Source: Sedimentibacter sp. zth1
GTDB lineage: Bacteria; Bacillota; Clostridia; Tissierellales; Sedimentibacteraceae
Assembly: GCF_017352195.1 (NCBI RefSeq)
Contig: NZ_CP071445.1
Coordinates: 2,976,001 to 3,040,000, forward strand
Direction: 5' to 3'
Length of the DNA stretch: 64,000 nucleotides
Part shown: positions 1-64,000 of the stretch, in pieces
Layout of the letters: every line of letters starts with the position of its first letter
How positions within the stretch are numbered: the first letter of the stretch is position 1
Notes under the pieces: model-generated
What the model saw: the letters and a program-made list of their open reading frames with translations, nothing else
The model's database searches: none
What the model was told of the DNA's origin: nothing
Translations under genes and position numbers: made by a program

Positions 1-1
1 A

Positions 2-2173
2 TATGAAAATGATGATAATGATTTTAACTTCTTAACCTATTCAAATAATAGAATTCCGCATGTATACGATAACTATGATAAATATTTATATCTCAGAAAT
101 ATTTATACTGGTCAAATGTATAAAATAGATAAAATAGATACAAATAAAAATAATGAGTATTATTATAGTTTTTTAAATGATGGAAGAATAGAGTATTATA
201 ATAAAGAATCAGATGAAATTAAGACTTTAGAAATAACCAAAATACAAAGTAATGATAATTTAGTATATTGTGAAATTTCTGGAGATGGCTATACCGCAGA
301 AAATAAAGTCAATTCTAAAGCTTCAGAGTGTATTTCTAAATATATAGATGATAAATATAATATTTCATCAAATTGCATATTTTCACAAGATTTCGATGAT
401 GTTAGCTATGTAGTAGTTGAAATACCAAACTATGAAATTGAATCAAATAAATACGAAAATATTAACAATAATACTGACTGTTCTCATAATAATTTTTCTT
501 TAGAATTATGGAAATATGAAAATGGAAAATGCAAGAGATTATTGTACAATCAGTTTAGGTTTAGTATATATAATATTAAGTTAGATTCAAGCGAAAAATA
601 CCTTATGATTCAAGATAGAAAAGGGTATATTGTAAAGCTTGATGAAGATAATAATATTCTCTATGAAGCTAAATACACAGGTTTTTCAAAAAGTCCTAAT
701 GGTAAATATACTTTAATATATAATACTGATGAATCATTTGCTGTACTTGAAAATAACAAAATGATAATTAATTATAATTATGAGGGCACTGATGATATTG
801 ATACATTTTGGCATGTAACAGTTGGTGATTTATTATCATACTGGTGGGATAAGGATTTTAACACTATTTATATTTTGCCGGGTCCGACAACATTCCCACG
901 GGCAGATATATATCGTGTAGATTTGGACAAAAAAAAGGTTACTTCATTAGGTAGTATCAAGCTATTTCTTGAAAAGACTATAAATAAAGACTCATCCTAT
1001 ATTCTTTATGATGATTCTGTATTTACTGGAGATGCGGATGGATATTACGAACATTTATATATGAATAAAAAATACAATCGTTATTTATATAATTTTAGAA
1101 CAAATGAAAAGTTTTATCTATCAGATGTGATTATATATCAATCTTGGAATCAAGATAATAATATAATTACATTTAATCAAAGTAGATATGGCGGAGAGCC
1201 TATAGAGCTTGAGATAGATATAAGTGATTACATAGATAAAGGCAGAGTAACAGTTATTTCTAATATCAAAGACCAAATAGTCTCTAAATCTAATAACACT
1301 ATTAAAATTGAAGATATTGAGCTGGGTGAACTATATAAAACAGGTAATTCATATTATCAGGTAGTTAAAATAAATAACATAGATAAAATAAATAAACCTA
1401 TATACGAATTATGGAAATATGAAAACGATAATTATGAAAGAGTATATTCAGATTGCACTAATATATTAGCTAAAGTAAGAAATCATGTTTTATATCTGTA
1501 TTGTGTAAATAATAATGATACTGACAATTTAGTAATGAAAATTGATGGTTCAAATATTACAGAATTATGTTCAATGAAAGCTGATAAAATGTTTTTAAGT
1601 AATAACAGTAAATATATATGTTTTATTTCAAATAACGGTGATTTAAAGGTATATGATGAAAATGATAACTGTATAATTAACCAAAATATATATACAGAAA
1701 AACTTATGAATTTATTTGATAAAGAGTCTTTAGAGATAGCAGACTGCTACTGTATGAAATTTGACGAGCATATATTTGTCACAATAAAAAGTAATGACAT
1801 GTTAGCTGATGTTATAGAGGTTGATTTAATTAACAAGGATATTTCTTCTACAGGCTGTGAACTTGATTGTCCATATGACAACTATTTTATTAATCCTGTA
1901 TCAGGCATATTATTATATCAAACAGGACGTCCAATAAAAGAAATAAGACAAGACTGTAATTGTTATACTTTAACTCATGATGATGACGAGCGCTCATTAA
2001 TAGCCATAAATTTAATTAATATGAAAAGAACTATAATTGATAGTGATAATTGTTTTTATCTATTCGATATAGAAGTTTATACTGATCGTGTGAATTTTCG
2101 TAAGTTTAAAGAAGGATGTAGTAGTTCATCTGGAAAAGAATATTATTTTGAAGAAAGTTTCTTTGGTAATTAA
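2..2173 (+). CDS. Large beta-propeller-like protein, 5' end missing
   Basis: The reading frame is open from base 2, so the gene starts left of the window; 723 codons are visible and the ATG at 116 is only an internal Met. I recognise no named family. The protein is rich in Asn, Asp, Tyr and Ile and is built of short strands of the kind seen in WD40/YVTN-like propellers. The motif ELWKYEN occurs twice, about 310 residues apart, each time followed by a block ending in a strand-turn-strand such as LKVYDENDNC, suggesting an internal duplication. No membrane segment is visible in this part. The function is unknown; a secreted or cytoplasmic propeller scaffold is the best guess. Confidence 0.6.
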   Translation, partial: YENDDNDFNFLTYSNNRIPHVYDNYDKYLYLRNIYTGQMYKIDKIDTNKNNEYYYSFLNDGRIEYYNKESDEIKTLEITKIQSNDNLVYCEISGDGYTAENKVNSKASECISKYIDDKYNISSNCIFSQDFDDVSYVVVEIPNYEIESNKYENINNNTDCSHNNFSLELWKYENGKCKRLLYNQFRFSIYNIKLDSSEKYLMIQDRKGYIVKLDEDNNILYEAKYTGFSKSPNGKYTLIYNTDESFAVLENNKMIINYNYEGTDDIDTFWHVTVGDLLSYWWDKDFNTIYILPGPTTFPRADIYRVDLDKKKVTSLGSIKLFLEKTINKDSSYILYDDSVFTGDADGYYEHLYMNKKYNRYLYNFRTNEKFYLSDVIIYQSWNQDNNIITFNQSRYGGEPIELEIDISDYIDKGRVTVISNIKDQIVSKSNNTIKIEDIELGELYKTGNSYYQVVKINNIDKINKPIYELWKYENDNYERVYSDCTNILAKVRNHVLYLYCVNNNDTDNLVMKIDGSNITELCSMKADKMFLSNNSKYICFISNNGDLKVYDENDNCIINQNIYTEKLMNLFDKESLEIADCYCMKFDEHIFVTIKSNDMLADVIEVDLINKDISSTGCELDCPYDNYFINPVSGILLYQTGRPIKEIRQDCNCYTLTHDDDERSLIAINLINMKRTIIDSDNCFYLFDIEVYTDRVNFRKFKEGCSSSSGKEYYFEESFFGN

Positions 2174-2232
2174 TATGTCAACGACTAGAATTATGTATTT
2201 TAATCTAATATAAACATTATAAATTAATATTT

Positions 2233-2285
2233 AAAGCTTGGAAAATTAAATACTTTAACAAGTATTGTAATAGTTCCGAGCTTTT
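2233..2285. terminator. Bidirectional terminator between convergent genes
   Basis: An outer stem (AAAGCTTGGAA at 2233-2243 with TTCCGAGCTTT) encloses a perfect 7-bp inner stem (2249-2255 with 2260-2266). T-rich flanks lie on both strands. It separates the propeller gene (+) from the cupin gene (-). Confidence 0.6.
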
Positions 2286-2303
2286 TATTGTATAATTGTC
2301 TTA

Positions 2304-2645
2304 TTATTGTGGGAAAACAACAGTCAATAACCATTTAAATTGCTCTTGTCCGTAAACTGAATGTGGTTTATTTGCTGGCATAACTAATGTTTCATTTTGA
2401 TTTAATATATATTCTTTACCGTCTACTGTGAATTTTCCTGTACCTTCTAAAACAGTTACCATAGCATCTCCTGTTGAACCATGAGTACCTATTTCTTCAT
2501 CTTTGTCAAATGCAAAGACTGTTACGCTTATTGCACTATTTTGAACTAGTGTTTTACTTACCACTTGACCTTTTTGAATTTGAACTTGTTCGGATAATGA
2601 TATTATTGTTTCGTGATCTATATTTTTAATTAATTTAGTTGTCAT
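2304..2645 (-). CDS. Small single-domain cupin protein
   Basis: This is a 113-residue single cupin. Motif 1 is visible as GTHGSTGDAMVTVLEG (about residues 53-68) and motif 2 as PANKPHSVYG. The second His of motif 1 is replaced, so metal binding may differ from the classic H-x-H type. Small cupins of this kind bind a metal or a small ligand; the substrate here is not known. The start has a clear AAGGAG site. The gene appears to be controlled by a Crp/Fnr-type operator (2727-2740) identical to the one in front of the ferredoxin-like gene at 6389, so a role in redox or nitrosative stress is inferred, not shown. Confidence 0.8.
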   Translation of the reverse strand: MTTKLIKNIDHETIISLSEQVQIQKGQVVSKTLVQNSAISVTVFAFDKDEEIGTHGSTGDAMVTVLEGTGKFTVDGKEYILNQNETLVMPANKPHSVYGQEQFKWLLTVVFPQ

Positions 2646-2698
2646 ATTAATTCTCCTTAGTGGTTATAGTTTATATTTAATATCTATATTATAAAAAT

Positions 2699-2740
2699 AC
2701 TATACTATAATTATGAGGATTAATATGTTGTTTATACAAC
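2699..2740 (-). promoter_or_regulatory. Crp/Fnr-type operator and -10 box of the cupin gene
   Basis: The palindrome GTTGTTTATACAAC (2727-2740) lies upstream of a TATAGT -10 box (2699-2704, minus strand). The palindrome centre is 41.5 bp upstream of the inferred start near 2692, the classic class II activator position. The same 14-mer, reversed, occurs at 6463-6476 with the same spacing to its own -10 box. Confidence 0.6.
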
Positions 2741-2776
2741 AAATATTAATATTTAGGAAATTTTATTTTAATGCAT

Positions 2777-3796
2777 TTAGCTATTGGACACATCTTTGTT
2801 TAAAAAATTCATAATTTTCTTTGGTATACATAACTTTACAAATGGTTTTAATAATATAGCAACAGGTTTTGATGCAAACACCAGTAATATTGCAAAGCTT
2901 ATTACAATTATGTCTGCTAAGAGTACGTAATTATTTTGTATGTTTGCTAATATATGATATTTACTTATAAGTTTTACTACAAATCCGTGTAGTAAATAAA
3001 CATACATGCTGTTTTTACCAATAAAAGAAAATATGTTTTTAGAAGTAGGTGTAAGTATCATCAAAAATAAACCCAACATAATGGCACATAAATATATTTT
3101 AATTCTATGCATAATATTATAATTTAATATATTATAGGATGCTGAGCTATAAAGCCATGTAGAAATCAATTTATTATAATTAAAATATAAATATGTAATA
3201 GTACAAATAGATGATATAACTATGAACAATACAAAATATTTATTGTTTGTAATAGTTTTTTTTGTGAAGCCAAATTGATTAAAATAATATCCTAACAAAA
3301 AGAACGGAAAAAATACCAGAGATCTTGATAAAGATATATAGTAACCTACTGTATCAGAATATCCTGCTAATAGTCCGATAGCAAAAGCAATTATAATTGA
3401 TAAAAAAATTTTTCTCTTTTTTGTTTGCCTAAATAATAAAATTAATCCATTCCATAATAGCATAGATGTTAGATACCACATTATCCAGTATGGAGTAGTG
3501 AAATCTATCTTAAATCCTTCTATTTTAATAATATAAATATTAAATAAGCAGTACAAAAGTTGAAAAACGAAGTAGGGATATATTATGTTAGTTATAATTT
3601 TAGAAGCATCTTGTTTAGTTGAAAAATAACCGGAGCAAAATGTGAAAATGGGTATGTGAAATAGATATATAATTCTGTATATATATAGAAATTTACCGGT
3701 ATATGGTTCTATAAGATGGCCAAGTACAACAAAAAAAATTAGTAAAGCTTTTAAATTATCAAAGAAGTAATTTCTTTCAGTATTTAATCTATTCAT
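2777..3796 (-). CDS. Acyltransferase family 3 membrane protein
   Basis: This 339-residue polytopic membrane protein starts with the acyltransferase-3 hallmark: FFDNLKALLIFFVVLGHL, with the conserved His in the first helix. About ten hydrophobic helices follow. Members transfer acetyl or other acyl groups to sugars of peptidoglycan, teichoic acid or exopolysaccharide, or to small molecules, at the cytoplasmic membrane. Length is normal for the family and there is no C-terminal SGNH domain. It stands alone between cupin and MATE genes on the same strand, so the acceptor cannot be inferred from context. Confidence 0.85.
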   Translation of the reverse strand: MNRLNTERNYFFDNLKALLIFFVVLGHLIEPYTGKFLYIYRIIYLFHIPIFTFCSGYFSTKQDASKIITNIIYPYFVFQLLYCLFNIYIIKIEGFKIDFTTPYWIMWYLTSMLLWNGLILLFRQTKKRKIFLSIIIAFAIGLLAGYSDTVGYYISLSRSLVFFPFFLLGYYFNQFGFTKKTITNNKYFVLFIVISSICTITYLYFNYNKLISTWLYSSASYNILNYNIMHRIKIYLCAIMLGLFLMILTPTSKNIFSFIGKNSMYVYLLHGFVVKLISKYHILANIQNNYVLLADIIVISFAILLVFASKPVAILLKPFVKLCIPKKIMNFLNKDVSNS

Positions 3797-3910
3797 CCAA
3801 CACCTCTAAATAGTTATTATATATAAATTTAGTAAATTGAAAATATATGTTTAATTATACTATATAATACTAAATTAGTAAATAATAACATTAGATACAG
3901 TTTGCACAAA

Positions 3911-3939
3911 AAAAGCACAAACAAAACGTTTGTGCTTTT
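3911..3939 (-). terminator. Intrinsic terminator of the MATE gene
   Basis: A perfect 12-bp stem (AAAAGCACAAAC with GTTTGTGCTTTT), a 5-nt loop and, on the minus strand, a following T-run. It sits directly after the MATE stop codon. Confidence 0.85.
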
Positions 3940-3941
3940 AA

Positions 3942-5282
3942 CTATATGATTTTTTTAAATACATCTTGTTTTATCATAAATCCAATTGATAGAAAAGCAG
4001 TTAATATTTCAGCACATGGATATACCATCCATACTCCATTAAGTCCAAATATTTTTGGAAGTATTGTTATTAGGGTTACCAAGAATACTAAACCTCTGCA
4101 AAGTGTCAAAAAGGTGGCTGCCTTTGACTTACTAACAGCTTGAAAATATATTAATACTATGATGTTATATGCAAATAGAGGTATCGTATAAAATAACATT
4201 TTATTTGCTTGTATAGCCATGGTAATTAGCTCCATATTATCTCTATTAAACAACATAACAATTTGTTTTATAAAAATGCTTGATAATATTGATAGAACAA
4301 CTGCACTTATAAAGCCATACATAATTGCTAAATGATAACTTTCATAAACTCTTTTGTTTTTCTTTGCGCCGTAGTTAAAACTTATTATTGGTTGCATGCC
4401 TTGTCCCATACCAAAATATATGTTAAAGAAGAATGTAGACATGTATGACATGATTGTAAATGAGCTTACAGCTATTTCTCCACCAAGTTCAATAATTGTT
4501 TTATTAAATATAACTGAAACAAGTGCATATCCCATTTCACTTATAAAGCTTGGAAAACCAATTTGTAGAGACTTAAATATTTCAGCATTTTTAAAGCTAA
4601 TATTTTTAAAATCTAGTCTAAAATGACCTCTTTTATTGATGAAATGAAACAATAAAATTATACAAGCGATAAATTGAGATAGACCTGTTGCTATAGCAGC
4701 ACCTTTTAATCCCATATCCATTATAAAAATAAAAATGTAATTCATGGTGATGTTTGCCAATGCACTTACTATCATAGCAATCATTGATAGTTTAGGATTT
4801 TGGTCGTTTCTAACGAATATTGCCAATCCAGTTGCAAATGTGTAAAAAGGTAAACCGTAACTTATATATTTACCATACTCAATTGTATATTGCATTATTG
4901 CATTATTTGCACCAAGAAATCTGCAAATACCTTCTGGATTAAATAAAAACAATGCTGAAAATACTAATCCGATAAAAAATATTATGACTGAAGATGCAAT
5001 AAAAATACTTTGTGCTTTTTCTTTTTTATCTTCACCAAATCTAATTGAAGCTAGGGTAGATCCACCAACACTAATTGCAAGTGTTGTAGCAGTAGAAGCA
5101 ACCACCAAGGGCATGATTATATTTACTGCTGCAAGAGCTTCTGGACCAACACCATTGCTAACAAAAATACCGTCAAGCATAAGATGTAAAGATTTTACTA
5201 TCATTCCAAGCACTGATGCGAACAAATAGTAATTAAACAGTTTTTTAATAGGGTCTGTACCTAAATTTATTGATTTATTCAT
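3942..5282 (-). CDS. MATE family efflux transporter
   Basis: This 446-residue protein has twelve predicted membrane helices in two MatE repeats, with the family signature near the N-terminus (DPIKKLFNYY, then LDGIFVSNGVGPEALAAVNI). Members export drugs, cationic toxins or metabolites using a Na+ or H+ gradient. It belongs to the MepA/NorM-like group common in clostridia, and length is normal. The substrate cannot be read from the sequence. It is monocistronic with its own terminator. Confidence 0.9.
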   Translation of the reverse strand: MNKSINLGTDPIKKLFNYYLFASVLGMIVKSLHLMLDGIFVSNGVGPEALAAVNIIMPLVVASTATTLAISVGGSTLASIRFGEDKKEKAQSIFIASSVIIFFIGLVFSALFLFNPEGICRFLGANNAIMQYTIEYGKYISYGLPFYTFATGLAIFVRNDQNPKLSMIAMIVSALANITMNYIFIFIMDMGLKGAAIATGLSQFIACIILLFHFINKRGHFRLDFKNISFKNAEIFKSLQIGFPSFISEMGYALVSVIFNKTIIELGGEIAVSSFTIMSYMSTFFFNIYFGMGQGMQPIISFNYGAKKNKRVYESYHLAIMYGFISAVVLSILSSIFIKQIVMLFNRDNMELITMAIQANKMLFYTIPLFAYNIIVLIYFQAVSKSKAATFLTLCRGLVFLVTLITILPKIFGLNGVWMVYPCAEILTAFLSIGFMIKQDVFKKII

Positions 5283-5433
5283 TAATTAATTCAACTCCAA
5301 TATTGTTTGTGTTTTTTTAATAGCAAAAGTAAATACTATCAGTTGCAACTACATAAGTCAATAGAAATTGTGAAATACCAGTAATTAACTAAATGAGCCA
5401 TACAAAAAGTTGTTACGCAAAATCTTGTATATA

Positions 5434-5680
5434 AATAAAAAGTAGATATTTTTAAATATCTACTTCAGTATATCTATTTAGAAAAGAAAACGGATTTAAT
5501 TTTGTAACATTCATGTAGTGTAGCTGAAGTTACAATTTCCTCTCAGTAGAGTACAACAAATCTACTTACTCTTTATAACTTTTATCGTGTAGATTTGGTA
5601 CTCTTTGCGGCTGACCTACCATCCATTGTTATACTTTTTTATAACAATGGGATTAGGGGCAAGCATGCAATGTGATTATA
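5434..5680 (-). ncRNA. Candidate structured RNA or long structured 3' UTR (5283-5717 gap)
   Basis: The 435-bp gap between the MATE and ferredoxin genes has no convincing gene but strong dyads. Read on the minus strand they are: a 10-bp hairpin (5641-5650 with 5623-5632); a long stem joining 5598-5604/5589-5597 to 5557-5565/5548-5554 with a 2-nt bulge; a weaker stem (about 5532-5538 with 5501-5507); and a perfect 12-bp terminator stem (5440-5465) followed by TTTTTATTT. A TATAAT-like -10 box lies at 5675-5680 but no good -35. It could be a separate small RNA or the 3' UTR of the ferredoxin gene. I could not match it to a known riboswitch or ncRNA family. Confidence 0.4.
5440..5465 (-). terminator. 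Intrinsic terminator
   Basis: A perfect 12-bp stem (AAGTAGATATTT with AAATATCTACTT) with a 2-nt loop, followed on the minus strand by a T-rich tract. It ends either the ferredoxin-like transcript or the RNA candidate above. Confidence 0.75.
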
Positions 5681-5717
5681 AAATTAATGTAGTTTTCTTT
5701 TTGCTTCATAGACTAGC

Positions 5718-6389
5718 TTATTTAATTGTTCCGTCAGATTTTATTGTTACTATTTTGCATGGTATAGACTTTTCACTACTGATTATTGCATTTTTTGTAG
5801 CAACCTCTAATCCACCGCAACACGGTACTTCCATACGAACTACTGTTACGCTATTTATATTATTTGAACTAAATATAGTAGAAAGCTTTTCAGCATAATT
5901 TATGTTGTCTAATTTAGGGCATGCTATCAATGTGATTTTGTTTTTGATAAAATCATTATGAAAATTAGCATAAGCATAAGCAGTACAATCTGCAGCTATT
6001 AATAAATCACATTCATTAAAATATGGAGCGCTTATTGGTACAAGCTTAATTTGAACTGGCCACTGAGATAGCTGAGATGTAGTTGCCTCTTTTCTATTCA
6101 TTCCTTTAGCTTTTGAACCAGGACATCCACAGGGTTGTTTAACTACTTGATTTTTCTTTTGATTCTCTAAAACAGATGCTTCGTCATATGCAAGAGCTTC
6201 ACGTTCGATAAAAGTGATAGCACCTGTAGGACAGTTAGGTATACAATCTCCTAGTCCATCACAATAATCGTCTCGTAGAAGTTTTGCTTTATTATTAATT
6301 ATACCTATTGCTCCTTCGTGGCATGCTGTTGCACATAAACCACAACCATTACATTTATCTTCATTTATCTGAATAATTTTTCTTATCAT
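5718..6389 (-). CDS. 4Fe-4S ferredoxin-like iron-sulfur protein
   Basis: This is a 223-residue protein. Residues about 10-65 hold two Fe-S motifs, CNGCGLCATACHEGAI and CDGLGDCIPNCPTGAI; the second has an altered spacing typical of this family. A Cys-rich PCGCPGS loop follows near residue 106. The C-terminal part carries further Cys residues in AADCTAYAY, ACPKLDN and EVPCCGGL. Homologues often sit beside Crp/Fnr regulators and hybrid-cluster-protein genes in clostridia; no hcp gene is in this window. It is divergently transcribed from the Crp/Fnr gene at 6492 with a shared operator, so an electron-transfer role under that regulator's control is inferred. Confidence 0.8.
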   Translation of the reverse strand: MIRKIIQINEDKCNGCGLCATACHEGAIGIINNKAKLLRDDYCDGLGDCIPNCPTGAITFIEREALAYDEASVLENQKKNQVVKQPCGCPGSKAKGMNRKEATTSQLSQWPVQIKLVPISAPYFNECDLLIAADCTAYAYANFHNDFIKNKITLIACPKLDNINYAEKLSTIFSSNNINSVTVVRMEVPCCGGLEVATKNAIISSEKSIPCKIVTIKSDGTIK

Positions 6390-6434
6390 TAGTATTTACC
6401 TCCAAAATTTATAATTAGTTGACTTGTCGAATAT

Positions 6435-6476
6435 ATTATAATAAACTATAGAAAATATTTCGGTTGTATAAACAAC
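6435..6476 (-). promoter_or_regulatory. Crp/Fnr-type operator in the divergent ferredoxin / regulator promoter
   Basis: The palindrome GTTGTATAAACAAC (6463-6476) lies upstream of a TATAAT -10 box read on the minus strand (6435-6440). Its centre is 41.5 bp from the inferred ferredoxin start near 6428, an activator position. For the regulator gene, a TTGACT (6419-6424), 17-bp, TAAACT (6442-6447) promoter would place the same site just downstream of its start, compatible with autorepression. Confidence 0.6.
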
Positions 6477-6491
6477 GAAAGCGAGGAATAA

Positions 6492-7160
6492 ATGTTTGAA
6501 TATTTAAATATTATTAAAAAGTCTGTACTATTTAATGGAATATTAGATGATGAACTAAAATCTATGTTAAGCTGTTTATCAGCTAATATTAAATCATATG
6601 GTAAAAATGAATTTATTTATCGTCAAGGGGATAGTGTATCTAAGGTTGGAATGATAATGTCAGGAAGTGTTCATATAATAAAGGAAGATTTTTGGGGTAA
6701 TAAAAGTATTATAACTAAATCAATTCCGGGACAAATGTTTGGAGAAACATATGCTTGTTTAAAATTTAAGGAGTTAAGTATGAGTGTAGTAACAACAGAA
6801 AAAACTGAAATATTATTTTTAGATATAAATAAAGTTTTGAAAACATGCTCATCATCATGTGAATTTCATAATAGACTAATTAGAAATTTTGTTACAGTTT
6901 TAGCAGAAAAGAATATTATACTTAATAAAAAAATAGATCATATGGCAAATCGAACTATTAAAGAAAAAATATTGTCTTATTTATCATATGTATCTCAGGA
7001 AAATAAAAGTGCTGTTTTTGATATACCATTTAATAGGCAACAACTTGCAGATTATCTTTGTGTTGACAGAAGTGCTTTATCCAATGAACTTGGAAAACTT
7101 AGAGATGAAAATATTATATCTTTTAAAAAAAACCACTTTGAATTGCTGTTAAATGAATAG
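6492..7160 (+). CDS. Crp/Fnr family transcriptional regulator
   Basis: This 222-residue regulator has an N-terminal cyclic-nucleotide-binding-like beta-barrel (residues about 10-125), a long dimer helix and a C-terminal HTH_Crp domain with recognition helix region RQQLADYLCVDRSALSNEL. The N-terminal four-Cys cluster of true FNR is absent; the Cys pair in KTCSSSCEF is noted but unproven as a ligand site. Such regulators in clostridia respond to redox or nitric-oxide signals. The palindrome upstream and its copy before the cupin gene are its likely targets. The start codon follows a GCGAGG site. Confidence 0.9.
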   Translation: MFEYLNIIKKSVLFNGILDDELKSMLSCLSANIKSYGKNEFIYRQGDSVSKVGMIMSGSVHIIKEDFWGNKSIITKSIPGQMFGETYACLKFKELSMSVVTTEKTEILFLDINKVLKTCSSSCEFHNRLIRNFVTVLAEKNIILNKKIDHMANRTIKEKILSYLSYVSQENKSAVFDIPFNRQQLADYLCVDRSALSNELGKLRDENIISFKKNHFELLLNE

Positions 7161-7170
7161 CTTTAAGCAA

Positions 7171-7216
7171 AAAAAGCTATGTATAGTAGCAATATGACTG
7201 CTATGCATAGCTTTTT
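7171..7216. terminator. Bidirectional terminator
   Basis: A long stem (AAAAAGCTATGTATAGTAG with a near-perfect complement ending GCATAGCTTTTT) lies between the convergent regulator and pepF genes, with A- and T-runs on either side. Confidence 0.85.
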
Positions 7217-7224
7217 ATTAAAAA

Positions 7225-8985
7225 TTATTTTTGTACTAATTCTTTAAACAAATCTATTTGTTTTGCATATGATTTTAATCCCATTTCCCAGAAAGCTTTA
7301 TCAGTTAAGTCTATATCAGCTATTTTAGCAACATCTTCTACACTCATAACTGTAGTTGCTTTAAGTAACTTTTTGTATTTAGGTAAGAATACTTCGCCTT
7401 CTTCTTGATATTTTGCATAAAGTCCTCTTGCAAATAATCCACCAAATGCATATGGGAAGTTGTAGTAGCTAGTTCCTGTACTATAATAGTGACCTTTGCA
7501 AACCCACATATATGGATTTAATGTGTCTGCATCAAGTCCATCACCATATGCTTTCTTTTGAGCATCAATCATTATTTTACATAGTTCATCAGGAAACATA
7601 AAGCTATCTGTTCTGTTTTCAAATACTTTGCTTTCAAATAAATATCTTGAATAAATATCACAAATAATTTGTGCAGCATCTTGTAATTGGCTTTCTACCA
7701 AGGATAATTTCACATCATCGTTTTCAGCAGAAGCAATTGCTGCATTCATAATAATATTTTCATTGAATGTTGAGGCAGTTTCTGCAACAGGCATTGAATA
7801 TCCTGTGTTAATAACATTGTTATCTTTAATATTATAATTGTGATATGCATGACCAAGTTCATGTGCAAGTGTAACAACATCACTAAAATTACCATCAAAG
7901 TTTGTTAATATTCTGCTTTCTTTAATTGGATGAATTCCAGCACAGAAAGCTCCACCAACTTTTCCATCTCTAGGGTAAAAATCTATCCATTCTTCATCAA
8001 ATGCTGTTTGAACCATTTCAGCTAAATCAGGTGCAAAACCTTTGAAAAGATTAACTAAGTAGTCTTTTGTTTGTTCAGTTGTATATTTTGTGTTATTGTT
8101 TCCCATAGGAGCAAACATTTCATACCATGGAAGACCGTTGTTATATCCTAATGCTTTTCCTTTTACTTTTAAATATTCGTGAAATTTAGGTAAATACTCA
8201 TTCATTGCTTCAAATAAAGCGTCTAATGTCTCTTTTTTCATATGAGCATTATGCAATGTTTGTTGAAGTGGAGAGTCAAAACCTCTAAGTTTACATTCAT
8301 TAATAACTTGTAACTTAATGTTGTTTAATGAGAATGCAACAGAATCTTTTATTTTATCATAACATGCAAGTTCAGCATCATAAGCTTCTTTTCTAATGCT
8401 TTTATCTGTACTATTTGCAAGACTTCTAATTGAAGATAATGTAGTTTTTTCTCCTTTATAATCTACTTCTACACTTGATGTTAAATAAGATTGTAAATCA
8501 GCCCAAGCATTTCCACCACTAATGTCATATTTAGATATAACTTCTTCAACTTTATCGTCTAATATATATTTATTATTATTTTTAATATTATTTAGAAAAT
8601 ATTTGATTTCTTGAAGTTCTTTAGTAGAATCAATAAGTTCATCTAAATTGTCTAATTCTGCTATATATTTGGAAATTATTGTCTCGGGTTTTGTTATTGA
8701 ACTTGCCTTGTCACTTAATCTTCCAAGATATGAAGCACTTTCAACATCTTTTGTATTAGCACTTTGCTTTAAACTAGCATAACTAAATAATTTCTCTAAT
8801 AATGTTGCTTGTACTTCAAATAATTTTTTAATTTCTAACAAATTTGATTTAGCAGTATTTTGATTTAAATTTTTTGCTAAATCATTTAGTTGAATTATAG
8901 ATTTATCTAGTTCTTTAACATCATTAATAAATCTAGGATCATCGTAACCATTGTAAATTTTGTCTAAGTTCCAAACAGTATTCAT
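7225..8985 (-). CDS. pepF: Oligoendopeptidase F (M3 metallopeptidase)
   Basis: A 586-residue cytosolic zinc oligopeptidase. The HExxH zinc site is seen as TLAHELGHAYHN around residue 373, followed by the downstream Glu region (SMPVAETASTFNE). An N-terminal PepF-type helical domain precedes it. Length is typical for PepF. It degrades oligopeptides of roughly 7-17 residues, fitting an amino-acid-fermenting cell. It is monocistronic, with a strong promoter and an operator-like palindrome at its inferred transcription start. A second, more distant M3 peptidase is encoded at 19556. Confidence 0.93.
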   Translation of the reverse strand: MNTVWNLDKIYNGYDDPRFINDVKELDKSIIQLNDLAKNLNQNTAKSNLLEIKKLFEVQATLLEKLFSYASLKQSANTKDVESASYLGRLSDKASSITKPETIISKYIAELDNLDELIDSTKELQEIKYFLNNIKNNNKYILDDKVEEVISKYDISGGNAWADLQSYLTSSVEVDYKGEKTTLSSIRSLANSTDKSIRKEAYDAELACYDKIKDSVAFSLNNIKLQVINECKLRGFDSPLQQTLHNAHMKKETLDALFEAMNEYLPKFHEYLKVKGKALGYNNGLPWYEMFAPMGNNNTKYTTEQTKDYLVNLFKGFAPDLAEMVQTAFDEEWIDFYPRDGKVGGAFCAGIHPIKESRILTNFDGNFSDVVTLAHELGHAYHNYNIKDNNVINTGYSMPVAETASTFNENIIMNAAIASAENDDVKLSLVESQLQDAAQIICDIYSRYLFESKVFENRTDSFMFPDELCKIMIDAQKKAYGDGLDADTLNPYMWVCKGHYYSTGTSYYNFPYAFGGLFARGLYAKYQEEGEVFLPKYKKLLKATTVMSVEDVAKIADIDLTDKAFWEMGLKSYAKQIDLFKELVQK

Positions 8986-9015
8986 TTATATTACCTCTCA
9001 ATTTTATTTTCTAAT

Positions 9016-9071
9016 GTACAAAAACGTTTTCGTACAAAAAATATTATACCATATGGTCTATTTCCATACAA
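9016..9071 (-). promoter_or_regulatory. pepF promoter with cre-like palindrome
   Basis: Minus strand: -35 TTGTAT (9066-9071), 17-bp spacer, -10 TATAAT (9043-9048). Immediately downstream lies the 20-bp imperfect palindrome GTACAAAAACGTTTTCGTAC (9016-9035; 18 of 20 positions symmetric). Its core resembles a CcpA catabolite-response element. The position from about +1 to +20 suits a repressor. Confidence 0.5.
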
Positions 9072-9118
9072 TACTGTAATATTTTATTATCTAAATTAGT
9101 TTTAACAAAATTAAACAT

Positions 9119-9946
9119 TCAATTTTTTTTTGATATTAGATTATTGTAAGTAACAACCTCATATTCATTGTTATGCTTTAAAATAGTATCAATTATTCGC
9201 TTGAATTTTTCTATACTACAGTAATTAGAGTTCCTGTTATAATTGTTATCATCAAGCCTATCAAACATAACTATACAGAAATAATTATTTTTTTTGCATC
9301 TGCTAATGAATTCTTCAAATTGTTCTACAGTTGTTGAATTGTTGATATTAATAACTTTTAAATGACAGTATTCTATTTCTCCATCCATCAAAATTATATT
9401 ATCAGATGTTTTAATACTACAAAAATTATTTTCCTTTAGCAATTTAATTAAGTAGGGATTAACCTCACCATATGGAATTATGACTGAATCACTTGCAAAA
9501 TCTAAATAGTGTGTATCCATATATTTTTTTGCTTTTATTATATCGCTAATCAGTTCATCACATTTAAAGTACATATTCTTCTCATGACTGTATGTTTGGT
9601 TTAGAATATTCCAACCCTTTATGTATAAGCTTGAAAGTTCAGAGTAATTCATGTAGCCATCTTCGTTCTCTAAAGAAGGTATAAACCCTACATTTGCAAT
9701 CAGATTATTATTTTCGATGATTGGAAAAGCTTTATCATATATGGTTTTATAGCCACCACTGAATAATATTGCAATTTTTGATTTATTAGTTTTGCTGTCT
9801 ATTACTTTTAAATCAGTTTTATTTATTGATAGTATAATTCTTGTTTTATCAATATTATCATATATTAATTTATAAGTATTTGGATAGAATAAACTTACTA
9901 TAACAAATGATGTTATAAGTAATTTAATATTTTTAAACTTAAACAT
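9119..9946 (-). CDS. Degenerate polysaccharide-deacetylase (NodB-like) membrane-anchored protein
   Basis: This 275-residue protein has one N-terminal membrane segment (residues about 8-24). The rest follows the NodB fold pattern: IAILFSGGYKTIYDKAFPII aligns with the usual TFDDG strand, and ILNQTYSHEKNM with the H-T-x-S-H metal motif, of which only the last His is clearly kept. The catalytic Asp pair is replaced by Ser-Gly, so it is probably not an active deacetylase and may bind glycan. It is the last gene of a six-gene operon, 14 bp after the CotH-like gene, with a good AGAGGAG site. Confidence 0.65.
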   Translation of the reverse strand: MFKFKNIKLLITSFVIVSLFYPNTYKLIYDNIDKTRIILSINKTDLKVIDSKTNKSKIAILFSGGYKTIYDKAFPIIENNNLIANVGFIPSLENEDGYMNYSELSSLYIKGWNILNQTYSHEKNMYFKCDELISDIIKAKKYMDTHYLDFASDSVIIPYGEVNPYLIKLLKENNFCSIKTSDNIILMDGEIEYCHLKVININNSTTVEQFEEFISRCKKNNYFCIVMFDRLDDNNYNRNSNYCSIEKFKRIIDTILKHNNEYEVVTYNNLISKKN

Positions 9947-9960
9947 TTAGTCTCCTCTGC

Positions 9961-12345
9961 TTAGTTTGTTTTTTTAAAATAGCAATTGAAATTAACATCT
10001 TGACTTGGTTTTATAACAAAAACTTCATTAACTGACGTATAATCACCGTCCCAGCATGAAAATTCAAATCCTTCATCTGCAATAGCTTTTAGCGTAATTT
10101 CCATATCTTTAAAATAAATACCTTCAAAATTATTAGAAGATAAATCTACATTCACACCATTGATTTCTACTTTACCTCCTTTGGTAGAGTAAAGGCTTAA
10201 ATTATAAATTCCACTTAGCTTAAAGTAGTCAATTATATGATTTCGAACATACATAGGCCTACTTTTCACAAAATCCTTGAGTATACTTATTTGGTTATAC
10301 CATAAATTTATATTACCCTTGAAAATTTGCCAAACATTAATATGCTCCTGAACATATGGCTCGTAAATATCAGCAAACTTATTTATACTATCTAACACAT
10401 TATCCTCTTTATAGATTGTATTTAGTCTGTCTGCAAAAGTATTTATAAATTGGGTTTTAAATTTATCATTATCTAATAATTTTCTAAAAATTAATGTTGA
10501 CCAATTAGGATTAGGCCATTCAGTTTTTGTTTCATCTGTTGCAAATGATATCATATCAAAATCATATTGAGGTGTTGTGCTTGTATGAAGTCCCAAGCTA
10601 TAATCAGTGTCATACAATAAATATCTCCATCTACCGTCATGCCCATACGAAGCATCTTCTACATAGCCTTCGGTACGTTTTCTCCATACCTTAACATTGT
10701 TTCCTGGCCAGTCTCTGTTAGCACAATATATTTGTAGTATATAGTACTCTATAAAATTATCTATATCTAAAAATCTAATTATATAATTGTAGTTAGCTTC
10801 TTTTGACATGTCATTAGCTTTAATAAAATTGTACATTTTATTAAAATACATTTCATCGCCAGGAAATCCTTCGTTTATTTCAGTGCCAGTAACATCAGTA
10901 GGATTTTTAAGTATAACAATATCATCATATTCAATTCCATAATAGGATTTAAAGTATTGATTGTTGTATGCCTCTTTTATACTGTGAATACCCATAAAAA
11001 TTCCGTTTAGAAATAGTATACATGTTTGAGCTTCTTGTTTTTGTATATTTAAATTAGAAGGTACAAGACTTTGATTTAAATCGTCTCTAAATAATGCTCC
11101 ATTTGAATCTGATGATGGAGTTCTTAAAACAAGTTTATTTAGTTTAATGTCTTTATTTCCTAGATAGTTTAAAGAAAAATAATCATTAGCATCATAGCAA
11201 TCTCTTGCATAGCAGGCTAGTGATTTTATTGAATTTTCTCTGGAGTATCCACCAAATACGCGTATGCCAATTCCTTGATTGGTATAAGGCTGTGATTTAT
11301 ATTTAAATATCTCTATGTTTGCTTTCCTTTCCCATTTTCGTCCTTCTTGTGTATAATTTGCTGGAATAACATTTGTTAATAATTTTGAGCCGTTTTTAAG
11401 CCACTCATCATAAACCTCTCCTTTAACCAATATACCAGTTTTATAATCATATAAGTTTTTATTATTACTAACTATTGATACAATTGGTATTGAACTATTA
11501 TAGTAATTATTGTTTTGTACAAAGTAGCTATTAGTTACAATATCACTCGAAGAAAAATCATCACAGAATGCTTTTGCTCTTACGATGGTTAACATATTTT
11601 CTTTTTCTTCTATTAATATTGGAGCAGTGTATTTAATAGAGCTAGTAGTAGGGTCTGTACCATCTAAGGTGTAATATATTGAAGCACATTTATTTATTGT
11701 AGATAGCTCCAAATTAAATTGTGAATCATAACACCCTCCCTTATGCGAAAAAAAAGGCTTTTCAAGCTTTGAACCTGGGAAATAATTTAAAAGTGGATTG
11801 ATGGTATTGCTAGAATTAAGTGTACCACCTTCAAATACAAATATATTTTCTGAACCATCAGGCTGTCTGCCATATGAAATATTTTCATCAGTATTTTGTA
11901 TAAGCATTATATTAGACCATGAACTGTTATTTGAACTAAGTATGAGTGACTTATCCTTATTTATATCTATTTTGAAATTGGTGTGAAGGTTATCAGTATC
12001 AGAGGTTAAATTTTTTCCTGATAACCATACTGTTAAATATGAATTAGGTTCTATATATACTTTTGGAAAAACCCACTTATATAAATTTTTGTTGTTATTT
12101 GACAATCCGAAATTTTCTAAATTTATTTTATCTTTAGAGTTGTTAAAAATCTCTACCCAGTTTTCATAGTATCCATAGCTGTCACAGTAACAGTTCTTAT
12201 TGTTAGACATTATTTCATTTATACATAAAATATTTGTATAATCAATTCCTTTATTACTTAAAATGTCAATATCTATAAATATGGCAGCTATCAATATTAT
12301 AAATAATATAAAAAATACGATTTTTTTTATTAAAAGTTTATTCAT
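9961..12345 (-). CDS. CotH-kinase family surface protein (LTD, chitobiase-C, CotH, InlB-B-like)
   Basis: A 794-residue membrane-anchored modular protein. Residues about 5-28 are a membrane helix. Next come a lamin-tail domain (LCINEIMSNNKNCYC, WVEIFNNSKDKINL), a chitobiase/beta-hexosaminidase C-terminal module (SIYYTLDGTDPTTSS) and a CotH domain covering about residues 330-660 with FGGYSREN, ANRDWPGNN and LLYDTDYSLG. The C-terminal GGKVEINGV / GFEFSCWDGD segment looks like an InlB B-repeat. CotH of Bacillus is an atypical kinase phosphorylating spore-coat proteins; DTDYSLG would be the metal-binding loop. It belongs to the polysaccharide operon. Phosphorylation of a surface partner is inferred. 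Confidence 0.85.
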   Translation of the reverse strand: MNKLLIKKIVFFILFIILIAAIFIDIDILSNKGIDYTNILCINEIMSNNKNCYCDSYGYYENWVEIFNNSKDKINLENFGLSNNNKNLYKWVFPKVYIEPNSYLTVWLSGKNLTSDTDNLHTNFKIDINKDKSLILSSNNSSWSNIMLIQNTDENISYGRQPDGSENIFVFEGGTLNSSNTINPLLNYFPGSKLEKPFFSHKGGCYDSQFNLELSTINKCASIYYTLDGTDPTTSSIKYTAPILIEEKENMLTIVRAKAFCDDFSSSDIVTNSYFVQNNNYYNSSIPIVSIVSNNKNLYDYKTGILVKGEVYDEWLKNGSKLLTNVIPANYTQEGRKWERKANIEIFKYKSQPYTNQGIGIRVFGGYSRENSIKSLACYARDCYDANDYFSLNYLGNKDIKLNKLVLRTPSSDSNGALFRDDLNQSLVPSNLNIQKQEAQTCILFLNGIFMGIHSIKEAYNNQYFKSYYGIEYDDIVILKNPTDVTGTEINEGFPGDEMYFNKMYNFIKANDMSKEANYNYIIRFLDIDNFIEYYILQIYCANRDWPGNNVKVWRKRTEGYVEDASYGHDGRWRYLLYDTDYSLGLHTSTTPQYDFDMISFATDETKTEWPNPNWSTLIFRKLLDNDKFKTQFINTFADRLNTIYKEDNVLDSINKFADIYEPYVQEHINVWQIFKGNINLWYNQISILKDFVKSRPMYVRNHIIDYFKLSGIYNLSLYSTKGGKVEINGVNVDLSSNNFEGIYFKDMEITLKAIADEGFEFSCWDGDYTSVNEVFVIKPSQDVNFNCYFKKTN

Positions 12346-12369
12346 AGCTATTCACCCTATAATTATTTT

Positions 12370-13038
12370 TTAACCGCTAACCTCTCCATTGTAAGAAACA
12401 ATATGTACTTCAGTTATATCTTTGATGGTAAAAAAGTGTTCAATTAAATTATCTTTGTTTACCTGCTTTAAAGTCATCTCATAAGTAAGCTCTGTTGAAT
12501 CAAGACTAGTATTTTTCATACACATTTTGTTAGGTATTTTATAGTTTCTTAATACGTCTTGAATACATTCACACTTTAGATTATTTCCTTTTATTATTAG
12601 CAAATAACTATATGATGAATATGCTGTTTTGCTAAATAAAAATAATACAATTGCAATTATTATGCTTCCGATTATAGCTATCAAAAATGCTCCGCTTCCA
12701 GATGCGAGACCTATTGCAATTGCCCAAAACAAAAATGCAATATCTCGTGGTTCCTTAATTGCTGCTCTAAATCTGACAATAGACAATGCTCCTACCATAC
12801 CTAATGATATTGCCAAATTATTGCCTATAAGCATCATTACAAGTGATGATATGAGAGCAATCATAACAATCGTTAGATTAAAATTTTGTGAATATACAAC
12901 TGAACTATTAGTTTTTTTATATACCAAATATATAAAAAATGCTAAAATAACTGTAATAGAAAAGTTAAATATGATATTTTCAATAGTATACAATTTAGTG
13001 CCGTTAATAAGTAAATCAATTAAATTTTCTTTGTTCAT
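12370..13038 (-). CDS. DUF4956 membrane protein
   Basis: This 222-residue protein has four predicted helices in residues about 20-135 and a soluble C-terminal domain of about 85 residues. The conserved DUF4956 stretch is visible as GMVGALSIVRFRAAIKEPRD, which keeps the charged R-x-R and K-E-P-R-D residues at the membrane face. The molecular role of the family is unknown, but it is regularly found beside VTC-domain and CotH genes, as here. It lies 24 bp upstream of the CotH gene and 9 bp after the VTC gene, so the three are almost certainly co-translated. Confidence 0.88.
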   Translation of the reverse strand: MNKENLIDLLINGTKLYTIENIIFNFSITVILAFFIYLVYKKTNSSVVYSQNFNLTIVMIALISSLVMMLIGNNLAISLGMVGALSIVRFRAAIKEPRDIAFLFWAIAIGLASGSGAFLIAIIGSIIIAIVLFLFSKTAYSSYSYLLIIKGNNLKCECIQDVLRNYKIPNKMCMKNTSLDSTELTYEMTLKQVNKDNLIEHFFTIKDITEVHIVSYNGEVSG

Positions 13039-13047
13039 TTTTTTCTC

Positions 13048-13755
13048 CTATTTTTTATTTGTTTTTCTAGCAATGCAGTATTTGCTGATTGATTCTCGCT
13101 GTAAAGTATATTTTGATAATATTTTTTGTATAAAGTTTGGTAATGTGTTGTTAAATTTCACTTCTAATATATGAGTATTGACATTTATGAGAGGATTCAT
13201 TATGATATTTTCATTGAATATATCATAATTATTGCAGGATGCTCTTATGTTTTTATCAATTGTAATTCTGATGTTTTCAAAATTTAACATAAATGCTTCT
13301 CTGTCGTAATCAATTGTAATTACTGGCTTGTACAACGCTTTCTGAAATAAATACAATACTTTTATTACGGTTGTTGAATTATATTTAAGCAGAATGGATG
13401 TGTGCCCATTAATTAATTTAGCAGCATCATTTCTTGTAATCAGGCAGGTTTCTTTTTGCATATAAGAGCCAAACTTATTTTTAATTTCTAATTTAACACT
13501 TGGTGAAGTAGTATCATACAGCCTTAAACGTACCTTTTTTCTAGAGGCTGTACCAATTTGTTTTTCGTAATAATCAATATTGTTAAATGTATCAAAATAT
13601 AAGCTTCTAATATAATAATCACCGTTTTTTTTGCTATTTAAATCCTTTTTCATACAATATGATAAAATTAAGGATAATTCATAAGCATCCTTTTTACTTA
13701 TATAATATTTGACTTCATGTCTGTAAATTTTCAAATAATTTGTCTTTTTATCCAT
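13048..13755 (-). CDS. VTC domain protein (polyphosphate-polymerase-like)
   Basis: A 235-residue soluble VTC/TTM-type tunnel domain. Characteristic strands are RHEVKYYISKKDA near the N-terminus, YYIRSLYFDT, RKKVRLRLYD, VKLEIKNKFG, ITIDYDREAF and ILEVKFNN. The alternating Lys/Arg and Glu residues are those that line the tunnel in the yeast polyphosphate polymerase VTC4. It could therefore synthesise or bind polyphosphate or another triphosphate. The start is set by GGAGG inside the end of the GT2 gene, an 8-bp overlap that suggests translational coupling. Confidence 0.87.
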   Translation of the reverse strand: MDKKTNYLKIYRHEVKYYISKKDAYELSLILSYCMKKDLNSKKNGDYYIRSLYFDTFNNIDYYEKQIGTASRKKVRLRLYDTTSPSVKLEIKNKFGSYMQKETCLITRNDAAKLINGHTSILLKYNSTTVIKVLYLFQKALYKPVITIDYDREAFMLNFENIRITIDKNIRASCNNYDIFNENIIMNPLINVNTHILEVKFNNTLPNFIQKILSKYTLQRESISKYCIARKTNKK

Positions 13756-15064
13756 TGTATCCTCCAGATTGAATTTTTTTTCTCAAGATATACTTGTTAT
13801 TTGTTCTTTTAATTTTATTCCAAGACCTAAATTTCAAACAGTATGAGATACTACCGTAGATAAAAAAGTAAATATACATAAACCTAAACAAAAGCATATC
13901 AATTAAAATAATAAATATATAATTTTTGAATTTTATGCTAGATACATATTTTTTAGCCTTATAAAGTGCAATAATTGAATAAATGTAATTGAAAATCAAC
14001 AAAAGTAAAATATAATATAATAAATCTAAGTTTCCATTTGTAACTAGTTTAATGCTTATCAAATATAAATTTATAAACAAAGCTATAATAGCTATTGAAT
14101 TTATAGTAATAGCATCGAAAAAAATAAAAAAGCATACATTGGATTTTATTAAATTTCTAAAAATAAATTTTCTGTTTTTTATTACAGAATCTATAAACCC
14201 TTTTTGCCATCTTATTCTTTGAGCAGATAAATCACGTAATTTTTCTGGACATTCTGTATAGCAAATAGCATTGTCGTTGTATATGATTTTTTTATTGTTT
14301 TGATAAGCATATTGCTGAATTCTTAAGGTTAAGTCTATATCCTCTCCCAAACCACTATTAAAACATCCGATTTCTTCTAATACAGTTCTTTTAAATACTC
14401 CAAAAGCACCAGAAATTATAGCTAAAGCATTATTATAGGCCAAAGAACTCTTGTAAACATAGAACCCCTTTATATAGTCAAGACTTTGCAAAAGTATAAG
14501 CAAACTTGGTTTCTTTTGAAGCTTAAATACTTGCATAATATGTATTGCTCCGCCCGAAGCAATAACATTTTTATCAGTAAATGTCATACTCATAATTTTG
14601 AGGGTATCACTTTTTAAAACACAATCTCCGTCCATTGTTAAAATTAATTCGCTATCGCTCAGAGAAATTGCTTTGTTTAAGCTATTTGCTTTGCCAGTAT
14701 TATACTTGTCAATTACCGTTATATGGCTATATTTTACTGATTTTGATATGCTTTTTATAGAATTATCTAGCTTAACATAATTTGTATTGATTTTAGCTAA
14801 TTCTAATTCATTGTTAAGAATATTAAATGTTTCATCTGTAGAGCCATCATTAACAAATATTACATTAAAATTTTTATAATCTAGATTTTGCAAACCATCA
14901 ATAGTGTTCTTTATTATAGGAGCTTCATTATAGCATGGTATAATTATCGTTATGCTTTTTTGTGCATTATTATATTTGTAAATTATATTTTTGTGCTTAA
15001 CAGATGAAAGTATATGATATACCGAAAGAATAGTGCTTAAAAAAGTTATCAAAAAAAGTATCAA
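13748..15064 (-). CDS. Family 2 glycosyltransferase, membrane polysaccharide synthase
   Basis: A processive GT2 enzyme of about 438 residues. One N-terminal helix is followed by the GT-A domain: IIIPCYNEAPIIKNTI, VNDGSTDET, the D-x-D at TMDGDC, the acceptor motif GEDIDLTLRI and the processivity motif QRIRW. Two to four C-terminal helices follow. It resembles BcsA/IcaA/hyaluronan-type synthases that polymerise and export a polysaccharide. An upstream ATG at 15094 lies inside the GH16 gene without a ribosome site; I prefer the TTG at 15064, two bases after the GH16 stop and 7 bases after AGGAGG. Confidence 0.88.
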   Translation of the reverse strand: MILFLITFLSTILSVYHILSSVKHKNIIYKYNNAQKSITIIIPCYNEAPIIKNTIDGLQNLDYKNFNVIFVNDGSTDETFNILNNELELAKINTNYVKLDNSIKSISKSVKYSHITVIDKYNTGKANSLNKAISLSDSELILTMDGDCVLKSDTLKIMSMTFTDKNVIASGGAIHIMQVFKLQKKPSLLILLQSLDYIKGFYVYKSSLAYNNALAIISGAFGVFKRTVLEEIGCFNSGLGEDIDLTLRIQQYAYQNNKKIIYNDNAICYTECPEKLRDLSAQRIRWQKGFIDSVIKNRKFIFRNLIKSNVCFFIFFDAITINSIAIIALFINLYLISIKLVTNGNLDLLYYILLLLIFNYIYSIIALYKAKKYVSSIKFKNYIFIILIDMLLFRFMYIYFFIYGSISYCLKFRSWNKIKRTNNKYILRKKIQSGGYNG

Positions 15065-15065
15065 A

Positions 15066-15905
15066 TCAATTCCTCCTAACTGTTGTAGTAGCATTTACTT
15101 TTATATTCGTAACATTGAAATAGCAAGGAAATATAGTTGATGAATCAGGATCCCCTGGCCAATTACCACCAATTGCTTGATTTATAATAATATACATATA
15201 ACTGTTGTAGACACCTGTATTAGTACTGAAAATCTTTTTATCATCAATAAACCATGTTAGGCTATCTTTTTGCCAGTCCAAAGAAATTTTATATGATGGT
15301 TTTGTACTAACTTCTTCCATGAAATAAGAACGATTTTGCTTTCCAAAAGTATCAATATAGTGATTAACCCCATAAAAAATATTAGGTTCACTTCCAATCA
15401 TCTCAAATATGTCAATTTCTGGTAGTGATTTATCATCTTTTGGCAGCATCCATATTGCAGGAAAAATGCCTTGCCCTTCACAAACCTCAATAGTAAATTC
15501 AAAAGTACCATATAAATATGCATAATTACTTTTGACCATTCCAGATGTATATTTTTTAGCTTCATAATCATTAATGAGTGATGTTATCTTTATACTTTCA
15601 TTTTCATAAATTACATTTGCTTTGCAGTAGCTTTGCAGTTCATTATTAGAGTTATCCGATTTTTCGATAACTCTCCACAGTTCTATTTTTGATTTTTTAT
15701 TAACGTAATTATCTGCAATATCATTTATATTTTCATAGATATGCTTATCTTCATAACAAATATCTGATGCTAAATTTAATTGAGAGCATGTGTTTTTTAA
15801 ATCAACTTGTTGCTTAGAATCGTTTAGTATGATGACAAGACTTATCCCACAAGTAATAAATATACTGATAAAAAAAATAACATATTTTACTTTCATCTTT
15901 ATCAC
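15066..15905 (-). CDS. Glycoside hydrolase family 16 (beta-glucanase-like), membrane-anchored or secreted
   Basis: A 279-residue protein with an N-terminal signal/anchor helix (residues about 4-25) and a GH16 domain. The catalytic E-x-D-x-x-E motif is intact in LPEIDIFEMIG, and flanking family strands are visible (YLYGTFEFTI, GIFPAIWMLP, DWQKDSLTWFIDDKKI). GH16 enzymes cut beta-1,3 or beta-1,3-1,4 glucans or related polymers; the exact bond cannot be read. It opens the six-gene operon, so it may trim or release the polymer made by the GT2 synthase encoded next. AAGGTGAT precedes the start. Confidence 0.9.
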   Translation of the reverse strand: MIKMKVKYVIFFISIFITCGISLVIILNDSKQQVDLKNTCSQLNLASDICYEDKHIYENINDIADNYVNKKSKIELWRVIEKSDNSNNELQSYCKANVIYENESIKITSLINDYEAKKYTSGMVKSNYAYLYGTFEFTIEVCEGQGIFPAIWMLPKDDKSLPEIDIFEMIGSEPNIFYGVNHYIDTFGKQNRSYFMEEVSTKPSYKISLDWQKDSLTWFIDDKKIFSTNTGVYNSYMYIIINQAIGGNWPGDPDSSTIFPCYFNVTNIKVNATTTVRRN

Positions 15906-15971
15906 CTTTTATTAGTTTTATAATATATATGCAAAAAGTAAAAAATATATTTAAAAATAATTAAATTCCCC

Positions 15972-15999
15972 TTGCTTTTTTTTAATAAAGGTATATAAT
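15972..15999 (+). promoter_or_regulatory. Putative promoter of the serS T-box transcript
   Basis: TTGCTT (15972-15977), 16-bp spacer, TATAAT (15994-15999), about 50 bp before the T-box stem I. Confidence 0.45.
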
Positions 16000-16039
16000 A
16001 ATAAAAAATATATATAATATGTTAGCGATGATAAAAACT

Positions 16040-16246
16040 ACGATTTATAAATTTCTACAGAGAGCTGGTGGTTGGTGTGAATCAGTGAAACGTTAAATCT
16101 TTCCGCTTTTGGAGCTATCGATGAATAATCGAAGGCTGGTAACCTTTATTTTACCGTACGAGTGGTTAGTATGAATGCTAGCAATTTGGGTGGCAACACG
16201 GATTCCTTCGTCCCATGAATTATGGGGATGATAGGGATTTTTTTAT
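16040..16246 (+). promoter_or_regulatory. T-box leader of serS (serine)
   Basis: Stem I features are present (GAGAGCTGG, then GGTTGGTGTGAA), with a likely specifier codon TCC (Ser) at 16102-16104 followed by the usual purine. The T-box sequence is TTTGGGTGGCAACACGG (16185-16201). The terminator stem (about 16202-16216 with 16222-16238) is followed by a T-run. Uncharged tRNA-Ser is expected to stabilise the antiterminator and raise serS expression. Confidence 0.93.
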
Positions 16247-16305
16247 TTTGTGTTGGCAATGTGCCCTGAAAATGTTAATAAATATTAAATATAAGGAGAC
16301 ATGAT

Positions 16306-17583
16306 ATGTTAGATTTAAGATTTGTAAGAGAAAATTCAGAAGTAGTTAAACAAAATATAATGAATAAGTTTCAAAACAGTAAGTTGCCATTAGTTGATGA
16401 GGTTATTGCATTGGACAAGGAAAGTAGAGAAACTAAACAAAAAGCCGATGGATTAAGAGCTAATAGAAATAAATTTTCTAAACAAATTGGTGCATTGATG
16501 GGCCAAGGTAAAAAAGAAGAAGCAGAAGAAATGAAAAAACGTGTAACAGCAGCTGCAGAGGAATTATCTTCTTTAGAAGCAAGAGAAGAGGAATTACAAG
16601 ATGAAATCAAAAAAAGAATGATGATTATACCAAATATTATTGATACAAGTGTTCCAATAGGAAAGGATGATAGTCAAAATGTAGAAATAGAAAAATTTGG
16701 TGAGCCAGTAGTTCCTAATTTTGATGTTCCTTATCACGCTGACATAATGTCAAAATTTAATGGACTAGATTTAGATGGTGCTAGAAAAGTTGCAGGTAAT
16801 GGGTTCTATTATCTAATGGGAGATATTGCAAGATTACACTCAGCTATTATAACTTATGCAAGGGACTTTATGATAAATAAAGGATTCACATACTGTATTC
16901 CACCTTTTATGATTAGAAGTGATGTTGTTACAGGTGTTATGAGCTTTGCTGAAATGGATTCTATGATGTACAAGATTGAAGGCGAAGATTTATATTTAAT
17001 TGGTACAAGTGAACACTCTATGATAGGTAAATTCATAGACACAATAATTTCAGAAGATTCTTTACCTCAAGCATTAACAAGTTATTCTCCATGTTTTAGA
17101 AAAGAAAAGGGTGCTCATGGAATTGAGGAAAGAGGAGTTTATAGAATACATCAATTTGAGAAACAAGAGATGGTAGTTGTTTGTAAACCAGAAGAAAGCA
17201 AAGAATGGTTTGAAAAAATGTGGAAATATACAGTAGAATTATTCCGTTCTTTAGACATACCTGTAAGAACGCTTGAGTGTTGTTCTGGAGATTTAGCAGA
17301 TTTAAAAGTTAAATCTATAGATGTTGAGGCATGGTCTCCAAGACAGAAGAAATACTTTGAGATTGGAAGTTGCTCAAATTTAGGAGATGCACAAGCAAGA
17401 AGATTAAAAATTCGTGTAAGTGGTGAAAATGGTAAGTATTTTGCTCATACACTAAACAATACAGTTGTTGCTCCACCAAGAATGTTGATTGCATTTTTAG
17501 AAAACAATTTGAATGAAGATGGCACAATAAATATACCAAAAGCGTTACAACAATACATGGGTGGAATGACAAAAATACAATAA
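16306..17583 (+). CDS. serS: Serine--tRNA ligase
   Basis: A 425-residue class II synthetase of standard length. The N-terminal coiled-coil arm that binds tRNA-Ser (residues about 30-100) is followed by the catalytic domain. Motif 2 is seen in SPCFRKEKGAHGIEERGVYR with the ATP-binding Arg, and motif 3 ends in NTVVAPPRMLIAFLENN. It charges tRNA-Ser (and tRNA-Sec if present). The start ATG follows AAGGAG and the gene is controlled by the T-box leader just upstream. Confidence 0.97.
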   Translation: MLDLRFVRENSEVVKQNIMNKFQNSKLPLVDEVIALDKESRETKQKADGLRANRNKFSKQIGALMGQGKKEEAEEMKKRVTAAAEELSSLEAREEELQDEIKKRMMIIPNIIDTSVPIGKDDSQNVEIEKFGEPVVPNFDVPYHADIMSKFNGLDLDGARKVAGNGFYYLMGDIARLHSAIITYARDFMINKGFTYCIPPFMIRSDVVTGVMSFAEMDSMMYKIEGEDLYLIGTSEHSMIGKFIDTIISEDSLPQALTSYSPCFRKEKGAHGIEERGVYRIHQFEKQEMVVVCKPEESKEWFEKMWKYTVELFRSLDIPVRTLECCSGDLADLKVKSIDVEAWSPRQKKYFEIGSCSNLGDAQARRLKIRVSGENGKYFAHTLNNTVVAPPRMLIAFLENNLNEDGTINIPKALQQYMGGMTKIQ

Positions 17584-17650
17584 GCTAAGGTTGCAAAACT
17601 GAGGCTGCAAAATGACAATAAAATGTAGTAATATATTGATGGGGGTAAAT

Positions 17651-18553
17651 ATGATATATTTAATTTGCGCTATAGCGTGTAGTTCATCAATAGCACTAAT
17701 TTTTAAATATACTGAACGAAATAATCTTAATAGATATCAAGTTACCGTATTTAACTATTTAACTGCTAGTATTATATCTTTATTTATGGTGTTAAAGTCA
17801 AAAATTCCTTTGCTAATTAGTTTTTCCAATCCTTTTGGAGCAGTAGTGAGTAATTTTACTGGAAATATTACTGATGAGGGAAGTTCTGTTATTTGCATAG
17901 TTTTAGGAATAGTTACAGGTATTCTTTATTTAGTAGGTTTTTTGTTGTATCAAGTTTCTATTAGACAGTCTGGCGCAAGTCTTGCAAGTATGTTCAATAG
18001 AATGGGTATACTAATACCAATGATTTTATCAATAGTTCTATGGAATGAATATCCTACACTTATAAGATGGATTGGAATTACCATAACTGTTGTAGCTATT
18101 ATAATAGTAAATTTAAGTGATGATAAAAATCACAAACTGCAATTAAAGTGGAATTTGCTTATAATGTTTTTTGTTGCAGGTTTTGCAGAATTAAGCAATA
18201 AATTATTTCAAAAATATGCAATACTTGAATATAAAAATCATTTTTTATTTTTTTTATTTTTTACAGCATTTATAATTAGTGTTATTATGCTAATCAAAAA
18301 TAAAAATTTGCAATTTAGTTTAAAAGCTAGTTTATGTGGTATTGCAGTAGGTATACCAAATATGCTAACAACATTTTTTGTAATCGAAGCATTAGATAAA
18401 ATCCAAGCAATGATTGTTTATCCAGCTTTTAGTGCAGGGTCAATTGCATTAATTATGTTGCTTAGTATACTTATTTATAAGGAGAAACTAAAGAAAAATG
18501 AGATAATCGCATTGTGTATGACATTGATAGGAATAATATTAGTAAACATTTAA
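17651..18553 (+). CDS. EamA/DMT superfamily transporter
   Basis: This is about 300 residues with ten predicted helices in two EamA-like halves. An upstream ATG at 17612 exists, but the ATG at 17651 is preceded by GGGGG at ideal distance and starts the first helix (MIYLICAIACSSS), so I choose it. DMT members export or import metabolites such as amino acids or nucleotides; the substrate is unknown. A second, only distantly similar DMT gene is at 25838. Confidence 0.8.
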   Translation: MIYLICAIACSSSIALIFKYTERNNLNRYQVTVFNYLTASIISLFMVLKSKIPLLISFSNPFGAVVSNFTGNITDEGSSVICIVLGIVTGILYLVGFLLYQVSIRQSGASLASMFNRMGILIPMILSIVLWNEYPTLIRWIGITITVVAIIIVNLSDDKNHKLQLKWNLLIMFFVAGFAELSNKLFQKYAILEYKNHFLFFLFFTAFIISVIMLIKNKNLQFSLKASLCGIAVGIPNMLTTFFVIEALDKIQAMIVYPAFSAGSIALIMLLSILIYKEKLKKNEIIALCMTLIGIILVNI

Positions 18554-18648
18554 CTGAATTTTAATAATAATACCAAAAACATTGATATTTGGATTTTTTG
18601 TGATAAAATATTAAAGGAAATTAAATTAATAATATAGGAGAGTAATTT

Positions 18649-19521
18649 ATGAGTACTTTAGTATTTGTCATAATTGTTACTGCCATTGCAGGTGTTGGAG
18701 GAACTGGATTAGGTGGTATAATAGGAGCACTATTTAAAAAGGATTCAAATAAAAGAGTAAGTTTATTGTTAAGCTTTGCTGCTGGAATAATGTTGAGCAT
18801 AGTATGTTTTGAATTGATTTTAGGTGCATTATATCCAGAAAATTCATCTTCGCAAACAAATGTTTTTATTGTAGTAGGCGGAATTATATTTGGTGTATTA
18901 TTAATATATGTATTAAATTATCTGATAGATAAAAAATCAAACATTGAATTAGCACATATCGATAAAAACCATCCAAAGACAGCGGATGAACTTGACGAAT
19001 TAATTCATAGTGACCATTTACAAAAACATATAAATAATAAAGATTCAAAAACCAAGTTATTTGTGGCAGGAATTGTAATGGCTTCAGCAATTGCTTTGCA
19101 TAATTTGCCAGAAGGAATGACTATAGGTGCTTCGTTTATTAGTGATGTTTCTAGCGGAGTAAATATAAATACAAGATTAAGCTCTGGCATAATTATGGCA
19201 TTCTTAATTGGATTTCATAATATTCCTGAAGGTATGTCAATTGCAGTACCATTGATTAGTGGTGGAATGTCTAAGCCAAAAGCAATTTTTGTAACTGCAA
19301 TGAGTGGTGCTCCAACAGTTATTGGTGCAATTCTAGGTTATGTAATCGGAGATATCGGACCAATAGGACTGTCACTTAGTTTAAGTTTTGCTAGTGGTGC
19401 CATGATTTATGTAGTATTTGGTGAAATATTACCACAAGCAATATTGATGTACAAATCTAAGCTACCAACTTTTTTTATAGTTATTGGTATGTTGCTTGGA
19501 TTAATTATAATATATATATAA
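18649..19521 (+). CDS. ZIP family divalent metal transporter
   Basis: This 290-residue membrane protein carries the ZIP metal-site motifs in helices IV and V: ALHNLPEGMTIG (residues about 148-159) and GFHNIPEGMSIA (about 188-199). A His/Asp-containing cytoplasmic loop (HIDKNHPKTADELDELIHSD) precedes them. It resembles the ZupT/GufA group that takes up Zn2+, Fe2+ or Mn2+. The GGAGAG ribosome site fits the start. It stands between the DMT and M3 peptidase genes in the same direction. Confidence 0.9.
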   Translation: MSTLVFVIIVTAIAGVGGTGLGGIIGALFKKDSNKRVSLLLSFAAGIMLSIVCFELILGALYPENSSSQTNVFIVVGGIIFGVLLIYVLNYLIDKKSNIELAHIDKNHPKTADELDELIHSDHLQKHINNKDSKTKLFVAGIVMASAIALHNLPEGMTIGASFISDVSSGVNINTRLSSGIIMAFLIGFHNIPEGMSIAVPLISGGMSKPKAIFVTAMSGAPTVIGAILGYVIGDIGPIGLSLSLSFASGAMIYVVFGEILPQAILMYKSKLPTFFIVIGMLLGLIIIYI

Positions 19522-19555
19522 AAATAAATACAAATTACAATTATTGGAGGATAAT

Positions 19556-21070
19556 ATGGAAAAATTAAAAAAGATTTCTTTAGAATTATCTAGTCTTGAA
19601 GAGCAATATTCTAGATTGACTTGGGTTCAGTATACTACTGGTTTTGATATGGGTGTTGAGCAAACTTATAAGCAAATAGTAGATAAATATTGTAATACTA
19701 GTGACTTTGAATATGTTAAAAAAACATATTTGAGAAGTGACTTAGATCCTAAGAGTAAAAGAGAAGCTGAAATACTATATAAGGGATATGAACCTTATCA
19801 TTTATCAAAAGAGGTAAATGATTTATCAATTCAAATATCAAATTTAACTACAAAATTGTCTTCAGTGTTAAATACTTTTAGAAGCAAGATTGATGGAGTA
19901 GAGGTATCATCTGTTGAAATAGCACAAATATTGAGAAATGAAGAAGATAGAGAAAAAAGGAAAAAAGCATACTTCTCAAAGTGTCAAATTAACAAACCTC
20001 TCGTAGATGCAGGATTTTTAGAGTTGATAAAATTACGTAAACAATATGCGAAACTAAGAGGCTTTAATGATTTTGTAGAGATGAAGTTAAGTGATGATGA
20101 ATTAAATGCACAAATATTTTCAACTTGGAAAGATGAGCTACATACAATGCTTCCAAAGATAAAATCAACAAGAGAACGTGTTGCAAAAAAATACTTGAAC
20201 TATGATAAAATAATGCCTTGGGATGAAGCTTATTTAGTATCAAAAATGGCGCCATCATTAAGTAAAAGGGTTGATATGTCAGATTATTTCAATACACTAA
20301 GAAATTTTTTCTTGAACTTTGGTATTGATTTATCAACATATAATATTACATACGATTTATTTCCTAGAGCGAATAAATCTGAATGGGGTTATAACTTTCC
20401 AATAGCGACAAGAAAAGATTCAAGAATTCTTGCAAATGTTAAAAATCAATATAATGAGTACGGCGTTTTGCTACACGAAACAGGACATGCTGTTCATTCT
20501 TTCATACAAGACCCTAATGAAGATATATTAAATAGAGGTATAAGCGGAATTATAACAGAAGGAATAGCAAATCTATTTGGAAGTTTTTTGAGCGATGAAG
20601 TATTTATTAAACAATTCTTCGATAATCCAAAAGAAATAAAAGAAGAACTTAAAGAATTTAAAGAATTTACTAAAATAAATGCATTAGGCGCAATAACTAA
20701 TATAATGTTTGACCAAAATATATATAGAAATGAATTAAATTCGTTACAAGATATTAATAATCTAGCTATAAGCACTTTAAAAGAGTATATGGATGATGAT
20801 TTTGAAGGAACTGAATATCCTTGGGGCGTAAGAATTCACCATACAACACACCCTATATATTTACATAACTATTTTATGGGAGATGTTACTTGTGAAATGC
20901 TTAGAAAAACATTTATTAAGAAATATAACTGTGAAAATATTATGGAAAAACCAGTTGAATTTGCACAATTCTTAATTAAATCAGTAATTGAACCTTCAGG
21001 ATTATATAAGTACCCAGAATTATTTAAAAGAATAAGTGGAGAAGATTTTTCATTAAAATATATGCTGTAA
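19556..21070 (+). CDS. M3 family metallopeptidase (oligoendopeptidase-like)
   Basis: A 504-residue zinc peptidase, shorter than PepF. The zinc site is LLHETGHAVHSF around residue 306, with a downstream Glu in ITEGIANLFGS. The preceding region keeps the M3 helical build. The ATG at 19556 directly follows GGAGG; an in-frame TTG upstream overlaps that ribosome site and is unlikely. It probably trims intracellular oligopeptides, as PepF (7225-8985) does, but belongs to a different subgroup. Confidence 0.87.
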   Translation: MEKLKKISLELSSLEEQYSRLTWVQYTTGFDMGVEQTYKQIVDKYCNTSDFEYVKKTYLRSDLDPKSKREAEILYKGYEPYHLSKEVNDLSIQISNLTTKLSSVLNTFRSKIDGVEVSSVEIAQILRNEEDREKRKKAYFSKCQINKPLVDAGFLELIKLRKQYAKLRGFNDFVEMKLSDDELNAQIFSTWKDELHTMLPKIKSTRERVAKKYLNYDKIMPWDEAYLVSKMAPSLSKRVDMSDYFNTLRNFFLNFGIDLSTYNITYDLFPRANKSEWGYNFPIATRKDSRILANVKNQYNEYGVLLHETGHAVHSFIQDPNEDILNRGISGIITEGIANLFGSFLSDEVFIKQFFDNPKEIKEELKEFKEFTKINALGAITNIMFDQNIYRNELNSLQDINNLAISTLKEYMDDDFEGTEYPWGVRIHHTTHPIYLHNYFMGDVTCEMLRKTFIKKYNCENIMEKPVEFAQFLIKSVIEPSGLYKYPELFKRISGEDFSLKYML

Positions 21071-21095
21071 GATTAATCCACCATGTTAAATAAAA

Positions 21096-21137
21096 AAGCA
21101 TCAAAGTTTAAGTTTTTATACTTAAATTTTGGTGCTT
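21096..21137 (-). terminator. Terminator of recQ, possibly bidirectional
   Basis: A 17-bp nearly perfect stem (AAGCATCAAAGTTTAAG with CTTAAATTTTGGTGCTT) is followed on the minus strand by TTTTTTATTT. It separates the convergent M3 peptidase and recQ genes. Confidence 0.85.
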
Positions 21138-21142
21138 AATAG

Positions 21143-22990
21143 TTATTCTTTATTTAAATATGATTTTATTACATCTAAAAACAATTTACCATATCTTTCG
21201 AGCTTTACTTGTCCAACACCTGAAACTTCTAGAAATTGTGTTTCATTAACAGGCTTCTTATTACACATATCCTTAAGAGCACTATCAGCAAAGACTACAA
21301 ATGCAGGTACGCCATGTTCAGAAGCTATTTCTAGTCTCAATGCTTTAAGCTTAATTAATAGATTATCGTCAATCTCTATATCTAAAACATCTTTGCTTTT
21401 ACTAGATGATTTTGTTTTTCCAATTTCTTCGATGTCTTTTTCTGCACAAATTTTCATTGTAAGTAATTCTTTATCTTTTATAAATTTCCTTGCTTTATTT
21501 TCTAACTTTATAAGAGGGTACTCGTCATTAGTAACTCTTAAATAATTATTTATAATTAAATAATTAATTATGTCTCTAATATAAATTTCTGATTCATTCA
21601 TTATTCCATAGGTAGAAAGTTTGTCAAAACCTAAAGTTAAAATCCTTTTGTTCTTACTTCCCCTCAATATATTGATTATCATTTTAGTTCCGTAATTCTC
21701 TTTGACTCTTAGGATGCAGGAAATTATCTTTTGTGCTGCCAGAGTAATATCAACATTCTCATATTTTGTTATGCAATTTATGCATTTTTGACAATTATCA
21801 TTTGCTTGTTCACCAAAATAATTAAGTATAAATTTTCTAAGACATTCTTTTGTTTGACAGTACATATTCATTATTTTTAAACGTTCACGGTCTTTTGATT
21901 TTAATCTTTTTTCGATTTCATTATCCTCATAAATTCTATCTTTAGAATGCTCAATCATAAAAGAGTTGATTACTAAATCTTGACCACTGTAAAGAATTAT
22001 ACAATGAGCCTCACTGCCATCTCTACCGGCTCTACCAGCTTCTTGATAGTAGCTTTCAATATCTTTTGGCATATTAAAATGTACAACAAAGGATACATTT
22101 GACTTATCTATACCCATACCAAAAGCATTGGTTGCAACCATGATTTTAGATTTATCATATAGAAAATCGTCTTGATTTTGTTTTCTTTCTTTATCTGCTA
22201 ACCCAGCATGATATCTTGTTGCTTTATATTTATGTACTTTTAAATATTCACAAACTTTTTCAACGGTTTCTCTAGTAGAGCAATAAACAATACCATTTTC
22301 ATCATTTGTTTTCTTCAAAAAATTCAATAAATAACTATATTTGTCCTTGGGTTTTTGAACTTCAAAAAATAAGTTTTTTCTATCAAAACCAGTAACTAAA
22401 ACAAATGGATTTTTTAAATTTAATATTGAAGTTATATCTTCTTTTACTTTTTGAGTAGCAGTTGCAGTAAAAGCAGAAATTATAGGTTTTATTTTCAAAT
22501 TGTTAATAAAATCAATAATTTTTGTATAACTAGGTCTGAAATCTTGACCCCACTGTGATATACAATGAGCTTCATCAATTGTAATCATTGAAATATTAAG
22601 TTCTAAACAACAGTTAATAAAATTATCAGTTAATAATCTTTCTGGTGCTACATATATTATTTTATATTTATAATTTTTAATGTTTTCTATAGTGGATAAA
22701 TATTGGCTATTTGTCAAGGAACTGTTAAGATAAGCGGCATTTATACCTAGTTCATTAAGTCCATTTACTTGATCTTTCATCAAAGATATAAGTGGAGATA
22801 TTACAATAGTTATACCACTAAATAACATAGCAGGGATTTGAAAACAGACGGATTTTCCTGCTCCTGTTGGCATTATACCCAAAGAATCTCTTTGACATAA
22901 TATTGAATTTATAATTTGCTCTTGACCTTCTCTAAAATTACTATATCCAAAATAGGTTTTTAAAGCTTTTTTTGCATCATTAATATTCAT
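21143..22990 (-). CDS. recQ: ATP-dependent DNA helicase RecQ
   Basis: A 615-residue superfamily 2 helicase. The Walker A motif is GIMPTGAGKSVCFQIP (about residues 39-54), the DEAH box is in TIDEAHCISQWGQDFRPSY, and motif VI contains QEAGRAGRDG. A Zn-binding RQC domain with Cys ligands (KECLRKF, CQKCINC) and an RQC winged helix follow. The C-terminal HRDC domain is recognisable (LRLEIASEHGVPAFVVFADS). It unwinds recombination and replication intermediates. A single gene with its own terminator. Confidence 0.95.
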   Translation of the reverse strand: MNINDAKKALKTYFGYSNFREGQEQIINSILCQRDSLGIMPTGAGKSVCFQIPAMLFSGITIVISPLISLMKDQVNGLNELGINAAYLNSSLTNSQYLSTIENIKNYKYKIIYVAPERLLTDNFINCCLELNISMITIDEAHCISQWGQDFRPSYTKIIDFINNLKIKPIISAFTATATQKVKEDITSILNLKNPFVLVTGFDRKNLFFEVQKPKDKYSYLLNFLKKTNDENGIVYCSTRETVEKVCEYLKVHKYKATRYHAGLADKERKQNQDDFLYDKSKIMVATNAFGMGIDKSNVSFVVHFNMPKDIESYYQEAGRAGRDGSEAHCIILYSGQDLVINSFMIEHSKDRIYEDNEIEKRLKSKDRERLKIMNMYCQTKECLRKFILNYFGEQANDNCQKCINCITKYENVDITLAAQKIISCILRVKENYGTKMIINILRGSKNKRILTLGFDKLSTYGIMNESEIYIRDIINYLIINNYLRVTNDEYPLIKLENKARKFIKDKELLTMKICAEKDIEEIGKTKSSSKSKDVLDIEIDDNLLIKLKALRLEIASEHGVPAFVVFADSALKDMCNKKPVNETQFLEVSGVGQVKLERYGKLFLDVIKSYLNKE

Positions 22991-23046
22991 ATTTTCCTCT
23001 TAACTATTTTATTAGAATTATTATATCATATTATGTCTTATCCTAC

Positions 23047-23089
23047 AAAAATAAAAGCAAGATATATATTCATATCTTGCTTTTATTTT
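23047..23089. terminator. Terminator after the small protein gene
   Basis: An 18-bp perfect stem (AAAATAAAAGCAAGATAT with its complement), A- and T-rich on both sides, separates the 81-residue protein gene from the recQ promoter region. Confidence 0.85.
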
Positions 23090-23096
23090 AATTAGT

Positions 23097-23342
23097 TTAT
23101 TGCATGCCTATTTTGCTATTCATTTGTTGAATATAACTTTTTGCACTTTGTTCTTTCAACTTCTTTGCATTTTCTACAATTGAGCCAGAATATTGATTTT
23201 GTGGTGTACTTTGAACGTATTGTTTTACGTTTTCATAATTTTGTTGATATTGGTTTTGTTTTAATTGAGATGCCTTTTTGACTACATCTTTCATTGATAA
23301 ATTAGTATTATTAGTTAACTGATTTGAACTATAATTTTGCAT
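23097..23342 (-). CDS. Small Gln/Asn-rich hypothetical protein
   Basis: An 81-residue hydrophilic protein rich in Gln, Asn, Ser and Lys with no membrane segment or Cys. The middle region (MKDVVKKASQLKQNQYQQNY and onward) should be helical. I recognise no family. It has an AGGAG ribosome site, its own terminator and no operon partner, which supports a real gene. The composition would suit a small spore or envelope-associated protein, but that is only a guess. Confidence 0.6.
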   Translation of the reverse strand: MQNYSSNQLTNNTNLSMKDVVKKASQLKQNQYQQNYENVKQYVQSTPQNQYSGSIVENAKKLKEQSAKSYIQQMNSKIGMQ

Positions 23343-23609
23343 TTATTTCTCCTTTCAAATCTTAATAGATAGTTATCTATCATAGTTATAGTATTTGTAA
23401 TAATAATAAAGTTAGTAATGCAATTTTTAGTCATAAAAAATATTATTACCACAAAAAGTTTATTTTACTTTAAAAGTATAAAATTATTAAAATTCAAAAA
23501 TAAGTTAGTTTTTAATTTTTTAACTTTACTGATTGACATTGAAATAATTCAATGGTAAAGTAAATGCGTGTGATTGTTTTTAGTGAAAAAATAAAATAGG
23601 GGAGTAATT

Positions 23610-25274
23610 ATGACAATTAATGATATTTCAATGCTATTTAAATTTTTTGGTGGCTTGGGTATGTTTTTATATGGCATGAAAATGATGTCAGATGGCTTAC
23701 AAAAAACTGCTGGTAATAAAATGAAACATCTTCTTTCTGTATTGACAGATAATAGACTTAAAGCAGTTTTAGTTGGTGCTATGATTACAGCTATTATTCA
23801 AAGCTCTGGTGCCACAACAGTTATGATAGTAGGATTTGTAAATGCGGGATTAATGTCGTTGGTACAAGCAGTAGGTGTAATAATGGGAGCTAATATTGGG
23901 ACAACCATTACAGCTTGGATAGTATCAGCAGGGCAACTTGGAGAAGTTTTTGCGTTTTTTAAACCTAGTTTTATTGCGCCAATTTTAATTGGTATTGGTG
24001 CGATGATAGTTATGTTTTCTCGTGAGCACAAAAAACAAAACAGAGGTGAAGTGTTAATAGCATTAGGTCTTTTATTTGCTGGTCTTGAATGGATGAGTTC
24101 TTCAGTAAAACCATATACAAATGCACCTATATTTGCACAAATTTTTACAATGCTTGGTAAAAATCCAATATTAGGAATCTTAGCTGGAGCAATAATTACC
24201 GGATTAATGCAAAGCTCATCTGCATCAGTTGGAGTGTTACAAACTTTGGCTATGAATGGTGTAGTAACCGCGAGTTCAGCAATTTATATATGTTTAGGTT
24301 CGAATATTGGTTCTTGCTATACGGGTCTAATATCTTGTATAGGAGCTTCTAAAAATGCTAAAAGAGCAGCTGTTATAAATTTGTTATTCAATTGTTTAGG
24401 TGTTATTGTATTTGGTATCATTATGTTTATTATATTTAAATTAAATAAAGTTCTTGCATATGGAAGTATTAATAGTGTACAAATATCAATTTTTCATACA
24501 ATATTCAATATAACAAATACAATTATTATGTTCCCATTGGCTAAGTTATTAGTTGAAATTTCAGGCAAATTGATTAAAGGAAAAGACATTGATAGTGAAG
24601 AAGAACTTTTGGAATTACAACTTGATGATAGAATTTTAACCACACCATCATTGGCTATTGAAACAACATTAAAAGAAGTACTTAATATGGCAAATTTAGT
24701 ATATAATAATATTAAAATGTCGGTTGATTCAACAATAAATCATAATGATATGATTATAAAAGAAGTCCTAAAAAATGAGCAAGTAATTAATAAATATGAA
24801 ACTTCATTGATTGATTATTTGGTTAAAATAAGTGATACATCGCTCAATGATAAACAGCGTAGGAAGGTTAAAAATTTACTATATACAGTTAATGATTTAG
24901 AACGTATTGGAGACCATGCTGAGAATGTAGCGGAATTATCACAAGATATAGAAAGAAACTCTGTTAAATTTAGTGATAAGGGAATTAAAGAATTAGAAAT
25001 GATGGACCAAATGGTGTTGAACGCTCTAAATGGAGCGATAAAGTCAAGAAAATGTTATGAAGCTAAGCTAGTTAAAGATGTTATTGCATATGAAGATGTT
25101 GTTGATGGATTAGAAGAAGAAATAAGAGAAGAACATATAATTAGATTATCTAGAAGAGAATGTCAAACAGAGGCTGGTGTAATATTTTTAGATTTATTAA
25201 GTAATCTTGAAAGAGTTTCTGACCATGCTGTAAATATTGCAGAGTATGTTCAAAGTGAAAATGAAGTTGAATAA
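23610..25274 (+). CDS. Na/Pi-cotransporter family protein with PhoU-like domain
   Basis: A 554-residue protein. The N-terminal two thirds contain two inverted Na_Pi_cotrans repeats with the diagnostic QSS motifs IIQSSGATTVM (about residues 63-73) and LMQSSSASVGV (about 200-210). The C-terminal 200 residues form a PhoU-like helical domain (IGDHAENVAE and VSDHAVNIAE). Members move phosphate with Na+, often as exporters (YjbB/NptA type). Preceded by a 267-bp intergenic region in which I see no gene. The ribosome site is GGGGAG. Confidence 0.92.
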   Translation: MTINDISMLFKFFGGLGMFLYGMKMMSDGLQKTAGNKMKHLLSVLTDNRLKAVLVGAMITAIIQSSGATTVMIVGFVNAGLMSLVQAVGVIMGANIGTTITAWIVSAGQLGEVFAFFKPSFIAPILIGIGAMIVMFSREHKKQNRGEVLIALGLLFAGLEWMSSSVKPYTNAPIFAQIFTMLGKNPILGILAGAIITGLMQSSSASVGVLQTLAMNGVVTASSAIYICLGSNIGSCYTGLISCIGASKNAKRAAVINLLFNCLGVIVFGIIMFIIFKLNKVLAYGSINSVQISIFHTIFNITNTIIMFPLAKLLVEISGKLIKGKDIDSEEELLELQLDDRILTTPSLAIETTLKEVLNMANLVYNNIKMSVDSTINHNDMIIKEVLKNEQVINKYETSLIDYLVKISDTSLNDKQRRKVKNLLYTVNDLERIGDHAENVAELSQDIERNSVKFSDKGIKELEMMDQMVLNALNGAIKSRKCYEAKLVKDVIAYEDVVDGLEEEIREEHIIRLSRRECQTEAGVIFLDLLSNLERVSDHAVNIAEYVQSENEVE

Positions 25275-25314
25275 AATAATTATGGAAAAATATAATATAA
25301 ATAAATAAAAAAAT

Positions 25315-25338
25315 AAAGCTATCAATTAAGATAGCTTT
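25315..25338. terminator. Terminator between Na/Pi transporter and csp
   Basis: A 9-bp stem (AAAGCTATC with GATAGCTTT) flanked by A- and T-runs, between convergent genes. Confidence 0.75.
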
Positions 25339-25351
25339 TATTTTTTAAAAA

Positions 25352-25555
25352 TTATTCAGCAACAACGTTTATTGCTTGTGGTCCTCTGTTTCCTTCAGTG
25401 ATTTCGAAAGTTACTCTTTCTCCATCTGTTAAAGTTTTGAAACCTTCTTTAGCTATTCCAGTGAAGTGTACGAATACATCTTCTCCACCATTATCATTAG
25501 TTATAAATCCAAAACCTTTTTCTGCGTTAAACCATTTAACTGTACCTTTATTCAT
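25352..25555 (-). CDS. csp: Cold-shock protein, CspA family
   Basis: A 67-residue single cold-shock domain with both RNA-binding motifs: KGFGFITND (RNP1) and DVFVHFTGI (RNP2). It is an RNA chaperone that melts secondary structure. The ATG at 25555 follows TAGGAGGT; an in-frame upstream TTG is not needed. A very strong promoter (25692-25720) lies about 130 nt upstream, and the leader between them contains a terminator-like hairpin, so expression is likely controlled after initiation. Confidence 0.95.
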
Positions 25556-25598
25556 CAAAGATACCTCCTATATTAATTTTATTATATTTTATTTCAAG

Positions 25599-25720
25599 AA
25601 AAAAAAATTCACATATTTGTGTAAATCATAAACTAAATCATGACTTACAAAAATATGTGAAATCAAAACTCGCACTATAAAATACAATTAGATAATACCA
25701 TTAAATTTCTTATTTGTCAA
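25599..25720 (-). promoter_or_regulatory. csp promoter and attenuator-like 5' leader
   Basis: Minus strand: TTGACA (25715-25720), 17-bp spacer, TATTAT (25692-25697). The transcript then passes an 11-bp perfect stem (25651-25661 with 25608-25618), extended by a partly paired inner stem, followed at once by nine T's (25599-25607). This has the form of an intrinsic terminator inside the 5' leader, about 43 nt before the start codon. Confidence 0.65.
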
Positions 25721-25837
25721 GAGAATATGTAAAAAAAAAATAAAATTTTAGTAAAAAGTTTGCTTTAAAAACTATTCTAAATGTTATATAATAAGCTGGT
25801 ATACATTTTTAACATCGTTTATTTACAAGGAGAATTT

Positions 25838-26749
25838 ATGAATAAAAAGAAATCAATTAGTACTATAATGTTGGTGTTAACAGCAATTATTTGGGGTTCA
25901 TCATTTGTAGCACAAAGTAAAGGTATGGATTATATAGGTCCATTTACATTTAATGCAGTTAGAAATATAATAGGTGGATTAGTTTTAATTCCATTCATAT
26001 ATTTTTTTGAAAAAATATATATGAATAAAGTTGATAAAGAAAATGAAGAATTAAAATCCAATAAAAAACTAATAATTGGTGGTGTGTTTTGTGGATTAGC
26101 ATTATTTTTAGGAAGTACATTTCAGCAATTTGGAATAATGTGTACTACTGCTGGGAAAAGTGGATTTATAACAGCATTGTACATAGTTATTGTACCTATA
26201 TTAGGCATATTTATAAAAAAGAAGATTCCTTTTAAAGTTTTTATAAGTGTTGTAATTGCTATGTGTGGATTTTATTTACTTTGTATAAATGAAGGCTTTT
26301 CTATCAACAAAGGTGATTTACTAACGCTAGTATGTGCAGTTTTCTTTTCAGTACATATTTTAGTAATTGATTATTTCTCTCCACAAGTAGATGGAGTTAA
26401 ATTGTCATGTATTCAGTTTTTTGTTTGTGGAATTATTTCTTTGATTTGTATGTTTATATTTGAAAATCCAACAATAAGTAATATACTTAGTGCTTGGTTA
26501 CCTATACTGTATGCTGGTGTTTTATCTTGTGGTGTTGCATATACAATGCAAATTATAGCACAGAAAAATACAGAACCTGTTATTGCATCTTTAATACTAA
26601 GCCTTGAATCAGTATTTGCTGTAATTGCAGGATGGATATTTTTACATCAAAGCTTATCTCCAAAAGAGATGTGTGGATGTATATTAGTTTTCATTGCAAT
26701 AATAATTACACAGATTCCAGAACGAAAAAAAATTATCAAAAATATATAA
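25838..26749 (+). CDS. EamA/DMT superfamily transporter
   Basis: A 303-residue protein with ten helices in two EamA repeats (first repeat starts TAIIWGSSFVAQSKGMDYIG). Motifs such as IIWGSSFVAQ and VFAVIAGWIFL are typical of the RhaT/YdcZ-like DMT group of metabolite exporters. The start at 25838 is preceded by AAGGAG; an upstream ATG at 25781 has no ribosome site. The substrate is unknown. Confidence 0.85.
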   Translation: MNKKKSISTIMLVLTAIIWGSSFVAQSKGMDYIGPFTFNAVRNIIGGLVLIPFIYFFEKIYMNKVDKENEELKSNKKLIIGGVFCGLALFLGSTFQQFGIMCTTAGKSGFITALYIVIVPILGIFIKKKIPFKVFISVVIAMCGFYLLCINEGFSINKGDLLTLVCAVFFSVHILVIDYFSPQVDGVKLSCIQFFVCGIISLICMFIFENPTISNILSAWLPILYAGVLSCGVAYTMQIIAQKNTEPVIASLILSLESVFAVIAGWIFLHQSLSPKEMCGCILVFIAIIITQIPERKKIIKNI

Positions 26750-26772
26750 TTGAGAAATTATTTAAATTCAAT

Positions 26773-26808
26773 AAAAAGCTATTAGCAAAAAATGCTGACA
26801 GCTTTTTT
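26773..26808 (+). terminator. Terminator of the DMT gene
   Basis: An imperfect stem AAAAAGCTATTAGC with TGCTGACAGCTTTTTT, ending in a T-run. Confidence 0.6.
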
Positions 26809-26822
26809 AGTAATACTAATTA

Positions 26823-27197
26823 TTAATTAAAAAATAACCACCACCAAAGTAAAGGATTAAAGTTGTTGCAATCTCTACCATAACAATAAGGGTCATACCC
26901 AGGTCCGTACCAAGGTTTGTATCCAGGACCATACCAAGGTTTTTTTCTTCGTCTGTTATATCTATTCCATCCTTTCCAAGGTCTATTGCGATAATATTTT
27001 TGAGAAACATCATCATTCATGTATGGAGTATCATTCATATACGGTGTATCATCCATATATGGAGTATCAGGATAAAATTCAGAAGGCTGTATCATTTCCA
27101 AATATTCATCAAAATTTGGTAAATCATCCTCAGTAAAGTCTATTGGTACAATATTGTTTGTCTTTAGATATTGAACAAATAATTCTTTATTTGTCAT
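26823..27197 (-). CDS. Repeat-containing Tyr/Trp/Gly/Pro-rich protein
   Basis: A 124-residue protein in three parts. Residues 1-40 form an acidic helix-rich head. Next comes a run of three DTPYM(D/N) repeats, then a basic stretch (RPWKGWNRYNRRRKK), then PWYGPGY repeats ending in DPYCYGRDC and a WWWLFFN tail. The repeats are visible as DNA direct repeats around 27015-27065 and 26890-26945. I recognise no family. Low-complexity Gly/Tyr/Pro proteins are often spore-coat or surface components, and the neighbourhood has spore genes, but that is inference. Its ribosome site GGGGGAAAT supports expression. Confidence 0.65.
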   Translation of the reverse strand: MTNKELFVQYLKTNNIVPIDFTEDDLPNFDEYLEMIQPSEFYPDTPYMDDTPYMNDTPYMNDDVSQKYYRNRPWKGWNRYNRRRKKPWYGPGYKPWYGPGYDPYCYGRDCNNFNPLLWWWLFFN

Positions 27198-27335
27198 ATT
27201 AATTTCCCCCTTTTACTTGATTATTGTTATAATATGATTTTTAAAACATGTTGTGAATATAAATAATGTTATATATATTGTAAATATATATTTATATTGT
27301 TATAATAGTTTGTAAGATAACTGTGGAGGTTTATT

Positions 27336-28652
27336 ATGTATAAAAAAATATCAAAAGAATTACTTAATTTTATTGAAAAAAGTCATAGCTGCTTTCATGC
27401 AATAGAAGAAATTAAAGAAGAGTTAAATAAAAATGGATTTATTGAACTTTTAGAGAGCAAGTCATGGAATTTAATAAAAGGTAAAAAATATTATGTAACA
27501 AGAAATGCTTCATCAATTATAGCATTTGATATTGGAGAAAACCTAGATAATTATAGCTTTAATATGGTTGCATCACACAGTGATTCACCAACATTTAAAA
27601 TTAAAGATAATTTTGAAATTGAGGTATCAAGCAAGTATATTCAGTTGAACACAGAAAAATATGGTGGAATGCTTTGCTCTACATGGTTTGATAGACCTTT
27701 ATCAGTTGCTGGTAGAGTAGTTATAAAAGAAAATAATAAGTTAGTAACTAAATTTGTTGATGTAGACAGAGATTTAGTGTTAATACCTAATGTTGCAATT
27801 CATATGAATAGAGATGCTAATTCAGGCATGAAATACAATGAACAGATAGATATGCTACCTTTATACGGAACAAGTGATAATGGAAAAGGTAATTTCTTAG
27901 ATGTTGTTTCAGAAACTATTAATGTCAAAAAAGAAGACATAGTTAGTAGTGATTTGTTTTTATATAATCGTATGCAGCCATCAATTTGGGGAAGTAAAGA
28001 AGAATTTATTTCATCTCCAAAACTAGATGATTTGCAATGTGCATTTACTTCATTAAAAGCATTTGTTGAAGGGCATAGTAAAAAATCTATTAATGTATAC
28101 TGTTGTTTTGACAATGAAGAAGTTGGAAGTGGCACAAAACAAGGGGCTTTATCAACATTTTTAGTGGATGTTTTAAGTAGAGTTAATGAAGGATTAAATA
28201 AAACTAAGGAAGATTATTATAAAGCACTTGCATCATCATTTATGCTATCTTCAGACAACGCACATGCTGTACATCCTAATCACCCTGAAAAAAGTGATCC
28301 AACAAATCGTGTATATATGAATGAAGGTGTTGTAATAAAATATAATGCAAATCAAAAATATACATCTGATGCAGTAAGTGCTGCTTTATTTAAAACATAT
28401 TGCAAAAATGCAGATATTCCATTCCAAGCTTATACAAATCGTTCAGATATGCCTGGTGGAAGTACACTTGGTAATATTGCTACAACACACGTAAGCATAA
28501 AAATGGTAGACATAGGATTAGCACAATTAGCTATGCATTCATCATATGAAACTGCTGGTATGAAAGATACTTACTATATGTATAAAGTTGTTAAAGAATT
28601 TTTTAATTCTCACATAGAAGAAACAGGAAACGGAGTATTAGAAATAAGTTAA
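27336..28652 (+). CDS. M18 family aminopeptidase
   Basis: A 438-residue dinuclear-zinc aminopeptidase of the aspartyl-aminopeptidase (M18) family. Metal and catalytic regions are visible: VASHSDSPTFKIK (His/Asp), SSPKLDDLQ (bridging Asp), CCFDNEEVGSGTKQG (Glu pair), SSDNAHAVHPNHPEK and SDMPGGSTLGNI. It removes N-terminal residues from peptides, completing the work of the M3 peptidases. Length is normal. The GGAGGT site fits the start, and a perfect terminator follows the stop. Confidence 0.95.
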   Translation: MYKKISKELLNFIEKSHSCFHAIEEIKEELNKNGFIELLESKSWNLIKGKKYYVTRNASSIIAFDIGENLDNYSFNMVASHSDSPTFKIKDNFEIEVSSKYIQLNTEKYGGMLCSTWFDRPLSVAGRVVIKENNKLVTKFVDVDRDLVLIPNVAIHMNRDANSGMKYNEQIDMLPLYGTSDNGKGNFLDVVSETINVKKEDIVSSDLFLYNRMQPSIWGSKEEFISSPKLDDLQCAFTSLKAFVEGHSKKSINVYCCFDNEEVGSGTKQGALSTFLVDVLSRVNEGLNKTKEDYYKALASSFMLSSDNAHAVHPNHPEKSDPTNRVYMNEGVVIKYNANQKYTSDAVSAALFKTYCKNADIPFQAYTNRSDMPGGSTLGNIATTHVSIKMVDIGLAQLAMHSSYETAGMKDTYYMYKVVKEFFNSHIEETGNGVLEIS

Positions 28653-28659
28653 TAAAGTT

Positions 28660-28697
28660 AAAGCTACTACAAAATCTTATGGTTTTGTAGTAGCTTT
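28660..28697 (+). terminator. Terminator of the M18 aminopeptidase gene
   Basis: A 15-bp perfect stem (AAAGCTACTACAAAA with TTTTGTAGTAGCTTT) and a following T-run. Confidence 0.9.
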
Positions 28698-28775
28698 TTT
28701 TATTTATGCAACGATTTATGTATACTATACCAAATAACTCATATAATATTTTTATTATGAACTTAAGGTGACAAT

Positions 28776-29192
28776 ATGCAAAAAATTTTAAAGTATTTAT
28801 TCTTGTTTTTAGTTGGAGGAACAGTATATTATTTAATAGAAGTAACAGTAAGGGGATTTTCACATCCTTCTATGTTTATATGTGGAGGTATATGTTTTAT
28901 ATGTGTAGGTTCTTTAAATTTAATAAAAGGTAAAAATATTGGATTGATAAAGCAGATGATATTAGGTAGTGTAATAATTACTGTACTAGAATTTATTACA
29001 GGATATATAGTAAATATAATTTTAAAATTAAATGTTTGGGATTATTCATCTAGATTGTATAATTTGCTTGGACAAATTTGTTTAAGATATAGTATAGTAT
29101 GGTTTTTTTTGTCCATTGTAGCAATATTTTTTGATGATTTTTTAAGACACAAATTTTTTCATGAGCCTTACCCCAATTATAAATTATTTTGA
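28776..29192 (+). CDS. CmpB-like (putative ABC-transporter type IV) small membrane protein
   Basis: A 138-residue four-helix membrane protein. It matches the small-protein family annotated as putative ABC-transporter type IV: YYLIEVTVRGFSHPSMFICGG near the start, EFITGYIVN and NVWDYSSRLYNLLGQICLRY in the middle and a DDFLRHKFFHE tail. The annotated name is historical and its function is not established. It lies 92 bp before dpaA but the dpaA promoter appears separate. Confidence 0.8.
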   Translation: MQKILKYLFLFLVGGTVYYLIEVTVRGFSHPSMFICGGICFICVGSLNLIKGKNIGLIKQMILGSVIITVLEFITGYIVNIILKLNVWDYSSRLYNLLGQICLRYSIVWFFLSIVAIFFDDFLRHKFFHEPYPNYKLF

Positions 29193-29235
29193 TATATACG
29201 TTAAAAAAGGTTATTAGATGCTTATTTGTAATGTA

Positions 29236-29262
29236 ACAATAACCGGTTTTATACATATTGTA
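29236..29262 (+). promoter_or_regulatory. Sigma-K-like promoter upstream of dpaAB
   Basis: AC (29236-29237), 16-bp spacer and CATATTGTA (29254-29262) match the sigma-K pattern AC-N16-CATAnnnTA. dpaAB is under mother-cell sigma-K control in Bacillus, so the match is plausible but unproven. Confidence 0.4.
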
Positions 29263-29284
29263 ATATAAGAGAAGGGGGGTAATT

Positions 29285-30175
29285 ATGTCGAAACGTAAAA
29301 ATATTACTGTTATAGGTGGAGATGATAGACACATCTATATGATTGAGAATTTATGTAGAAAGGGATATCAGGTTATTACTTATGGCTTTTCGGATGAACT
29401 TATTAATAATATTACACAAGTAGTAGATTCATTGGAAGAAGCTATGAGTAAAAGTGATATATTAGTATGTCCTATACCCTTTAGTAGAAATAAAGTAGAT
29501 ATTACTTTTTTAGATTTATATGAAGATAAAAGTATAGAAAAATTTATTAATAATTTGAATAAAAATCATATGATTTTTTCGGCAATGATTCCTAAAAATG
29601 TTACAGATTATTGCTTGAATTATGATATTCGTTTTTATGATCTTTTAAAAAATAATGGTTTTGCAATGCTTAATGCTGTTGCAACAGCTGAAGGAAGTAT
29701 TGCAGAAGCAATTAGCATGAGTAAAATTAATTTGCATAAAAGTAATTGTATAGTTATTGGATATGGAAGATGTGCACAAATATTAGCTAAAAAATTAAAA
29801 TCTCTTGATGCAAATGTTTGTGTTGTAGCAAGAAATATTGATTCTAGATCACTAGCTCAAGCTAATGGTTATTCTTCTATACCATTTGACAAATTAAATG
29901 ACACTTTGGTATCATCTGATTTTATATTTAACACTGTACCATCTATAATATTAGTGAAAGACAATTTAAAATACATCCCATCACATGCGATTATTATTGA
30001 CATAGCTTCTTCTCCAGGAGGCGTTGATTACATTTCAGCAAAAGAACTTAAAATACAAGCTAAAAATTGCTTGGGTTTACCTGGAAAATATGCACCAAAA
30101 TCATCTGGAGAAATTATTGCACAAGTTATAGAAAATATATTATCTGAAAGAAGTAGTGAATATGAAGTTAGATAA
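29285..30175 (+). CDS. dpaA: Dipicolinate synthase subunit A
   Basis: A 296-residue oxidoreductase-like subunit (SpoVFA). The N-terminal domain (VIGGDDRHIYMIENL) is followed by a Rossmann fold with CIVIGYGRCAQILAKKL around residue 158. With DpaB it oxidises dihydrodipicolinate to dipicolinic acid in the mother cell, the compound that gives the spore core its heat resistance. A strong GGGGGG ribosome site precedes the ATG. It overlaps dpaB, as usual for this pair. Confidence 0.95.
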   Translation: MSKRKNITVIGGDDRHIYMIENLCRKGYQVITYGFSDELINNITQVVDSLEEAMSKSDILVCPIPFSRNKVDITFLDLYEDKSIEKFINNLNKNHMIFSAMIPKNVTDYCLNYDIRFYDLLKNNGFAMLNAVATAEGSIAEAISMSKINLHKSNCIVIGYGRCAQILAKKLKSLDANVCVVARNIDSRSLAQANGYSSIPFDKLNDTLVSSDFIFNTVPSIILVKDNLKYIPSHAIIIDIASSPGGVDYISAKELKIQAKNCLGLPGKYAPKSSGEIIAQVIENILSERSSEYEVR

Positions 30176-30752
30176 AAAAAATGTGGGTGTAGCATTCACA
30201 GGTTCTTTTTGTACATTGGAAAAAACATTTAAAGAATTAGAAAACATATTAGAAGAAAATTGTAATGTAAACACTGTATTTTCCTATTCATCTCAGAATA
30301 TAGATTGCAGATTTGGTAAATCAGACGATTTTATAGAAAGAGCATATAAACTAACGAAAAACAAACCAATATTAACATTAGAAGAAGCAGAACCGCTAGG
30401 ACCTAAGAATTTATTGGATATACTCATAATTGCACCTTGCACAGGTAATACTGCTGCTAAACTAGTTAATGGTATTACTGATACACCAGTATTAATGGCG
30501 GCTAAAGGACATCTACGAAATAACAAACCGTTGGTTATCTCACTCTCAACAAATGATGCTTTGGGCTACAATTTGAAAAATATAGGCCTTTTGTTAAATA
30601 CAAAAAATATATACTTTGTACCTTTCGGCCAAGATGATTATATTAGAAAGCCAAATTCAATGGTAGCACACACCAATATGATAATTGATACTATGGAAAA
30701 AGCACTTGATGGAGTGCAAATACAACCAATAGTGATTAGTCCTCATAAATAA
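30162..30752 (+). CDS. dpaB: Dipicolinate synthase subunit B
   Basis: A 196-residue flavoprotein of the Dfp/UbiX-like fold (SpoVFB). Family marks are VAFTGSFCTL near the N-terminus, the loop IIAPCTGNTAAKLVNGITD and MAAKGHLRNNKPLVI. It works with DpaA. I use the ATG at 30162; a GTG at 30156 is also in frame. The gene overlaps the dpaA end by 14 bp, implying translational coupling. The transcript ends at a perfect hairpin just after the stop codon. Confidence 0.95.
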   Translation: MKLDKKNVGVAFTGSFCTLEKTFKELENILEENCNVNTVFSYSSQNIDCRFGKSDDFIERAYKLTKNKPILTLEEAEPLGPKNLLDILIIAPCTGNTAAKLVNGITDTPVLMAAKGHLRNNKPLVISLSTNDALGYNLKNIGLLLNTKNIYFVPFGQDDYIRKPNSMVAHTNMIIDTMEKALDGVQIQPIVISPHK

Positions 30753-30753
30753 T

Positions 30754-30794
30754 AGAAAACGTTCATGATAATATAATATTCATGAACGTTTTCT
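30754..30794. terminator. Terminator after dpaB
   Basis: A 15-bp perfect stem (AGAAAACGTTCATGA with TCATGAACGTTTTCT) and an 11-nt loop. Confidence 0.8.
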
Positions 30795-30845
30795 GTGCAT
30801 TTAATAGGTAAATAAATCATTTATTAAAAATTATTTATTTATCAA

Positions 30846-31004
30846 TTATTTAAGTTGAAATGACTGGCAATCTGTACATTCAATAGCAGTAGGATTTTGT
30901 TCATGTGTCCCTATTTGTATTGATTGCAAAGTACAGTAATTATTACAACAATCATGATACTTGCATTGCTGAACTGTACATTTTATGCAATTGTTTTGTG
31001 GCAT
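30846..31004 (-). CDS. DUF1540 small Cys-rich protein
   Basis: A 52-residue protein read on the minus strand, starting MPQNNCIKCTVQQCKYHD. Cys residues are arranged as C-x2-C-x4-C and C-x3-C, with a C-terminal IECTDCQSFQ, the pattern of DUF1540. These small proteins are thought to bind zinc or an Fe-S cluster and are common in clostridial spore formers. The ribosome site GAGGAGGTG before the ATG is very strong, which supports a real gene. It lies between dpaAB and pdaA on the opposite strand. Confidence 0.8.
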   Translation of the reverse strand: MPQNNCIKCTVQQCKYHDCCNNYCTLQSIQIGTHEQNPTAIECTDCQSFQLK

Positions 31005-31119
31005 ATTGCACCTCCTCAATTTCAATAATAGTATTATGTGAAGTAAATGAAATATAATACTGGTATATTTTTATTCATAAGTTAAATCCAAACAAATATA
31101 ATTTAAAAGGAGGTATTTT

Positions 31120-31917
31120 ATGATATTGACAATTAAAAAAAGAAACATAGTATGCATTGCTTGTACAATTGCTTTTACTTTTTTGTTTGCATTTATTATA
31201 AGTGTGTATGGTAAAGACTGTTATTATACATTTAGTGAAGAAACAAATTGGGGGTTAAGCTTTCAAAATGAAGGAAAAACTCCAGTTGGAAATGCATCTA
31301 GCAACTATTTAAAGAAGTTTAATTCTTATTTTGTGAAAGATACTGAAGATAAGACTATATATTTAACATTTGATTGTGGATATGAAAATGGATTTACTGA
31401 AAATATTTTGGATATTCTAAAAAAGCATAATATAAAAGCAACTTTTTTTGTAGTGGGAAATTATTTAGAAACAAGTCCAGATATTATTTTGAGAATGTGC
31501 AATGAAGGTCACATTGTAGGTAACCATACATATCATCATCCAGATATGTCTAAAATATCTGAGATAGAATCATTTAGAAATGAACTTAAGGAAGTAGAAA
31601 CTAAATATAAAGAAATAACAGGAAAAGATATGTTAAAATATTATAGACCACCTCAAGGTAAATTTAGCGAAAATAATTTAAAACTTGCCAATGAATTGGA
31701 ATATAAAACTATATTTTGGAGTTTAGCATATGTTGATTGGTACAATAATAATCAGCCTTCAAAGAATGAAGCATTCAAAAAATTAATTCCAAGGATGCAT
31801 CCAGGGGCAATAGTGCTATTACATAGTACATCAAAAACAAATTCAGAAATTTTAGATGAGTTATTAACAAAATGGGAAGAAATGGGATATACATTTAAAA
31901 ATTTAGATGAACTATAA
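31120..31917 (+). CDS. pdaA: Delta-lactam-biosynthetic de-N-acetylase (PdaA type)
   Basis: A 265-residue secreted or membrane-anchored NodB-fold enzyme. A hydrophobic N-terminal segment (residues about 10-30) is followed by an NWGLSFQN lead-in that is typical of PdaA and then the deacetylase domain: TFDCGYENGF (catalytic Asp), GNHTYHHPDM (metal His pair), RPPQGKF and LLHS. PdaA removes N-acetyl from muramic acid to allow the spore-cortex muramic delta-lactam to form, which germination enzymes need. A GGAGGT site precedes the start. Confidence 0.93.
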   Translation: MILTIKKRNIVCIACTIAFTFLFAFIISVYGKDCYYTFSEETNWGLSFQNEGKTPVGNASSNYLKKFNSYFVKDTEDKTIYLTFDCGYENGFTENILDILKKHNIKATFFVVGNYLETSPDIILRMCNEGHIVGNHTYHHPDMSKISEIESFRNELKEVETKYKEITGKDMLKYYRPPQGKFSENNLKLANELEYKTIFWSLAYVDWYNNNQPSKNEAFKKLIPRMHPGAIVLLHSTSKTNSEILDELLTKWEEMGYTFKNLDEL

Positions 31918-31928
31918 TATGAGAGTAA

Positions 31929-31955
31929 AAAAAAGGGGAGATAATCCCCTTTTTT
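31929..31955. terminator. Terminator between pdaA and yitT
   Basis: An 11-bp perfect stem (AAAAAAGGGGA with TCCCCTTTTTT) between convergent genes. Confidence 0.9.
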
Positions 31956-31972
31956 AGCTTCAAAATATGTAA

Positions 31973-32821
31973 TTAAAAATGTTCAAATCCATTCCCGAAT
32001 ACTTCATGTACATTCCTAATTAGAACAAATACCGATGGGTCTATTGTTTTTAAATCCTTTTTCAATTTAAAATATTGATTTTTAGAAAGAACAGTAACAA
32101 TTATATCTTTTGATTCATGAGTATAACCACCTTCTGCTTTATATACGGTTACACCACGATTTATATTATTGAATATAAAATCTTTTACTTCGTTGGACTT
32201 ATTAGAAATAATAACAACTTCTTTTTTAATAGTGAATCCGTCTATAAAATAGTTAATAAGTAGTCCTTTTAAAAACCATCCTAAAATACCTAAAATACCT
32301 TCTTTTATACCAAATGTAAATATTGCCATGAAAACAACAATAGCATCCGCTACCAATAATGCAGTACCGAAATTTAAGTTAAAATATTTATTGAATATTT
32401 TTGCCAAAATATCAGTCCCACCAGTAGAAGCGTTTTGGTTGAATACTATAGCTAGTCCAGCTGCAAAAAGTATAACTCCAATTATTAGGTTCAATAATGT
32501 TTCGTCTGTTATAGGTCCATAAATTGGAAATAAATTTTCCATTATATACATAATCAATGATAAATTTATAACGGCAAATATAGTTTTTCCTCCAAACTCC
32601 CGACCACAAAATACAAATCCTAATATAAGTAAAATTACATTCGATATGAATGTTACTGTAGATAAAGGTAAAGGCAAATAACTTGTCATTACCAATGAAA
32701 AACCAGTAACTCCACCTATAGCTATACTTTCAGGTGCTAAAAAATAAAATATACCTGATGCTGCAATTGATGTACCTACAGCTGTTAAAAGATACTCTAT
32801 TATTGTTTTTTTATTAAACAT
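31973..32821 (-). CDS. YitT family membrane protein (copy 1)
   Basis: This 282-residue protein has five or six membrane helices (YitT_membrane, residues about 8-185) and a cytoplasmic DUF2179 domain of about 80 residues (KKEVVIISNKSNEVKDFIF, DRGVTVYKAEGG-like stretch, then VLIRNVHEVFGNGFE). The motif NQNASTGGTDILAKI is typical. The function of the family is not settled. It is a close paralogue of the next upstream gene (32983-33825), about 160 bp away in tandem. Confidence 0.88.
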   Translation of the reverse strand: MFNKKTIIEYLLTAVGTSIAASGIFYFLAPESIAIGGVTGFSLVMTSYLPLPLSTVTFISNVILLILGFVFCGREFGGKTIFAVINLSLIMYIMENLFPIYGPITDETLLNLIIGVILFAAGLAIVFNQNASTGGTDILAKIFNKYFNLNFGTALLVADAIVVFMAIFTFGIKEGILGILGWFLKGLLINYFIDGFTIKKEVVIISNKSNEVKDFIFNNINRGVTVYKAEGGYTHESKDIIVTVLSKNQYFKLKKDLKTIDPSVFVLIRNVHEVFGNGFEHF

Positions 32822-32982
32822 AAAAAAAACCTCCTATTAATTATGTCAATAGTATACGTTAACGTGTAAATATTAACTTATATGGCACAATAAATCAAGC
32901 TATTTATAATTTCCGTTTTTAATTATGTGAAAGTTAAAAAAATAACAATATAATAATTTATTTTTAGCTTTTTTTTATTTAA

Positions 32983-33825
32983 CTATTCGAAACCATGTCC
33001 TAATACTTCATGCACACTTCTAACTAAAACAAATACGTCTGAATCTATTGTTTTTAATTTTTTCTTCAAAGAGAAGTATTCTTTTTTACCGACAACAGTA
33101 ACAACAATGTCCTTAGGTTTGTTTGTATAACCACCTTGTGCCTTATAAATAGTAACACCTCTATCAATTTCTGAAAAGATAAAATTTTTAATTTCCGTAG
33201 CTTTATCAGATACAATAACAACTTCTTTTTTTATTGTTAAACCATCTATGAAATAGTTGATAACCAAACCATTTAAGAACCATCCTAATGCACCTATAAT
33301 ACCTTTGCTGATACCAAAAGTAAATAATGCGGAGCCTACAACAAAAGCATCTGCAGCAAGCATTCCTGTTCCAATGTTTAAATTAAGATATTTATTAAGT
33401 AGAATTGCAATTATATCAGTACCACCTGTGGAAGCGTTTTGGTTAAATACAATTGTTAATCCACCACCCGAAATGATAATGCCGCAAAATAGATTTAACA
33501 AAATTTCATCAGTAACAGGATTTGAGATAGGGAAAAAAGTTTCCATTAAGAAAAGATAAAAAGATAATAAAACTACAGATAATATTGTTTTACCACCAAA
33601 TTCTTTTCCAATAAAAATAAAGCCTATTATTAGTAGTATAGTATTAATTATAAGAGTTACCGCTGATATGGGTAAAGGTATATATGATGTTAAGACTATT
33701 GAAAATCCCGATACACCTCCAGCTGCTAAGTTCTGAGGTGCCATAAAATAGAAAATACCTATGGCTACAAGTAGTGTTCCTATAGCCACAAAGGTATATT
33801 CTTTAATTGCTCTTTTAATGTTCAT
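32983..33825 (-). CDS. YitT family membrane protein (copy 2)
   Basis: A 280-residue paralogue of copy 1, with the same helix pattern, NQNASTGGTDIIAIL motif and C-terminal DUF2179 domain ending VLVRSVHEVLGHGFE. A longer frame opens further upstream, but the ATG at 33825 has an AGGAGC site and matches the start of copy 1. The two genes are clearly the product of a tandem duplication; divergence is spread along the length, so the event is not recent. Confidence 0.88.
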   Translation of the reverse strand: MNIKRAIKEYTFVAIGTLLVAIGIFYFMAPQNLAAGGVSGFSIVLTSYIPLPISAVTLIINTILLIIGFIFIGKEFGGKTILSVVLLSFYLFLMETFFPISNPVTDEILLNLFCGIIISGGGLTIVFNQNASTGGTDIIAILLNKYLNLNIGTGMLAADAFVVGSALFTFGISKGIIGALGWFLNGLVINYFIDGLTIKKEVVIVSDKATEIKNFIFSEIDRGVTIYKAQGGYTNKPKDIVVTVVGKKEYFSLKKKLKTIDSDVFVLVRSVHEVLGHGFE

Positions 33826-33967
33826 TGTTTTTGCTCCTAAATGTTTTATTTTACTTATACTACAATAAGATATACAATAAATCAAGAAAATAAAAAAGTA
33901 AATTTTGTTAAAAATGCCTATTTTGTAAGCATTTTTACCGAATATCTCCCTTAAAGGCAAGGAAGTC

Positions 33968-34029
33968 CTGTCCTTTGCAATCCTTGTTTTTTATATACTA
34001 GGAGTAGAATTTTCCTAGTATATAAAAAA
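33968..34029 (+). repeat. Dispersed hairpin repeat, copy A
   Basis: A 49-nt block at 33968-34016 matches, in reverse orientation, 56431-56479 at 43 of 49 positions without gaps. This copy also forms a 17-bp perfect hairpin (33987-34003 with 34013-34029). A second small hairpin (34031-34054, AAAGCTTAGT stem) follows. It lies in the long gap between the yitT copy and the proS leader, where I see no gene. Confidence 0.6.
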
Positions 34030-34256
34030 TAAAGCTTAGTAGTGACTAAGCTTTATATCATTTAATAACATATGTAATTTTACTATATTTCATTATTTAT
34101 AATTTTATTTGGAGTTTTCAGTTTACTTAATGGTTAATTACATTCCATATGTTGTTAACGACAATAAGTATTATACACAAAAATTAAAATATTATTCATA
34201 ATTTGGTAATTTAATTTTTTTACAAATAGAGACATGAAAGTGTAGTTAAAAAAATA

Positions 34257-34520
34257 TTGACAAAAATATTTAGCTAATATACAATTACATCATAATATAA
34301 AGGATGATGATTAGGACTATTAGATATACAAGGATTAAAGAGAGAAAGCTATTGGTGAAAAGCTTTTATCCAAATATATATTGAACCTACCTAGGAGTTT
34401 TTGGGGATAAACCCAAACGGCACAAACCGTTATTTGTTCGAGAGATTGCAAACTAAAAAATTGCAATAATAAGAGTGGTACCGCGGAAATCCGTCTCTAA
34501 AAATTTAGAGGCGGTTTATT
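34257..34520 (+). promoter_or_regulatory. Promoter and T-box leader of proS (proline)
   Basis: Promoter TTGACA (34257-34262), 17 bp, TACAAT (34280-34285). The leader shows stem I, a likely specifier CCT (Pro) at 34386-34388 (a second CCT at 34390-34392 is possible) followed by a purine, the T-box core GAGTGGTACCGCGG (about 34473-34486) and a terminator stem (AATCCGTCTCTAAA with TTTAGAGGCGGTTT). Uncharged tRNA-Pro should relieve termination. Confidence 0.92.
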
Positions 34521-34623
34521 TATGCCAATTTACAGCGAAGCTCTAACCCCATTTGTCGAAGGCAAATAACACTTATAATTTTTATGATAAATATAATAAT
34601 ATATATAGAAAGGAATTAATAAA

Positions 34624-36066
34624 ATGGCTAAGAACAAACAATTTGTAAAAGAAATAACACCAATGGAAGATGATTTTAGTAGATGGTATACTGATGTAAT
34701 AATTAAAAATGAGTTAGTAGACTATTCACCAGTTAAAGGTTTTATGGTTATAAGACCTTATGGTTTTGCATTGTGGGAAAAAATACAAGAATATGCAGAC
34801 AGAAGATTCAAAGAAACAGGACATAAAAACTGTTATTTCCCTTTATTAATACCAGAAAGTTTGCTTAATAAAGAAAAAGAGCACGTTGAAGGATTTGCCC
34901 CAGAGGTTGCTTGGGTGACACACGGTGGTAACAATGAGTTAGGTGAAAGATTATGTGTTAGACCAACATCAGAAACAATAATTTGCAATATGTATAGCAA
35001 ATGGTTAAATTCATACAGAGATTTACCATATCTATACAATCAATGGTGTAGTGTTGTTAGATGGGAAAAAGCAACAAGACCATTTTTAAGAACATCAGAA
35101 TTCTTATGGCAAGAAGGTCATACTCTTCATGAAACAGCTGAAGAAGCACAAACAGAAACATTGCAAATGCTTAATATCTACAAAGAAGTAGCAGAAGAAT
35201 TGCTTGCTATGCCAGTTGTAGTAGGTAAAAAAAGTGAAAAAGAAAAATTTGCAGGAGCTTATGCAACATACACAATGGAAGCATTAATGCATGATGGTCA
35301 GGCATTACAAGCTGGTACATCACATAACTTAGGACAGCATTTCACAAAAGCATTTGATATAACATACCTTGGAAGAGATGGGAAACAACAATATCCATAT
35401 CATACATCATGGGGTATTTCAACAAGACTAATAGGTGGGCTTATAATGGTTCATAGTGATAACAGAGGTCTTGTATTACCACCAAGAGTAGCGCCAACAC
35501 AAGTTGTTATAATACCAATAGCTCAGAAAAAAGAAGGCGTATTAGAAAAAGCCAATGCATTATATGATGAAATCAAAGCATTAGGTATAAGAGTAGAGCT
35601 AGATGATGATGCTTCAAACTCACCAGGTTGGAAATTTAACCAATATGAGATGAAAGGTTATCCAATAAGAGTGGAAATAGGACCAAAAGATATTGAAAAT
35701 AATCAAGCAATAGCTGTCAGAAGAGATAAATTAGAAAAAGAGATAGTATCACTTGATGACATAGGTGATACTATAAAATCATTGTTAGAAACTATGCAGG
35801 TAGAAATGCTTGAAAAAGCAAGAGCGCATAGAGAAGCACACACTTATTACATGGATAGCTATGAAAACTACAAAAAAGAAGTAACTGAAAAACCAGGATT
35901 TACTAAAGCAATGTGGTGTGGATGTAAAGAATGTGAAGAAAAATTAAAAGAAGAAACAGGCGCAACAATCAGATGTATACCATTTGAGCAAGAGCATTTA
36001 TCAGACACTTGTCAATTCTGTGGCAAGGAAGCAAAACATATGGTTTACATTGCAAGAGCATATTAA
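34624..36066 (+). CDS. proS: Proline--tRNA ligase (short, archaeal/eukaryal-type)
   Basis: A 480-residue class II synthetase of the short type, without the INS editing domain of the bacterial-type enzyme. Class II motifs appear around residues 140-165 ([19 protein letters not shown]). An anticodon-binding domain follows, then the C-terminal zinc domain of this type with Cys ligands in [13 protein letters not shown] and [10 protein letters not shown], ending in the conserved Tyr. It charges tRNA-Pro and is controlled by the T-box leader just upstream. Confidence 0.96.
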
Positions 36067-36201
36067 AATAGAAAAGTCAAAAATCAAAGCCGATAGATTT
36101 TATGAATTTATCGGTTTTGTTATGCATAGATTTAAATATATGCATAACAAAATTTGTAAAAATGATAGAATTATAAAAAGTAATAAATATTTGGAGGAAA
36201 T

Positions 36202-36477
36202 ATGGAAAATAAATCTAATGGCAAGGCTATCGCATCTTTAGTACTAGGTATCATTTCGTGTGTATTTGTATTTTCTGGTCCTGCATCCTTTTTAGGAGTT
36301 ATTTTAGGTATAATAGGAATTATACTTGGTGTTCAAGCTAAAAAAGAAGAACCTTCTGGAATGGCTATTGCAGGATTAGTTCTATCAATTATTGCTGTAG
36401 CAATATGTGCAATAAGTTTTTTATCTTGCGTTGCTTGTGTTGGTGCTGGCGCGGTGGCTTCTTCACTACCGTATTAG
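36202..36477 (+). CDS. DUF4190 small membrane protein
   Basis: A 91-residue protein with two hydrophobic helices separated by a short polar loop (GVQAKKEEPSGMAIAGLVLS), the pattern of DUF4190. Such proteins are often found with no known function in Firmicutes. GGAGGAAAT precedes the ATG. It sits alone between proS and lgt with its own terminator. Confidence 0.8.
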   Translation: MENKSNGKAIASLVLGIISCVFVFSGPASFLGVILGIIGIILGVQAKKEEPSGMAIAGLVLSIIAVAICAISFLSCVACVGAGAVASSLPY

Positions 36478-36497
36478 TAACGAATAACAAAACAATT

Positions 36498-36534
36498 AAA
36501 AATAAAAGCAAACAAGTTGTTTGCTTTTATTTTT
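36498..36534. terminator. Terminator after the DUF4190 gene
   Basis: A 16-bp perfect stem (AAAAATAAAAGCAAAC with GTTTGCTTTTATTTTT). Confidence 0.88.
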
Positions 36535-36572
36535 AATTAAATACTTATAATAATTTGATATACGGAGGAAAT

Positions 36573-37355
36573 ATGTGTCCATTTATAAACATATTGGGAT
36601 TTAATATTAGTGCATATGCACTTTGTATTTTCATTGGAATTGGTATAGGAACAATTGTTGCCATATCTCGTAATAAAATTAATTACCAACAAAAAGATGA
36701 TATTTTTAATGCGATTTTATATGGAATAATAGGTCTTATGATTGGTGGGAAAATTTTATATTTGGCAATTAATTTTAAAGAGTTACTGCAATATTTGAAA
36801 TCATTTAATGAAAATTTACAAAATCTTTTGGCAATGATGCAAGGTGGTTTTGTTTTTTATAGTGGCTTAATTGGAAGCATAATCGCAATTTATTTATATT
36901 GTAAAAGGTATAAAATAAATTTCTGGAATTTAATAGATACAATAACTCCATCAATTCCACTTGCACATGCGTTTGGAAGATTGGGTTGCTTTTGTGCTGG
37001 TTGTTGTTATGGAAAACCATATCCAAGTCCGATAGGCATGATGTTTAATAATTCAAACGTTGCACCACATGGTATAACTTTGTTTCCAGTTCAGCTTTTA
37101 GAAGCCACTTTAAATTTGATATTATTCATTATATTAATTATATATGGGAGAAAAAAAAGAAAGAATGGCAATATGATATGTTTTTACCTTGTAGCTTATT
37201 CAATAATTAGATTTATTTTAGAATATTTTAGATATGATGAACTAAGAGGTATAATGTTTGGTATATCAACTTCACAATGGATTAGTATACTCATTGTTGT
37301 AGTAGTTGGCTTAAATTTTATAATAAAACACCTAAAAAATAGATATCGCATATAA
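36573..37355 (+). CDS. lgt: Prolipoprotein diacylglyceryl transferase
   Basis: A 260-residue polytopic enzyme that adds diacylglycerol from phosphatidylglycerol to the lipobox Cys of prelipoproteins in the membrane. The family signature is visible in the middle of the protein: HAFGRLGCFCAGCCYGKPY, containing the essential Arg-Leu-Gly. The ATG at 36573 follows GGAGG; a TTG at 36555 overlaps that site. It would act on lipoproteins such as the DUF4358 protein encoded at 43805. Confidence 0.93.
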   Translation: MCPFINILGFNISAYALCIFIGIGIGTIVAISRNKINYQQKDDIFNAILYGIIGLMIGGKILYLAINFKELLQYLKSFNENLQNLLAMMQGGFVFYSGLIGSIIAIYLYCKRYKINFWNLIDTITPSIPLAHAFGRLGCFCAGCCYGKPYPSPIGMMFNNSNVAPHGITLFPVQLLEATLNLILFIILIIYGRKKRKNGNMICFYLVAYSIIRFILEYFRYDELRGIMFGISTSQWISILIVVVVGLNFIIKHLKNRYRI

Positions 37356-37403
37356 TATTTATATTAATATATATAAGAATAAGTTTATAGGAGTTGAGTT
37401 GTT

Positions 37404-38417
37404 ATGAAAAAATTTAATGTTGCAATACTTGGCGCAACTGGCATGGTAGGCCAAGAAATGATTAAAATACTCGAAGAAAGAGATTTTCCAATAAGTAATT
37501 TAAGACCATTGGCAAGTAAAAATAGTTCGGGCAAGAAAATTTTGTTTTGTGATAAACAATATACAGTAGAAGAGGCCAATGAAAATTCATTTAAAAATAT
37601 TGACATAGTTTTGGGAGCAGTTGGAAATGGCCTTAGCAAGATGTTGATGCCATATGCTGTTAAAGAAGGTGCAATTGTTATTGACAACAGTAGTGCATAC
37701 AGGTTAGATGATGATGTACCGCTAATCATACCAGAAATAAATGAAGAGGATTTAAAAAATCACAAAGGAATAATATCTAATCCAAATTGTTCTACAATTA
37801 TTGCACTTGTGGCATTAAATAAATTAAATGAGTTTTCTAAAATTAATAGAATTATAGTTTCTACCTATCAAGCAGTATCGGGTGCAGGTATTGGTGGAAT
37901 AAATGAACTTAAAGAGCAGATAGAAGATTTGTCAAAAGGTATTACTCCAAAGACAAATTTTTTTCAATATCAAATAGCATATAATCTAATACCTCAAATT
38001 GGTAGTTTTGTAGAAGATGGATATACTCAGGAAGAAATGAAAATGCAAAATGAAGGTAGAAAAATACTTCATAATGAAGAACTTAGAGTTAATTGTACAT
38101 GTGTACGTGTGCCAGTATTTAGAAGTCATTCGGAATCTATAACTATAGAAACAGAGAAAGAAATATCAGTTGATATGGCAAAAAAACTTTTGAAAAGAGC
38201 AGAAGGAATAAAATTAGTTGATGATAAAAATGAATTAAAATATCCTATGCCACTTGAAACATCAAATCAAGATTTAGTTTATGTAGGAAGAATAAGAAAA
38301 GATATAAGTAAAGATAATTCTTTATCATTATGGTGTTGTGGTGATCAAATTAGAAAAGGTGCTGCAACCAATGCTGTTCAAATTGCTGAGGCGCTTATAA
38401 CTGAAGGATTAGTATAA
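37404..38417 (+). CDS. asd: Aspartate-semialdehyde dehydrogenase
   Basis: A 337-residue NADP-dependent enzyme making aspartate semialdehyde from aspartyl phosphate. Visible are the N-terminal GATGMVGQEMIKILEERDFP loop, the catalytic Cys in ISNPNCSTI and the active-site His in VFRSHSESI. It feeds lysine, threonine and methionine synthesis and, by way of dihydrodipicolinate, the DpaAB step encoded 7 kb away. AGGAG precedes the start. The weak GGTACCT/AGGTATC dyad with a T-run near 38430-38478 may be its terminator. Confidence 0.96.
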   Translation: MKKFNVAILGATGMVGQEMIKILEERDFPISNLRPLASKNSSGKKILFCDKQYTVEEANENSFKNIDIVLGAVGNGLSKMLMPYAVKEGAIVIDNSSAYRLDDDVPLIIPEINEEDLKNHKGIISNPNCSTIIALVALNKLNEFSKINRIIVSTYQAVSGAGIGGINELKEQIEDLSKGITPKTNFFQYQIAYNLIPQIGSFVEDGYTQEEMKMQNEGRKILHNEELRVNCTCVRVPVFRSHSESITIETEKEISVDMAKKLLKRAEGIKLVDDKNELKYPMPLETSNQDLVYVGRIRKDISKDNSLSLWCCGDQIRKGAATNAVQIAEALITEGLV

Positions 38418-38610
38418 AATATTTGCAAAAATGGTACCTAGAGTATAAAATAGAATGTATGAAAAGGTATCTTTTTTTTGAAAAAACATAGGACAAGCTA
38501 TTTACTACTGGGACAAACATTAGTAGATAAATGACAAATAACATACAATTGGTATATTAAATTTTATAATCATCTAATATGCCAAAATTATTATATAAGG
38601 GAGAAATAAA

Positions 38611-39774
38611 ATGATATTAATAAAAAATGGATATATTAAAACAATGTCTAAAGCAGGTGATATAGAAAACGGACAAATTTTAATAGAAAATGGAAAAATA
38701 AAAGCTATAGGAAAAGATATTAAGACAACAACTGATGTTGAAATTATTGATGCTAAAGGGCTTTTAGTAGCACCTGGTTTTGTAGATGGACACTGCCATA
38801 TTGGAATGTTTGAAGAAGGAATAGGATTTGAGGGAGATGATGGAAACGAAGCTGTTGAACCTGTAACACCACAGTTAAGAGCTATTGATTCTATAAATCC
38901 TATGTGTATTGCATTTGGTGAAGCCTTAAAAGGAGGAGTTACAACAGCAGTAACAGGACCTGGAAGTGCAAACGTTATAGGCGGAACATTTGTAGCTATA
39001 AAAACCTATGGAAAAAGAATTGATAATATGATAATAAAAGATCCAGTAGCGATGAAAATAGCATTTGGCGAAAATCCTAAAAGAGTTTATGATGATCAGC
39101 ATAAATCTCCATCTACTCGTATGGCTACAGCTGCAGTTTTAAGAGAAACACTTTTTGATGCAAGAAACTATTTTGAAGAGTTGGAAGCCTCTAAAGATGA
39201 TCCTGATAAAAAACCTGATTTTGATATGAAAATGGAAGCACTTATACCTGTTCTTAAAAAAGAAATTCCTTTAAAAGCACACGCTCATAGAGCAGATGAT
39301 ATATTTACAGCACTTAGAATTGCAAAGGAATTTGATTTAGATATAACACTTGACCATTGTACAGAGGGTCATATGATAGCAGATGAACTAGCAAAGGAAA
39401 ATAAGCCAGCATTTGTAGGACCTACCCTAAGCGATAAATCTAAATATGAATTAAGAAATTTGACATTTGATACACCTAGAGTTTTAGTTGAAAATGGCTT
39501 GAAAATTGGTATAATAACAGATTCACCTGTTATTCCACTTCAGTATTTAAGTCTTTGTGCAGGTCTTGCAGTTAAAGCAGGTCTAGATGAAGAAGAAGCA
39601 TGGAAAGCAATAACTATAAATCCAGCCGAGATAGTAGGCATAGCAGATAGAGTAGGAAGCTTAGAAGTGGGTAAAGATGCTGATATAGCAATTTTTGAAG
39701 GTAATCCTCTAAAAGATGTGGATTGTAAAACAAAATATACACTTATAGAAGGCAAGGTAGTATATAATAATTAA
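38611..39774 (+). CDS. Metal-dependent amidohydrolase
   Basis: A 387-residue amidohydrolase-superfamily TIM barrel. Metal ligands are seen as GHCHIGMF (residues about 60-67), AHAHRADD, LDHCTEGH and the catalytic Asp in ITDSPVIP. The C-terminal beta-sandwich strand reads GKDADIAIFEGNPL. It belongs to the imidazolonepropionase-like/isoaspartyl-type group of unassigned amidohydrolases; the substrate is not known. GGGAG precedes the ATG. No operon partner is evident. Confidence 0.9.
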   Translation: MILIKNGYIKTMSKAGDIENGQILIENGKIKAIGKDIKTTTDVEIIDAKGLLVAPGFVDGHCHIGMFEEGIGFEGDDGNEAVEPVTPQLRAIDSINPMCIAFGEALKGGVTTAVTGPGSANVIGGTFVAIKTYGKRIDNMIIKDPVAMKIAFGENPKRVYDDQHKSPSTRMATAAVLRETLFDARNYFEELEASKDDPDKKPDFDMKMEALIPVLKKEIPLKAHAHRADDIFTALRIAKEFDLDITLDHCTEGHMIADELAKENKPAFVGPTLSDKSKYELRNLTFDTPRVLVENGLKIGIITDSPVIPLQYLSLCAGLAVKAGLDEEEAWKAITINPAEIVGIADRVGSLEVGKDADIAIFEGNPLKDVDCKTKYTLIEGKVVYNN

Positions 39775-39951
39775 TTTATCATTTATGAAATAAGTATAAT
39801 TTTTGTCTTGAAATAACACAATCTAAAATAGTAAATTGCATAATTTGATAAAAACTTTATGATAATAATAATGCAACACTCAAAATATCTTGATAAAATA
39901 GGAAAATTGTGATAATTTATACTCAAACAGTTTTAATAGAGGTATACTTAT

Positions 39952-40728
39952 ATGAATAAATTAAAAAACAAAATTGGTGTTTTTGATTCAGGACTTGGTG
40001 GAATAAGTGTTTTAAAAGAATTAGTTAAGCTAATGCCAAATGAAGAATATATATATTATGGTGATTCATTAAATGCACCTTATGGAATAAAAAGTAAAAA
40101 TAAAATATTAGAAAGATGTCTAAAAATCTGTGATTTTTTGATTGAAACTGGAGTTAAAGCAATTGTTGTTGCATGCAATACTGCTACAAGCGCCACAATA
40201 GATATATTGAGACAAACATATAAAGATATACCAATTATAGGTATGGAACCAGCGTTGAAGGTTGCCGCATACAACAAAGTAAATAATAATATTATAGTTA
40301 TGGCAACTCAATTAACATTAAATGAAGAAAAATTCAAATTATTAATGAAAATGCACAGTGATAAAAATACTATAATAAAAATGCCATGTCCGGAATTAGT
40401 TGAAATTGTAGAACATAATAAACTAGATGAAATTGAATTAGTAAATAATACAATTAATAATTATTTCAAGAATATAAACTTAGAGGATATTGATAGTATT
40501 GTTTTGGGGTGTACTCATTTTGTGTTTTATAAATATATAATTAAAAATATTGTTTTTGAAAAAACAAATATTATAGATGGTAACAATGGAACTGCAAGGC
40601 ATCTAAAGAATGTTCTAAGAGAAAATGATTTGTTACGTAATAACAAAAATATTGGCAATATTCAATATTTTAATTCAAGTAGTGATGAAAATTATATAAA
40701 GTTATCCAAAAAGCTATTTAGCATATAA
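39952..40728 (+). CDS. murI: Glutamate racemase
   Basis: A 258-residue cofactor-independent racemase producing D-glutamate for peptidoglycan. Both catalytic Cys regions are present: VVACNTATSAT (about residues 72-82) and VLGCTHFVFY (about 184-193), together with the N-terminal GVFDSGLGGISVLKEL signature. Length is standard. The ribosome site AGAGG is moderate. It is followed by a 307-bp gap containing a doubtful short ORF. Confidence 0.95.
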   Translation: MNKLKNKIGVFDSGLGGISVLKELVKLMPNEEYIYYGDSLNAPYGIKSKNKILERCLKICDFLIETGVKAIVVACNTATSATIDILRQTYKDIPIIGMEPALKVAAYNKVNNNIIVMATQLTLNEEKFKLLMKMHSDKNTIIKMPCPELVEIVEHNKLDEIELVNNTINNYFKNINLEDIDSIVLGCTHFVFYKYIIKNIVFEKTNIIDGNNGTARHLKNVLRENDLLRNNKNIGNIQYFNSSSDENYIKLSKKLFSI

Positions 40729-40738
40729 AACATATTTA

Positions 40739-40903
40739 ATGATTGATTTATTTATAAATAATATAAAAAAGCTTTTTAAAAAAATTAGAAATACTTTTTT
40801 ATTTGGGAAAACATATATTAAAAAGAATTTTCCTGAAAAATATGGGCAAAATAGAGATGAAACTGTTGAAAATCCATATAATAATATAAATTATCATCAA
40901 TAG
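40739..40903 (+). CDS. Possible small basic protein, doubtful
   Basis: A 54-codon frame from ATG to TAG right after murI, starting MIDLFINNIKKLFKKI. It would be an amphipathic, Lys-rich N-terminus with a hydrophilic Asn-rich tail. No Shine-Dalgarno sequence is visible, and base composition is no different from intergenic DNA, so coding is uncertain. Rest of the 307-bp gap: nothing else recognised. Confidence 0.25.
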   Translation: MIDLFINNIKKLFKKIRNTFLFGKTYIKKNFPEKYGQNRDETVENPYNNINYHQ

Positions 40904-41035
40904 TTTATGTAGGTTTATTTAATAATATAAATGAGGTGATAATTTTTTTATTGCGATTTTTGTAAAAAAAGCTTGCAATATATCTGAAAAAAGATTAGAC
41001 TAACATGTGGATTTTTATTTGAAAGAAGGAAAAGA

Positions 41036-42868
41036 ATGAAAAATAAAATTATAAATATAGCAGTAATAGCACACGTTGACGCAGGAAAATCAACTTTAGT
41101 TGATGCTTTTTTGCAACAGAGTGGTGTATTTAGAGAAAACCAAGAATTAGTTGACTGTGTTATGGATAGCAATGACATAGAACGTGAAAGAGGAATTACA
41201 ATATATTCAAAAAATTGTTCAATTATGCATAACGATATAAAAATTAATATCGTTGATACACCTGGACATGCTGACTTCTCATCTGAAGTTGAGCGTATTA
41301 TGAAAACTGTTGATACAGTTATTTTGTTAGTTGATTCAATAGAAGGCCCTATGCCTCAGACAAGATTTGTTTTACAAAAATCACTAGAACTTGGCTTAAG
41401 ACCTATTTTATTTATAAATAAAATAGACAAAAAGAATAACAGAGCCGAAGAAGTAGTAAATATGGTATTCGATTTATTTGTAGAATTAGATGCTACAGAT
41501 GAGCAAATTGATTTTCCAGTATTATATGGTATTGCAAAAAATGGTATTGCTCAATATGAATTAGAAGATGAAGGAAAGGATATCACTCCTTTATTCGAAA
41601 CAATAGTAAAACATGTTAGTCCTTACCCAGACAAAGATAATGAATCTTTGCAATTACAAGTTTCTTCACTTGCTTATGATGATTATATAGGAAGACTTGG
41701 AGTTGGAAGAGTATCTACGGGTAGTATAAAAGAAGGTCAAACAGTTGCAGTTTGCAAGGTTGATGGAACTGTAATAAAACAGAAAGTTAGCGGTTTGTTT
41801 GTTTATCAAGGATTGAAAAGAATAGCTGTTAAAGAAGCAGTAAGTGGAGATATAGTAGTAGTTGCTGGTTTGGCAGACATTTCAATAGGTGAAACAATTT
41901 GTAGTAGTGATAACCCATTGCCAATGGAACACATAAGTATAGAAGAACCAACATTATCTATGAACTTTTTAATCAATACATCACCTTTTGTTGGTAAGAG
42001 TGGTAAGTTTGTAACTACAAGACACTTAAGAGCAAGACTTAATAAGGAACTTGAAGTTAACGTAGGATTAAGGGTTGAAGAACTTGAAAATGCTGTTGAC
42101 GGATTTAAAGTTTCAGGTAGAGGTGAGCTACATCTTTCAATATTACTTGAAAATATGAGAAGAGAAGGATATGAAGTTTCAGTATCAAGACCTGAAGTTA
42201 TACTTCATAGAGAAGATGGAGTAGTTAAAGAACCAGTTGAGAGAGTAATAATTAGTGCTCCTGAAGAATATTCAGGAACTATAATCAATAAGCTTAATCT
42301 AAGAAAAGGCATGATGGAATCTATGGCTCCAGATGGAAACTATATTAAAATAGAATACTTAGTGCCAACAAGAGGGTTATTAGGTTATAGAACAGAGCTT
42401 GTTAATGATACAAGAGGACAAGGTACAATGGTTAGAAGTTTTGATCGTTATGAAAAATACAAAGGTGAAATACCTCAAAGAACAAATGGTGTGTTAATTT
42501 CTAGTGACAAAGGTGAGTCTATAGCGTACTCATTGTCTAATCTTGAAGATAGAGGAATATTATTTGTATGTCCAGGTGAAAAAGTTTATGAAGGTATGGT
42601 TATTGGAATGAACAATCGTGATGATGATATGACTGTAAATCCTTGTAGAGGTAAAAAGTTAACTAATACTCGTTCATCTAGTTCGGATGATTCGGTTAAA
42701 TTAGCTCCACCAAAAGTTTTGACACTTGAAGAAGCATTGGAATTTATCAATGATGATGAGTTGGTAGAAGTTACACCAGATGCAATTAGAATTAGGAAAA
42801 GATTCTTGAGTGAAATTGAAAGAAGAAAAAATGCAAATAAAGCAAAAAGAGCTGTAACAATAGAATAA
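41036..42868 (+). CDS. typA: Ribosome-associated GTPase TypA/BipA
   Basis: A 610-residue translational GTPase. G-motifs are AHVDAGKSTLVDAF (P-loop), RGITIYSKN (switch), DTPGHADF and NKIDKKNN. EF-G-like domain II, domains III and V and the BipA-specific C-terminal region (TRGLLGYRTEL) follow in order. It acts in ribosome assembly and stress adaptation. GAAGGA precedes the ATG. Confidence 0.97.
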   Translation: MKNKIINIAVIAHVDAGKSTLVDAFLQQSGVFRENQELVDCVMDSNDIERERGITIYSKNCSIMHNDIKINIVDTPGHADFSSEVERIMKTVDTVILLVDSIEGPMPQTRFVLQKSLELGLRPILFINKIDKKNNRAEEVVNMVFDLFVELDATDEQIDFPVLYGIAKNGIAQYELEDEGKDITPLFETIVKHVSPYPDKDNESLQLQVSSLAYDDYIGRLGVGRVSTGSIKEGQTVAVCKVDGTVIKQKVSGLFVYQGLKRIAVKEAVSGDIVVVAGLADISIGETICSSDNPLPMEHISIEEPTLSMNFLINTSPFVGKSGKFVTTRHLRARLNKELEVNVGLRVEELENAVDGFKVSGRGELHLSILLENMRREGYEVSVSRPEVILHREDGVVKEPVERVIISAPEEYSGTIINKLNLRKGMMESMAPDGNYIKIEYLVPTRGLLGYRTELVNDTRGQGTMVRSFDRYEKYKGEIPQRTNGVLISSDKGESIAYSLSNLEDRGILFVCPGEKVYEGMVIGMNNRDDDMTVNPCRGKKLTNTRSSSSDDSVKLAPPKVLTLEEALEFINDDELVEVTPDAIRIRKRFLSEIERRKNANKAKRAVTIE

Positions 42869-42890
42869 ATTAAGCAATGAGCAGTTATAA

Positions 42891-42925
42891 GATAAAAGAC
42901 GATGAGGAATTCATCGTCTTTTATC
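42891..42925 (+). terminator. Terminator of typA
   Basis: A 15-bp perfect stem (GATAAAAGACGATGA with TCATCGTCTTTTATC) and a 5-nt loop. Confidence 0.85.
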
Positions 42926-43025
42926 TATTATGAAAACAATTCAAATTTATTTACAATAAATGGTTAAAATGCCATAATGCAATTTGCTGCTTTAAATATA
43001 CAAATAAAAAAAGGAGAACTGTATT

Positions 43026-43712
43026 ATGAAATACAAAGCTATTTTTTTTGACAGAGATAACACATTACTTTATTTTAATCCAGAAAAGTTTAGGTGGAGA
43101 AATGAAAAAATCAAAGAATGGACAGGTAATGATTATAATCTGAGTTATGATAAAATGATTGAGATTTTTAGTAGAGCAGGATATCCAGCAGGTGGGATAA
43201 AAAGCATAGAACAGGAAAAATTAATATTTAGAAATTTCTACAATGAGCTTTTAAAAGAATTTGGTGTAAAAAACAATATGGATGAGAAGTCTAAAATATT
43301 GTTTGATGAGTTGTGGTGCAATAATAATAGTCTGTTATTTGAAGAAGTTGTCGAAATTCTTGAATATTTTAAACAAAGAGGGTATAAACTAGGTGTGATA
43401 AGCGATACATCACCATCATTACAATTAACTATTGAACAGGCTGGAATTTCAAAATATTTTGATAGCTATACATGCAGTGATTTAGTGGGTGTTTCGAAAC
43501 CAGATCCATTAATATACAATACGGCTTTAAAAACACTAGATGTTAAAGCAGAGGAAAGCATATATGTTGATGATTATGATGTAGAAGCTGATGGGGCAAG
43601 AAACTTAGGCTTTTTATCATTTCATATTGATAGATCAGGAAAAAAAGAAACTGAGTGGGATATTAAATCTTTAAAAGAGATAATATATTATTTAGAAGAA
43701 CATACAAATTAA
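43026..43712 (+). CDS. HAD family hydrolase
   Basis: A 228-residue haloacid-dehalogenase-fold phosphatase. Motif I is FFDRDNTLLYF, with the nucleophile Asp near residue 9; motif II Ser/Thr is in GVISDTSPS; motif III Lys in GVSKPDPLIY; motif IV acid pair in YVDDYDVEADG. A helical C1 cap lies between motifs I and II. The build suits a small phosphatase of phosphoglycolate-phosphatase type, but the substrate is unknown. GGAGAA precedes the ATG. Confidence 0.9.
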   Translation: MKYKAIFFDRDNTLLYFNPEKFRWRNEKIKEWTGNDYNLSYDKMIEIFSRAGYPAGGIKSIEQEKLIFRNFYNELLKEFGVKNNMDEKSKILFDELWCNNNSLLFEEVVEILEYFKQRGYKLGVISDTSPSLQLTIEQAGISKYFDSYTCSDLVGVSKPDPLIYNTALKTLDVKAEESIYVDDYDVEADGARNLGFLSFHIDRSGKKETEWDIKSLKEIIYYLEEHTN

Positions 43713-43804
43713 GATTTGAATATAAAAAATTTCATGAAACCTTACAGCATATTAAGCGTCTATATAATTAAACTATAATTTAATACATAAATATGGAGGT
43801 TTAC

Positions 43805-44374
43805 ATGAAAAAATTATTAACAACTATTTTATTAATAATAATTATTATAAGCTTAACGAGTTGTACTCAAGGTAAAAATGAAAATAATCATGATAATTCG
43901 CAACTCAATCCAGATAATGATATTGAATATAAAAATGACTTAGATAATGATAAACAAGACAATATAAAATATGAAAATAGGCTAGCAGAGATTATAGCTA
44001 AAAACAGATTGCCTGAGGAAAATGAAGTATTAGATATTGTAACTAAAAAAGATGACCATATGGCAGAAATTATTTTTGAGGTATTAGCTATTGACGAAGA
44101 AGATTTAGAGGAATATGCAATTAGCTTATCTTCTATGAATATTAAAGCATATTGTGTTGGAATAATTAAACCAACAAATGAAAAAAAAGTTGAAGTAAAG
44201 AAATCACTTCAATTATATAAGGAAAATCAAATGAAAAATTTTGAAAAGTATCTAACTGTTCAATACAATATAGCAAAAAATGCAATTATTACAGAAATAG
44301 GAGATTATGTTGTTATAGTAATGTCTGAAGATTATAAGATATTAAATAAAAATATAGAAAAATCTTTAAAATAA
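43805..44374 (+). CDS. DUF4358 lipoprotein
   Basis: A 189-residue protein with a lipoprotein signal peptide (hydrophobic LLIIIIISLTSC, lipobox Cys at about residue 21) and a DUF4358 domain (residues about 90-185, for example AYCVGIIKPTNEKKVEVKK). Located on the outer face of the membrane; the function of the family is not known. The ATG at 43805 is chosen because the frame's earlier ATG overlaps the GGAGGT ribosome site. Confidence 0.8.
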   Translation: MKKLLTTILLIIIIISLTSCTQGKNENNHDNSQLNPDNDIEYKNDLDNDKQDNIKYENRLAEIIAKNRLPEENEVLDIVTKKDDHMAEIIFEVLAIDEEDLEEYAISLSSMNIKAYCVGIIKPTNEKKVEVKKSLQLYKENQMKNFEKYLTVQYNIAKNAIITEIGDYVVIVMSEDYKILNKNIEKSLK

Positions 44375-44479
44375 ATTAGGAAACGAGCAAACACATACAT
44401 ATATAAGTTTGATCGTTTTTATATTATAATGGGTCGATTTATATATTCATAAAAAAATAAAAATTTTTTAAATATCATA

Positions 44480-44546
44480 TTGACAAAACAATTATAAAGT
44501 AGTATCTTATATTTAGTGATTAGCACTCATGCTAATCGAGTGCTAA
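44480..44546 (+). promoter_or_regulatory. hrcA operon promoter and CIRCE operator
   Basis: TTGACA (44480-44485), 17 bp, TATCTT (44503-44508). The exact CIRCE inverted repeat TTAGCACTC-N9-GAGTGCTAA lies at 44520-44546. HrcA bound here represses the operon until heat shock. Confidence 0.95.
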
Positions 44547-44563
44547 CAAAAGAGGTGATTAAA

Positions 44564-45640
44564 ATGTCATTGGATAAGCGAAAAATTAACATTTTAAAAG
44601 CTATAATTGGGAGCTACATTGAAAGCGGTGAGGCAATAGGATCAAGAACTATTTCCAAAAAGTATGAATTAGGTGTTAGCCCAGCAACTATTAGAAATGA
44701 AATGTCAGATCTTGAGGAAATGGGATTTTTGATACAGCCACATACATCATCTGGAAGAATTCCTACTGATAAAGCGTATAGATATTATGTTGATAATTTT
44801 AAGAAAGGTTTTATAAAACCAATTGATTTAGTTAATATCAACGATATCAAAAAAATTATACAAGATGAAGTTCAGGAAATGGATTTAATTCTAAAAAATT
44901 CAGTTAGAATGCTTTCACAATTTACAAAGTATACATCATTTATTATAGCGCCACGGACGAAAAAATCTGTAGTTACTAGAATTCAACTGATTCCAGTTGG
45001 CTTTAATAAGGTTTTGATGGTTATCATACTAAATAACAATACTGTTAGACAAGGTATGGTTAGGCTAAATAAACCAATACCTTTTGAGCATATGGATAAG
45101 ATATCAAATATATTAACAGAGAGACTCAATGGATTTAAGCTTGAAGATATAAACAATAATTTAAAAAAATCAATAATCAATGATATTTACGGAATAAAAG
45201 AAAATATTAGTGATGCAATATGCGATTTGATGCCTTATTTGGTAAATCAAGTAACAGCTGTTGAAGATGTAAATGTATATTCGGATGGAGTTGAAAATAT
45301 ACTGGACTTTCCTGAGTATAGTGATCCTGTTAAGGCTAAAGAGTTCATGTCATTTCTCTCTAATAAAGAATCTGTTGCAAAATTAGTGCAAGAGATAGGG
45401 ATGCATGATATTGATATAAGAATTGGTCATGAAAACCCATATAAAGAATTAAAAGATTGCAGTTTAATAACTGCGACATATAAATTCAATGGAAAGACAA
45501 TTGGTAAAATTGGTGTAATTGGACCTACGAGAATGGATTATGAAAGTGTGATTAACACAGTAAAAGCAATGTCAGAGGCAATGAATGAAATAATTGACAA
45601 TAACTTTTCTGACAAAACCAAGGAGGACATAGATGGCTAA
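44564..45640 (+). CDS. hrcA: Heat-inducible transcription repressor HrcA
   Basis: A 358-residue repressor of class I heat-shock genes. The N-terminal winged helix contains GSRTISKKYELGVSPATIRNE and GRIPTDKAYRYYVD; a GAF-like and dimerisation region follows. It binds CIRCE upstream, with GroEL as activity partner in the known model. I start at the ATG at 44564 after AGAGGTGAT; an earlier frame extension runs into CIRCE and is unlikely. It overlaps grpE by 8 bp. Confidence 0.96.
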   Translation: MSLDKRKINILKAIIGSYIESGEAIGSRTISKKYELGVSPATIRNEMSDLEEMGFLIQPHTSSGRIPTDKAYRYYVDNFKKGFIKPIDLVNINDIKKIIQDEVQEMDLILKNSVRMLSQFTKYTSFIIAPRTKKSVVTRIQLIPVGFNKVLMVIILNNNTVRQGMVRLNKPIPFEHMDKISNILTERLNGFKLEDINNNLKKSIINDIYGIKENISDAICDLMPYLVNQVTAVEDVNVYSDGVENILDFPEYSDPVKAKEFMSFLSNKESVAKLVQEIGMHDIDIRIGHENPYKELKDCSLITATYKFNGKTIGKIGVIGPTRMDYESVINTVKAMSEAMNEIIDNNFSDKTKEDIDG

Positions 45641-46265
45641 GAAAGAAAAAAATGGTAATATTATGGAAGATAAAGATAACGAAAAAAATATTGCTAATGA
45701 ATCATCTAATACTGAAAACAAAAAATTAGAAAATGAGGACATTAAAGTTGAAGAAAATAGAGATACTAAAGAAACTTCAAATGATAATGGTGAACAGAAA
45801 AAAGAATCTAACGAAGTGGATAGCTTAAAAGAAGAGCTTCAAACTTCAAATAATAAATTAGTTAGGTTACAAGCAGATTTTTTAAATTATAAAGCTAGAA
45901 CAGAGAAAGAAAAGTTTGCTACATACTCAAATGCAGTAGCAGATGTAGCTAAAGATATGTTGCCAATAATAGATAATTTAGAAAGAGCTATTGAATCTGC
46001 TGACAAAAATTCAAGTGACGAAGTTAAGAATTTTAATAATGGAGTAAAAATGATTTATGAACAGTTTTTAGATATCCTACATAAAAAAGGCTTAGCGGAA
46101 ATTGAAGCATTAGATAAGAAATTTGACCCTAATTTTCATTCGGGCATAGCATTTGAAGCAGTAGATGATAAAGAAGAAGATACAATTATAGAAGTATTTC
46201 AAAAAGGTTATGTTGTAAATGAAAAAGTTATTCGACCAAGCATGGTTAAAATATCAAAAAAATAA
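45633..46265 (+). CDS. grpE: Nucleotide exchange factor GrpE
   Basis: A 210-residue GrpE. A long acidic, Asn/Lys/Glu-rich N-terminal region (residues 1-70) is followed by the coiled-coil dimer helix and the C-terminal beta-domain, with the GrpE signature seen in KGYVVNEKVIRPSMVKISK. It releases ADP from DnaK. Start AAGGAGGAC; its first codons overlap hrcA. Second gene of the operon. Confidence 0.96.
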   Translation: MAKKEKNGNIMEDKDNEKNIANESSNTENKKLENEDIKVEENRDTKETSNDNGEQKKESNEVDSLKEELQTSNNKLVRLQADFLNYKARTEKEKFATYSNAVADVAKDMLPIIDNLERAIESADKNSSDEVKNFNNGVKMIYEQFLDILHKKGLAEIEALDKKFDPNFHSGIAFEAVDDKEEDTIIEVFQKGYVVNEKVIRPSMVKISKK

Positions 46266-46298
46266 AATTAACATATTGAGTTTTAGGAGGTTTTTAAA

Positions 46299-48155
46299 AT
46301 GAGTAAAATTATAGGTATAGACTTAGGTACAACAAATTCATGCGTATCAGTTATGGAAGGTGGAGAAGCAGTAGTTATCACAAATATTGAAGGTAAAAGA
46401 ACAACTCCATCTGTAGTCGCTTTTACAAAAGACGGCGAAAGATTAGCAGGTGAAACTGCAAAAAGACAAGCAGTTACTAACCCTGACAAAACAATTGCAT
46501 CAATAAAAAGACATATGGGAACTGATTATAAAGTAAAAATAGATGGTAAAGCATATACACCACAAGATATTTCAGCATTTATTTTACAAAAACTAAAATC
46601 AGATGCAGAAAGTTATTTAGGAGAAACAGTAACAGATGCAGTTATAACTGTTCCAGCATATTTTAGTGACAGCCAAAGACAAGCAACAAAAGACGCTGGT
46701 AAAATTGCAGGAATGAATGTAAAAAGAATTATTAATGAACCAACAGCTGCAGCTTTAGCATATGGTGTTGATAAAGATGCAGATGCACACACAGTTATGG
46801 TATTTGACCTTGGTGGTGGTACATTTGACGTTTCAATACTAGAAATTGGTGATGGTGTATTTGAAGTTAAAGCTACAAGTGGTAACAATCACTTAGGTGG
46901 AGATGATTTTGATACAGTTATAGTTGACTATTTGGCACAAGAATTCAAAAAAGAGAACGGTGTAGATTTAAGAAATGACAAAATGTCATTACAAAGATTA
47001 AAAGAAGCAGCTGAAAATGCTAAAAAAGAATTATCAAGTGCAATGACATCAAACATCAATTTACCATTTATCACTGCAACAGCTGAAGGTCCTAAACACT
47101 TAAATATAGACTTAACAAGAGCTAAATTTAATGATTTAACTTCACATCTTGTAAAAGCAACTGAAGAACCAGTTAAAAAAGCTATGAGTGATGCTAAATT
47201 ATCTGCAAATGAAATAGATAAAGTATTGTTAGTTGGTGGTTCAAGTAGAATACCAGCAGTTCAAGAATTAGTAAAAAGATTAACAGGAAAAGATCCTCAT
47301 AAAGGAATTAATCCAGATGAATGTGTTGCTTTAGGTGCAGCTATTCAAGGTGGTGTTTTAACAGGTGAGTTTGGTACAGATATATTACTTGTTGATGTAA
47401 CTCCATTGTCACTTGGTATTGAAACTTTAGGTAGTGTATCTACAGTATTAATAGAGAGAAATACAAGAATACCAACTAAGAAAAGCCAAGTATTTTCAAC
47501 TGCAGCAGATAACCAACCATCAGTTGATATACACGTATTACAAGGTGAAAGACAAATGGCAAATGATAATACAACACTTGGTAGATTCCAATTATCAGGT
47601 ATTGTTCCAGCACCAAGAGGAATTCCTCAAATTGAAGTTACATTTGATATAGATGCTAATGGTATAGTAAATGTAAGCGCAAAAGATTTAGGAACTGGAA
47701 AAGAACAAAAAATAACAATAACAGCTTCTTCAAATCTTTCAGATGCTGATATTGATAAAAAAGTTAAAGAAGCAGAACAATTTGCTGAACAAGATAAGAA
47801 TAAAAAAGAAGAAATTGAAATTAGAAACAATGCTGATAGCATGGTTTATCAAACTGAAAAAGCATTAAAAGACCTTGAAGGAAAAATTGATGATAATGAA
47901 AAAGCTTCAGTTCAAACTAAAGTTGATGCTCTTAAGAGTGCTTTACAAAATAATGATTTAGAAGCTATGAAGCAAAACACTACTGAATTAACTGAAGAAT
48001 TTAATAAGTTAGCTCAAAAAATTTATCAACAACAAGCTCCTAACCAAGGTGCTAATCCACAAGATATGGGTGGTCAACAAACTCAAGATTCTGAAAATGG
48101 TGGAAATGACGATGTAGTTGATGCAGATTTCGAAGTAGTTGACGATGATAAATAA
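46299..48155 (+). CDS. dnaK: Molecular chaperone DnaK (Hsp70)
   Basis: A 618-residue Hsp70. Actin-fold ATPase signatures are visible: [33 protein letters not shown] and [17 protein letters not shown]. The substrate domain and lid follow, ending in an acidic [14 protein letters not shown] tail. Third gene of the CIRCE-controlled operon; a hairpin follows its stop. Confidence 0.98.
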
Positions 48156-48181
48156 ATAATATAGAATTAGATATTGCAGTT

Positions 48182-48209
48182 AAGGCTAAATCCCAAAGGG
48201 TTTAGCTTT
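48182..48209 (+). terminator. Hairpin between dnaK and dnaJ
   Basis: AAGGCTAAATCCC with GGGTTTAGCTTT, 3-nt loop, weak T-run. May attenuate dnaJ relative to dnaK or protect the upstream mRNA. Confidence 0.5.
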
Positions 48210-48243
48210 AATTGAGTTAATGACAAATAAGGGTGGTGAGAAG

Positions 48244-49383
48244 ATGGCAAAACGAGATTATTATGAAGTTCTAGGATTAAGTAAGGGTGCTGATGATAAA
48301 GAGATAAAGTCTGCTTTTAGAAAACTTGCGAAACAATATCATCCAGACTTAAATCCTGATAATAAAGAAGCTGAAACAAAATTTAAAGAAATAAATGAGG
48401 CATATGAAGTTCTTAGTGACTCAGAAAAGAAAGCTAAATATGATCAATTTGGTCACGCTGCATTTGATCCTAACCAAGGATTCGGTGGTGGTGGATTCTC
48501 TGGAGGATTTGGAGGATTTGAAGATATATTTGGTGATATATTTGGTGATGTCTTCGGCGGTGGCGGAAGAAGCAGTGCTAGAAGAAATGGTCCAAGACAA
48601 GGTTCTGATTTGAAAATTAAATTAAATATAAAATTTGAAGAAGCTGCTTTTGGTACTAAAAAAGAAATTAAGATTAATCGTATTGAAAAATGTAGCACTT
48701 GTGGTGGTAGCGGAGCTAAGAATGGCACTAGTAAAAAGAAATGTAGTACTTGTGGTGGAACAGGAACAGTTAGAACTGTTCAAAGAACTCCGTTTGGACA
48801 ATTTGCAAGTACTCAAACTTGTTCAACATGCGGAGGAACTGGTGAAGTTGTAGAGCATCCATGTCAAGCATGTAATGGTTCGGGTAAAGAGAAAAAAACA
48901 AGAAATATAACAATTAATATACCAGCTGGTGTTGATACTAATTCTGTTATACCATTGCGAGGAGAAGGAAACCATGGAGAAAAAGGTGGACCAAGTGGAG
49001 ACCTTTATGTATACATTAGTGTAAAAGAACATGATATATTTGAAAGAGATGGGAATGATGTTTGGTGTGAAATTCCTATATCCTTTACAAAAGCCGCACT
49101 TGGTGGATATATAGAAGTACCAACATTAGAGGGAAAAGTAAAATATGATATACCTGAAGGTACACAGACAGGTACGGTATTTAGATTAAAAAATAGAGGA
49201 ATTAAAAATGTTAGAGGTATAAATAAGGGTGACCAATATGTAAGAGTAAAAATAGAGGTACCTAAAAAACTAACAGAAAAGCAAAAAAATATTTTAAGTC
49301 AATTTGCGCAAGAATGTGGAGAAGAACACGATGGCGAGAAAAAAGGTTTTTTTGATAAAATAAAAGATTCATTTAAAGAATAG
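48244..49383 (+). CDS. dnaJ: Chaperone DnaJ (Hsp40)
   Basis: A 379-residue type I J-protein: J-domain with YHPDLNPDN (HPD), a Gly/Phe-rich linker (residues about 75-100), the zinc domain with four CxxCxGxG-type repeats (for example [12 protein letters not shown] and [10 protein letters not shown]) and a C-terminal substrate domain. The ATG at 48244 follows GGTGGTGAG; an upstream ATG in the frame lacks a ribosome site. Co-chaperone of DnaK, last gene of the operon. Confidence 0.97.
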
Positions 49384-49391
49384 TAAGATTG

Positions 49392-49437
49392 TTGACACAA
49401 GTTACTCTAAATGTTAAAATGTAGTTAGGCAAAAAAA
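49392..49437 (+). promoter_or_regulatory. kal promoter, twin of the kce promoter
   Basis: TTGACA (49392-49397), 17 bp, TAAAAT (49415-49420), followed by the start-proximal TAGTTAGGCAAAAAAA (49422-49437). The kce promoter shows the same elements, spacing and downstream sequence. Confidence 0.7.
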
Positions 49438-49453
49438 TTTGGAGGTAAAACTT

Positions 49454-49837
49454 ATGAAATCACTTATTAGACTTAGAATGAGCGCACACGATGCTCATTA
49501 TGGTGGAAATCTTGTAGATGGTGCAAGAATGTTACAATTATTTGGAGATGTTGCTACTGAATTATTAATTATCAATGATGGAGATGAAGGATTATTCTGT
49601 GCATATGATAATGTAGAGTTTTTAGCACCAGTATTTGCTGGAGATTATATTGAAGCAGTAGGAGAAATAACTTCTGTTGGAAATAGTTCAAGAAAAATGA
49701 AATTCGAAGCAAGAAAAGTTATTGTTCCTAGAACTGATATAAATGAATCGGCATGTGACGTTCTTGATGAGCCTATAGTAGTTTGTAGAGCAACTGGTAC
49801 ATGTGTTGTACCTAAAGATAAACAAAGAAATAAATAA
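49454..49837 (+). CDS. kal: 3-aminobutyryl-CoA ammonia-lyase (lysine fermentation)
   Basis: A 127-residue hotdog-fold enzyme converting 3-aminobutyryl-CoA to crotonyl-CoA and ammonia in lysine fermentation. The sequence follows the Kal family closely: [51 protein letters not shown] and [15 protein letters not shown]. The ATG at 49454 follows GGAGGTAAAACTT. It is normally clustered with kce and the aminomutases, but here stands alone after dnaJ; kce is 9.4 kb downstream. Confidence 0.92.
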
Positions 49838-49839
49838 GT

Positions 49840-49879
49840 AAATTAGCTACTGATAAACTAAAATATCAGTAGCTAATTT
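49840..49879. terminator. Bidirectional terminator
   Basis: A 16-bp perfect stem (AAATTAGCTACTGATA with TATCAGTAGCTAATTT) between convergent kal and flavin-reductase genes. Confidence 0.92.
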
Positions 49880-49888
49880 TTTATTATT

Positions 49889-50395
49889 TTATTCTTTAAT
49901 CAATATTTTTGTGATTTCACTAATATATAGAGTATGGAAATCATTATTTGGATAATTGGTTTTTATTGTTTCATCATATACAAATGATGATTCTTTTATT
50001 TCATCACTATATAGTTTTTTACAGATTAATACTATCCTTGCTTCAGTAAACATAGGTATATTATCAATCTCTGATAGTTCAAAGCCACTTTCTTTTATCT
50101 TATCTTCATTCTTCCCAGATGCTTTTCCAAGATACAATAGCTTATCTTTAAATTTTTCATCAAAAAAAGTTAATGAAAAATATTCAGAATTGTCTACAAA
50201 TTTTTTTGTGTATCTTTCTGGTCTAATAAAAATATATGAAACATTTTTATTCCATAATACTCCAAGACCACCCCATGATGCTGTCATTGTATTAACTCCA
50301 TCGCTATCTTTAGCGGTAATTAACATCCAGTCATTGCCTATAAGATTAAAGACATTTTCATTTAAATCCGTTAAACTAATTTCTTTAAAACTCAT
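49889..50395 (-). CDS. Flavin reductase family protein (FMN-binding)
   Basis: A 168-residue flavin-reductase-like domain protein. Family strands are WMLITAKDSDGVNTMTASWG near the N-terminus, FIRPERYTKKFVDNSEYFSL and the ARIVLICKKL strand. Such proteins bind FMN and either reduce flavins or act as flavodoxin-like redox partners. Start after AAAGGAG. Its exact partner is unknown. It lies upstream of glsA's stop on the same strand with a 66-bp gap. Confidence 0.9.
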   Translation of the reverse strand: MSFKEISLTDLNENVFNLIGNDWMLITAKDSDGVNTMTASWGGLGVLWNKNVSYIFIRPERYTKKFVDNSEYFSLTFFDEKFKDKLLYLGKASGKNEDKIKESGFELSEIDNIPMFTEARIVLICKKLYSDEIKESSFVYDETIKTNYPNNDFHTLYISEITKILIKE

Positions 50396-50461
50396 ATATA
50401 AACTCCTTTAAATATTTTTATAATTAACATATATTATATAATTATATTTTAAAAATATGTA

Positions 50462-51379
50462 TTAAAATATATTTAAATTTAGTTTTTTGGATAATTTTTG
50501 CATCATCTGTATTCCAGCAATAGAATTTCCCTTTGCATCAAGAGAAGGTCCAAATACTCCAATTCCCATTTCTTTAGGAACAGCACCTAATATTCCTCCA
50601 CCAACACCAGATTTAGCCGGTATGCCAATGTGTATAGCAAACTCTCCTGAAGCATCATATAAACCACAAGTAACCATAATTGTTTTTGTAATTCTACAAA
50701 TATGTTTTGATATAACTCTTTCTCCGCTCCAAGGTAATACTCCATCATTTGCAAGTACAGCACCAATTCTAGCTAAATCTATGCAAGAAACTTCTATAGA
50801 ACATTGCTGAAAATAAATTTCTAAAATATCATCAACTTTGCCTTGCATCGAGTTATAGCTTTTCATAAAATAAGCAAGTGATCTATTTCTATCTCCTGTT
50901 TCTTTTTCGGAAAAATATGTGTTTTGATCAATACTAATATCATTATTATTTGATAATTTTCTTGTAAAATCTAATATTCTACCTATTTTTTCTTCAATAG
51001 TTTGTCCTATTATTAAAGAAGTAGTCATTATTGCTCCTGCATTAATCATAGGATTATACGGTTTGTGTATATTTTTTACCTCTAAGTTGGCAATTGAGTT
51101 GAAACTATCTCCAGTAGGTTCAGCTCCAACATAAGAAAATACTTTTTCTTCTCCATTATCCATAAGTGCAAGCATTAAAGTAATAATTTTAGAAATACTT
51201 TGCATTGTAAATTTTTTGTCATAATCACCTGAATAGTATTCTTTACCATCTAAAGCTACTACACATATACCTAAATTATTAGGATTTGCTTTTGAAAGTT
51301 CAGGTATATAAGTGGCAACGTTACCTTCTTGGGTAAAAATTTTGCTGCTTTCAAGTATAGTGTTTAATGTTTTGTTCAT
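50462..51379 (-). CDS. glsA: Glutaminase A
   Basis: A 305-residue serine-dependent beta-lactamase-fold glutaminase. The catalytic Ser-x-x-Lys is in MQSISKIITLM (Ser61-Lys64). Other conserved segments are NPMINAGAI and AKSGVGGGILGAVP. It hydrolyses glutamine to glutamate and ammonia and fits amino-acid fermentation. No terminator is clear after it. Confidence 0.95.
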   Translation of the reverse strand: MNKTLNTILESSKIFTQEGNVATYIPELSKANPNNLGICVVALDGKEYYSGDYDKKFTMQSISKIITLMLALMDNGEEKVFSYVGAEPTGDSFNSIANLEVKNIHKPYNPMINAGAIMTTSLIIGQTIEEKIGRILDFTRKLSNNNDISIDQNTYFSEKETGDRNRSLAYFMKSYNSMQGKVDDILEIYFQQCSIEVSCIDLARIGAVLANDGVLPWSGERVISKHICRITKTIMVTCGLYDASGEFAIHIGIPAKSGVGGGILGAVPKEMGIGVFGPSLDAKGNSIAGIQMMQKLSKKLNLNIF

Positions 51380-51487
51380 TTATGTTATTGTACTCCTGTT
51401 TTTTTCTTTTATTTTAATACATTCTAAGATAATGTTCAAGTTATAAAATTATATTTAAAAAGTGCTTTTTAAAAGTATTAAAAATTA

Positions 51488-51515
51488 TTGTTTTCTTCAT
51501 AAAATAGTGTATAAT
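51488..51515 (+). promoter_or_regulatory. hprK promoter
   Basis: TTGTTT (51488-51493), 16 bp, TATAAT (51510-51515), about 110 bp before the hprK start. Confidence 0.45.
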
Positions 51516-51628
51516 AATTAAAGAAATTAACAATATATAATAAATACAAGTAAATTAAGTAAGAATAAATTTGTATATCTTTAATATTACATAAAAAAAA
51601 GACAATAATAATATAGGAGGAAATTATT

Positions 51629-52546
51629 ATGATGTACGTTAAAGCTGAAGAATTAGAAAAATACTTGAAATTAGATAGAGTGCATGCGTCAATAAATATA
51701 AAAACTGTAAAAGTTTATACTCCAGAAGTCGCAAGACCTGGCCTTCAAATGGCAGGTTACTTTGATTGGTTTTCACATGAAAGAATACAAGTTTTAGGTA
51801 AAACAGAAATATATTACTTAAGAACCCTAGAACAAAGTGTAAAAGAAGAAAGACTTGATAAATTTTTTAGCTTCGACATACCAGTAGTAATCATTGCAAA
51901 TGACATGGAAATTGATGATACAATATTAAAATATGCTAAAAAATATGACAGAACAATAATGAAAACTAAACAGAAAACTATGAAATTTGTAAATGATGCA
52001 ATTAGTTATTTAGAAGAGCAATTAGCGCCTGAGATAACAGTTCATGGAGTTTGTGCTGAAGTGTTTGGTATTGGAATATTATTGAGAGGAAAGAGTGGAA
52101 TTGGGAAAAGTGAGACAGCACTTGAATTAGTAAAAAGGGGACATAGATTAATAGCAGATGATGCTGTTATTATAAGAAAAATAGACAATAGAGTAAAAGG
52201 GTATTGCCCAGAGTTAACACAGCATTTATTGGAAATTAGAGGTATAGGTATACTTGATATTTGCCATTTATATGGTGTAGGCTCAATAAAAATAGACCAA
52301 TTTATTAATTTGGTTATAGATCTAGAGGAATGGGATGAACAAAAGGAATATGATAGATTAGGAATAGATGATTGTAGAGCAGATATTTTGGATATAAACA
52401 TACCTCTAGTTACCATACCAGTTAGACCCGGTAGAAATATAGCAACAGTATTAGAGGTAGCAGCTAAGAATTACAGACAAAAGCTACTAGGATACAATAC
52501 ACTAGACTTATATAACAGAAGATTTTTTAATGTTGTAGAAGATTAA
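51629..52546 (+). CDS. hprK: HPr kinase/phosphorylase
   Basis: A 305-residue bifunctional enzyme that phosphorylates HPr on Ser46. The N-terminal domain is followed by the P-loop LRGKSGIGKSETALEL (about residues 151-166), then GHRLIADDAVII and the HprK signature LLEIRGIGILDI. The C-terminal K4-type loop (IPVRPGRN) is present. It sets the P-Ser-HPr level that drives CcpA, which is relevant to the cre-like site at pepF. GGAGGAAATT precedes the ATG. Confidence 0.96.
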   Translation: MMYVKAEELEKYLKLDRVHASINIKTVKVYTPEVARPGLQMAGYFDWFSHERIQVLGKTEIYYLRTLEQSVKEERLDKFFSFDIPVVIIANDMEIDDTILKYAKKYDRTIMKTKQKTMKFVNDAISYLEEQLAPEITVHGVCAEVFGIGILLRGKSGIGKSETALELVKRGHRLIADDAVIIRKIDNRVKGYCPELTQHLLEIRGIGILDICHLYGVGSIKIDQFINLVIDLEEWDEQKEYDRLGIDDCRADILDINIPLVTIPVRPGRNIATVLEVAAKNYRQKLLGYNTLDLYNRRFFNVVED

Positions 52547-52551
52547 TATGT

Positions 52552-52586
52552 AGAAATGCAATTTCTATTATTAAAATTGCATTTCT
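52552..52586 (+). terminator. Terminator of hprK
   Basis: A 13-bp perfect stem (AGAAATGCAATTT with AAATTGCATTTCT) followed by a mildly T-rich tract. Confidence 0.65.
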
Positions 52587-52742
52587 AATTTCAAATTTTC
52601 AGTATAGAAATATAATCCAAGTTAATTTTAATAAGTTAAAACAAAATTTTCTTAATTTTATTTTATTAAATTCATATTGCGTTATTTTTATGAAATAAAG
52701 ATCGAAATAAGGAATTAATTGTTTGAAAAAACTATTTTATGG

Positions 52743-52771
52743 TTGCAATTTAAATAAAATTGGATTATACT
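52743..52771 (+). promoter_or_regulatory. Promoter of the pyruvate:ferredoxin oxidoreductase gene
   Basis: TTGCAA (52743-52748), 17 bp, TATACT (52766-52771), about 30 bp before the AGGAGG ribosome site. Confidence 0.55.
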
Positions 52772-52810
52772 AATTTTGATATTGATTTAAACCTTAGGAG
52801 GAAAAAATAA

Positions 52811-55800
52811 ATGGCTAAAGTTATGAAAACCATGGATGGTAATACAGCTGCAGCATATGTATCATATGCATTTACTGAAGTAGCAGGTATATATCCTATT
52901 ACACCATCTTCACCAATGGCAGAACTTTCAGATGAATGGTCTGCAAATGGTAAAACAAACGTTTTTGGACAAAAAGTAAAGGTAACAGAATTACAATCAG
53001 AAGCAGGAGCTTCAGGAGCTGTTCACGGCTCACTAGCAGCAGGTGCATTAACAACAACTTACACAGCTTCTCAAGGATTATTGTTAATGATACCTAACAT
53101 GTATAAGATAGCTGGAGAGTTATTACCAGCAGTATTTCATGTATCTGCAAGAGCACTTGCAGGTCATGCATTATCGATTTTTGGTGATCACTCAGACGTT
53201 ATGGCTACAAGACAAACAGGTTTTGCTCTTTTAGCATCAAGTAGCGTACAAGAAGTTATGGACATAGGTGGAATAGCACACTTGGCAGCTATTAAAACTA
53301 GAGTACCATTTGTACACTTTTTTGATGGATTTAGAACTTCACACGAAATACAGAAAATTGAAACTATTGACTATGCTGATTTAGCTAAATTAGTAGACTA
53401 TGATGCAGTTCAAGAGTTTAAAAATAGAGCGTTAAATCCAGAGCATCCAGTAACTAGAGGTACTGCTCAAAACCCAGATATATTCTTCCAAGCTAAAGAA
53501 GCATCTAATACATTCTATGATGTAGTTCCAGATGCTGTAAATGAATATATGCAAGAAATCAGTAAGATTACTGGTAGAGAACATAAACCATTTGATTACT
53601 ATGGAGCACAAGATGCTGAAAATGTTATAGTAGCAATGGGTTCGGTTGCAGAAACAATCAAAGAAGTTATTGATTATTTAACTTCTAAAGGAGAAAAGGT
53701 TGGATTATTGAATGTTCACTTATATAGACCTTTCTCAGCTAAATATTTCTTCAATGTTATGCCTAAAACAGTTAAGAAAATTGCAGTATTAGATAGAACA
53801 AAAGAACCAGGAGCTCTTGGAGAACCATTATACTTAGATGTTAAATCATTATATTATGATTTAGAAAACAAACCAGTTATAGTTGGTGGTAGATATGGAT
53901 TAGGATCAAAAGATACTACTCCAGCACAAATCTTTGCAGTATATGAAAACTTAAATCAGGCAGAACCAAAAAATCAATTTACTATTGGTATCAATGATGA
54001 TGTTACTCATACTTCATTAGAAACTAAAGAAAAAATTAATACTTCTGCTAAAGGTACAGTAAGATGTAAATTCTGGGGACTTGGTTCAGACGGAACTGTT
54101 GGTGCTAATAAAAGTGCTATCAAAATTATCGGAGACCATACTAGCATGTATGCTCAAGGATATTTCTCATATGACAGTAAAAAATCAGGTGGTATTACAA
54201 TATCACATTTAAGATTTGGTAAACAACCAATTCGTTCAACATATTTAATTGATGAAGCTGATTTTGTATCTTGTTCTAAACAATCATATGTTACAACTTA
54301 CAATGTTGTTGATGGATTAAGAAAAGGTGGAAATTTCTTATTAAATGCACAGTGGAATACAGAAGAATTAGAACAAAACTTACCAGCAAGTATGAAAAAA
54401 TATATTGCTGATAACGAAATTAACTTATATACAATAAATGCTACTAAAATAGCTACGGATTTAGGATTAGGAAATAGAACTAATATGATTATGCAATCAG
54501 CATTCTTCAAATTAGCAGATGTTATACCAGTTGATGAAGCTGTTAAGTACTTAGAAGAAGCAATTGTTAAGTCTTACGGTAAAAAAGGTGAAAAAGTAGT
54601 AAACATGAATAAAGAGGCTGTTCAAAAAGGTATCACAAGCTTAGTTAAAGTTGAAATACCTGCTAGTTGGGCAAGTGCTAAGGAAGAAACAACTTGTACA
54701 TCATGTTCATCTTGTTCAGGTTGTGCTAGCAAACCGGCATTTATTACTGAAGTTGTTGAACCAATGAATAGACAAGAAGGGGACAAATTACCAGTAAGTA
54801 CTTTTGTTGGTAGAGAAGATGGAACATTCCCTCATGGAACTGCAGCATTTGAAAAACGTGGTATAGCAGTATTTGTACCAAAATGGGATGTAGATAACTG
54901 TATTCAATGTAACCAATGTTCATTTATTTGTCCTCATGCTTGTATTAGACCAGTTCTAGTAAATGAAGAAGAAATGAAAAATGCTCCAGAAGATTTTGCA
55001 ACTAAAAAAGCTATTGGTAAAGGATTTGAAGGATTACAATACAGAATGCAAGTAAGTCCATTAGATTGTACTGGTTGCGGAAATTGTGCTGACATTTGTC
55101 CTGCCAAAACAAAAGCTTTAACAATGGAACCATTAGAGTCACAAATGAAAGAAGCAGCTAATTGGGACTTTGCTATTGAAAAAGTAGATATTAAAGATTC
55201 AATCATGGATAAGAGAACAGTTAAAGGTAGTCAATTTGCTCAACCTTACTTGGAATTTAGTGGTGCTTGTGCAGGATGCGGAGAAACTGCATATGCTAAA
55301 ACAGTTACACAATTATTTGGTGAAAGAATGATTATAGCTAATGCTACAGGTTGTTCATCAATCTGGGGTGGTTCAGCTCCTTCAACACCATATTGCAAAG
55401 ATAAGAATGGTAGAGGACCAGCTTGGGCTAACTCATTATTTGAAGATAATGCTGAATATGGATACGGAATGGCAGTAGCTAATAAAAATATTAGAGAAAG
55501 CATAAAATTAGCAATTGAAAAATTATTGGATAAAGAAATACCAAATGAGTTAAAAGCAACATTTGTTGAATGGGTGGATTCATTTGAAGATGCTGATGCT
55601 TCAAAAATTGCATCAGAAAAAGTATTAAAAGAAATTGATAATTATAAACCATGTTGCGATGAATGTGCTACATTAATAAAAGAAATATTAGATAAGAAAG
55701 ACAACTTATCTAAAAAGTCAGTATGGATATTTGGTGGTGACGGATGGTCATATGATATAGGATATGGCGGATTAGATCACGTATTAGCATCTGGTGAAGA

Positions 55801-56368
55801 CGTAAATGTAATGGTATTTGATACAGAAGTTTATTCAAATACAGGTGGTCAATCTTCAAAAGCTACTCCAACAGCTTCAGTTGCTAAATTTGCTGCAGCA
55901 GGTAAGAGAGTTAAGAAAAAAGACTTAGGTATGATTGCTGCTACTTATGGTTATGTGTATGTAGCTCAAGTTGCAATCGGTGCTGATAAAAACCAATTCA
56001 TGAAAGCTTTAGTAGAAGCAGAAAGCTACAATGGACCATCATTGATTATAGCTTATGCTCCATGTATCAACCATGGTATCAAAGCTGGTATGGGTAAAAC
56101 TATAGACAGAGAAAAGAAAGCTGTTGAATCTGGTTACTGGCATTTATACAGATTTAATCCGACTCTAAAAGAACAAGGTAAAAATCCATTTACTTTAGAT
56201 TCTAAAGAGCCAAAAGCATCATTCAGAGAATTCTTAGATGGTGAAGTAAGATATACATCATTAAAAGGATCATTCCCAGAAGTTGCTGAAGATTTATTTG
56301 CAAAAGCAGAAGAAAATGCAAAAGAAAGATTAGATTCTTACAAAAGAATGGCAGAAATGCAATACTAG
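52811..56368 (+). CDS. nifJ: Pyruvate:ferredoxin (flavodoxin) oxidoreductase
   Basis: A 1185-residue single-chain enzyme oxidising pyruvate to acetyl-CoA and CO2 with ferredoxin reduction. Domains in order: pyrimidine-binding (YPITPSSPMAEL), transketolase-C-like, gamma, a two-cluster ferredoxin domain (CIQCNQCSFICP near 697 and CTGCGNCADICP near 753), the proximal cluster (CAGCGETAYAK near 819) and the thiamine-diphosphate domain (GGDGWSYDIGYGGLDH near 975, FDTEVYSNTGGQSSKATP). A Cys-rich insert (CTSCSSCSGC, about residues 628-638) before the ferredoxin region is unusual. The gene is monocistronic with its own promoter and terminator. Confidence 0.96.
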   Translation: MAKVMKTMDGNTAAAYVSYAFTEVAGIYPITPSSPMAELSDEWSANGKTNVFGQKVKVTELQSEAGASGAVHGSLAAGALTTTYTASQGLLLMIPNMYKIAGELLPAVFHVSARALAGHALSIFGDHSDVMATRQTGFALLASSSVQEVMDIGGIAHLAAIKTRVPFVHFFDGFRTSHEIQKIETIDYADLAKLVDYDAVQEFKNRALNPEHPVTRGTAQNPDIFFQAKEASNTFYDVVPDAVNEYMQEISKITGREHKPFDYYGAQDAENVIVAMGSVAETIKEVIDYLTSKGEKVGLLNVHLYRPFSAKYFFNVMPKTVKKIAVLDRTKEPGALGEPLYLDVKSLYYDLENKPVIVGGRYGLGSKDTTPAQIFAVYENLNQAEPKNQFTIGINDDVTHTSLETKEKINTSAKGTVRCKFWGLGSDGTVGANKSAIKIIGDHTSMYAQGYFSYDSKKSGGITISHLRFGKQPIRSTYLIDEADFVSCSKQSYVTTYNVVDGLRKGGNFLLNAQWNTEELEQNLPASMKKYIADNEINLYTINATKIATDLGLGNRTNMIMQSAFFKLADVIPVDEAVKYLEEAIVKSYGKKGEKVVNMNKEAVQKGITSLVKVEIPASWASAKEETTCTSCSSCSGCASKPAFITEVVEPMNRQEGDKLPVSTFVGREDGTFPHGTAAFEKRGIAVFVPKWDVDNCIQCNQCSFICPHACIRPVLVNEEEMKNAPEDFATKKAIGKGFEGLQYRMQVSPLDCTGCGNCADICPAKTKALTMEPLESQMKEAANWDFAIEKVDIKDSIMDKRTVKGSQFAQPYLEFSGACAGCGETAYAKTVTQLFGERMIIANATGCSSIWGGSAPSTPYCKDKNGRGPAWANSLFEDNAEYGYGMAVANKNIRESIKLAIEKLLDKEIPNELKATFVEWVDSFEDADASKIASEKVLKEIDNYKPCCDECATLIKEILDKKDNLSKKSVWIFGGDGWSYDIGYGGLDHVLASGEDVNVMVFDTEVYSNTGGQSSKATPTASVAKFAAAGKRVKKKDLGMIAATYGYVYVAQVAIGADKNQFMKALVEAESYNGPSLIIAYAPCINHGIKAGMGKTIDREKKAVESGYWHLYRFNPTLKEQGKNPFTLDSKEPKASFREFLDGEVRYTSLKGSFPEVAEDLFAKAEENAKERLDSYKRMAEMQY

Positions 56369-56396
56369 TAAGTAAAAGTTAATAAATAGAAAAATT

Positions 56397-56427
56397 GAGA
56401 TGGAATCGCGAACCATCTCTTTTTTTA
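56397..56427 (+). terminator. Terminator of the pyruvate oxidoreductase gene
   Basis: A GAGATGG/CCATCTC stem followed by a T-run. A 61-codon frame over this spot is not convincing as a gene. Confidence 0.8.
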
Positions 56428-56430
56428 TGC

Positions 56431-56479
56431 AGGAAAGTTCTAATCCTAGTATATAAAAAAATAGGATTGCATAGGATAG
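56431..56479 (-). repeat. Dispersed hairpin repeat, copy B
   Basis: The minus strand of this 49-nt block matches 33968-34016 at 43 of 49 positions without gaps (differences at positions 3, 8, 18, 19, 37 and 43). It lies directly after the pyruvate oxidoreductase terminator, outside any convincing gene. The hairpin arm is less perfect than in copy A. Confidence 0.6.
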
Positions 56480-56669
56480 TATGGTTTATTTGGCAGCTTT
56501 TACATGATAGCTCAAAATATAAATATGTTTTAGATTTATTATTTAAATTTCAAGCAAATACAGCAGTAGAAATAACTTAAATTAATTTACATAATATAAA
56601 ATATTCTTGTTTTAAATAGTAAAAAAGTATATAATAATATTGTCTAAAAATATATGGAGGATTCACAAT

Positions 56670-56963
56670 ATGAAAGCTTATGATTTAATAAAAAAAATTG
56701 AGTTTGAAGTTACTACTCAAGAATTAATTAGTTTAATGAAAGATGGAAACAGACAAGTAGAGTTAACATTAAATGGAAAACAAACTGATGATGTTGGTTA
56801 CTTAACTTGGGATAAAGAACATTGGACAACTATAGATGCTAATAGATTTATGCGTTGTTATTCTTTAGAAGGTAAATCATTAATGGAATCAACTGCTCAT
56901 AACATATATGATTTACAAAATGATTTTCATCCAGAATTAGCTTTAAAAATAGAAATTAATTAG
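56670..56963 (+). CDS. Hypothetical protein upstream of two-component system
   Basis: A 97-residue soluble protein starting MKAYDLIKKIEFEVTTQEL. It has a mixed helix and strand pattern with Trp and aromatic residues (YLTWDKEHWTTIDANRF) and no Cys cluster or membrane helix. I recognise no family. The ATG follows TATGGAGGATT. It lies 21 bp before the response-regulator gene on the same strand, so it is likely the first gene of that operon and may be a modulator or a target. Confidence 0.7.
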   Translation: MKAYDLIKKIEFEVTTQELISLMKDGNRQVELTLNGKQTDDVGYLTWDKEHWTTIDANRFMRCYSLEGKSLMESTAHNIYDLQNDFHPELALKIEIN

Positions 56964-56984
56964 TAACTCTTAGGAGGGATATAT

Positions 56985-57728
56985 ATGTTAAACATAGTAA
57001 TTTGTGATGATGATAATGAAATGTGCTTAAATCTTAAAAAAAGTTTAATTCAAAACATAGAATTTGAATTCAAATTACATATTTTTCACGATTACGATTT
57101 GAATTTTCATGAATATATATTATATAATAATATCCCTTCTATCTACATTTTTGACATTGAACTTAATAATACAAATGTAGATGGTTATGGAATAGCAAAA
57201 AAAGTTAGAAAAGCAAAATCGTATAGTGACGAAATTATTTTTTTATCTAGCTATACTTCAGGGATAATAAATACATATAAATATAAGATTAAGCCTATTG
57301 ATTTTATAGAAAAATCAAGTTATTGTTACTTAGATGTTATTAGTGCAGTAAATGAAGCAAAACTTAGAATAGATGCAAGGGCTTTAGAAAATGATAGCGG
57401 TGCTTTGCTGATAAATGAAGGTAAAGATACGTATAGGATAAAATACAAAAATATTATATGTATAGAGAAAATAAAAAATTGTAAAAAGGTAGAAATAACA
57501 GTAGTTAAAGCAAATGACAATTTAGACAAAAATATATATACTACTTATAAAGCTATTGAAAAAATTTACGAAGAGTTAGATGATAGATTTTCACAAATAT
57601 CAAGAGGCGTTATAATTAATAAAAAATTTGTGAAAAAAGTAAGCTCAAATGGGCAAGTTGTTATGGCAAATGGAAATATATTTATGACAAGTGTAAAGAA
57701 AACAAAGGAGTTAAAAGATGAGTTATAG
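56985..57728 (+). CDS. LytTR-family response regulator (AgrA-like)
   Basis: A 247-residue regulator. The receiver domain has the acidic pocket in VICDDDNEM and the phospho-acceptor Asp in IYIFDIELNNTNVDGYG (about residue 60), and a Lys in IKPIDFIEK. The C-terminal LytTR DNA-binding domain (residues about 140-245) reads TTYKAIEKIYEELDDRFSQI and so on. Such regulators bind direct repeats and often govern peptide-pheromone or virulence programmes. It is preceded by AGGAGGG and overlaps the kinase gene by 11 bp. Confidence 0.92.
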   Translation: MLNIVICDDDNEMCLNLKKSLIQNIEFEFKLHIFHDYDLNFHEYILYNNIPSIYIFDIELNNTNVDGYGIAKKVRKAKSYSDEIIFLSSYTSGIINTYKYKIKPIDFIEKSSYCYLDVISAVNEAKLRIDARALENDSGALLINEGKDTYRIKYKNIICIEKIKNCKKVEITVVKANDNLDKNIYTTYKAIEKIYEELDDRFSQISRGVIINKKFVKKVSSNGQVVMANGNIFMTSVKKTKELKDEL

Positions 57729-59004
57729 CTTTTCTCTATTTCTAGGTTCAATTGTTAAAAGTTATATTTATTTATCTTTGTTCCCATCTAGATTGTTAAA
57801 TAAAAAACATAAATTTAATACATCATATTATTTTTTTATTTTCTTTTTTTCTATTTTAATATATTTTCTGAACGATAAAAATTTTGTATTGAAAACATTT
57901 ATAACTATATTTTTTGAATATTTGATAATAAAAAAAATATATGCAACTAATAGTGTAATATCCTTGATTATTTCAGTTATGACATATTCAATAGTGTTTA
58001 TTTGTAATCAACTATGCTTATTATTTTTTATAGAACAATTGGATTTAGACTTAATATATATTAAATATTACCCAGAAAGGGTTATAGAAATTAATTTGTC
58101 ATTGTTATGCATTTTAGCTATATTAAGAGGTATTATTAGCCCTAGGATGTTTTTCAATGAAATAAAGGAATTTAGCTTTGAAAAGAAGAATATGAGAATA
58201 GTATTTCTATATGCTGTGTTTTCAATAGTATTTCTAGCGTTGGTAGGTTTTATATTGACAGAAGAAAAACCTTTTTCAACCAATTATATTGTATGTATAA
58301 TTTTAGTGATGAATTTTATAGTAATCAATTATTTATATATATTTCAAATAAAAGAATTAATAAGAAGTAAGAATGATTTTGATACAATAAATAACTATAT
58401 TGCTGGTGTTGAAAAAACTGCTTCGCAGTTAAAAAAACAAGAGCATGAACATAATAATGAGCTAATAACAATTAAAGCATTAGCTCAGGAAAACAACACA
58501 CAACAAATTATTGAACTTATCGAAAATATATGCAAAAATAAAAATAAAAATAAGATATCAGCTAATATTGGGCTTGATAAAATACATGATAATATTTTGA
58601 AAAGCTTGATAATGCATAAAATCAATAGTACAAATAGTCTAGGTTTAAAAACAGAGGTTTTTATAAGAGAAAAAATAAATCCAATAAATGTTTCACCTAA
58701 AGATCTTACTAACATTATAGGTATAATTATGGATAATGCTATTGAAGGAGCAATTAATTCTAATCAAAAATATATAAGTATACTTATGGACAATGATGAA
58801 GAAGATGAAGAGATGAATATAACAATTGCTAATACATATAAAGATTCTCCGACTATTTATCAAAAGGGTGTTTCAACAAAGGGCAGTCTAAGAGGGAATG
58901 GACTTTCAATATTATCTGAAATTGAAGACGAAAATGATAGGATTAGAATTAGCACAGAAATTACCGAGGAATTGTTTATACAAGACGTATTTATAAGAAA
59001 ATAA
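57718..59004 (+). CDS. GHKL sensor histidine kinase (AgrC-like)
   Basis: A 428-residue membrane kinase. About six helices cover residues 1-200, then a coiled linker with the H-box HEHNNELITIKALAQ (about residue 243) and a GHKL ATPase region with the N-box IMDNAIEGAINSNQKY and the G-box KGSLRGNGLSIL. It pairs with the upstream LytTR regulator by overlap. No AgrB or AgrD gene is visible nearby, so the signal is unknown. Confidence 0.92.
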   Translation: MSYSFSLFLGSIVKSYIYLSLFPSRLLNKKHKFNTSYYFFIFFFSILIYFLNDKNFVLKTFITIFFEYLIIKKIYATNSVISLIISVMTYSIVFICNQLCLLFFIEQLDLDLIYIKYYPERVIEINLSLLCILAILRGIISPRMFFNEIKEFSFEKKNMRIVFLYAVFSIVFLALVGFILTEEKPFSTNYIVCIILVMNFIVINYLYIFQIKELIRSKNDFDTINNYIAGVEKTASQLKKQEHEHNNELITIKALAQENNTQQIIELIENICKNKNKNKISANIGLDKIHDNILKSLIMHKINSTNSLGLKTEVFIREKINPINVSPKDLTNIIGIIMDNAIEGAINSNQKYISILMDNDEEDEEMNITIANTYKDSPTIYQKGVSTKGSLRGNGLSILSEIEDENDRIRISTEITEELFIQDVFIRK

Positions 59005-59070
59005 ATATTTCGGGGAGTGAAAAAACGTTTTCCCGGTAATTTTTAAATTTTTTTTAAAAGAATGTGCTAA

Positions 59071-59180
59071 TATAATATTGTGATAGAGATAAGAAAAAAA
59101 TATTTCTTATCAGAGGGCTATCATGAGGGATTGTTTATTATAATATAATATTAGAGAAGCTCATTTTGTGGGCTTTTTTG
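59071..59180 (+). ncRNA. Candidate small structured RNA between the kinase and kce genes
   Basis: A TATAAT box (59071-59076) is followed by nested stems: TGATAG with CTATCA (59081-59086 with 59118-59123) enclosing GATAAGAAA with TTTCTTATC (59088-59096 with 59103-59111). About 30 nt later an AAGCTCA/TGGGCTT hairpin with a T-run (59157-59179) would end the transcript. No clear -35 is seen. It could also be a double terminator of the kinase gene. A GGGA.../TCCC dyad at 59014-59035 precedes it. Confidence 0.35.
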
Positions 59181-59204
59181 CGTTTTATGAGTTATAAATG
59201 TTAT

Positions 59205-59248
59205 TTGACAATACATTATACTTAGGTTAAAATATAGGTAGGCAAAAA
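59205..59248 (+). promoter_or_regulatory. kce promoter, twin of the kal promoter
   Basis: TTGACA (59205-59210), 17 bp, TAAAAT (59228-59233), followed by TAGGTAGGCAAAAAAA. Same boxes, spacing and start-proximal sequence as at 49392-49437. Confidence 0.7.
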
Positions 59249-59266
59249 AAGTATTAGGAGGAAAAT

Positions 59267-60088
59267 ATGGAAAAATTAATTATCAGTGCTGCAATTTGCG
59301 GTGCAGAAGTAACTAAAGAACAAAATCCTGCAGTTCCTTATACAATTGAAGAAATTGTAAGAGAAGCAAAATCAGCATACGATGCTGGTGCTGCAGTAAT
59401 TCATTTACATGTAAGATGGGATGATGGAACACCTACACAGGAAACAAAGAGATTTCAAGAAGCAGTAGATGCTATTAGAAAAGTTTGTCCAGATGTTATT
59501 ATCCAACCTTCAACAGGTGGAGCAGTTGGCATGACAGACTTGGAAAGATTAGCTTCTACAGATATTGTACCAACACCTGAGTTTGCAACTTTGGACTGTG
59601 GAACATGTAATTTTGGTGGAGATGAAATATTTGTTAATACAGATAACACAATATTTAACTTTGCTAAGATTATGAAAGAAAGAGGTATAAAACCTGAACT
59701 TGAAGTTTTTGACAAAGGAATGGTTGATATTGCTCGAAAAGCTGATAAAAAAGGTTTATTAGTACATCCTTTACACTTTGATTTTGTACTTGGCGTTCAA
59801 ATGACAGCAACGTTACGTGATTTAGTATTTATGGTAGGTAGTTTACCAGAAGGCTCAACTTGGACAGCTACTGGCCTTGGTAGAAATGCATGGCATATTG
59901 CTGCTGCTACAATATCATTAGGTGGAAATGTAAGAGTTGGGTTTGAAGATAATCTATACTTAGAAAAAGGTGTTTTAGCAAAATCAAACGGAGAAATGGT
60001 TGCAAAAGCAGTTCAATTAGCTAAGCTACTTGGAAGAGAAATAGCAACTCCAGATGAAGCAAGAGAAATATTAGGACTTAAAAAATAA
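59267..60088 (+). CDS. kce: 3-keto-5-aminohexanoate cleavage enzyme (BKACE)
   Basis: A 273-residue DUF849/BKACE TIM-barrel enzyme. It exchanges acetyl-CoA with 3-keto-5-aminohexanoate to give 3-aminobutyryl-CoA and acetoacetate in lysine fermentation. Zn ligands and active-site residues are in AAVIHLHVRWDDGTPTQE and VHPLHFDFVLG; STGGAVGMT and TATGLGRNAW also fit the family. AGGAGG precedes the ATG. The product is the substrate of Kal. The BKACE family includes other activities, but the kal partner supports the lysine assignment. Confidence 0.9.
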   Translation: MEKLIISAAICGAEVTKEQNPAVPYTIEEIVREAKSAYDAGAAVIHLHVRWDDGTPTQETKRFQEAVDAIRKVCPDVIIQPSTGGAVGMTDLERLASTDIVPTPEFATLDCGTCNFGGDEIFVNTDNTIFNFAKIMKERGIKPELEVFDKGMVDIARKADKKGLLVHPLHFDFVLGVQMTATLRDLVFMVGSLPEGSTWTATGLGRNAWHIAAATISLGGNVRVGFEDNLYLEKGVLAKSNGEMVAKAVQLAKLLGREIATPDEAREILGLKK

Positions 60089-60090
60089 AT

Positions 60091-60115
60091 AAAAAGGAGC
60101 TAAAAGCTCCTTTTT
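60091..60115. terminator. Bidirectional terminator between kce and glpX
   Basis: An 11-bp perfect stem (AAAAAGGAGCT with AGCTCCTTTTT) with a 3-nt loop. Confidence 0.9.
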
Positions 60116-61086
60116 TAATATGCGTATTTAGGTTTTTTATCAAATGTGTGAATTGTATCTATGAAACGTATTGTACCAGATTTAGAACGAGTTACCACAG
60201 AATATGTTCTTGCTTGCTTGTTTGCATAGTATCGAACACCTTTTAGAAGCTCACCATCTGAAACTCCTGTAGCAGCAAAAATAACGTCATCACCTTTTGC
60301 TAAATCTTCCATAGTAAGAACTTTGTTCCAGTTATCACCAATCATTTCAATACATCTTTTTGTCTCTATATCATTTTCAGGAACTAATCTTCCTTGGAAT
60401 TCTCCACCTAAACATTTAAGCGCGGCAGCAGCTATTACTCCCTCTGGAGCACCACCTTTTCCAATAAGTAAATCAACTCCAGAATCATCAAAACATGTAG
60501 CTATTGCAGTTGCAACATCACCATCTCCAAAAAGTTTAACTCTAGCACCTACGCGTCTTGCAATATCTATGTATTTTTGGTGTCTTGGTCTATCAAGCAT
60601 GGTAACAGTGATTTCAGTTACATCTTTTCCTAGTGATTTGGCAAGATTAAATATATTAACATCTAGTGGTTTTGTTATATCAATGACACCAACACCTTTA
60701 GGGCCAGCTGCAATCTTTTCCATGTACATATCTGGTGCGTGTAATAGGCATCCTTTTGGAGCTACAGCAACAACTGCTAAAGCATTAGGTAATCCTTTTG
60801 CACAAAGATTAGTACCATCTAAAGGGTCAACAGCTATGTCTATTTCAGGTGTACCAGGAGCACAAGTACCTATTTTTTCACCAATGTAAAGCATAGGTGC
60901 TTCATCCATTTCTCCTTCTCCAATTACAACAGTACCGTTAATATCAAGTACTTGAAACATTCCTCTCATACCATCTACAGCTGCTTGGTCTGCAATTTCT
61001 TTATCGCCTCTACCTAAATATTTGGCGCATCCTAAAGCTGCAGCTTCTGTAACTCTAACAATATTTAGAGCTAATTCTCTATCCAT
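60115..61086 (-). CDS. glpX: Class II fructose-1,6-bisphosphatase
   Basis: A 323-residue GlpX-type enzyme that converts fructose-1,6-bisphosphate to fructose-6-phosphate for gluconeogenesis. Metal- and substrate-site segments are IGEGEMDEAPML (about residues 55-66), AVDPLDGTNLCAKGLPNAL (about 86-104) and LIGKGGAPEGVIAAAAL. Length is standard. AAGGAG precedes the ATG. Transcribed separately from the hydrogenase gene by a terminator at 61281. Confidence 0.96.
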   Translation of the reverse strand: MDRELALNIVRVTEAAALGCAKYLGRGDKEIADQAAVDGMRGMFQVLDINGTVVIGEGEMDEAPMLYIGEKIGTCAPGTPEIDIAVDPLDGTNLCAKGLPNALAVVAVAPKGCLLHAPDMYMEKIAAGPKGVGVIDITKPLDVNIFNLAKSLGKDVTEITVTMLDRPRHQKYIDIARRVGARVKLFGDGDVATAIATCFDDSGVDLLIGKGGAPEGVIAAAALKCLGGEFQGRLVPENDIETKRCIEMIGDNWNKVLTMEDLAKGDDVIFAATGVSDGELLKGVRYYANKQARTYSVVTRSKSGTIRFIDTIHTFDKKPKYAY

Positions 61087-61280
61087 ATAAAATCTCCTTA
61101 TTAATAAAATTATTATAGAATTTTTTTGTTAATTTATATATTTAGTATAACACATATAATTAAATTTGTGAACAATTAATTATTAGAGTAGCCTATAATT
61201 ATATATGTTACTCTAATTAAAGCGTTAGTCGAAAAATTACGGCACTAAACTATAAATTAGTTGGGATATATTTTATAATA

Positions 61281-61316
61281 AAAATAGTGTTGCAACTAAG
61301 TTATCAACACTATTTT
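61281..61316 (-). terminator. Terminator of the hydrogenase transcript
   Basis: A 12-bp stem (AAAATAGTGTTG with CAACACTATTTT), flanked by A- and T-runs, just after the hydrogenase stop. Confidence 0.82.
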
Positions 61317-61345
61317 TATTTATTATATTTTATGTTATTAAATAA

Positions 61346-61894
61346 TTAAATATCTAAATTAAGTTTTTCAATTTCCAATGGTTCAATTGATTCTTCTATT
61401 GATTTGCTATTAGATGCTTCAGCATATGCATTTATACATTTTGCATTTGTACGCTTTTTATTAATTGTAAGAGGACCATTTACGCATCCACCTTCACATG
61501 CCATTCCTTCTATGAAATTACCATTTAATCTACCAAATTTAGCAAGCTTTAATGCTTTTTCACATTCTACTAAGCCACTGCAAACAACTGGTTTTACGTC
61601 TATGTTTAGGCCTTCAGTTTCAATGATGTGTTTAACAGCTTCAGTAACACCACCGGAACAAGCAAATGCTCTACCAAATTTAGTAGCAGTATCATGAGGT
61701 TTTGCTTCGCATAATGAAACATCAATATCTGAAGCATCGATATATGCTTGAAGTTCATCAAATCCCATAACATAATCTACATCACCAACTAATTCTTCTT
61801 TTTGAATTTCCATTTTTTTTGATATGCATGGACCAATAAAAATTATTCTTGAATTTTTATCATGCTTCTTAATAAGTCTAGCAGTTGCAATCAT
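61346..61894 (-). pseudogene. [FeFe]-hydrogenase-like protein, 3' part after frameshift
   Basis: A 182-codon frame that continues the gene at 61924-62793. It carries the remaining H-cluster ligand motifs: FIGPCISKKMEI (Cys) and EGMACEGGCVNGP (two Cys). Between the two parts the protein reads correctly if one base is added near 61934-61941: the minus strand then gives NKNYPELVDNIS, in place of NKNTLS and stop. The join lies next to a run of A's (AAAAATACCC). Either a sequencing or assembly error, or a genuine one-base loss. The listed start is only the first Met of the broken frame. Confidence 0.8.
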
Positions 61895-61923
61895 TGGCGA
61901 AACTGCAGTTGATATATTATCGA

Positions 61924-62793
61924 CTAACTCAGGGTATTTTTGTTAATTAATGCTACAAAAGCTGGGCAACAAGATGAAGTTATGAATTTTTTATGACCTA
62001 ATTCTTCCTTCAATAGATTAGCCTCATAGTGTGCAATGATATCTGCACCTACTGCTGCTTCAACAACATCATAAAATCCTAATTTTTTAATTGCTTCAAT
62101 AACTTGTTCGATTTTATATTCAGCAAATTGAGCTGCAATAGCAGGTGCTACTACTGCATATACTTTATAATTTTGATTATTATTAGATTCTTTTATTAAT
62201 TTAACAATATTTAATAAATAAGATTTATCAACGATTGCACCAAAAGGGCATTTTGCAACACAAGCACCACAACTAACACAATTTTCTTCAACAATCATTG
62301 CTTTTTTTGTGCTAGGGTCAATCTTTAGAGCATCCATCTTACATGATTTAATACATGGTCTCCTTACGTCAGAAATAGCTTCAAATTGACATGATTCGTG
62401 GCACTTACCACATTCTATACACTTATCTTGGTCTATATGTGCTCTTTTATTAATAATAGAAATTGCTCCAACAGGACAATTTTCAACACAGTGGTGTGCT
62501 AAGCACCCTCTGCAAGCCTCTGTCACAGAGAATCTGTTTACTGGGCATTCGTCACAAGCTATTTCAATTGTATTAACAACATTATCTTTAACATCATAAA
62601 TAATATTCTTTATTTTTTCAGTAACGATAGCTCTTTCTTTATATATACAGCATCTTGTTTCTGCTTTAGGACCAACTATGACTTTAGGAATGTCTAAAAT
62701 GTCATTTACTAGTGTATCATTAAGTTCTGATTTTACAATTTCTTTTAATAGGTTGTATTTTCTGTATTGGACATGACTGTCAAATTTTCTCAT
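61924..62793 (-). pseudogene. [FeFe]-hydrogenase-like protein, 5' part before frameshift
   Basis: A 289-codon frame holding the N-terminal half. After a leader of about 90 residues come ferredoxin-type clusters: CDECPVNRFSVTEACRGC, CVENCPVGAI, CIECGKCHESCQFEAI and CVSCGACVAKCPFGAI. The hydrogenase domain begins with VVAPAIAAQFAEYKI and the first H-cluster ligand in TSSCCPAF. It belongs to the sensory-type group rather than a catalytic bulk hydrogenase, as the neighbour is a SpoIIE phosphatase. Together both parts form one gene of about 480 residues. Confidence 0.82.
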
Positions 62794-62821
62794 ATAATTT
62801 ATTAAATCCTTTCTAATCTTT

Positions 62822-63988
62822 TTATAAGTATTTAGTAGTTATTTCTTTACCTGCTTTCTTTAATTCTTCAATTAAATCATATATAATTTTTAGTTTAATA
62901 TTAAACCCCGTAGGGAAGTTTGGATTTTGATGTGCCGGATTTACAGCCTTTCCTATATAAAAATTTATGTGTGTACTTTCTTGTATCAACATTTTTGTTA
63001 ACAAAGAACAGCCGTTATAATCCTTATCATCTATGTAATTGTCATATGTATTTTTATTAAATTCTTTAATCATTTCTAAAGTTTTACCAAGTGTAAGTAC
63101 TCCTTCAGTTACTAAATCAAAACCATCGATATATGCTATTGGAGGTATTCCTTCACGCATTGTATCAATATCAACGTTTAATTCTCTATTTAATTCTCTT
63201 TGAGCAATTAGTGCAGTAGTTCCACCACACAATATTTTTTTTGAATTACCTTTTGTCATTAACTTTGCAAGTTCCTTATCTAATGATTTATCAACTGGTG
63301 GACCAATAAAAATATCAATATATTCAGGTTTCCTAAGTTTTATAGTTAATATAGTTGTGTCATCCCCCGGCTTATTGTTATATAAGTTATTGCAAACACC
63401 AATAAAGTTTCCATTTAATATTTTAGAAGTATTATTGATTTTATTTAATCCTTCTAAATAGTCATTAATTTCACTCCAACCCCACCCTAAATTCAGGAGT
63501 TGTCCAATTCCAGCATGTACAGCTCCATCACTAATAATGTTAAGTGAGTCTCCAAGTTGTAGTTTGAATTTAGATTCAAAAACATTTTTATTACCAACAG
63601 TAATCATAGTTTTGGGTATATTTTTAAATACTCCATCGTTATAATAAAAATAAGCGGGATTATCATATTCAGCTATATATGTATTATATTCATTGTCAAT
63701 CTTAATTATAGTGAATGTTGAATATGCTAATTTTCTAATTTTACATTCAGGTAGAGTATTGATTATTGTCTCTATAGTTTCTTCTATACTAGCACCATCT
63801 TTAATCATAGTAGCAACAATTTTGGAGGTTAAAGTTGATAGTATATTTGCTTTAACACCACTTCCAAGCCCGTCAGATAATACAGCAATATAACCATTTT
63901 CATTATGTACAATCTCAACTTTATCGCCACATAATTCTTCACCGTATTTATTTATGCTGCTATAGTTTATATCAAGAAAATAATTCAT
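62822..63988 (-). CDS. SpoIIE-type (PP2C) serine phosphatase
   Basis: A 388-residue protein with an N-terminal SpoIIE/PP2C phosphatase domain. Metal-binding Asp residues are seen in IAVLSDGLGSG (about residues 34-44), LNIISDGAVHAG and GDDTTILTIKL. The C-terminal 160 residues (from about 230) are not PP2C and contain GPPVDKSLDKELAK and KILCGGTTALIAQ. Its gene lies 28 bp upstream of the hydrogenase gene, a pair found in several clostridia, so signalling from redox or hydrogen to a phosphoprotein is inferred. The start is at the window's right edge; genes further upstream are out of view. Confidence 0.88.
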   Translation of the reverse strand: MNYFLDINYSSINKYGEELCGDKVEIVHNENGYIAVLSDGLGSGVKANILSTLTSKIVATMIKDGASIEETIETIINTLPECKIRKLAYSTFTIIKIDNEYNTYIAEYDNPAYFYYNDGVFKNIPKTMITVGNKNVFESKFKLQLGDSLNIISDGAVHAGIGQLLNLGWGWSEINDYLEGLNKINNTSKILNGNFIGVCNNLYNNKPGDDTTILTIKLRKPEYIDIFIGPPVDKSLDKELAKLMTKGNSKKILCGGTTALIAQRELNRELNVDIDTMREGIPPIAYIDGFDLVTEGVLTLGKTLEMIKEFNKNTYDNYIDDKDYNGCSLLTKMLIQESTHINFYIGKAVNPAHQNPNFPTGFNIKLKIIYDLIEELKKAGKEITTKYL

Positions 63989-64000
63989 TATATATCACTC

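Follow-up and report, generated by a model that had tools for sequence, protein, structure and literature searches.

A VTC-domain protein, an MgtC-like membrane protein and a CotH kinase-like protein within a polysaccharide synthase operon of Sedimentibacter sp. zth1

Introduction

In yeast the VTC complex (Vtc1/Vtc3/Vtc4) is described, in the available part of PMC9911596, as a polyphosphate polymerase coupled to membrane transit. A bacterial VTC-domain protein is encoded in an operon at positions 9119–15905 of the window analysed here, a stretch of 64,000 nt from Sedimentibacter sp. zth1 (NZ_CP071445.1, 2,976,001–3,040,000), together with a polysaccharide synthase, a DUF4956 membrane protein and a CotH kinase-like protein. 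This raises the question of what a polyphosphate-polymerase-like protein and its neighbors do beside a synthase. An earlier note on this DNA gave the VTC, DUF4956 and CotH genes (the trio) no assigned role, which is outdated: in the excerpts available, Gram-positive pel loci are described as carrying cotH, DUF4956 and a gene for a poly-phosphate polymerase as accessory genes (PMC7112168), and deletion phenotypes are given for two of the trio in Streptococcus intermedius (PMC12345266).

Gene organization

All six minus-strand open reading frames (ORFs) listed in the earlier note were found at the same coordinates (Table 1), separated in transcription order by gaps of −29, −8, +9, +24 and +14 bp. 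The ORFs, Pfam domains and gaps all confirm the overlapping or closely spaced arrangement described there, and the matches to PF08757, PF00932 and PF13290 bear out a CotH kinase with LTD and chitobiase modules. All six are genuine genes in a compact arrangement. The same set recurs at three other loci (L064, L065 and L153), so that, counting the window, it was seen in 4 of 180 loci, and the gene order is not due to chance; in L065 the CotH gene was split into two ORFs by the gene reading. A promoter and terminator scan gave 78 promoter-like sites against 59.9 in shuffles, and no terminator-like sites against 2.0, numbers that say little about transcription here.

Table 1. Features of the operon, in window coordinates.
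Feature	Position	Strand	Supporting match
GH16 glycoside hydrolase, N-terminal hydrophobic anchor/signal, EIDIFE motif	15066..15905	-	Pfam PF00722 2.5e-21
Processive-type GT2 polysaccharide synthase, 448 aa, QRIRW	13748..15094	-	Pfam PF00535 7.2e-25
VTC-domain polyphosphate-polymerase-like protein, 235 aa	13048..13755	-	Pfam PF09359 7.1e-38
DUF4956, predicted MgtC-like membrane protein, C-terminal ACT-like domain	12370..13038	-	Pfam PF16316 1.1e-13
LTD - CHB_HEX_C - CotH kinase-like protein, 794 aa	9961..12345	-	PF08757 1.5e-37, PF13290 (CHB_HEX_C_1), PF00932 (LTD)
CotH kinase-like domain, residues 361-700	10246..11265	-	Pfam alignment range
NodB/CE4-like protein, degenerate catalytic motifs	9119..9946	-	Pfam PF01522 (Polysacc_deac_1) 9.2e-08

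The GH16 protein more likely starts at ATG 15896 than at GTG 15905, because the latter sits within a Shine-Dalgarno-like AAAGGTGAT, as judged by eye. Its EIDIFE is presumably the ExDxxE active-site pattern, and an N-terminal hydrophobic segment was found in all three GH16 proteins at the surveyed loci. The QRIRW of the GT2 protein was taken to be the motif of a processive-type synthase. The best NCBIfam match of this protein was PgaC_IcaA at 144.4 bits, below the cut-off of 422.3, and assignment as a PgaC/IcaA poly-GlcNAc synthase equivalog is not supported. A Pfam search found no PilZ domain in the window GT2, and a RiGT2- or CcsA-like identity was set aside on published descriptions only, the available text describing a PilZ domain for both the RiGT2 mixed-linkage glucan synthase (PMC10374906) and the clostridial cellulose synthase ccsZABHI (PMC7710045). 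For the NodB-like protein the Polysacc_deac_1 match supports the earlier family assignment; the degenerate catalytic motifs leave deacetylase activity doubtful: where L064 and L065 read MFDDGW and NHSYSH, the window has LFSGGY and NQTYSH. The DDG and NHSYSH of these orthologs presumably supply the CE4 catalytic Asp pair and metal His. With SGG and NQTYSH in their place, a working CE4 deacetylase is not supported, and since motifs kept in two orthologs are lost, the window protein is probably an inactive pseudo-deacetylase.

The VTC protein and yeast Vtc4

The VTC protein matched PF09359 with 130.9 bits against a curated cut-off of 23, the match covering residues 12–231 and being the sole Pfam match. 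In an alignment of 85 of the 92 VTC sequences at hand, K16, R76, R78, E90, K92, K101, R152, R163, E198 and K200 were invariant in 85 of 85 and K225 was kept in 84. Their aligned partners in Vtc4 are, in order from K16 to K225, K200, R264, R266, E279, K281, K294, R361, R373, E426, K428 and K458, where E426 to K458 were placed by a low-scoring second stretch of the profile search. Apart from R264, R266 and E426, the Vtc4-aligned charged positions are presumably active-site tunnel residues. The earlier note had named loss of the tunnel Lys and Arg as evidence against its reading, and these residues were kept across the VTC alignment; K74 was also invariant, with no Lys opposite it in Vtc4. The available text of PMC9911596 describes one Vtc4 variant in which R264, R266 and E426 were mutated.

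Among solved sequences, yeast Vtc4 scored best (1.2e-21) against a profile of 85 VTC relatives. The profile was needed for this match, since a phmmer search with the VTC protein on its own reached no solved structure. The structural model of the VTC protein (pLDDT 95.2) was closest to Vtc4 (3g3r), with a Z of 19.8 and an rmsd of 2.6 over 219 aligned residues, ahead of other VTC subunits (Z ≤18.8) and CYTH-type enzymes (Z ≤16.8). The fold is common to CYTH/TTM proteins (2gfg, Z 16.8; AtTTM3, Z 15.3) and a shared fold proves no function, so the protein might be another triphosphate-tunnel enzyme, such as an inorganic triphosphatase, a cyclase or a glycan-precursor phosphotransferase. This appears improbable given that Vtc4 is first by both structure and solved sequence, and that the Vtc4-aligned residues are kept, including the K294 equivalent and a C-terminal SKY (read on the VTC side only). 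Judged from alignment and model, the window VTC contains a convincing polyphosphate-polymerase domain with predicted activity. No N-terminal hydrophobic segment was found in the first 70 aa of any of 93 VTC ORFs.

Coupling of VTC, DUF4956 and a third gene

An evenly drawn sample of 398 genomes of the phylum contained DUF4956 in 69 of 69 VTC genomes and VTC in 69 of 70 DUF4956 genomes (Fisher p 2.6e-77, uncorrected for kinship); by genus, the VTC and DUF4956 searches each gave 52 of 271. The 80 phylum loci (L070–L149) comprise the 84 VTC places minus the window, two merged fragments and one short fragment, and genes called near are on the same strand unless stated otherwise. In a six-frame count, VTC had DUF4956 no more than 700 bp away, on the same strand, at 76 of these 80 loci and at all 20 loci of relatives, the window included. 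The ORF-based figures were lower (DUF4956 adjoining VTC at 69 of 77 loci, with VTC uncalled at 3), some genes having been masked by the simple gene caller, and the six-frame count was used; counted by Pfam places, fragments included, DUF4956 was within 600 bp at 77 of 84. Pairwise distances of VTC and DUF4956 correlated with r = 0.93 over 86 loci, against r = 0.30 over 39 loci for VTC and a nearby response regulator. Their near-perfect coupling in this sample marks VTC and DUF4956 as a two-gene core.

The third gene at the 80 phylum loci was CotH in 48 and Cthe_2159 in 23, with both present in one. CotH or Cthe_2159 accompanied VTC in 66 of the 69 genomes: 52 had CotH anywhere in the genome, and another 14 had Cthe_2159, counted within the fetched locus (up to 20 kb). 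The full trio occurred together at 46 phylum loci, in agreement with its earlier description as a recurrent set.

No PPK1, PPK2 or Ppx/GppA match was found in the genome of the window. Across the sample VTC and PPK1 were weakly positively associated (odds ratio 2.9, p 0.0013), and VTC is ruled out as a general replacement for PPK1 by the 20 of 69 VTC genomes that have both. A search of the literature found no polyphosphate measurement for a bacterial VTC. The trio was also rejected as a defence system, PADLOC giving no match for VTC, DUF4956 or CotH.

The membrane partner

The model of DUF4956 (pLDDT 87.8) shows helices up to residue 139 followed by a beta-alpha-beta domain. This C-terminal domain gave a Z of 9.9 to the MgtC C-domains 7qa5 and 2lqj, level with other ACT/ferredoxin-like folds, the VIA rows for DUF4956 spanning residues 141–221 only. 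Using alignments of 82 of 90 DUF4956 and 20 of 26 MgtC sequences, hhalign gave E 8.9e-12 over 196 columns that include both membrane and C-terminal domains. Despite this full-length resemblance to MgtC/SapB, DUF4956 fell below both curated MgtC cut-offs (Pfam, 23.8 against 31.4 bits; NCBIfam, 36.4 against 214). The MgtC signature ER....RPAGxRT, with E-R, R-P-A-G and R-T invariant in 20 MgtC sequences, is missing from the DUF4956 consensus, where R89 and R91 are invariant instead. DUF4956 is also tied to VTC, unlike MgtC; among 61 relatives, MgtC matches were found in 46 and VTC in 19. Foldseek gave no solved-structure match for the membrane part at E 0.001 or better, and a PDB profile search (E up to 1) gave four unrelated chains and no Vtc subunit, a result with which a shared fold is still compatible. 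The profile and model comparisons indicate that DUF4956 is a membrane protein that resembles MgtC but has diverged from it, with a predicted ACT-like domain.

Such homology to MgtC and an ACT-like domain could also belong to a regulator, DUF4956 sensing phosphate or ATP and controlling VTC and the neighboring synthase while polyphosphate served as a cytosolic store. Consistent with this are the histidine kinases found up to 4 kb away, on either strand, at 38 of the 80 phylum loci, and the S. intermedius DUF4956 deletion, which gave more Pel yet less aggregation (PMC12345266, available part). A store, however, needs no exported third partner, which nearly every VTC genome has, and the genome of the window lacks a Ppx/GppA match to draw on it; the replacement of the MgtC signature by R89 and R91 also speaks against MgtC-like regulation, which is considered unlikely, though the most credible of the alternatives.

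The surface protein

The CotH protein scored 130.3 bits against PF08757 (cut-off 23.8), and a CotH alignment of 39 of 119 stretches plus that of the window retrieved the solved CotH 5jd9 at 3.9e-50. The catalytic Asp pair falls by alignment at D545 and D579, both columns being conserved in 40 of 40. These columns were equated with D228 and D251 of B. subtilis CotH through the motif and 23-residue spacing in the 5jd9 alignment, and the D228Q and D251A variants are given as inactive in the part of PMC7821199 available. N-terminal hydrophobic segments were found in 59 of 62 CotH ORFs at the surveyed loci, and the window protein is presumably membrane-anchored and extracellular, with predicted kinase activity. 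Export of Cthe_2159 is less sure, since only 16 of 27 proteins have such a segment. In the MAFFT alignment a conserved Glu at column 115, where the CotH consensus reads GLYLxVE, seemed absent from the window; this is probably a four-residue shift by MAFFT, an E lying six residues past the second Gly of NGIFMGIHSIKE, as read by eye.

Association with polysaccharide synthases

The earlier note had coupled the trio to a synthase and proposed a neighborhood survey for a fixed GT2/GH16 partner. A window-like GT2 was found within 8 kb of VTC on the same strand at 6 of the 80 phylum loci, and neither GH16 nor NodB within 8 kb at any of them, so by that survey the trio and the synthase are largely unlinked. 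A further 80 named loci were selected with one peptide pattern for likeness to a chosen set of 12 VTC sequences, and their share with GT2 (35 of 80) is biased upward by this selection; ten named records of other phyla were picked by title, one Tenericutes record and titles reading only 'bacterium' being excluded. The trio adjoins several different synthases, namely the window-type GT2, a GT2 with HEAT-repeat and ~700-aa partners, and PelF/PelG, and for this reason looks like a movable module. PelG was absent within 8 kb at 44 of the 46 phylum loci with VTC, DUF4956 and CotH. The printed statement of 2025 that the trio is not found outside Pel is contradicted by these loci.

In the available text of PMC12345266, deleting the DUF4956 and CotH homologs of S. 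intermedius lowered aggregation and altered Pel levels, Pel being lower in the CotH deletion, and no change in aggregation or Pel is reported for deletion of the VTC homolog SIR_1593. These phenotypes would suit a trio that is a regulatory appendage of the synthase, in which CotH controls output by phosphorylating the synthase or proteins of the matrix, with VTC incidental; regulation of Pel by CotH phosphorylation is one proposal in the accessible part of PMC7112168. The scarcity of PelG and of window-like GT2 near the trio (other glycosyltransferases fall outside that count) and the retention of VTC in all but one of the DUF4956 genomes make such an appendage rather improbable.

Discussion

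The window VTC shares with the yeast complex the tunnel-enzyme domain, its active-site positions and fold, and the tie of a polymerase to a membrane protein. It differs in having neither an SPX domain nor fused membrane helices; its membrane partner is MgtC-like, and a third, mostly exported gene is added. The same three adjacent genes lie beside a polysaccharide synthase in S. intermedius (SIR_1592-1594; PMC12345266, available part), whereas the window synthase is a GT2 accompanied by GH16 and a NodB-like protein, with no PelA, PelF or PelG profile match in window positions 1–30000. The published table of C. perfringens NELoc-2, as far as available (PMC2879425), lists two pairs of VTC and 'tubulin, FtsZ' genes, CotH, a 685-aa protein, a HEAT protein and a chitin-synthase-like GT2; from their position and length the 'tubulin' genes are putatively DUF4956. 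NELoc-2 resembles the window in combining VTC, a 222–226-aa membrane protein, CotH and GT2 in one locus, but its GT2 lies downstream with HEAT-repeat and ~700-aa proteins, and that table shows no GH16 or NodB. Its gene order and lengths, as published there, resemble those of locus L159.

The reading that we favor, and hold with about even confidence, is that VTC is a polyphosphate polymerase whose dedicated membrane partner probably acts as an exporter, that the two serve a surface protein, and that the module is joined here to a GT2 operon. Cytosolic VTC would polymerize ATP-derived phosphate into polyphosphate, DUF4956 would receive the chain at the membrane or pass it on, in the way that the head of Vtc4 and the membrane domain work in yeast, and the third gene product (CotH here, Cthe_2159 elsewhere) would act on the outer side, either on the phosphate delivered there or with it. 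As the module shares one operon with GT2 and the GH16 trimming enzyme, the product here would most likely be a phosphorylated or polyphosphate-associated surface polysaccharide, with the polymer perhaps phosphorylated or tethered by polyphosphate. Most sampled modules lie away from any profile-detected synthase, so a polysaccharide role need not be general. The catalytic activity of VTC, its complex with DUF4956, translocation through DUF4956 and the donor and substrate of CotH are putative parts of this scheme. A more specific variant, in which surface CotH sees little or no extracellular ATP and uses polyphosphate exported by VTC and DUF4956 to phosphorylate matrix polysaccharide or proteins, seems a long shot.

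In favor of an exporting module are the near-perfect coupling and matched divergence of VTC and DUF4956, the kept active-site residues and the first rank of Vtc4 in fold comparison, together with the frequency of CotH or Cthe_2159, the lack of PPK1, PPK2 and Ppx matches in this genome and the deletion phenotypes described in the available S. intermedius text. Against it, the described targets of MgtC in Salmonella are ATP synthase and PhoR, which is not the action of a conduit, and the predicted ACT-like domain of DUF4956 is of a regulator kind. A strict chain from VTC through DUF4956 to CotH also predicts an effect of VTC deletion, and the SIR_1593 result, as given in the accessible text, counts against it.

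Should VTC and DUF4956 work as one machine, a membrane-coupled route for polyphosphate would exist in roughly a sixth of the genomes sampled in the phylum (69 of 398), 49 of which have no PPK1 match, and in these bacteria polyphosphate may be present as a surface polymer. The occurrence of the trio beyond Pel widens the printed view of these genes. DUF4956 would gain a directly testable role, CotH would be placed outside spores, and an extracellular kinase would have a source of phosphate.

Composition of the operon and its neighbourhood

The six minus-strand genes that the earlier note had grouped as one operon were all recovered by Pfam as GH16, a GT2 synthase, VTC, DUF4956, a CotH protein with LTD and chitobiase modules, and a NodB-like protein. 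Successive genes are spaced by -29, -8, 9, 24 and 14 bp. The complete set was present at four of 180 loci including the window, a count in which contig ends cutting loci could conceal further cases. The other three were two relatives, L064 and L065 (the latter with its CotH divided into two ORFs), and L153, a record titled Ruminococcaceae bacterium UBA5396. The window NodB-like protein has decayed catalytic motifs, with SGG for DDG and NQTYSH for NHSYSH, and has lost the catalytic Asp and His; the L064 and L065 orthologs retain DDG and NHSYSH. The gene at 16306, which we take from its sequence to be similar to seryl-tRNA synthetase, is preceded by a T-box leader filling about half of the 400 bases that separate this gene from the operon.

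Coordinates of features in the window and in surveyed loci
Record	Positions	Strand	Feature
Window	9119-15905	-	Six-gene operon
Window	15896	-	Probable ATG start of GH16, the first gene
Window	9119-9946	-	NodB-like protein
Window	16019-16218	+	T-box leader (Rfam RF00230, 98.4 bits)
Window	34298-34501	+	Second T-box leader (Rfam RF00230, 123.4 bits)
L126	4739-7252		MBOAT-DHHW acyltransferase-like protein
L163	1938-4613		CotH domain fused to right-handed beta-helix region
L165	4528-7986		CotH domain fused to right-handed beta-helix region
G434:C21	2212-3441		CotH match with internal stop

A fixed GT2/GH16 partner for VTC-DUF4956-CotH, also proposed earlier, was not found. Within 8 kb of the 80 VTC loci drawn from 398 genomes of the phylum, GH16 and NodB were at none, PelG at two and a window-like GT2 at six, the GT2 search being a single profile that further glycosyltransferases may have escaped. 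VTC, DUF4956 and CotH occurred together at 46 phylum loci, 44 of them without PelG. The arrangement thus occurs outside Pel across the phylum, contrary to the statement, in the accessible part of the Streptococcus intermedius study, that the analyses made there did not detect it beyond the Pel locus (PMC12345266). Streptococcal and clostridial pel loci have been described, in the portion of the source available, with the accessory genes cotH, poly-phosphate polymerase, DUF4956 and DUF4832, and regulation through phosphorylation was raised there as one possibility (PMC7112168).

Three settings were seen among 80 further loci picked for VTC similarity: GT2 with ~700-aa and HEAT proteins (24 loci), pel operons (PelG in 9), and GT2 directly upstream of VTC (three Butyrivibrio loci). 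The first resembles NELoc-2 of C. perfringens as described in PMC2879425; its gene set VTC-DUF4956-CotH-~700 aa-HEAT-GT2 is conserved, as in L159, L177, L186 and L189, and the ~700-aa protein of L159 gave no Pfam match. At the phylum locus L126 an MBOAT-DHHW protein is placed between GT2 and VTC, reminiscent of the acetylation genes proposed for ccsZABHI in the part of PMC7710045 consulted.

Coupling of VTC and DUF4956

VTC was found in 69 of the 398 phylum genomes and DUF4956 in 70, among them all 69 with VTC. The single genome with DUF4956 and no VTC, G434, may hold a decayed or decaying locus, since its CotH match is interrupted by an internal stop. Of 14 control genomes, three matched both proteins and the rest matched neither. 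In six-frame searches DUF4956 lay within 700 bp of VTC on the same strand at 76/80 phylum loci, 20/20 loci of the relatives' set and 76/80 similarity-picked loci. Four of the eight remaining loci (three similarity-picked ones and L125) carry DUF4956 more distantly on the same strand, and another, L138, begins close to a contig end. The pair was also present in each of ten similarity-picked records chosen for titles that name other phyla (Spirochaetales, Campylobacterota, Chloroflexi, Nanoarchaeota, Nanohalarchaeota, Elusimicrobiaceae and proteobacteria); these records come from metagenome binning, so their taxonomic labels may be mistaken.

Pairwise distances of VTC and DUF4956 correlate at 0.93 (86 loci), and those of VTC and a nearby response regulator at 0.30 (39 loci). 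These values are taken as supporting evidence only, because co-inheritance in one operon can by itself give a high correlation and the regulator family is rich in paralogs. At 38/80 phylum loci a histidine kinase, often with a response regulator alongside, is encoded on one or other strand no more than 4 kb from VTC, and it may control the module.

Structural features of VTC and DUF4956

A profile built from 85 VTC proteins retrieved yeast Vtc4 from the PDB at 1.2e-21. Loss of the tunnel Lys/Arg residues, which the earlier note had named as evidence against its reading, is not seen: 11 positions opposite charged residues of Vtc4 remain conserved, ten of them across 85/85 sequences and one across 84/85. 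Among them are the counterparts of R264, R266 and E426, the residues substituted in a Vtc4 variant described in the available part of PMC9911596. K74 is also invariant, with no Lys opposite in Vtc4. E198, K200 and K225 align with Vtc4 only via a low-scoring second stretch, a part that the fold alignment spans. The best match of the window VTC model (pLDDT 95.2) was Vtc4 (3g3r; Z 19.8, with 219 residues aligned at rmsd 2.6), followed by Vtc2 and Vtc3 at Z 18.8 and CYTH-type enzymes at 16.8 and lower. Unlike the yeast subunits, the window protein has neither an SPX domain nor membrane helices.

The window's own genome holds one VTC and one CotH, and gave no match to PPK1, PPK2 or Ppx/GppA at E 0.001. 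PPK1 was present in 60 of the 398 genomes, 20 of which also have VTC. The full-text literature, a scope excluding most subscription journals and all preprints, gave no joint naming of DUF4956 and VTC, and no title among the matches listed named an assay of a bacterial VTC.

The DUF4956 model (pLDDT 87.8) has mostly hydrophobic helices to residue 139, followed by a C-terminal beta-alpha-beta domain similar to ACT-like folds; the MgtC C-domains 7qa5 and 2lqj scored Z 9.9, level with many others. By sequence DUF4956 is a divergent MgtC-like protein, because its profile matched 20 MgtC sequences of relatives at 8.9e-12 over 196 columns. SIR_1592 is likewise described as MgtC plus ACT in the accessible text of PMC12345266. 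DUF4956 has lost the invariant MgtC segment ER....RPAGxRT and has its own invariant R89 and R91, in a loop that the helix order would place on the cytosolic side.

The third gene

Within 4 kb of the 80 phylum VTC loci, CotH was found at 48, Cthe_2159 at 23, both at one and neither at 10. CotH was present anywhere in the genome in 52/69 VTC genomes, and VTC in 52/59 CotH genomes. The 17 VTC genomes without CotH comprise 13 with a Cthe_2159 cluster in the fetched locus, one with Cthe_2159 by Pfam (L120) and three with neither (G081, G401 and G449). The third gene product appears mostly to be exported, less surely for Cthe_2159, since N-terminal hydrophobic segments occur in 59/62 CotH, 16/27 Cthe_2159 and 0/93 VTC ORFs of these loci. 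Both catalytic Asp residues of CotH are conserved in 40/40. That two different proteins take turns as the third gene speaks for a common role at the outer face and not for the kinase step as such. In L163 and L165, records titled Nanoarchaeota and Elusimicrobiaceae, the CotH-beta-helix fusions adjoin VTC, a hint that the CotH form and the Cthe_2159 form may be linked.

Proposed mechanism

VTC, DUF4956 and CotH genes were each deleted in S. intermedius. As reported in the part of the study available (PMC12345266), the DUF4956 mutant aggregated less with more Pel, the CotH mutant aggregated less with less Pel, and no change in either was reported for the VTC mutant. Nothing else speaks as strongly against a strict chain, although the readouts of that study were aggregation and Pel level, with no polyphosphate measurement in the part available. 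Alongside the observed VTC-DUF4956 pair, its third gene and the conserved active-site residues, we propose that VTC would make polyphosphate at the membrane, DUF4956 would pass or gate it, and CotH would use or bind it outside. In this genome the GT2/GH16 operon would provide the polymer that is modified and, in the boldest reading, polyphosphate would be the phosphate donor of CotH.
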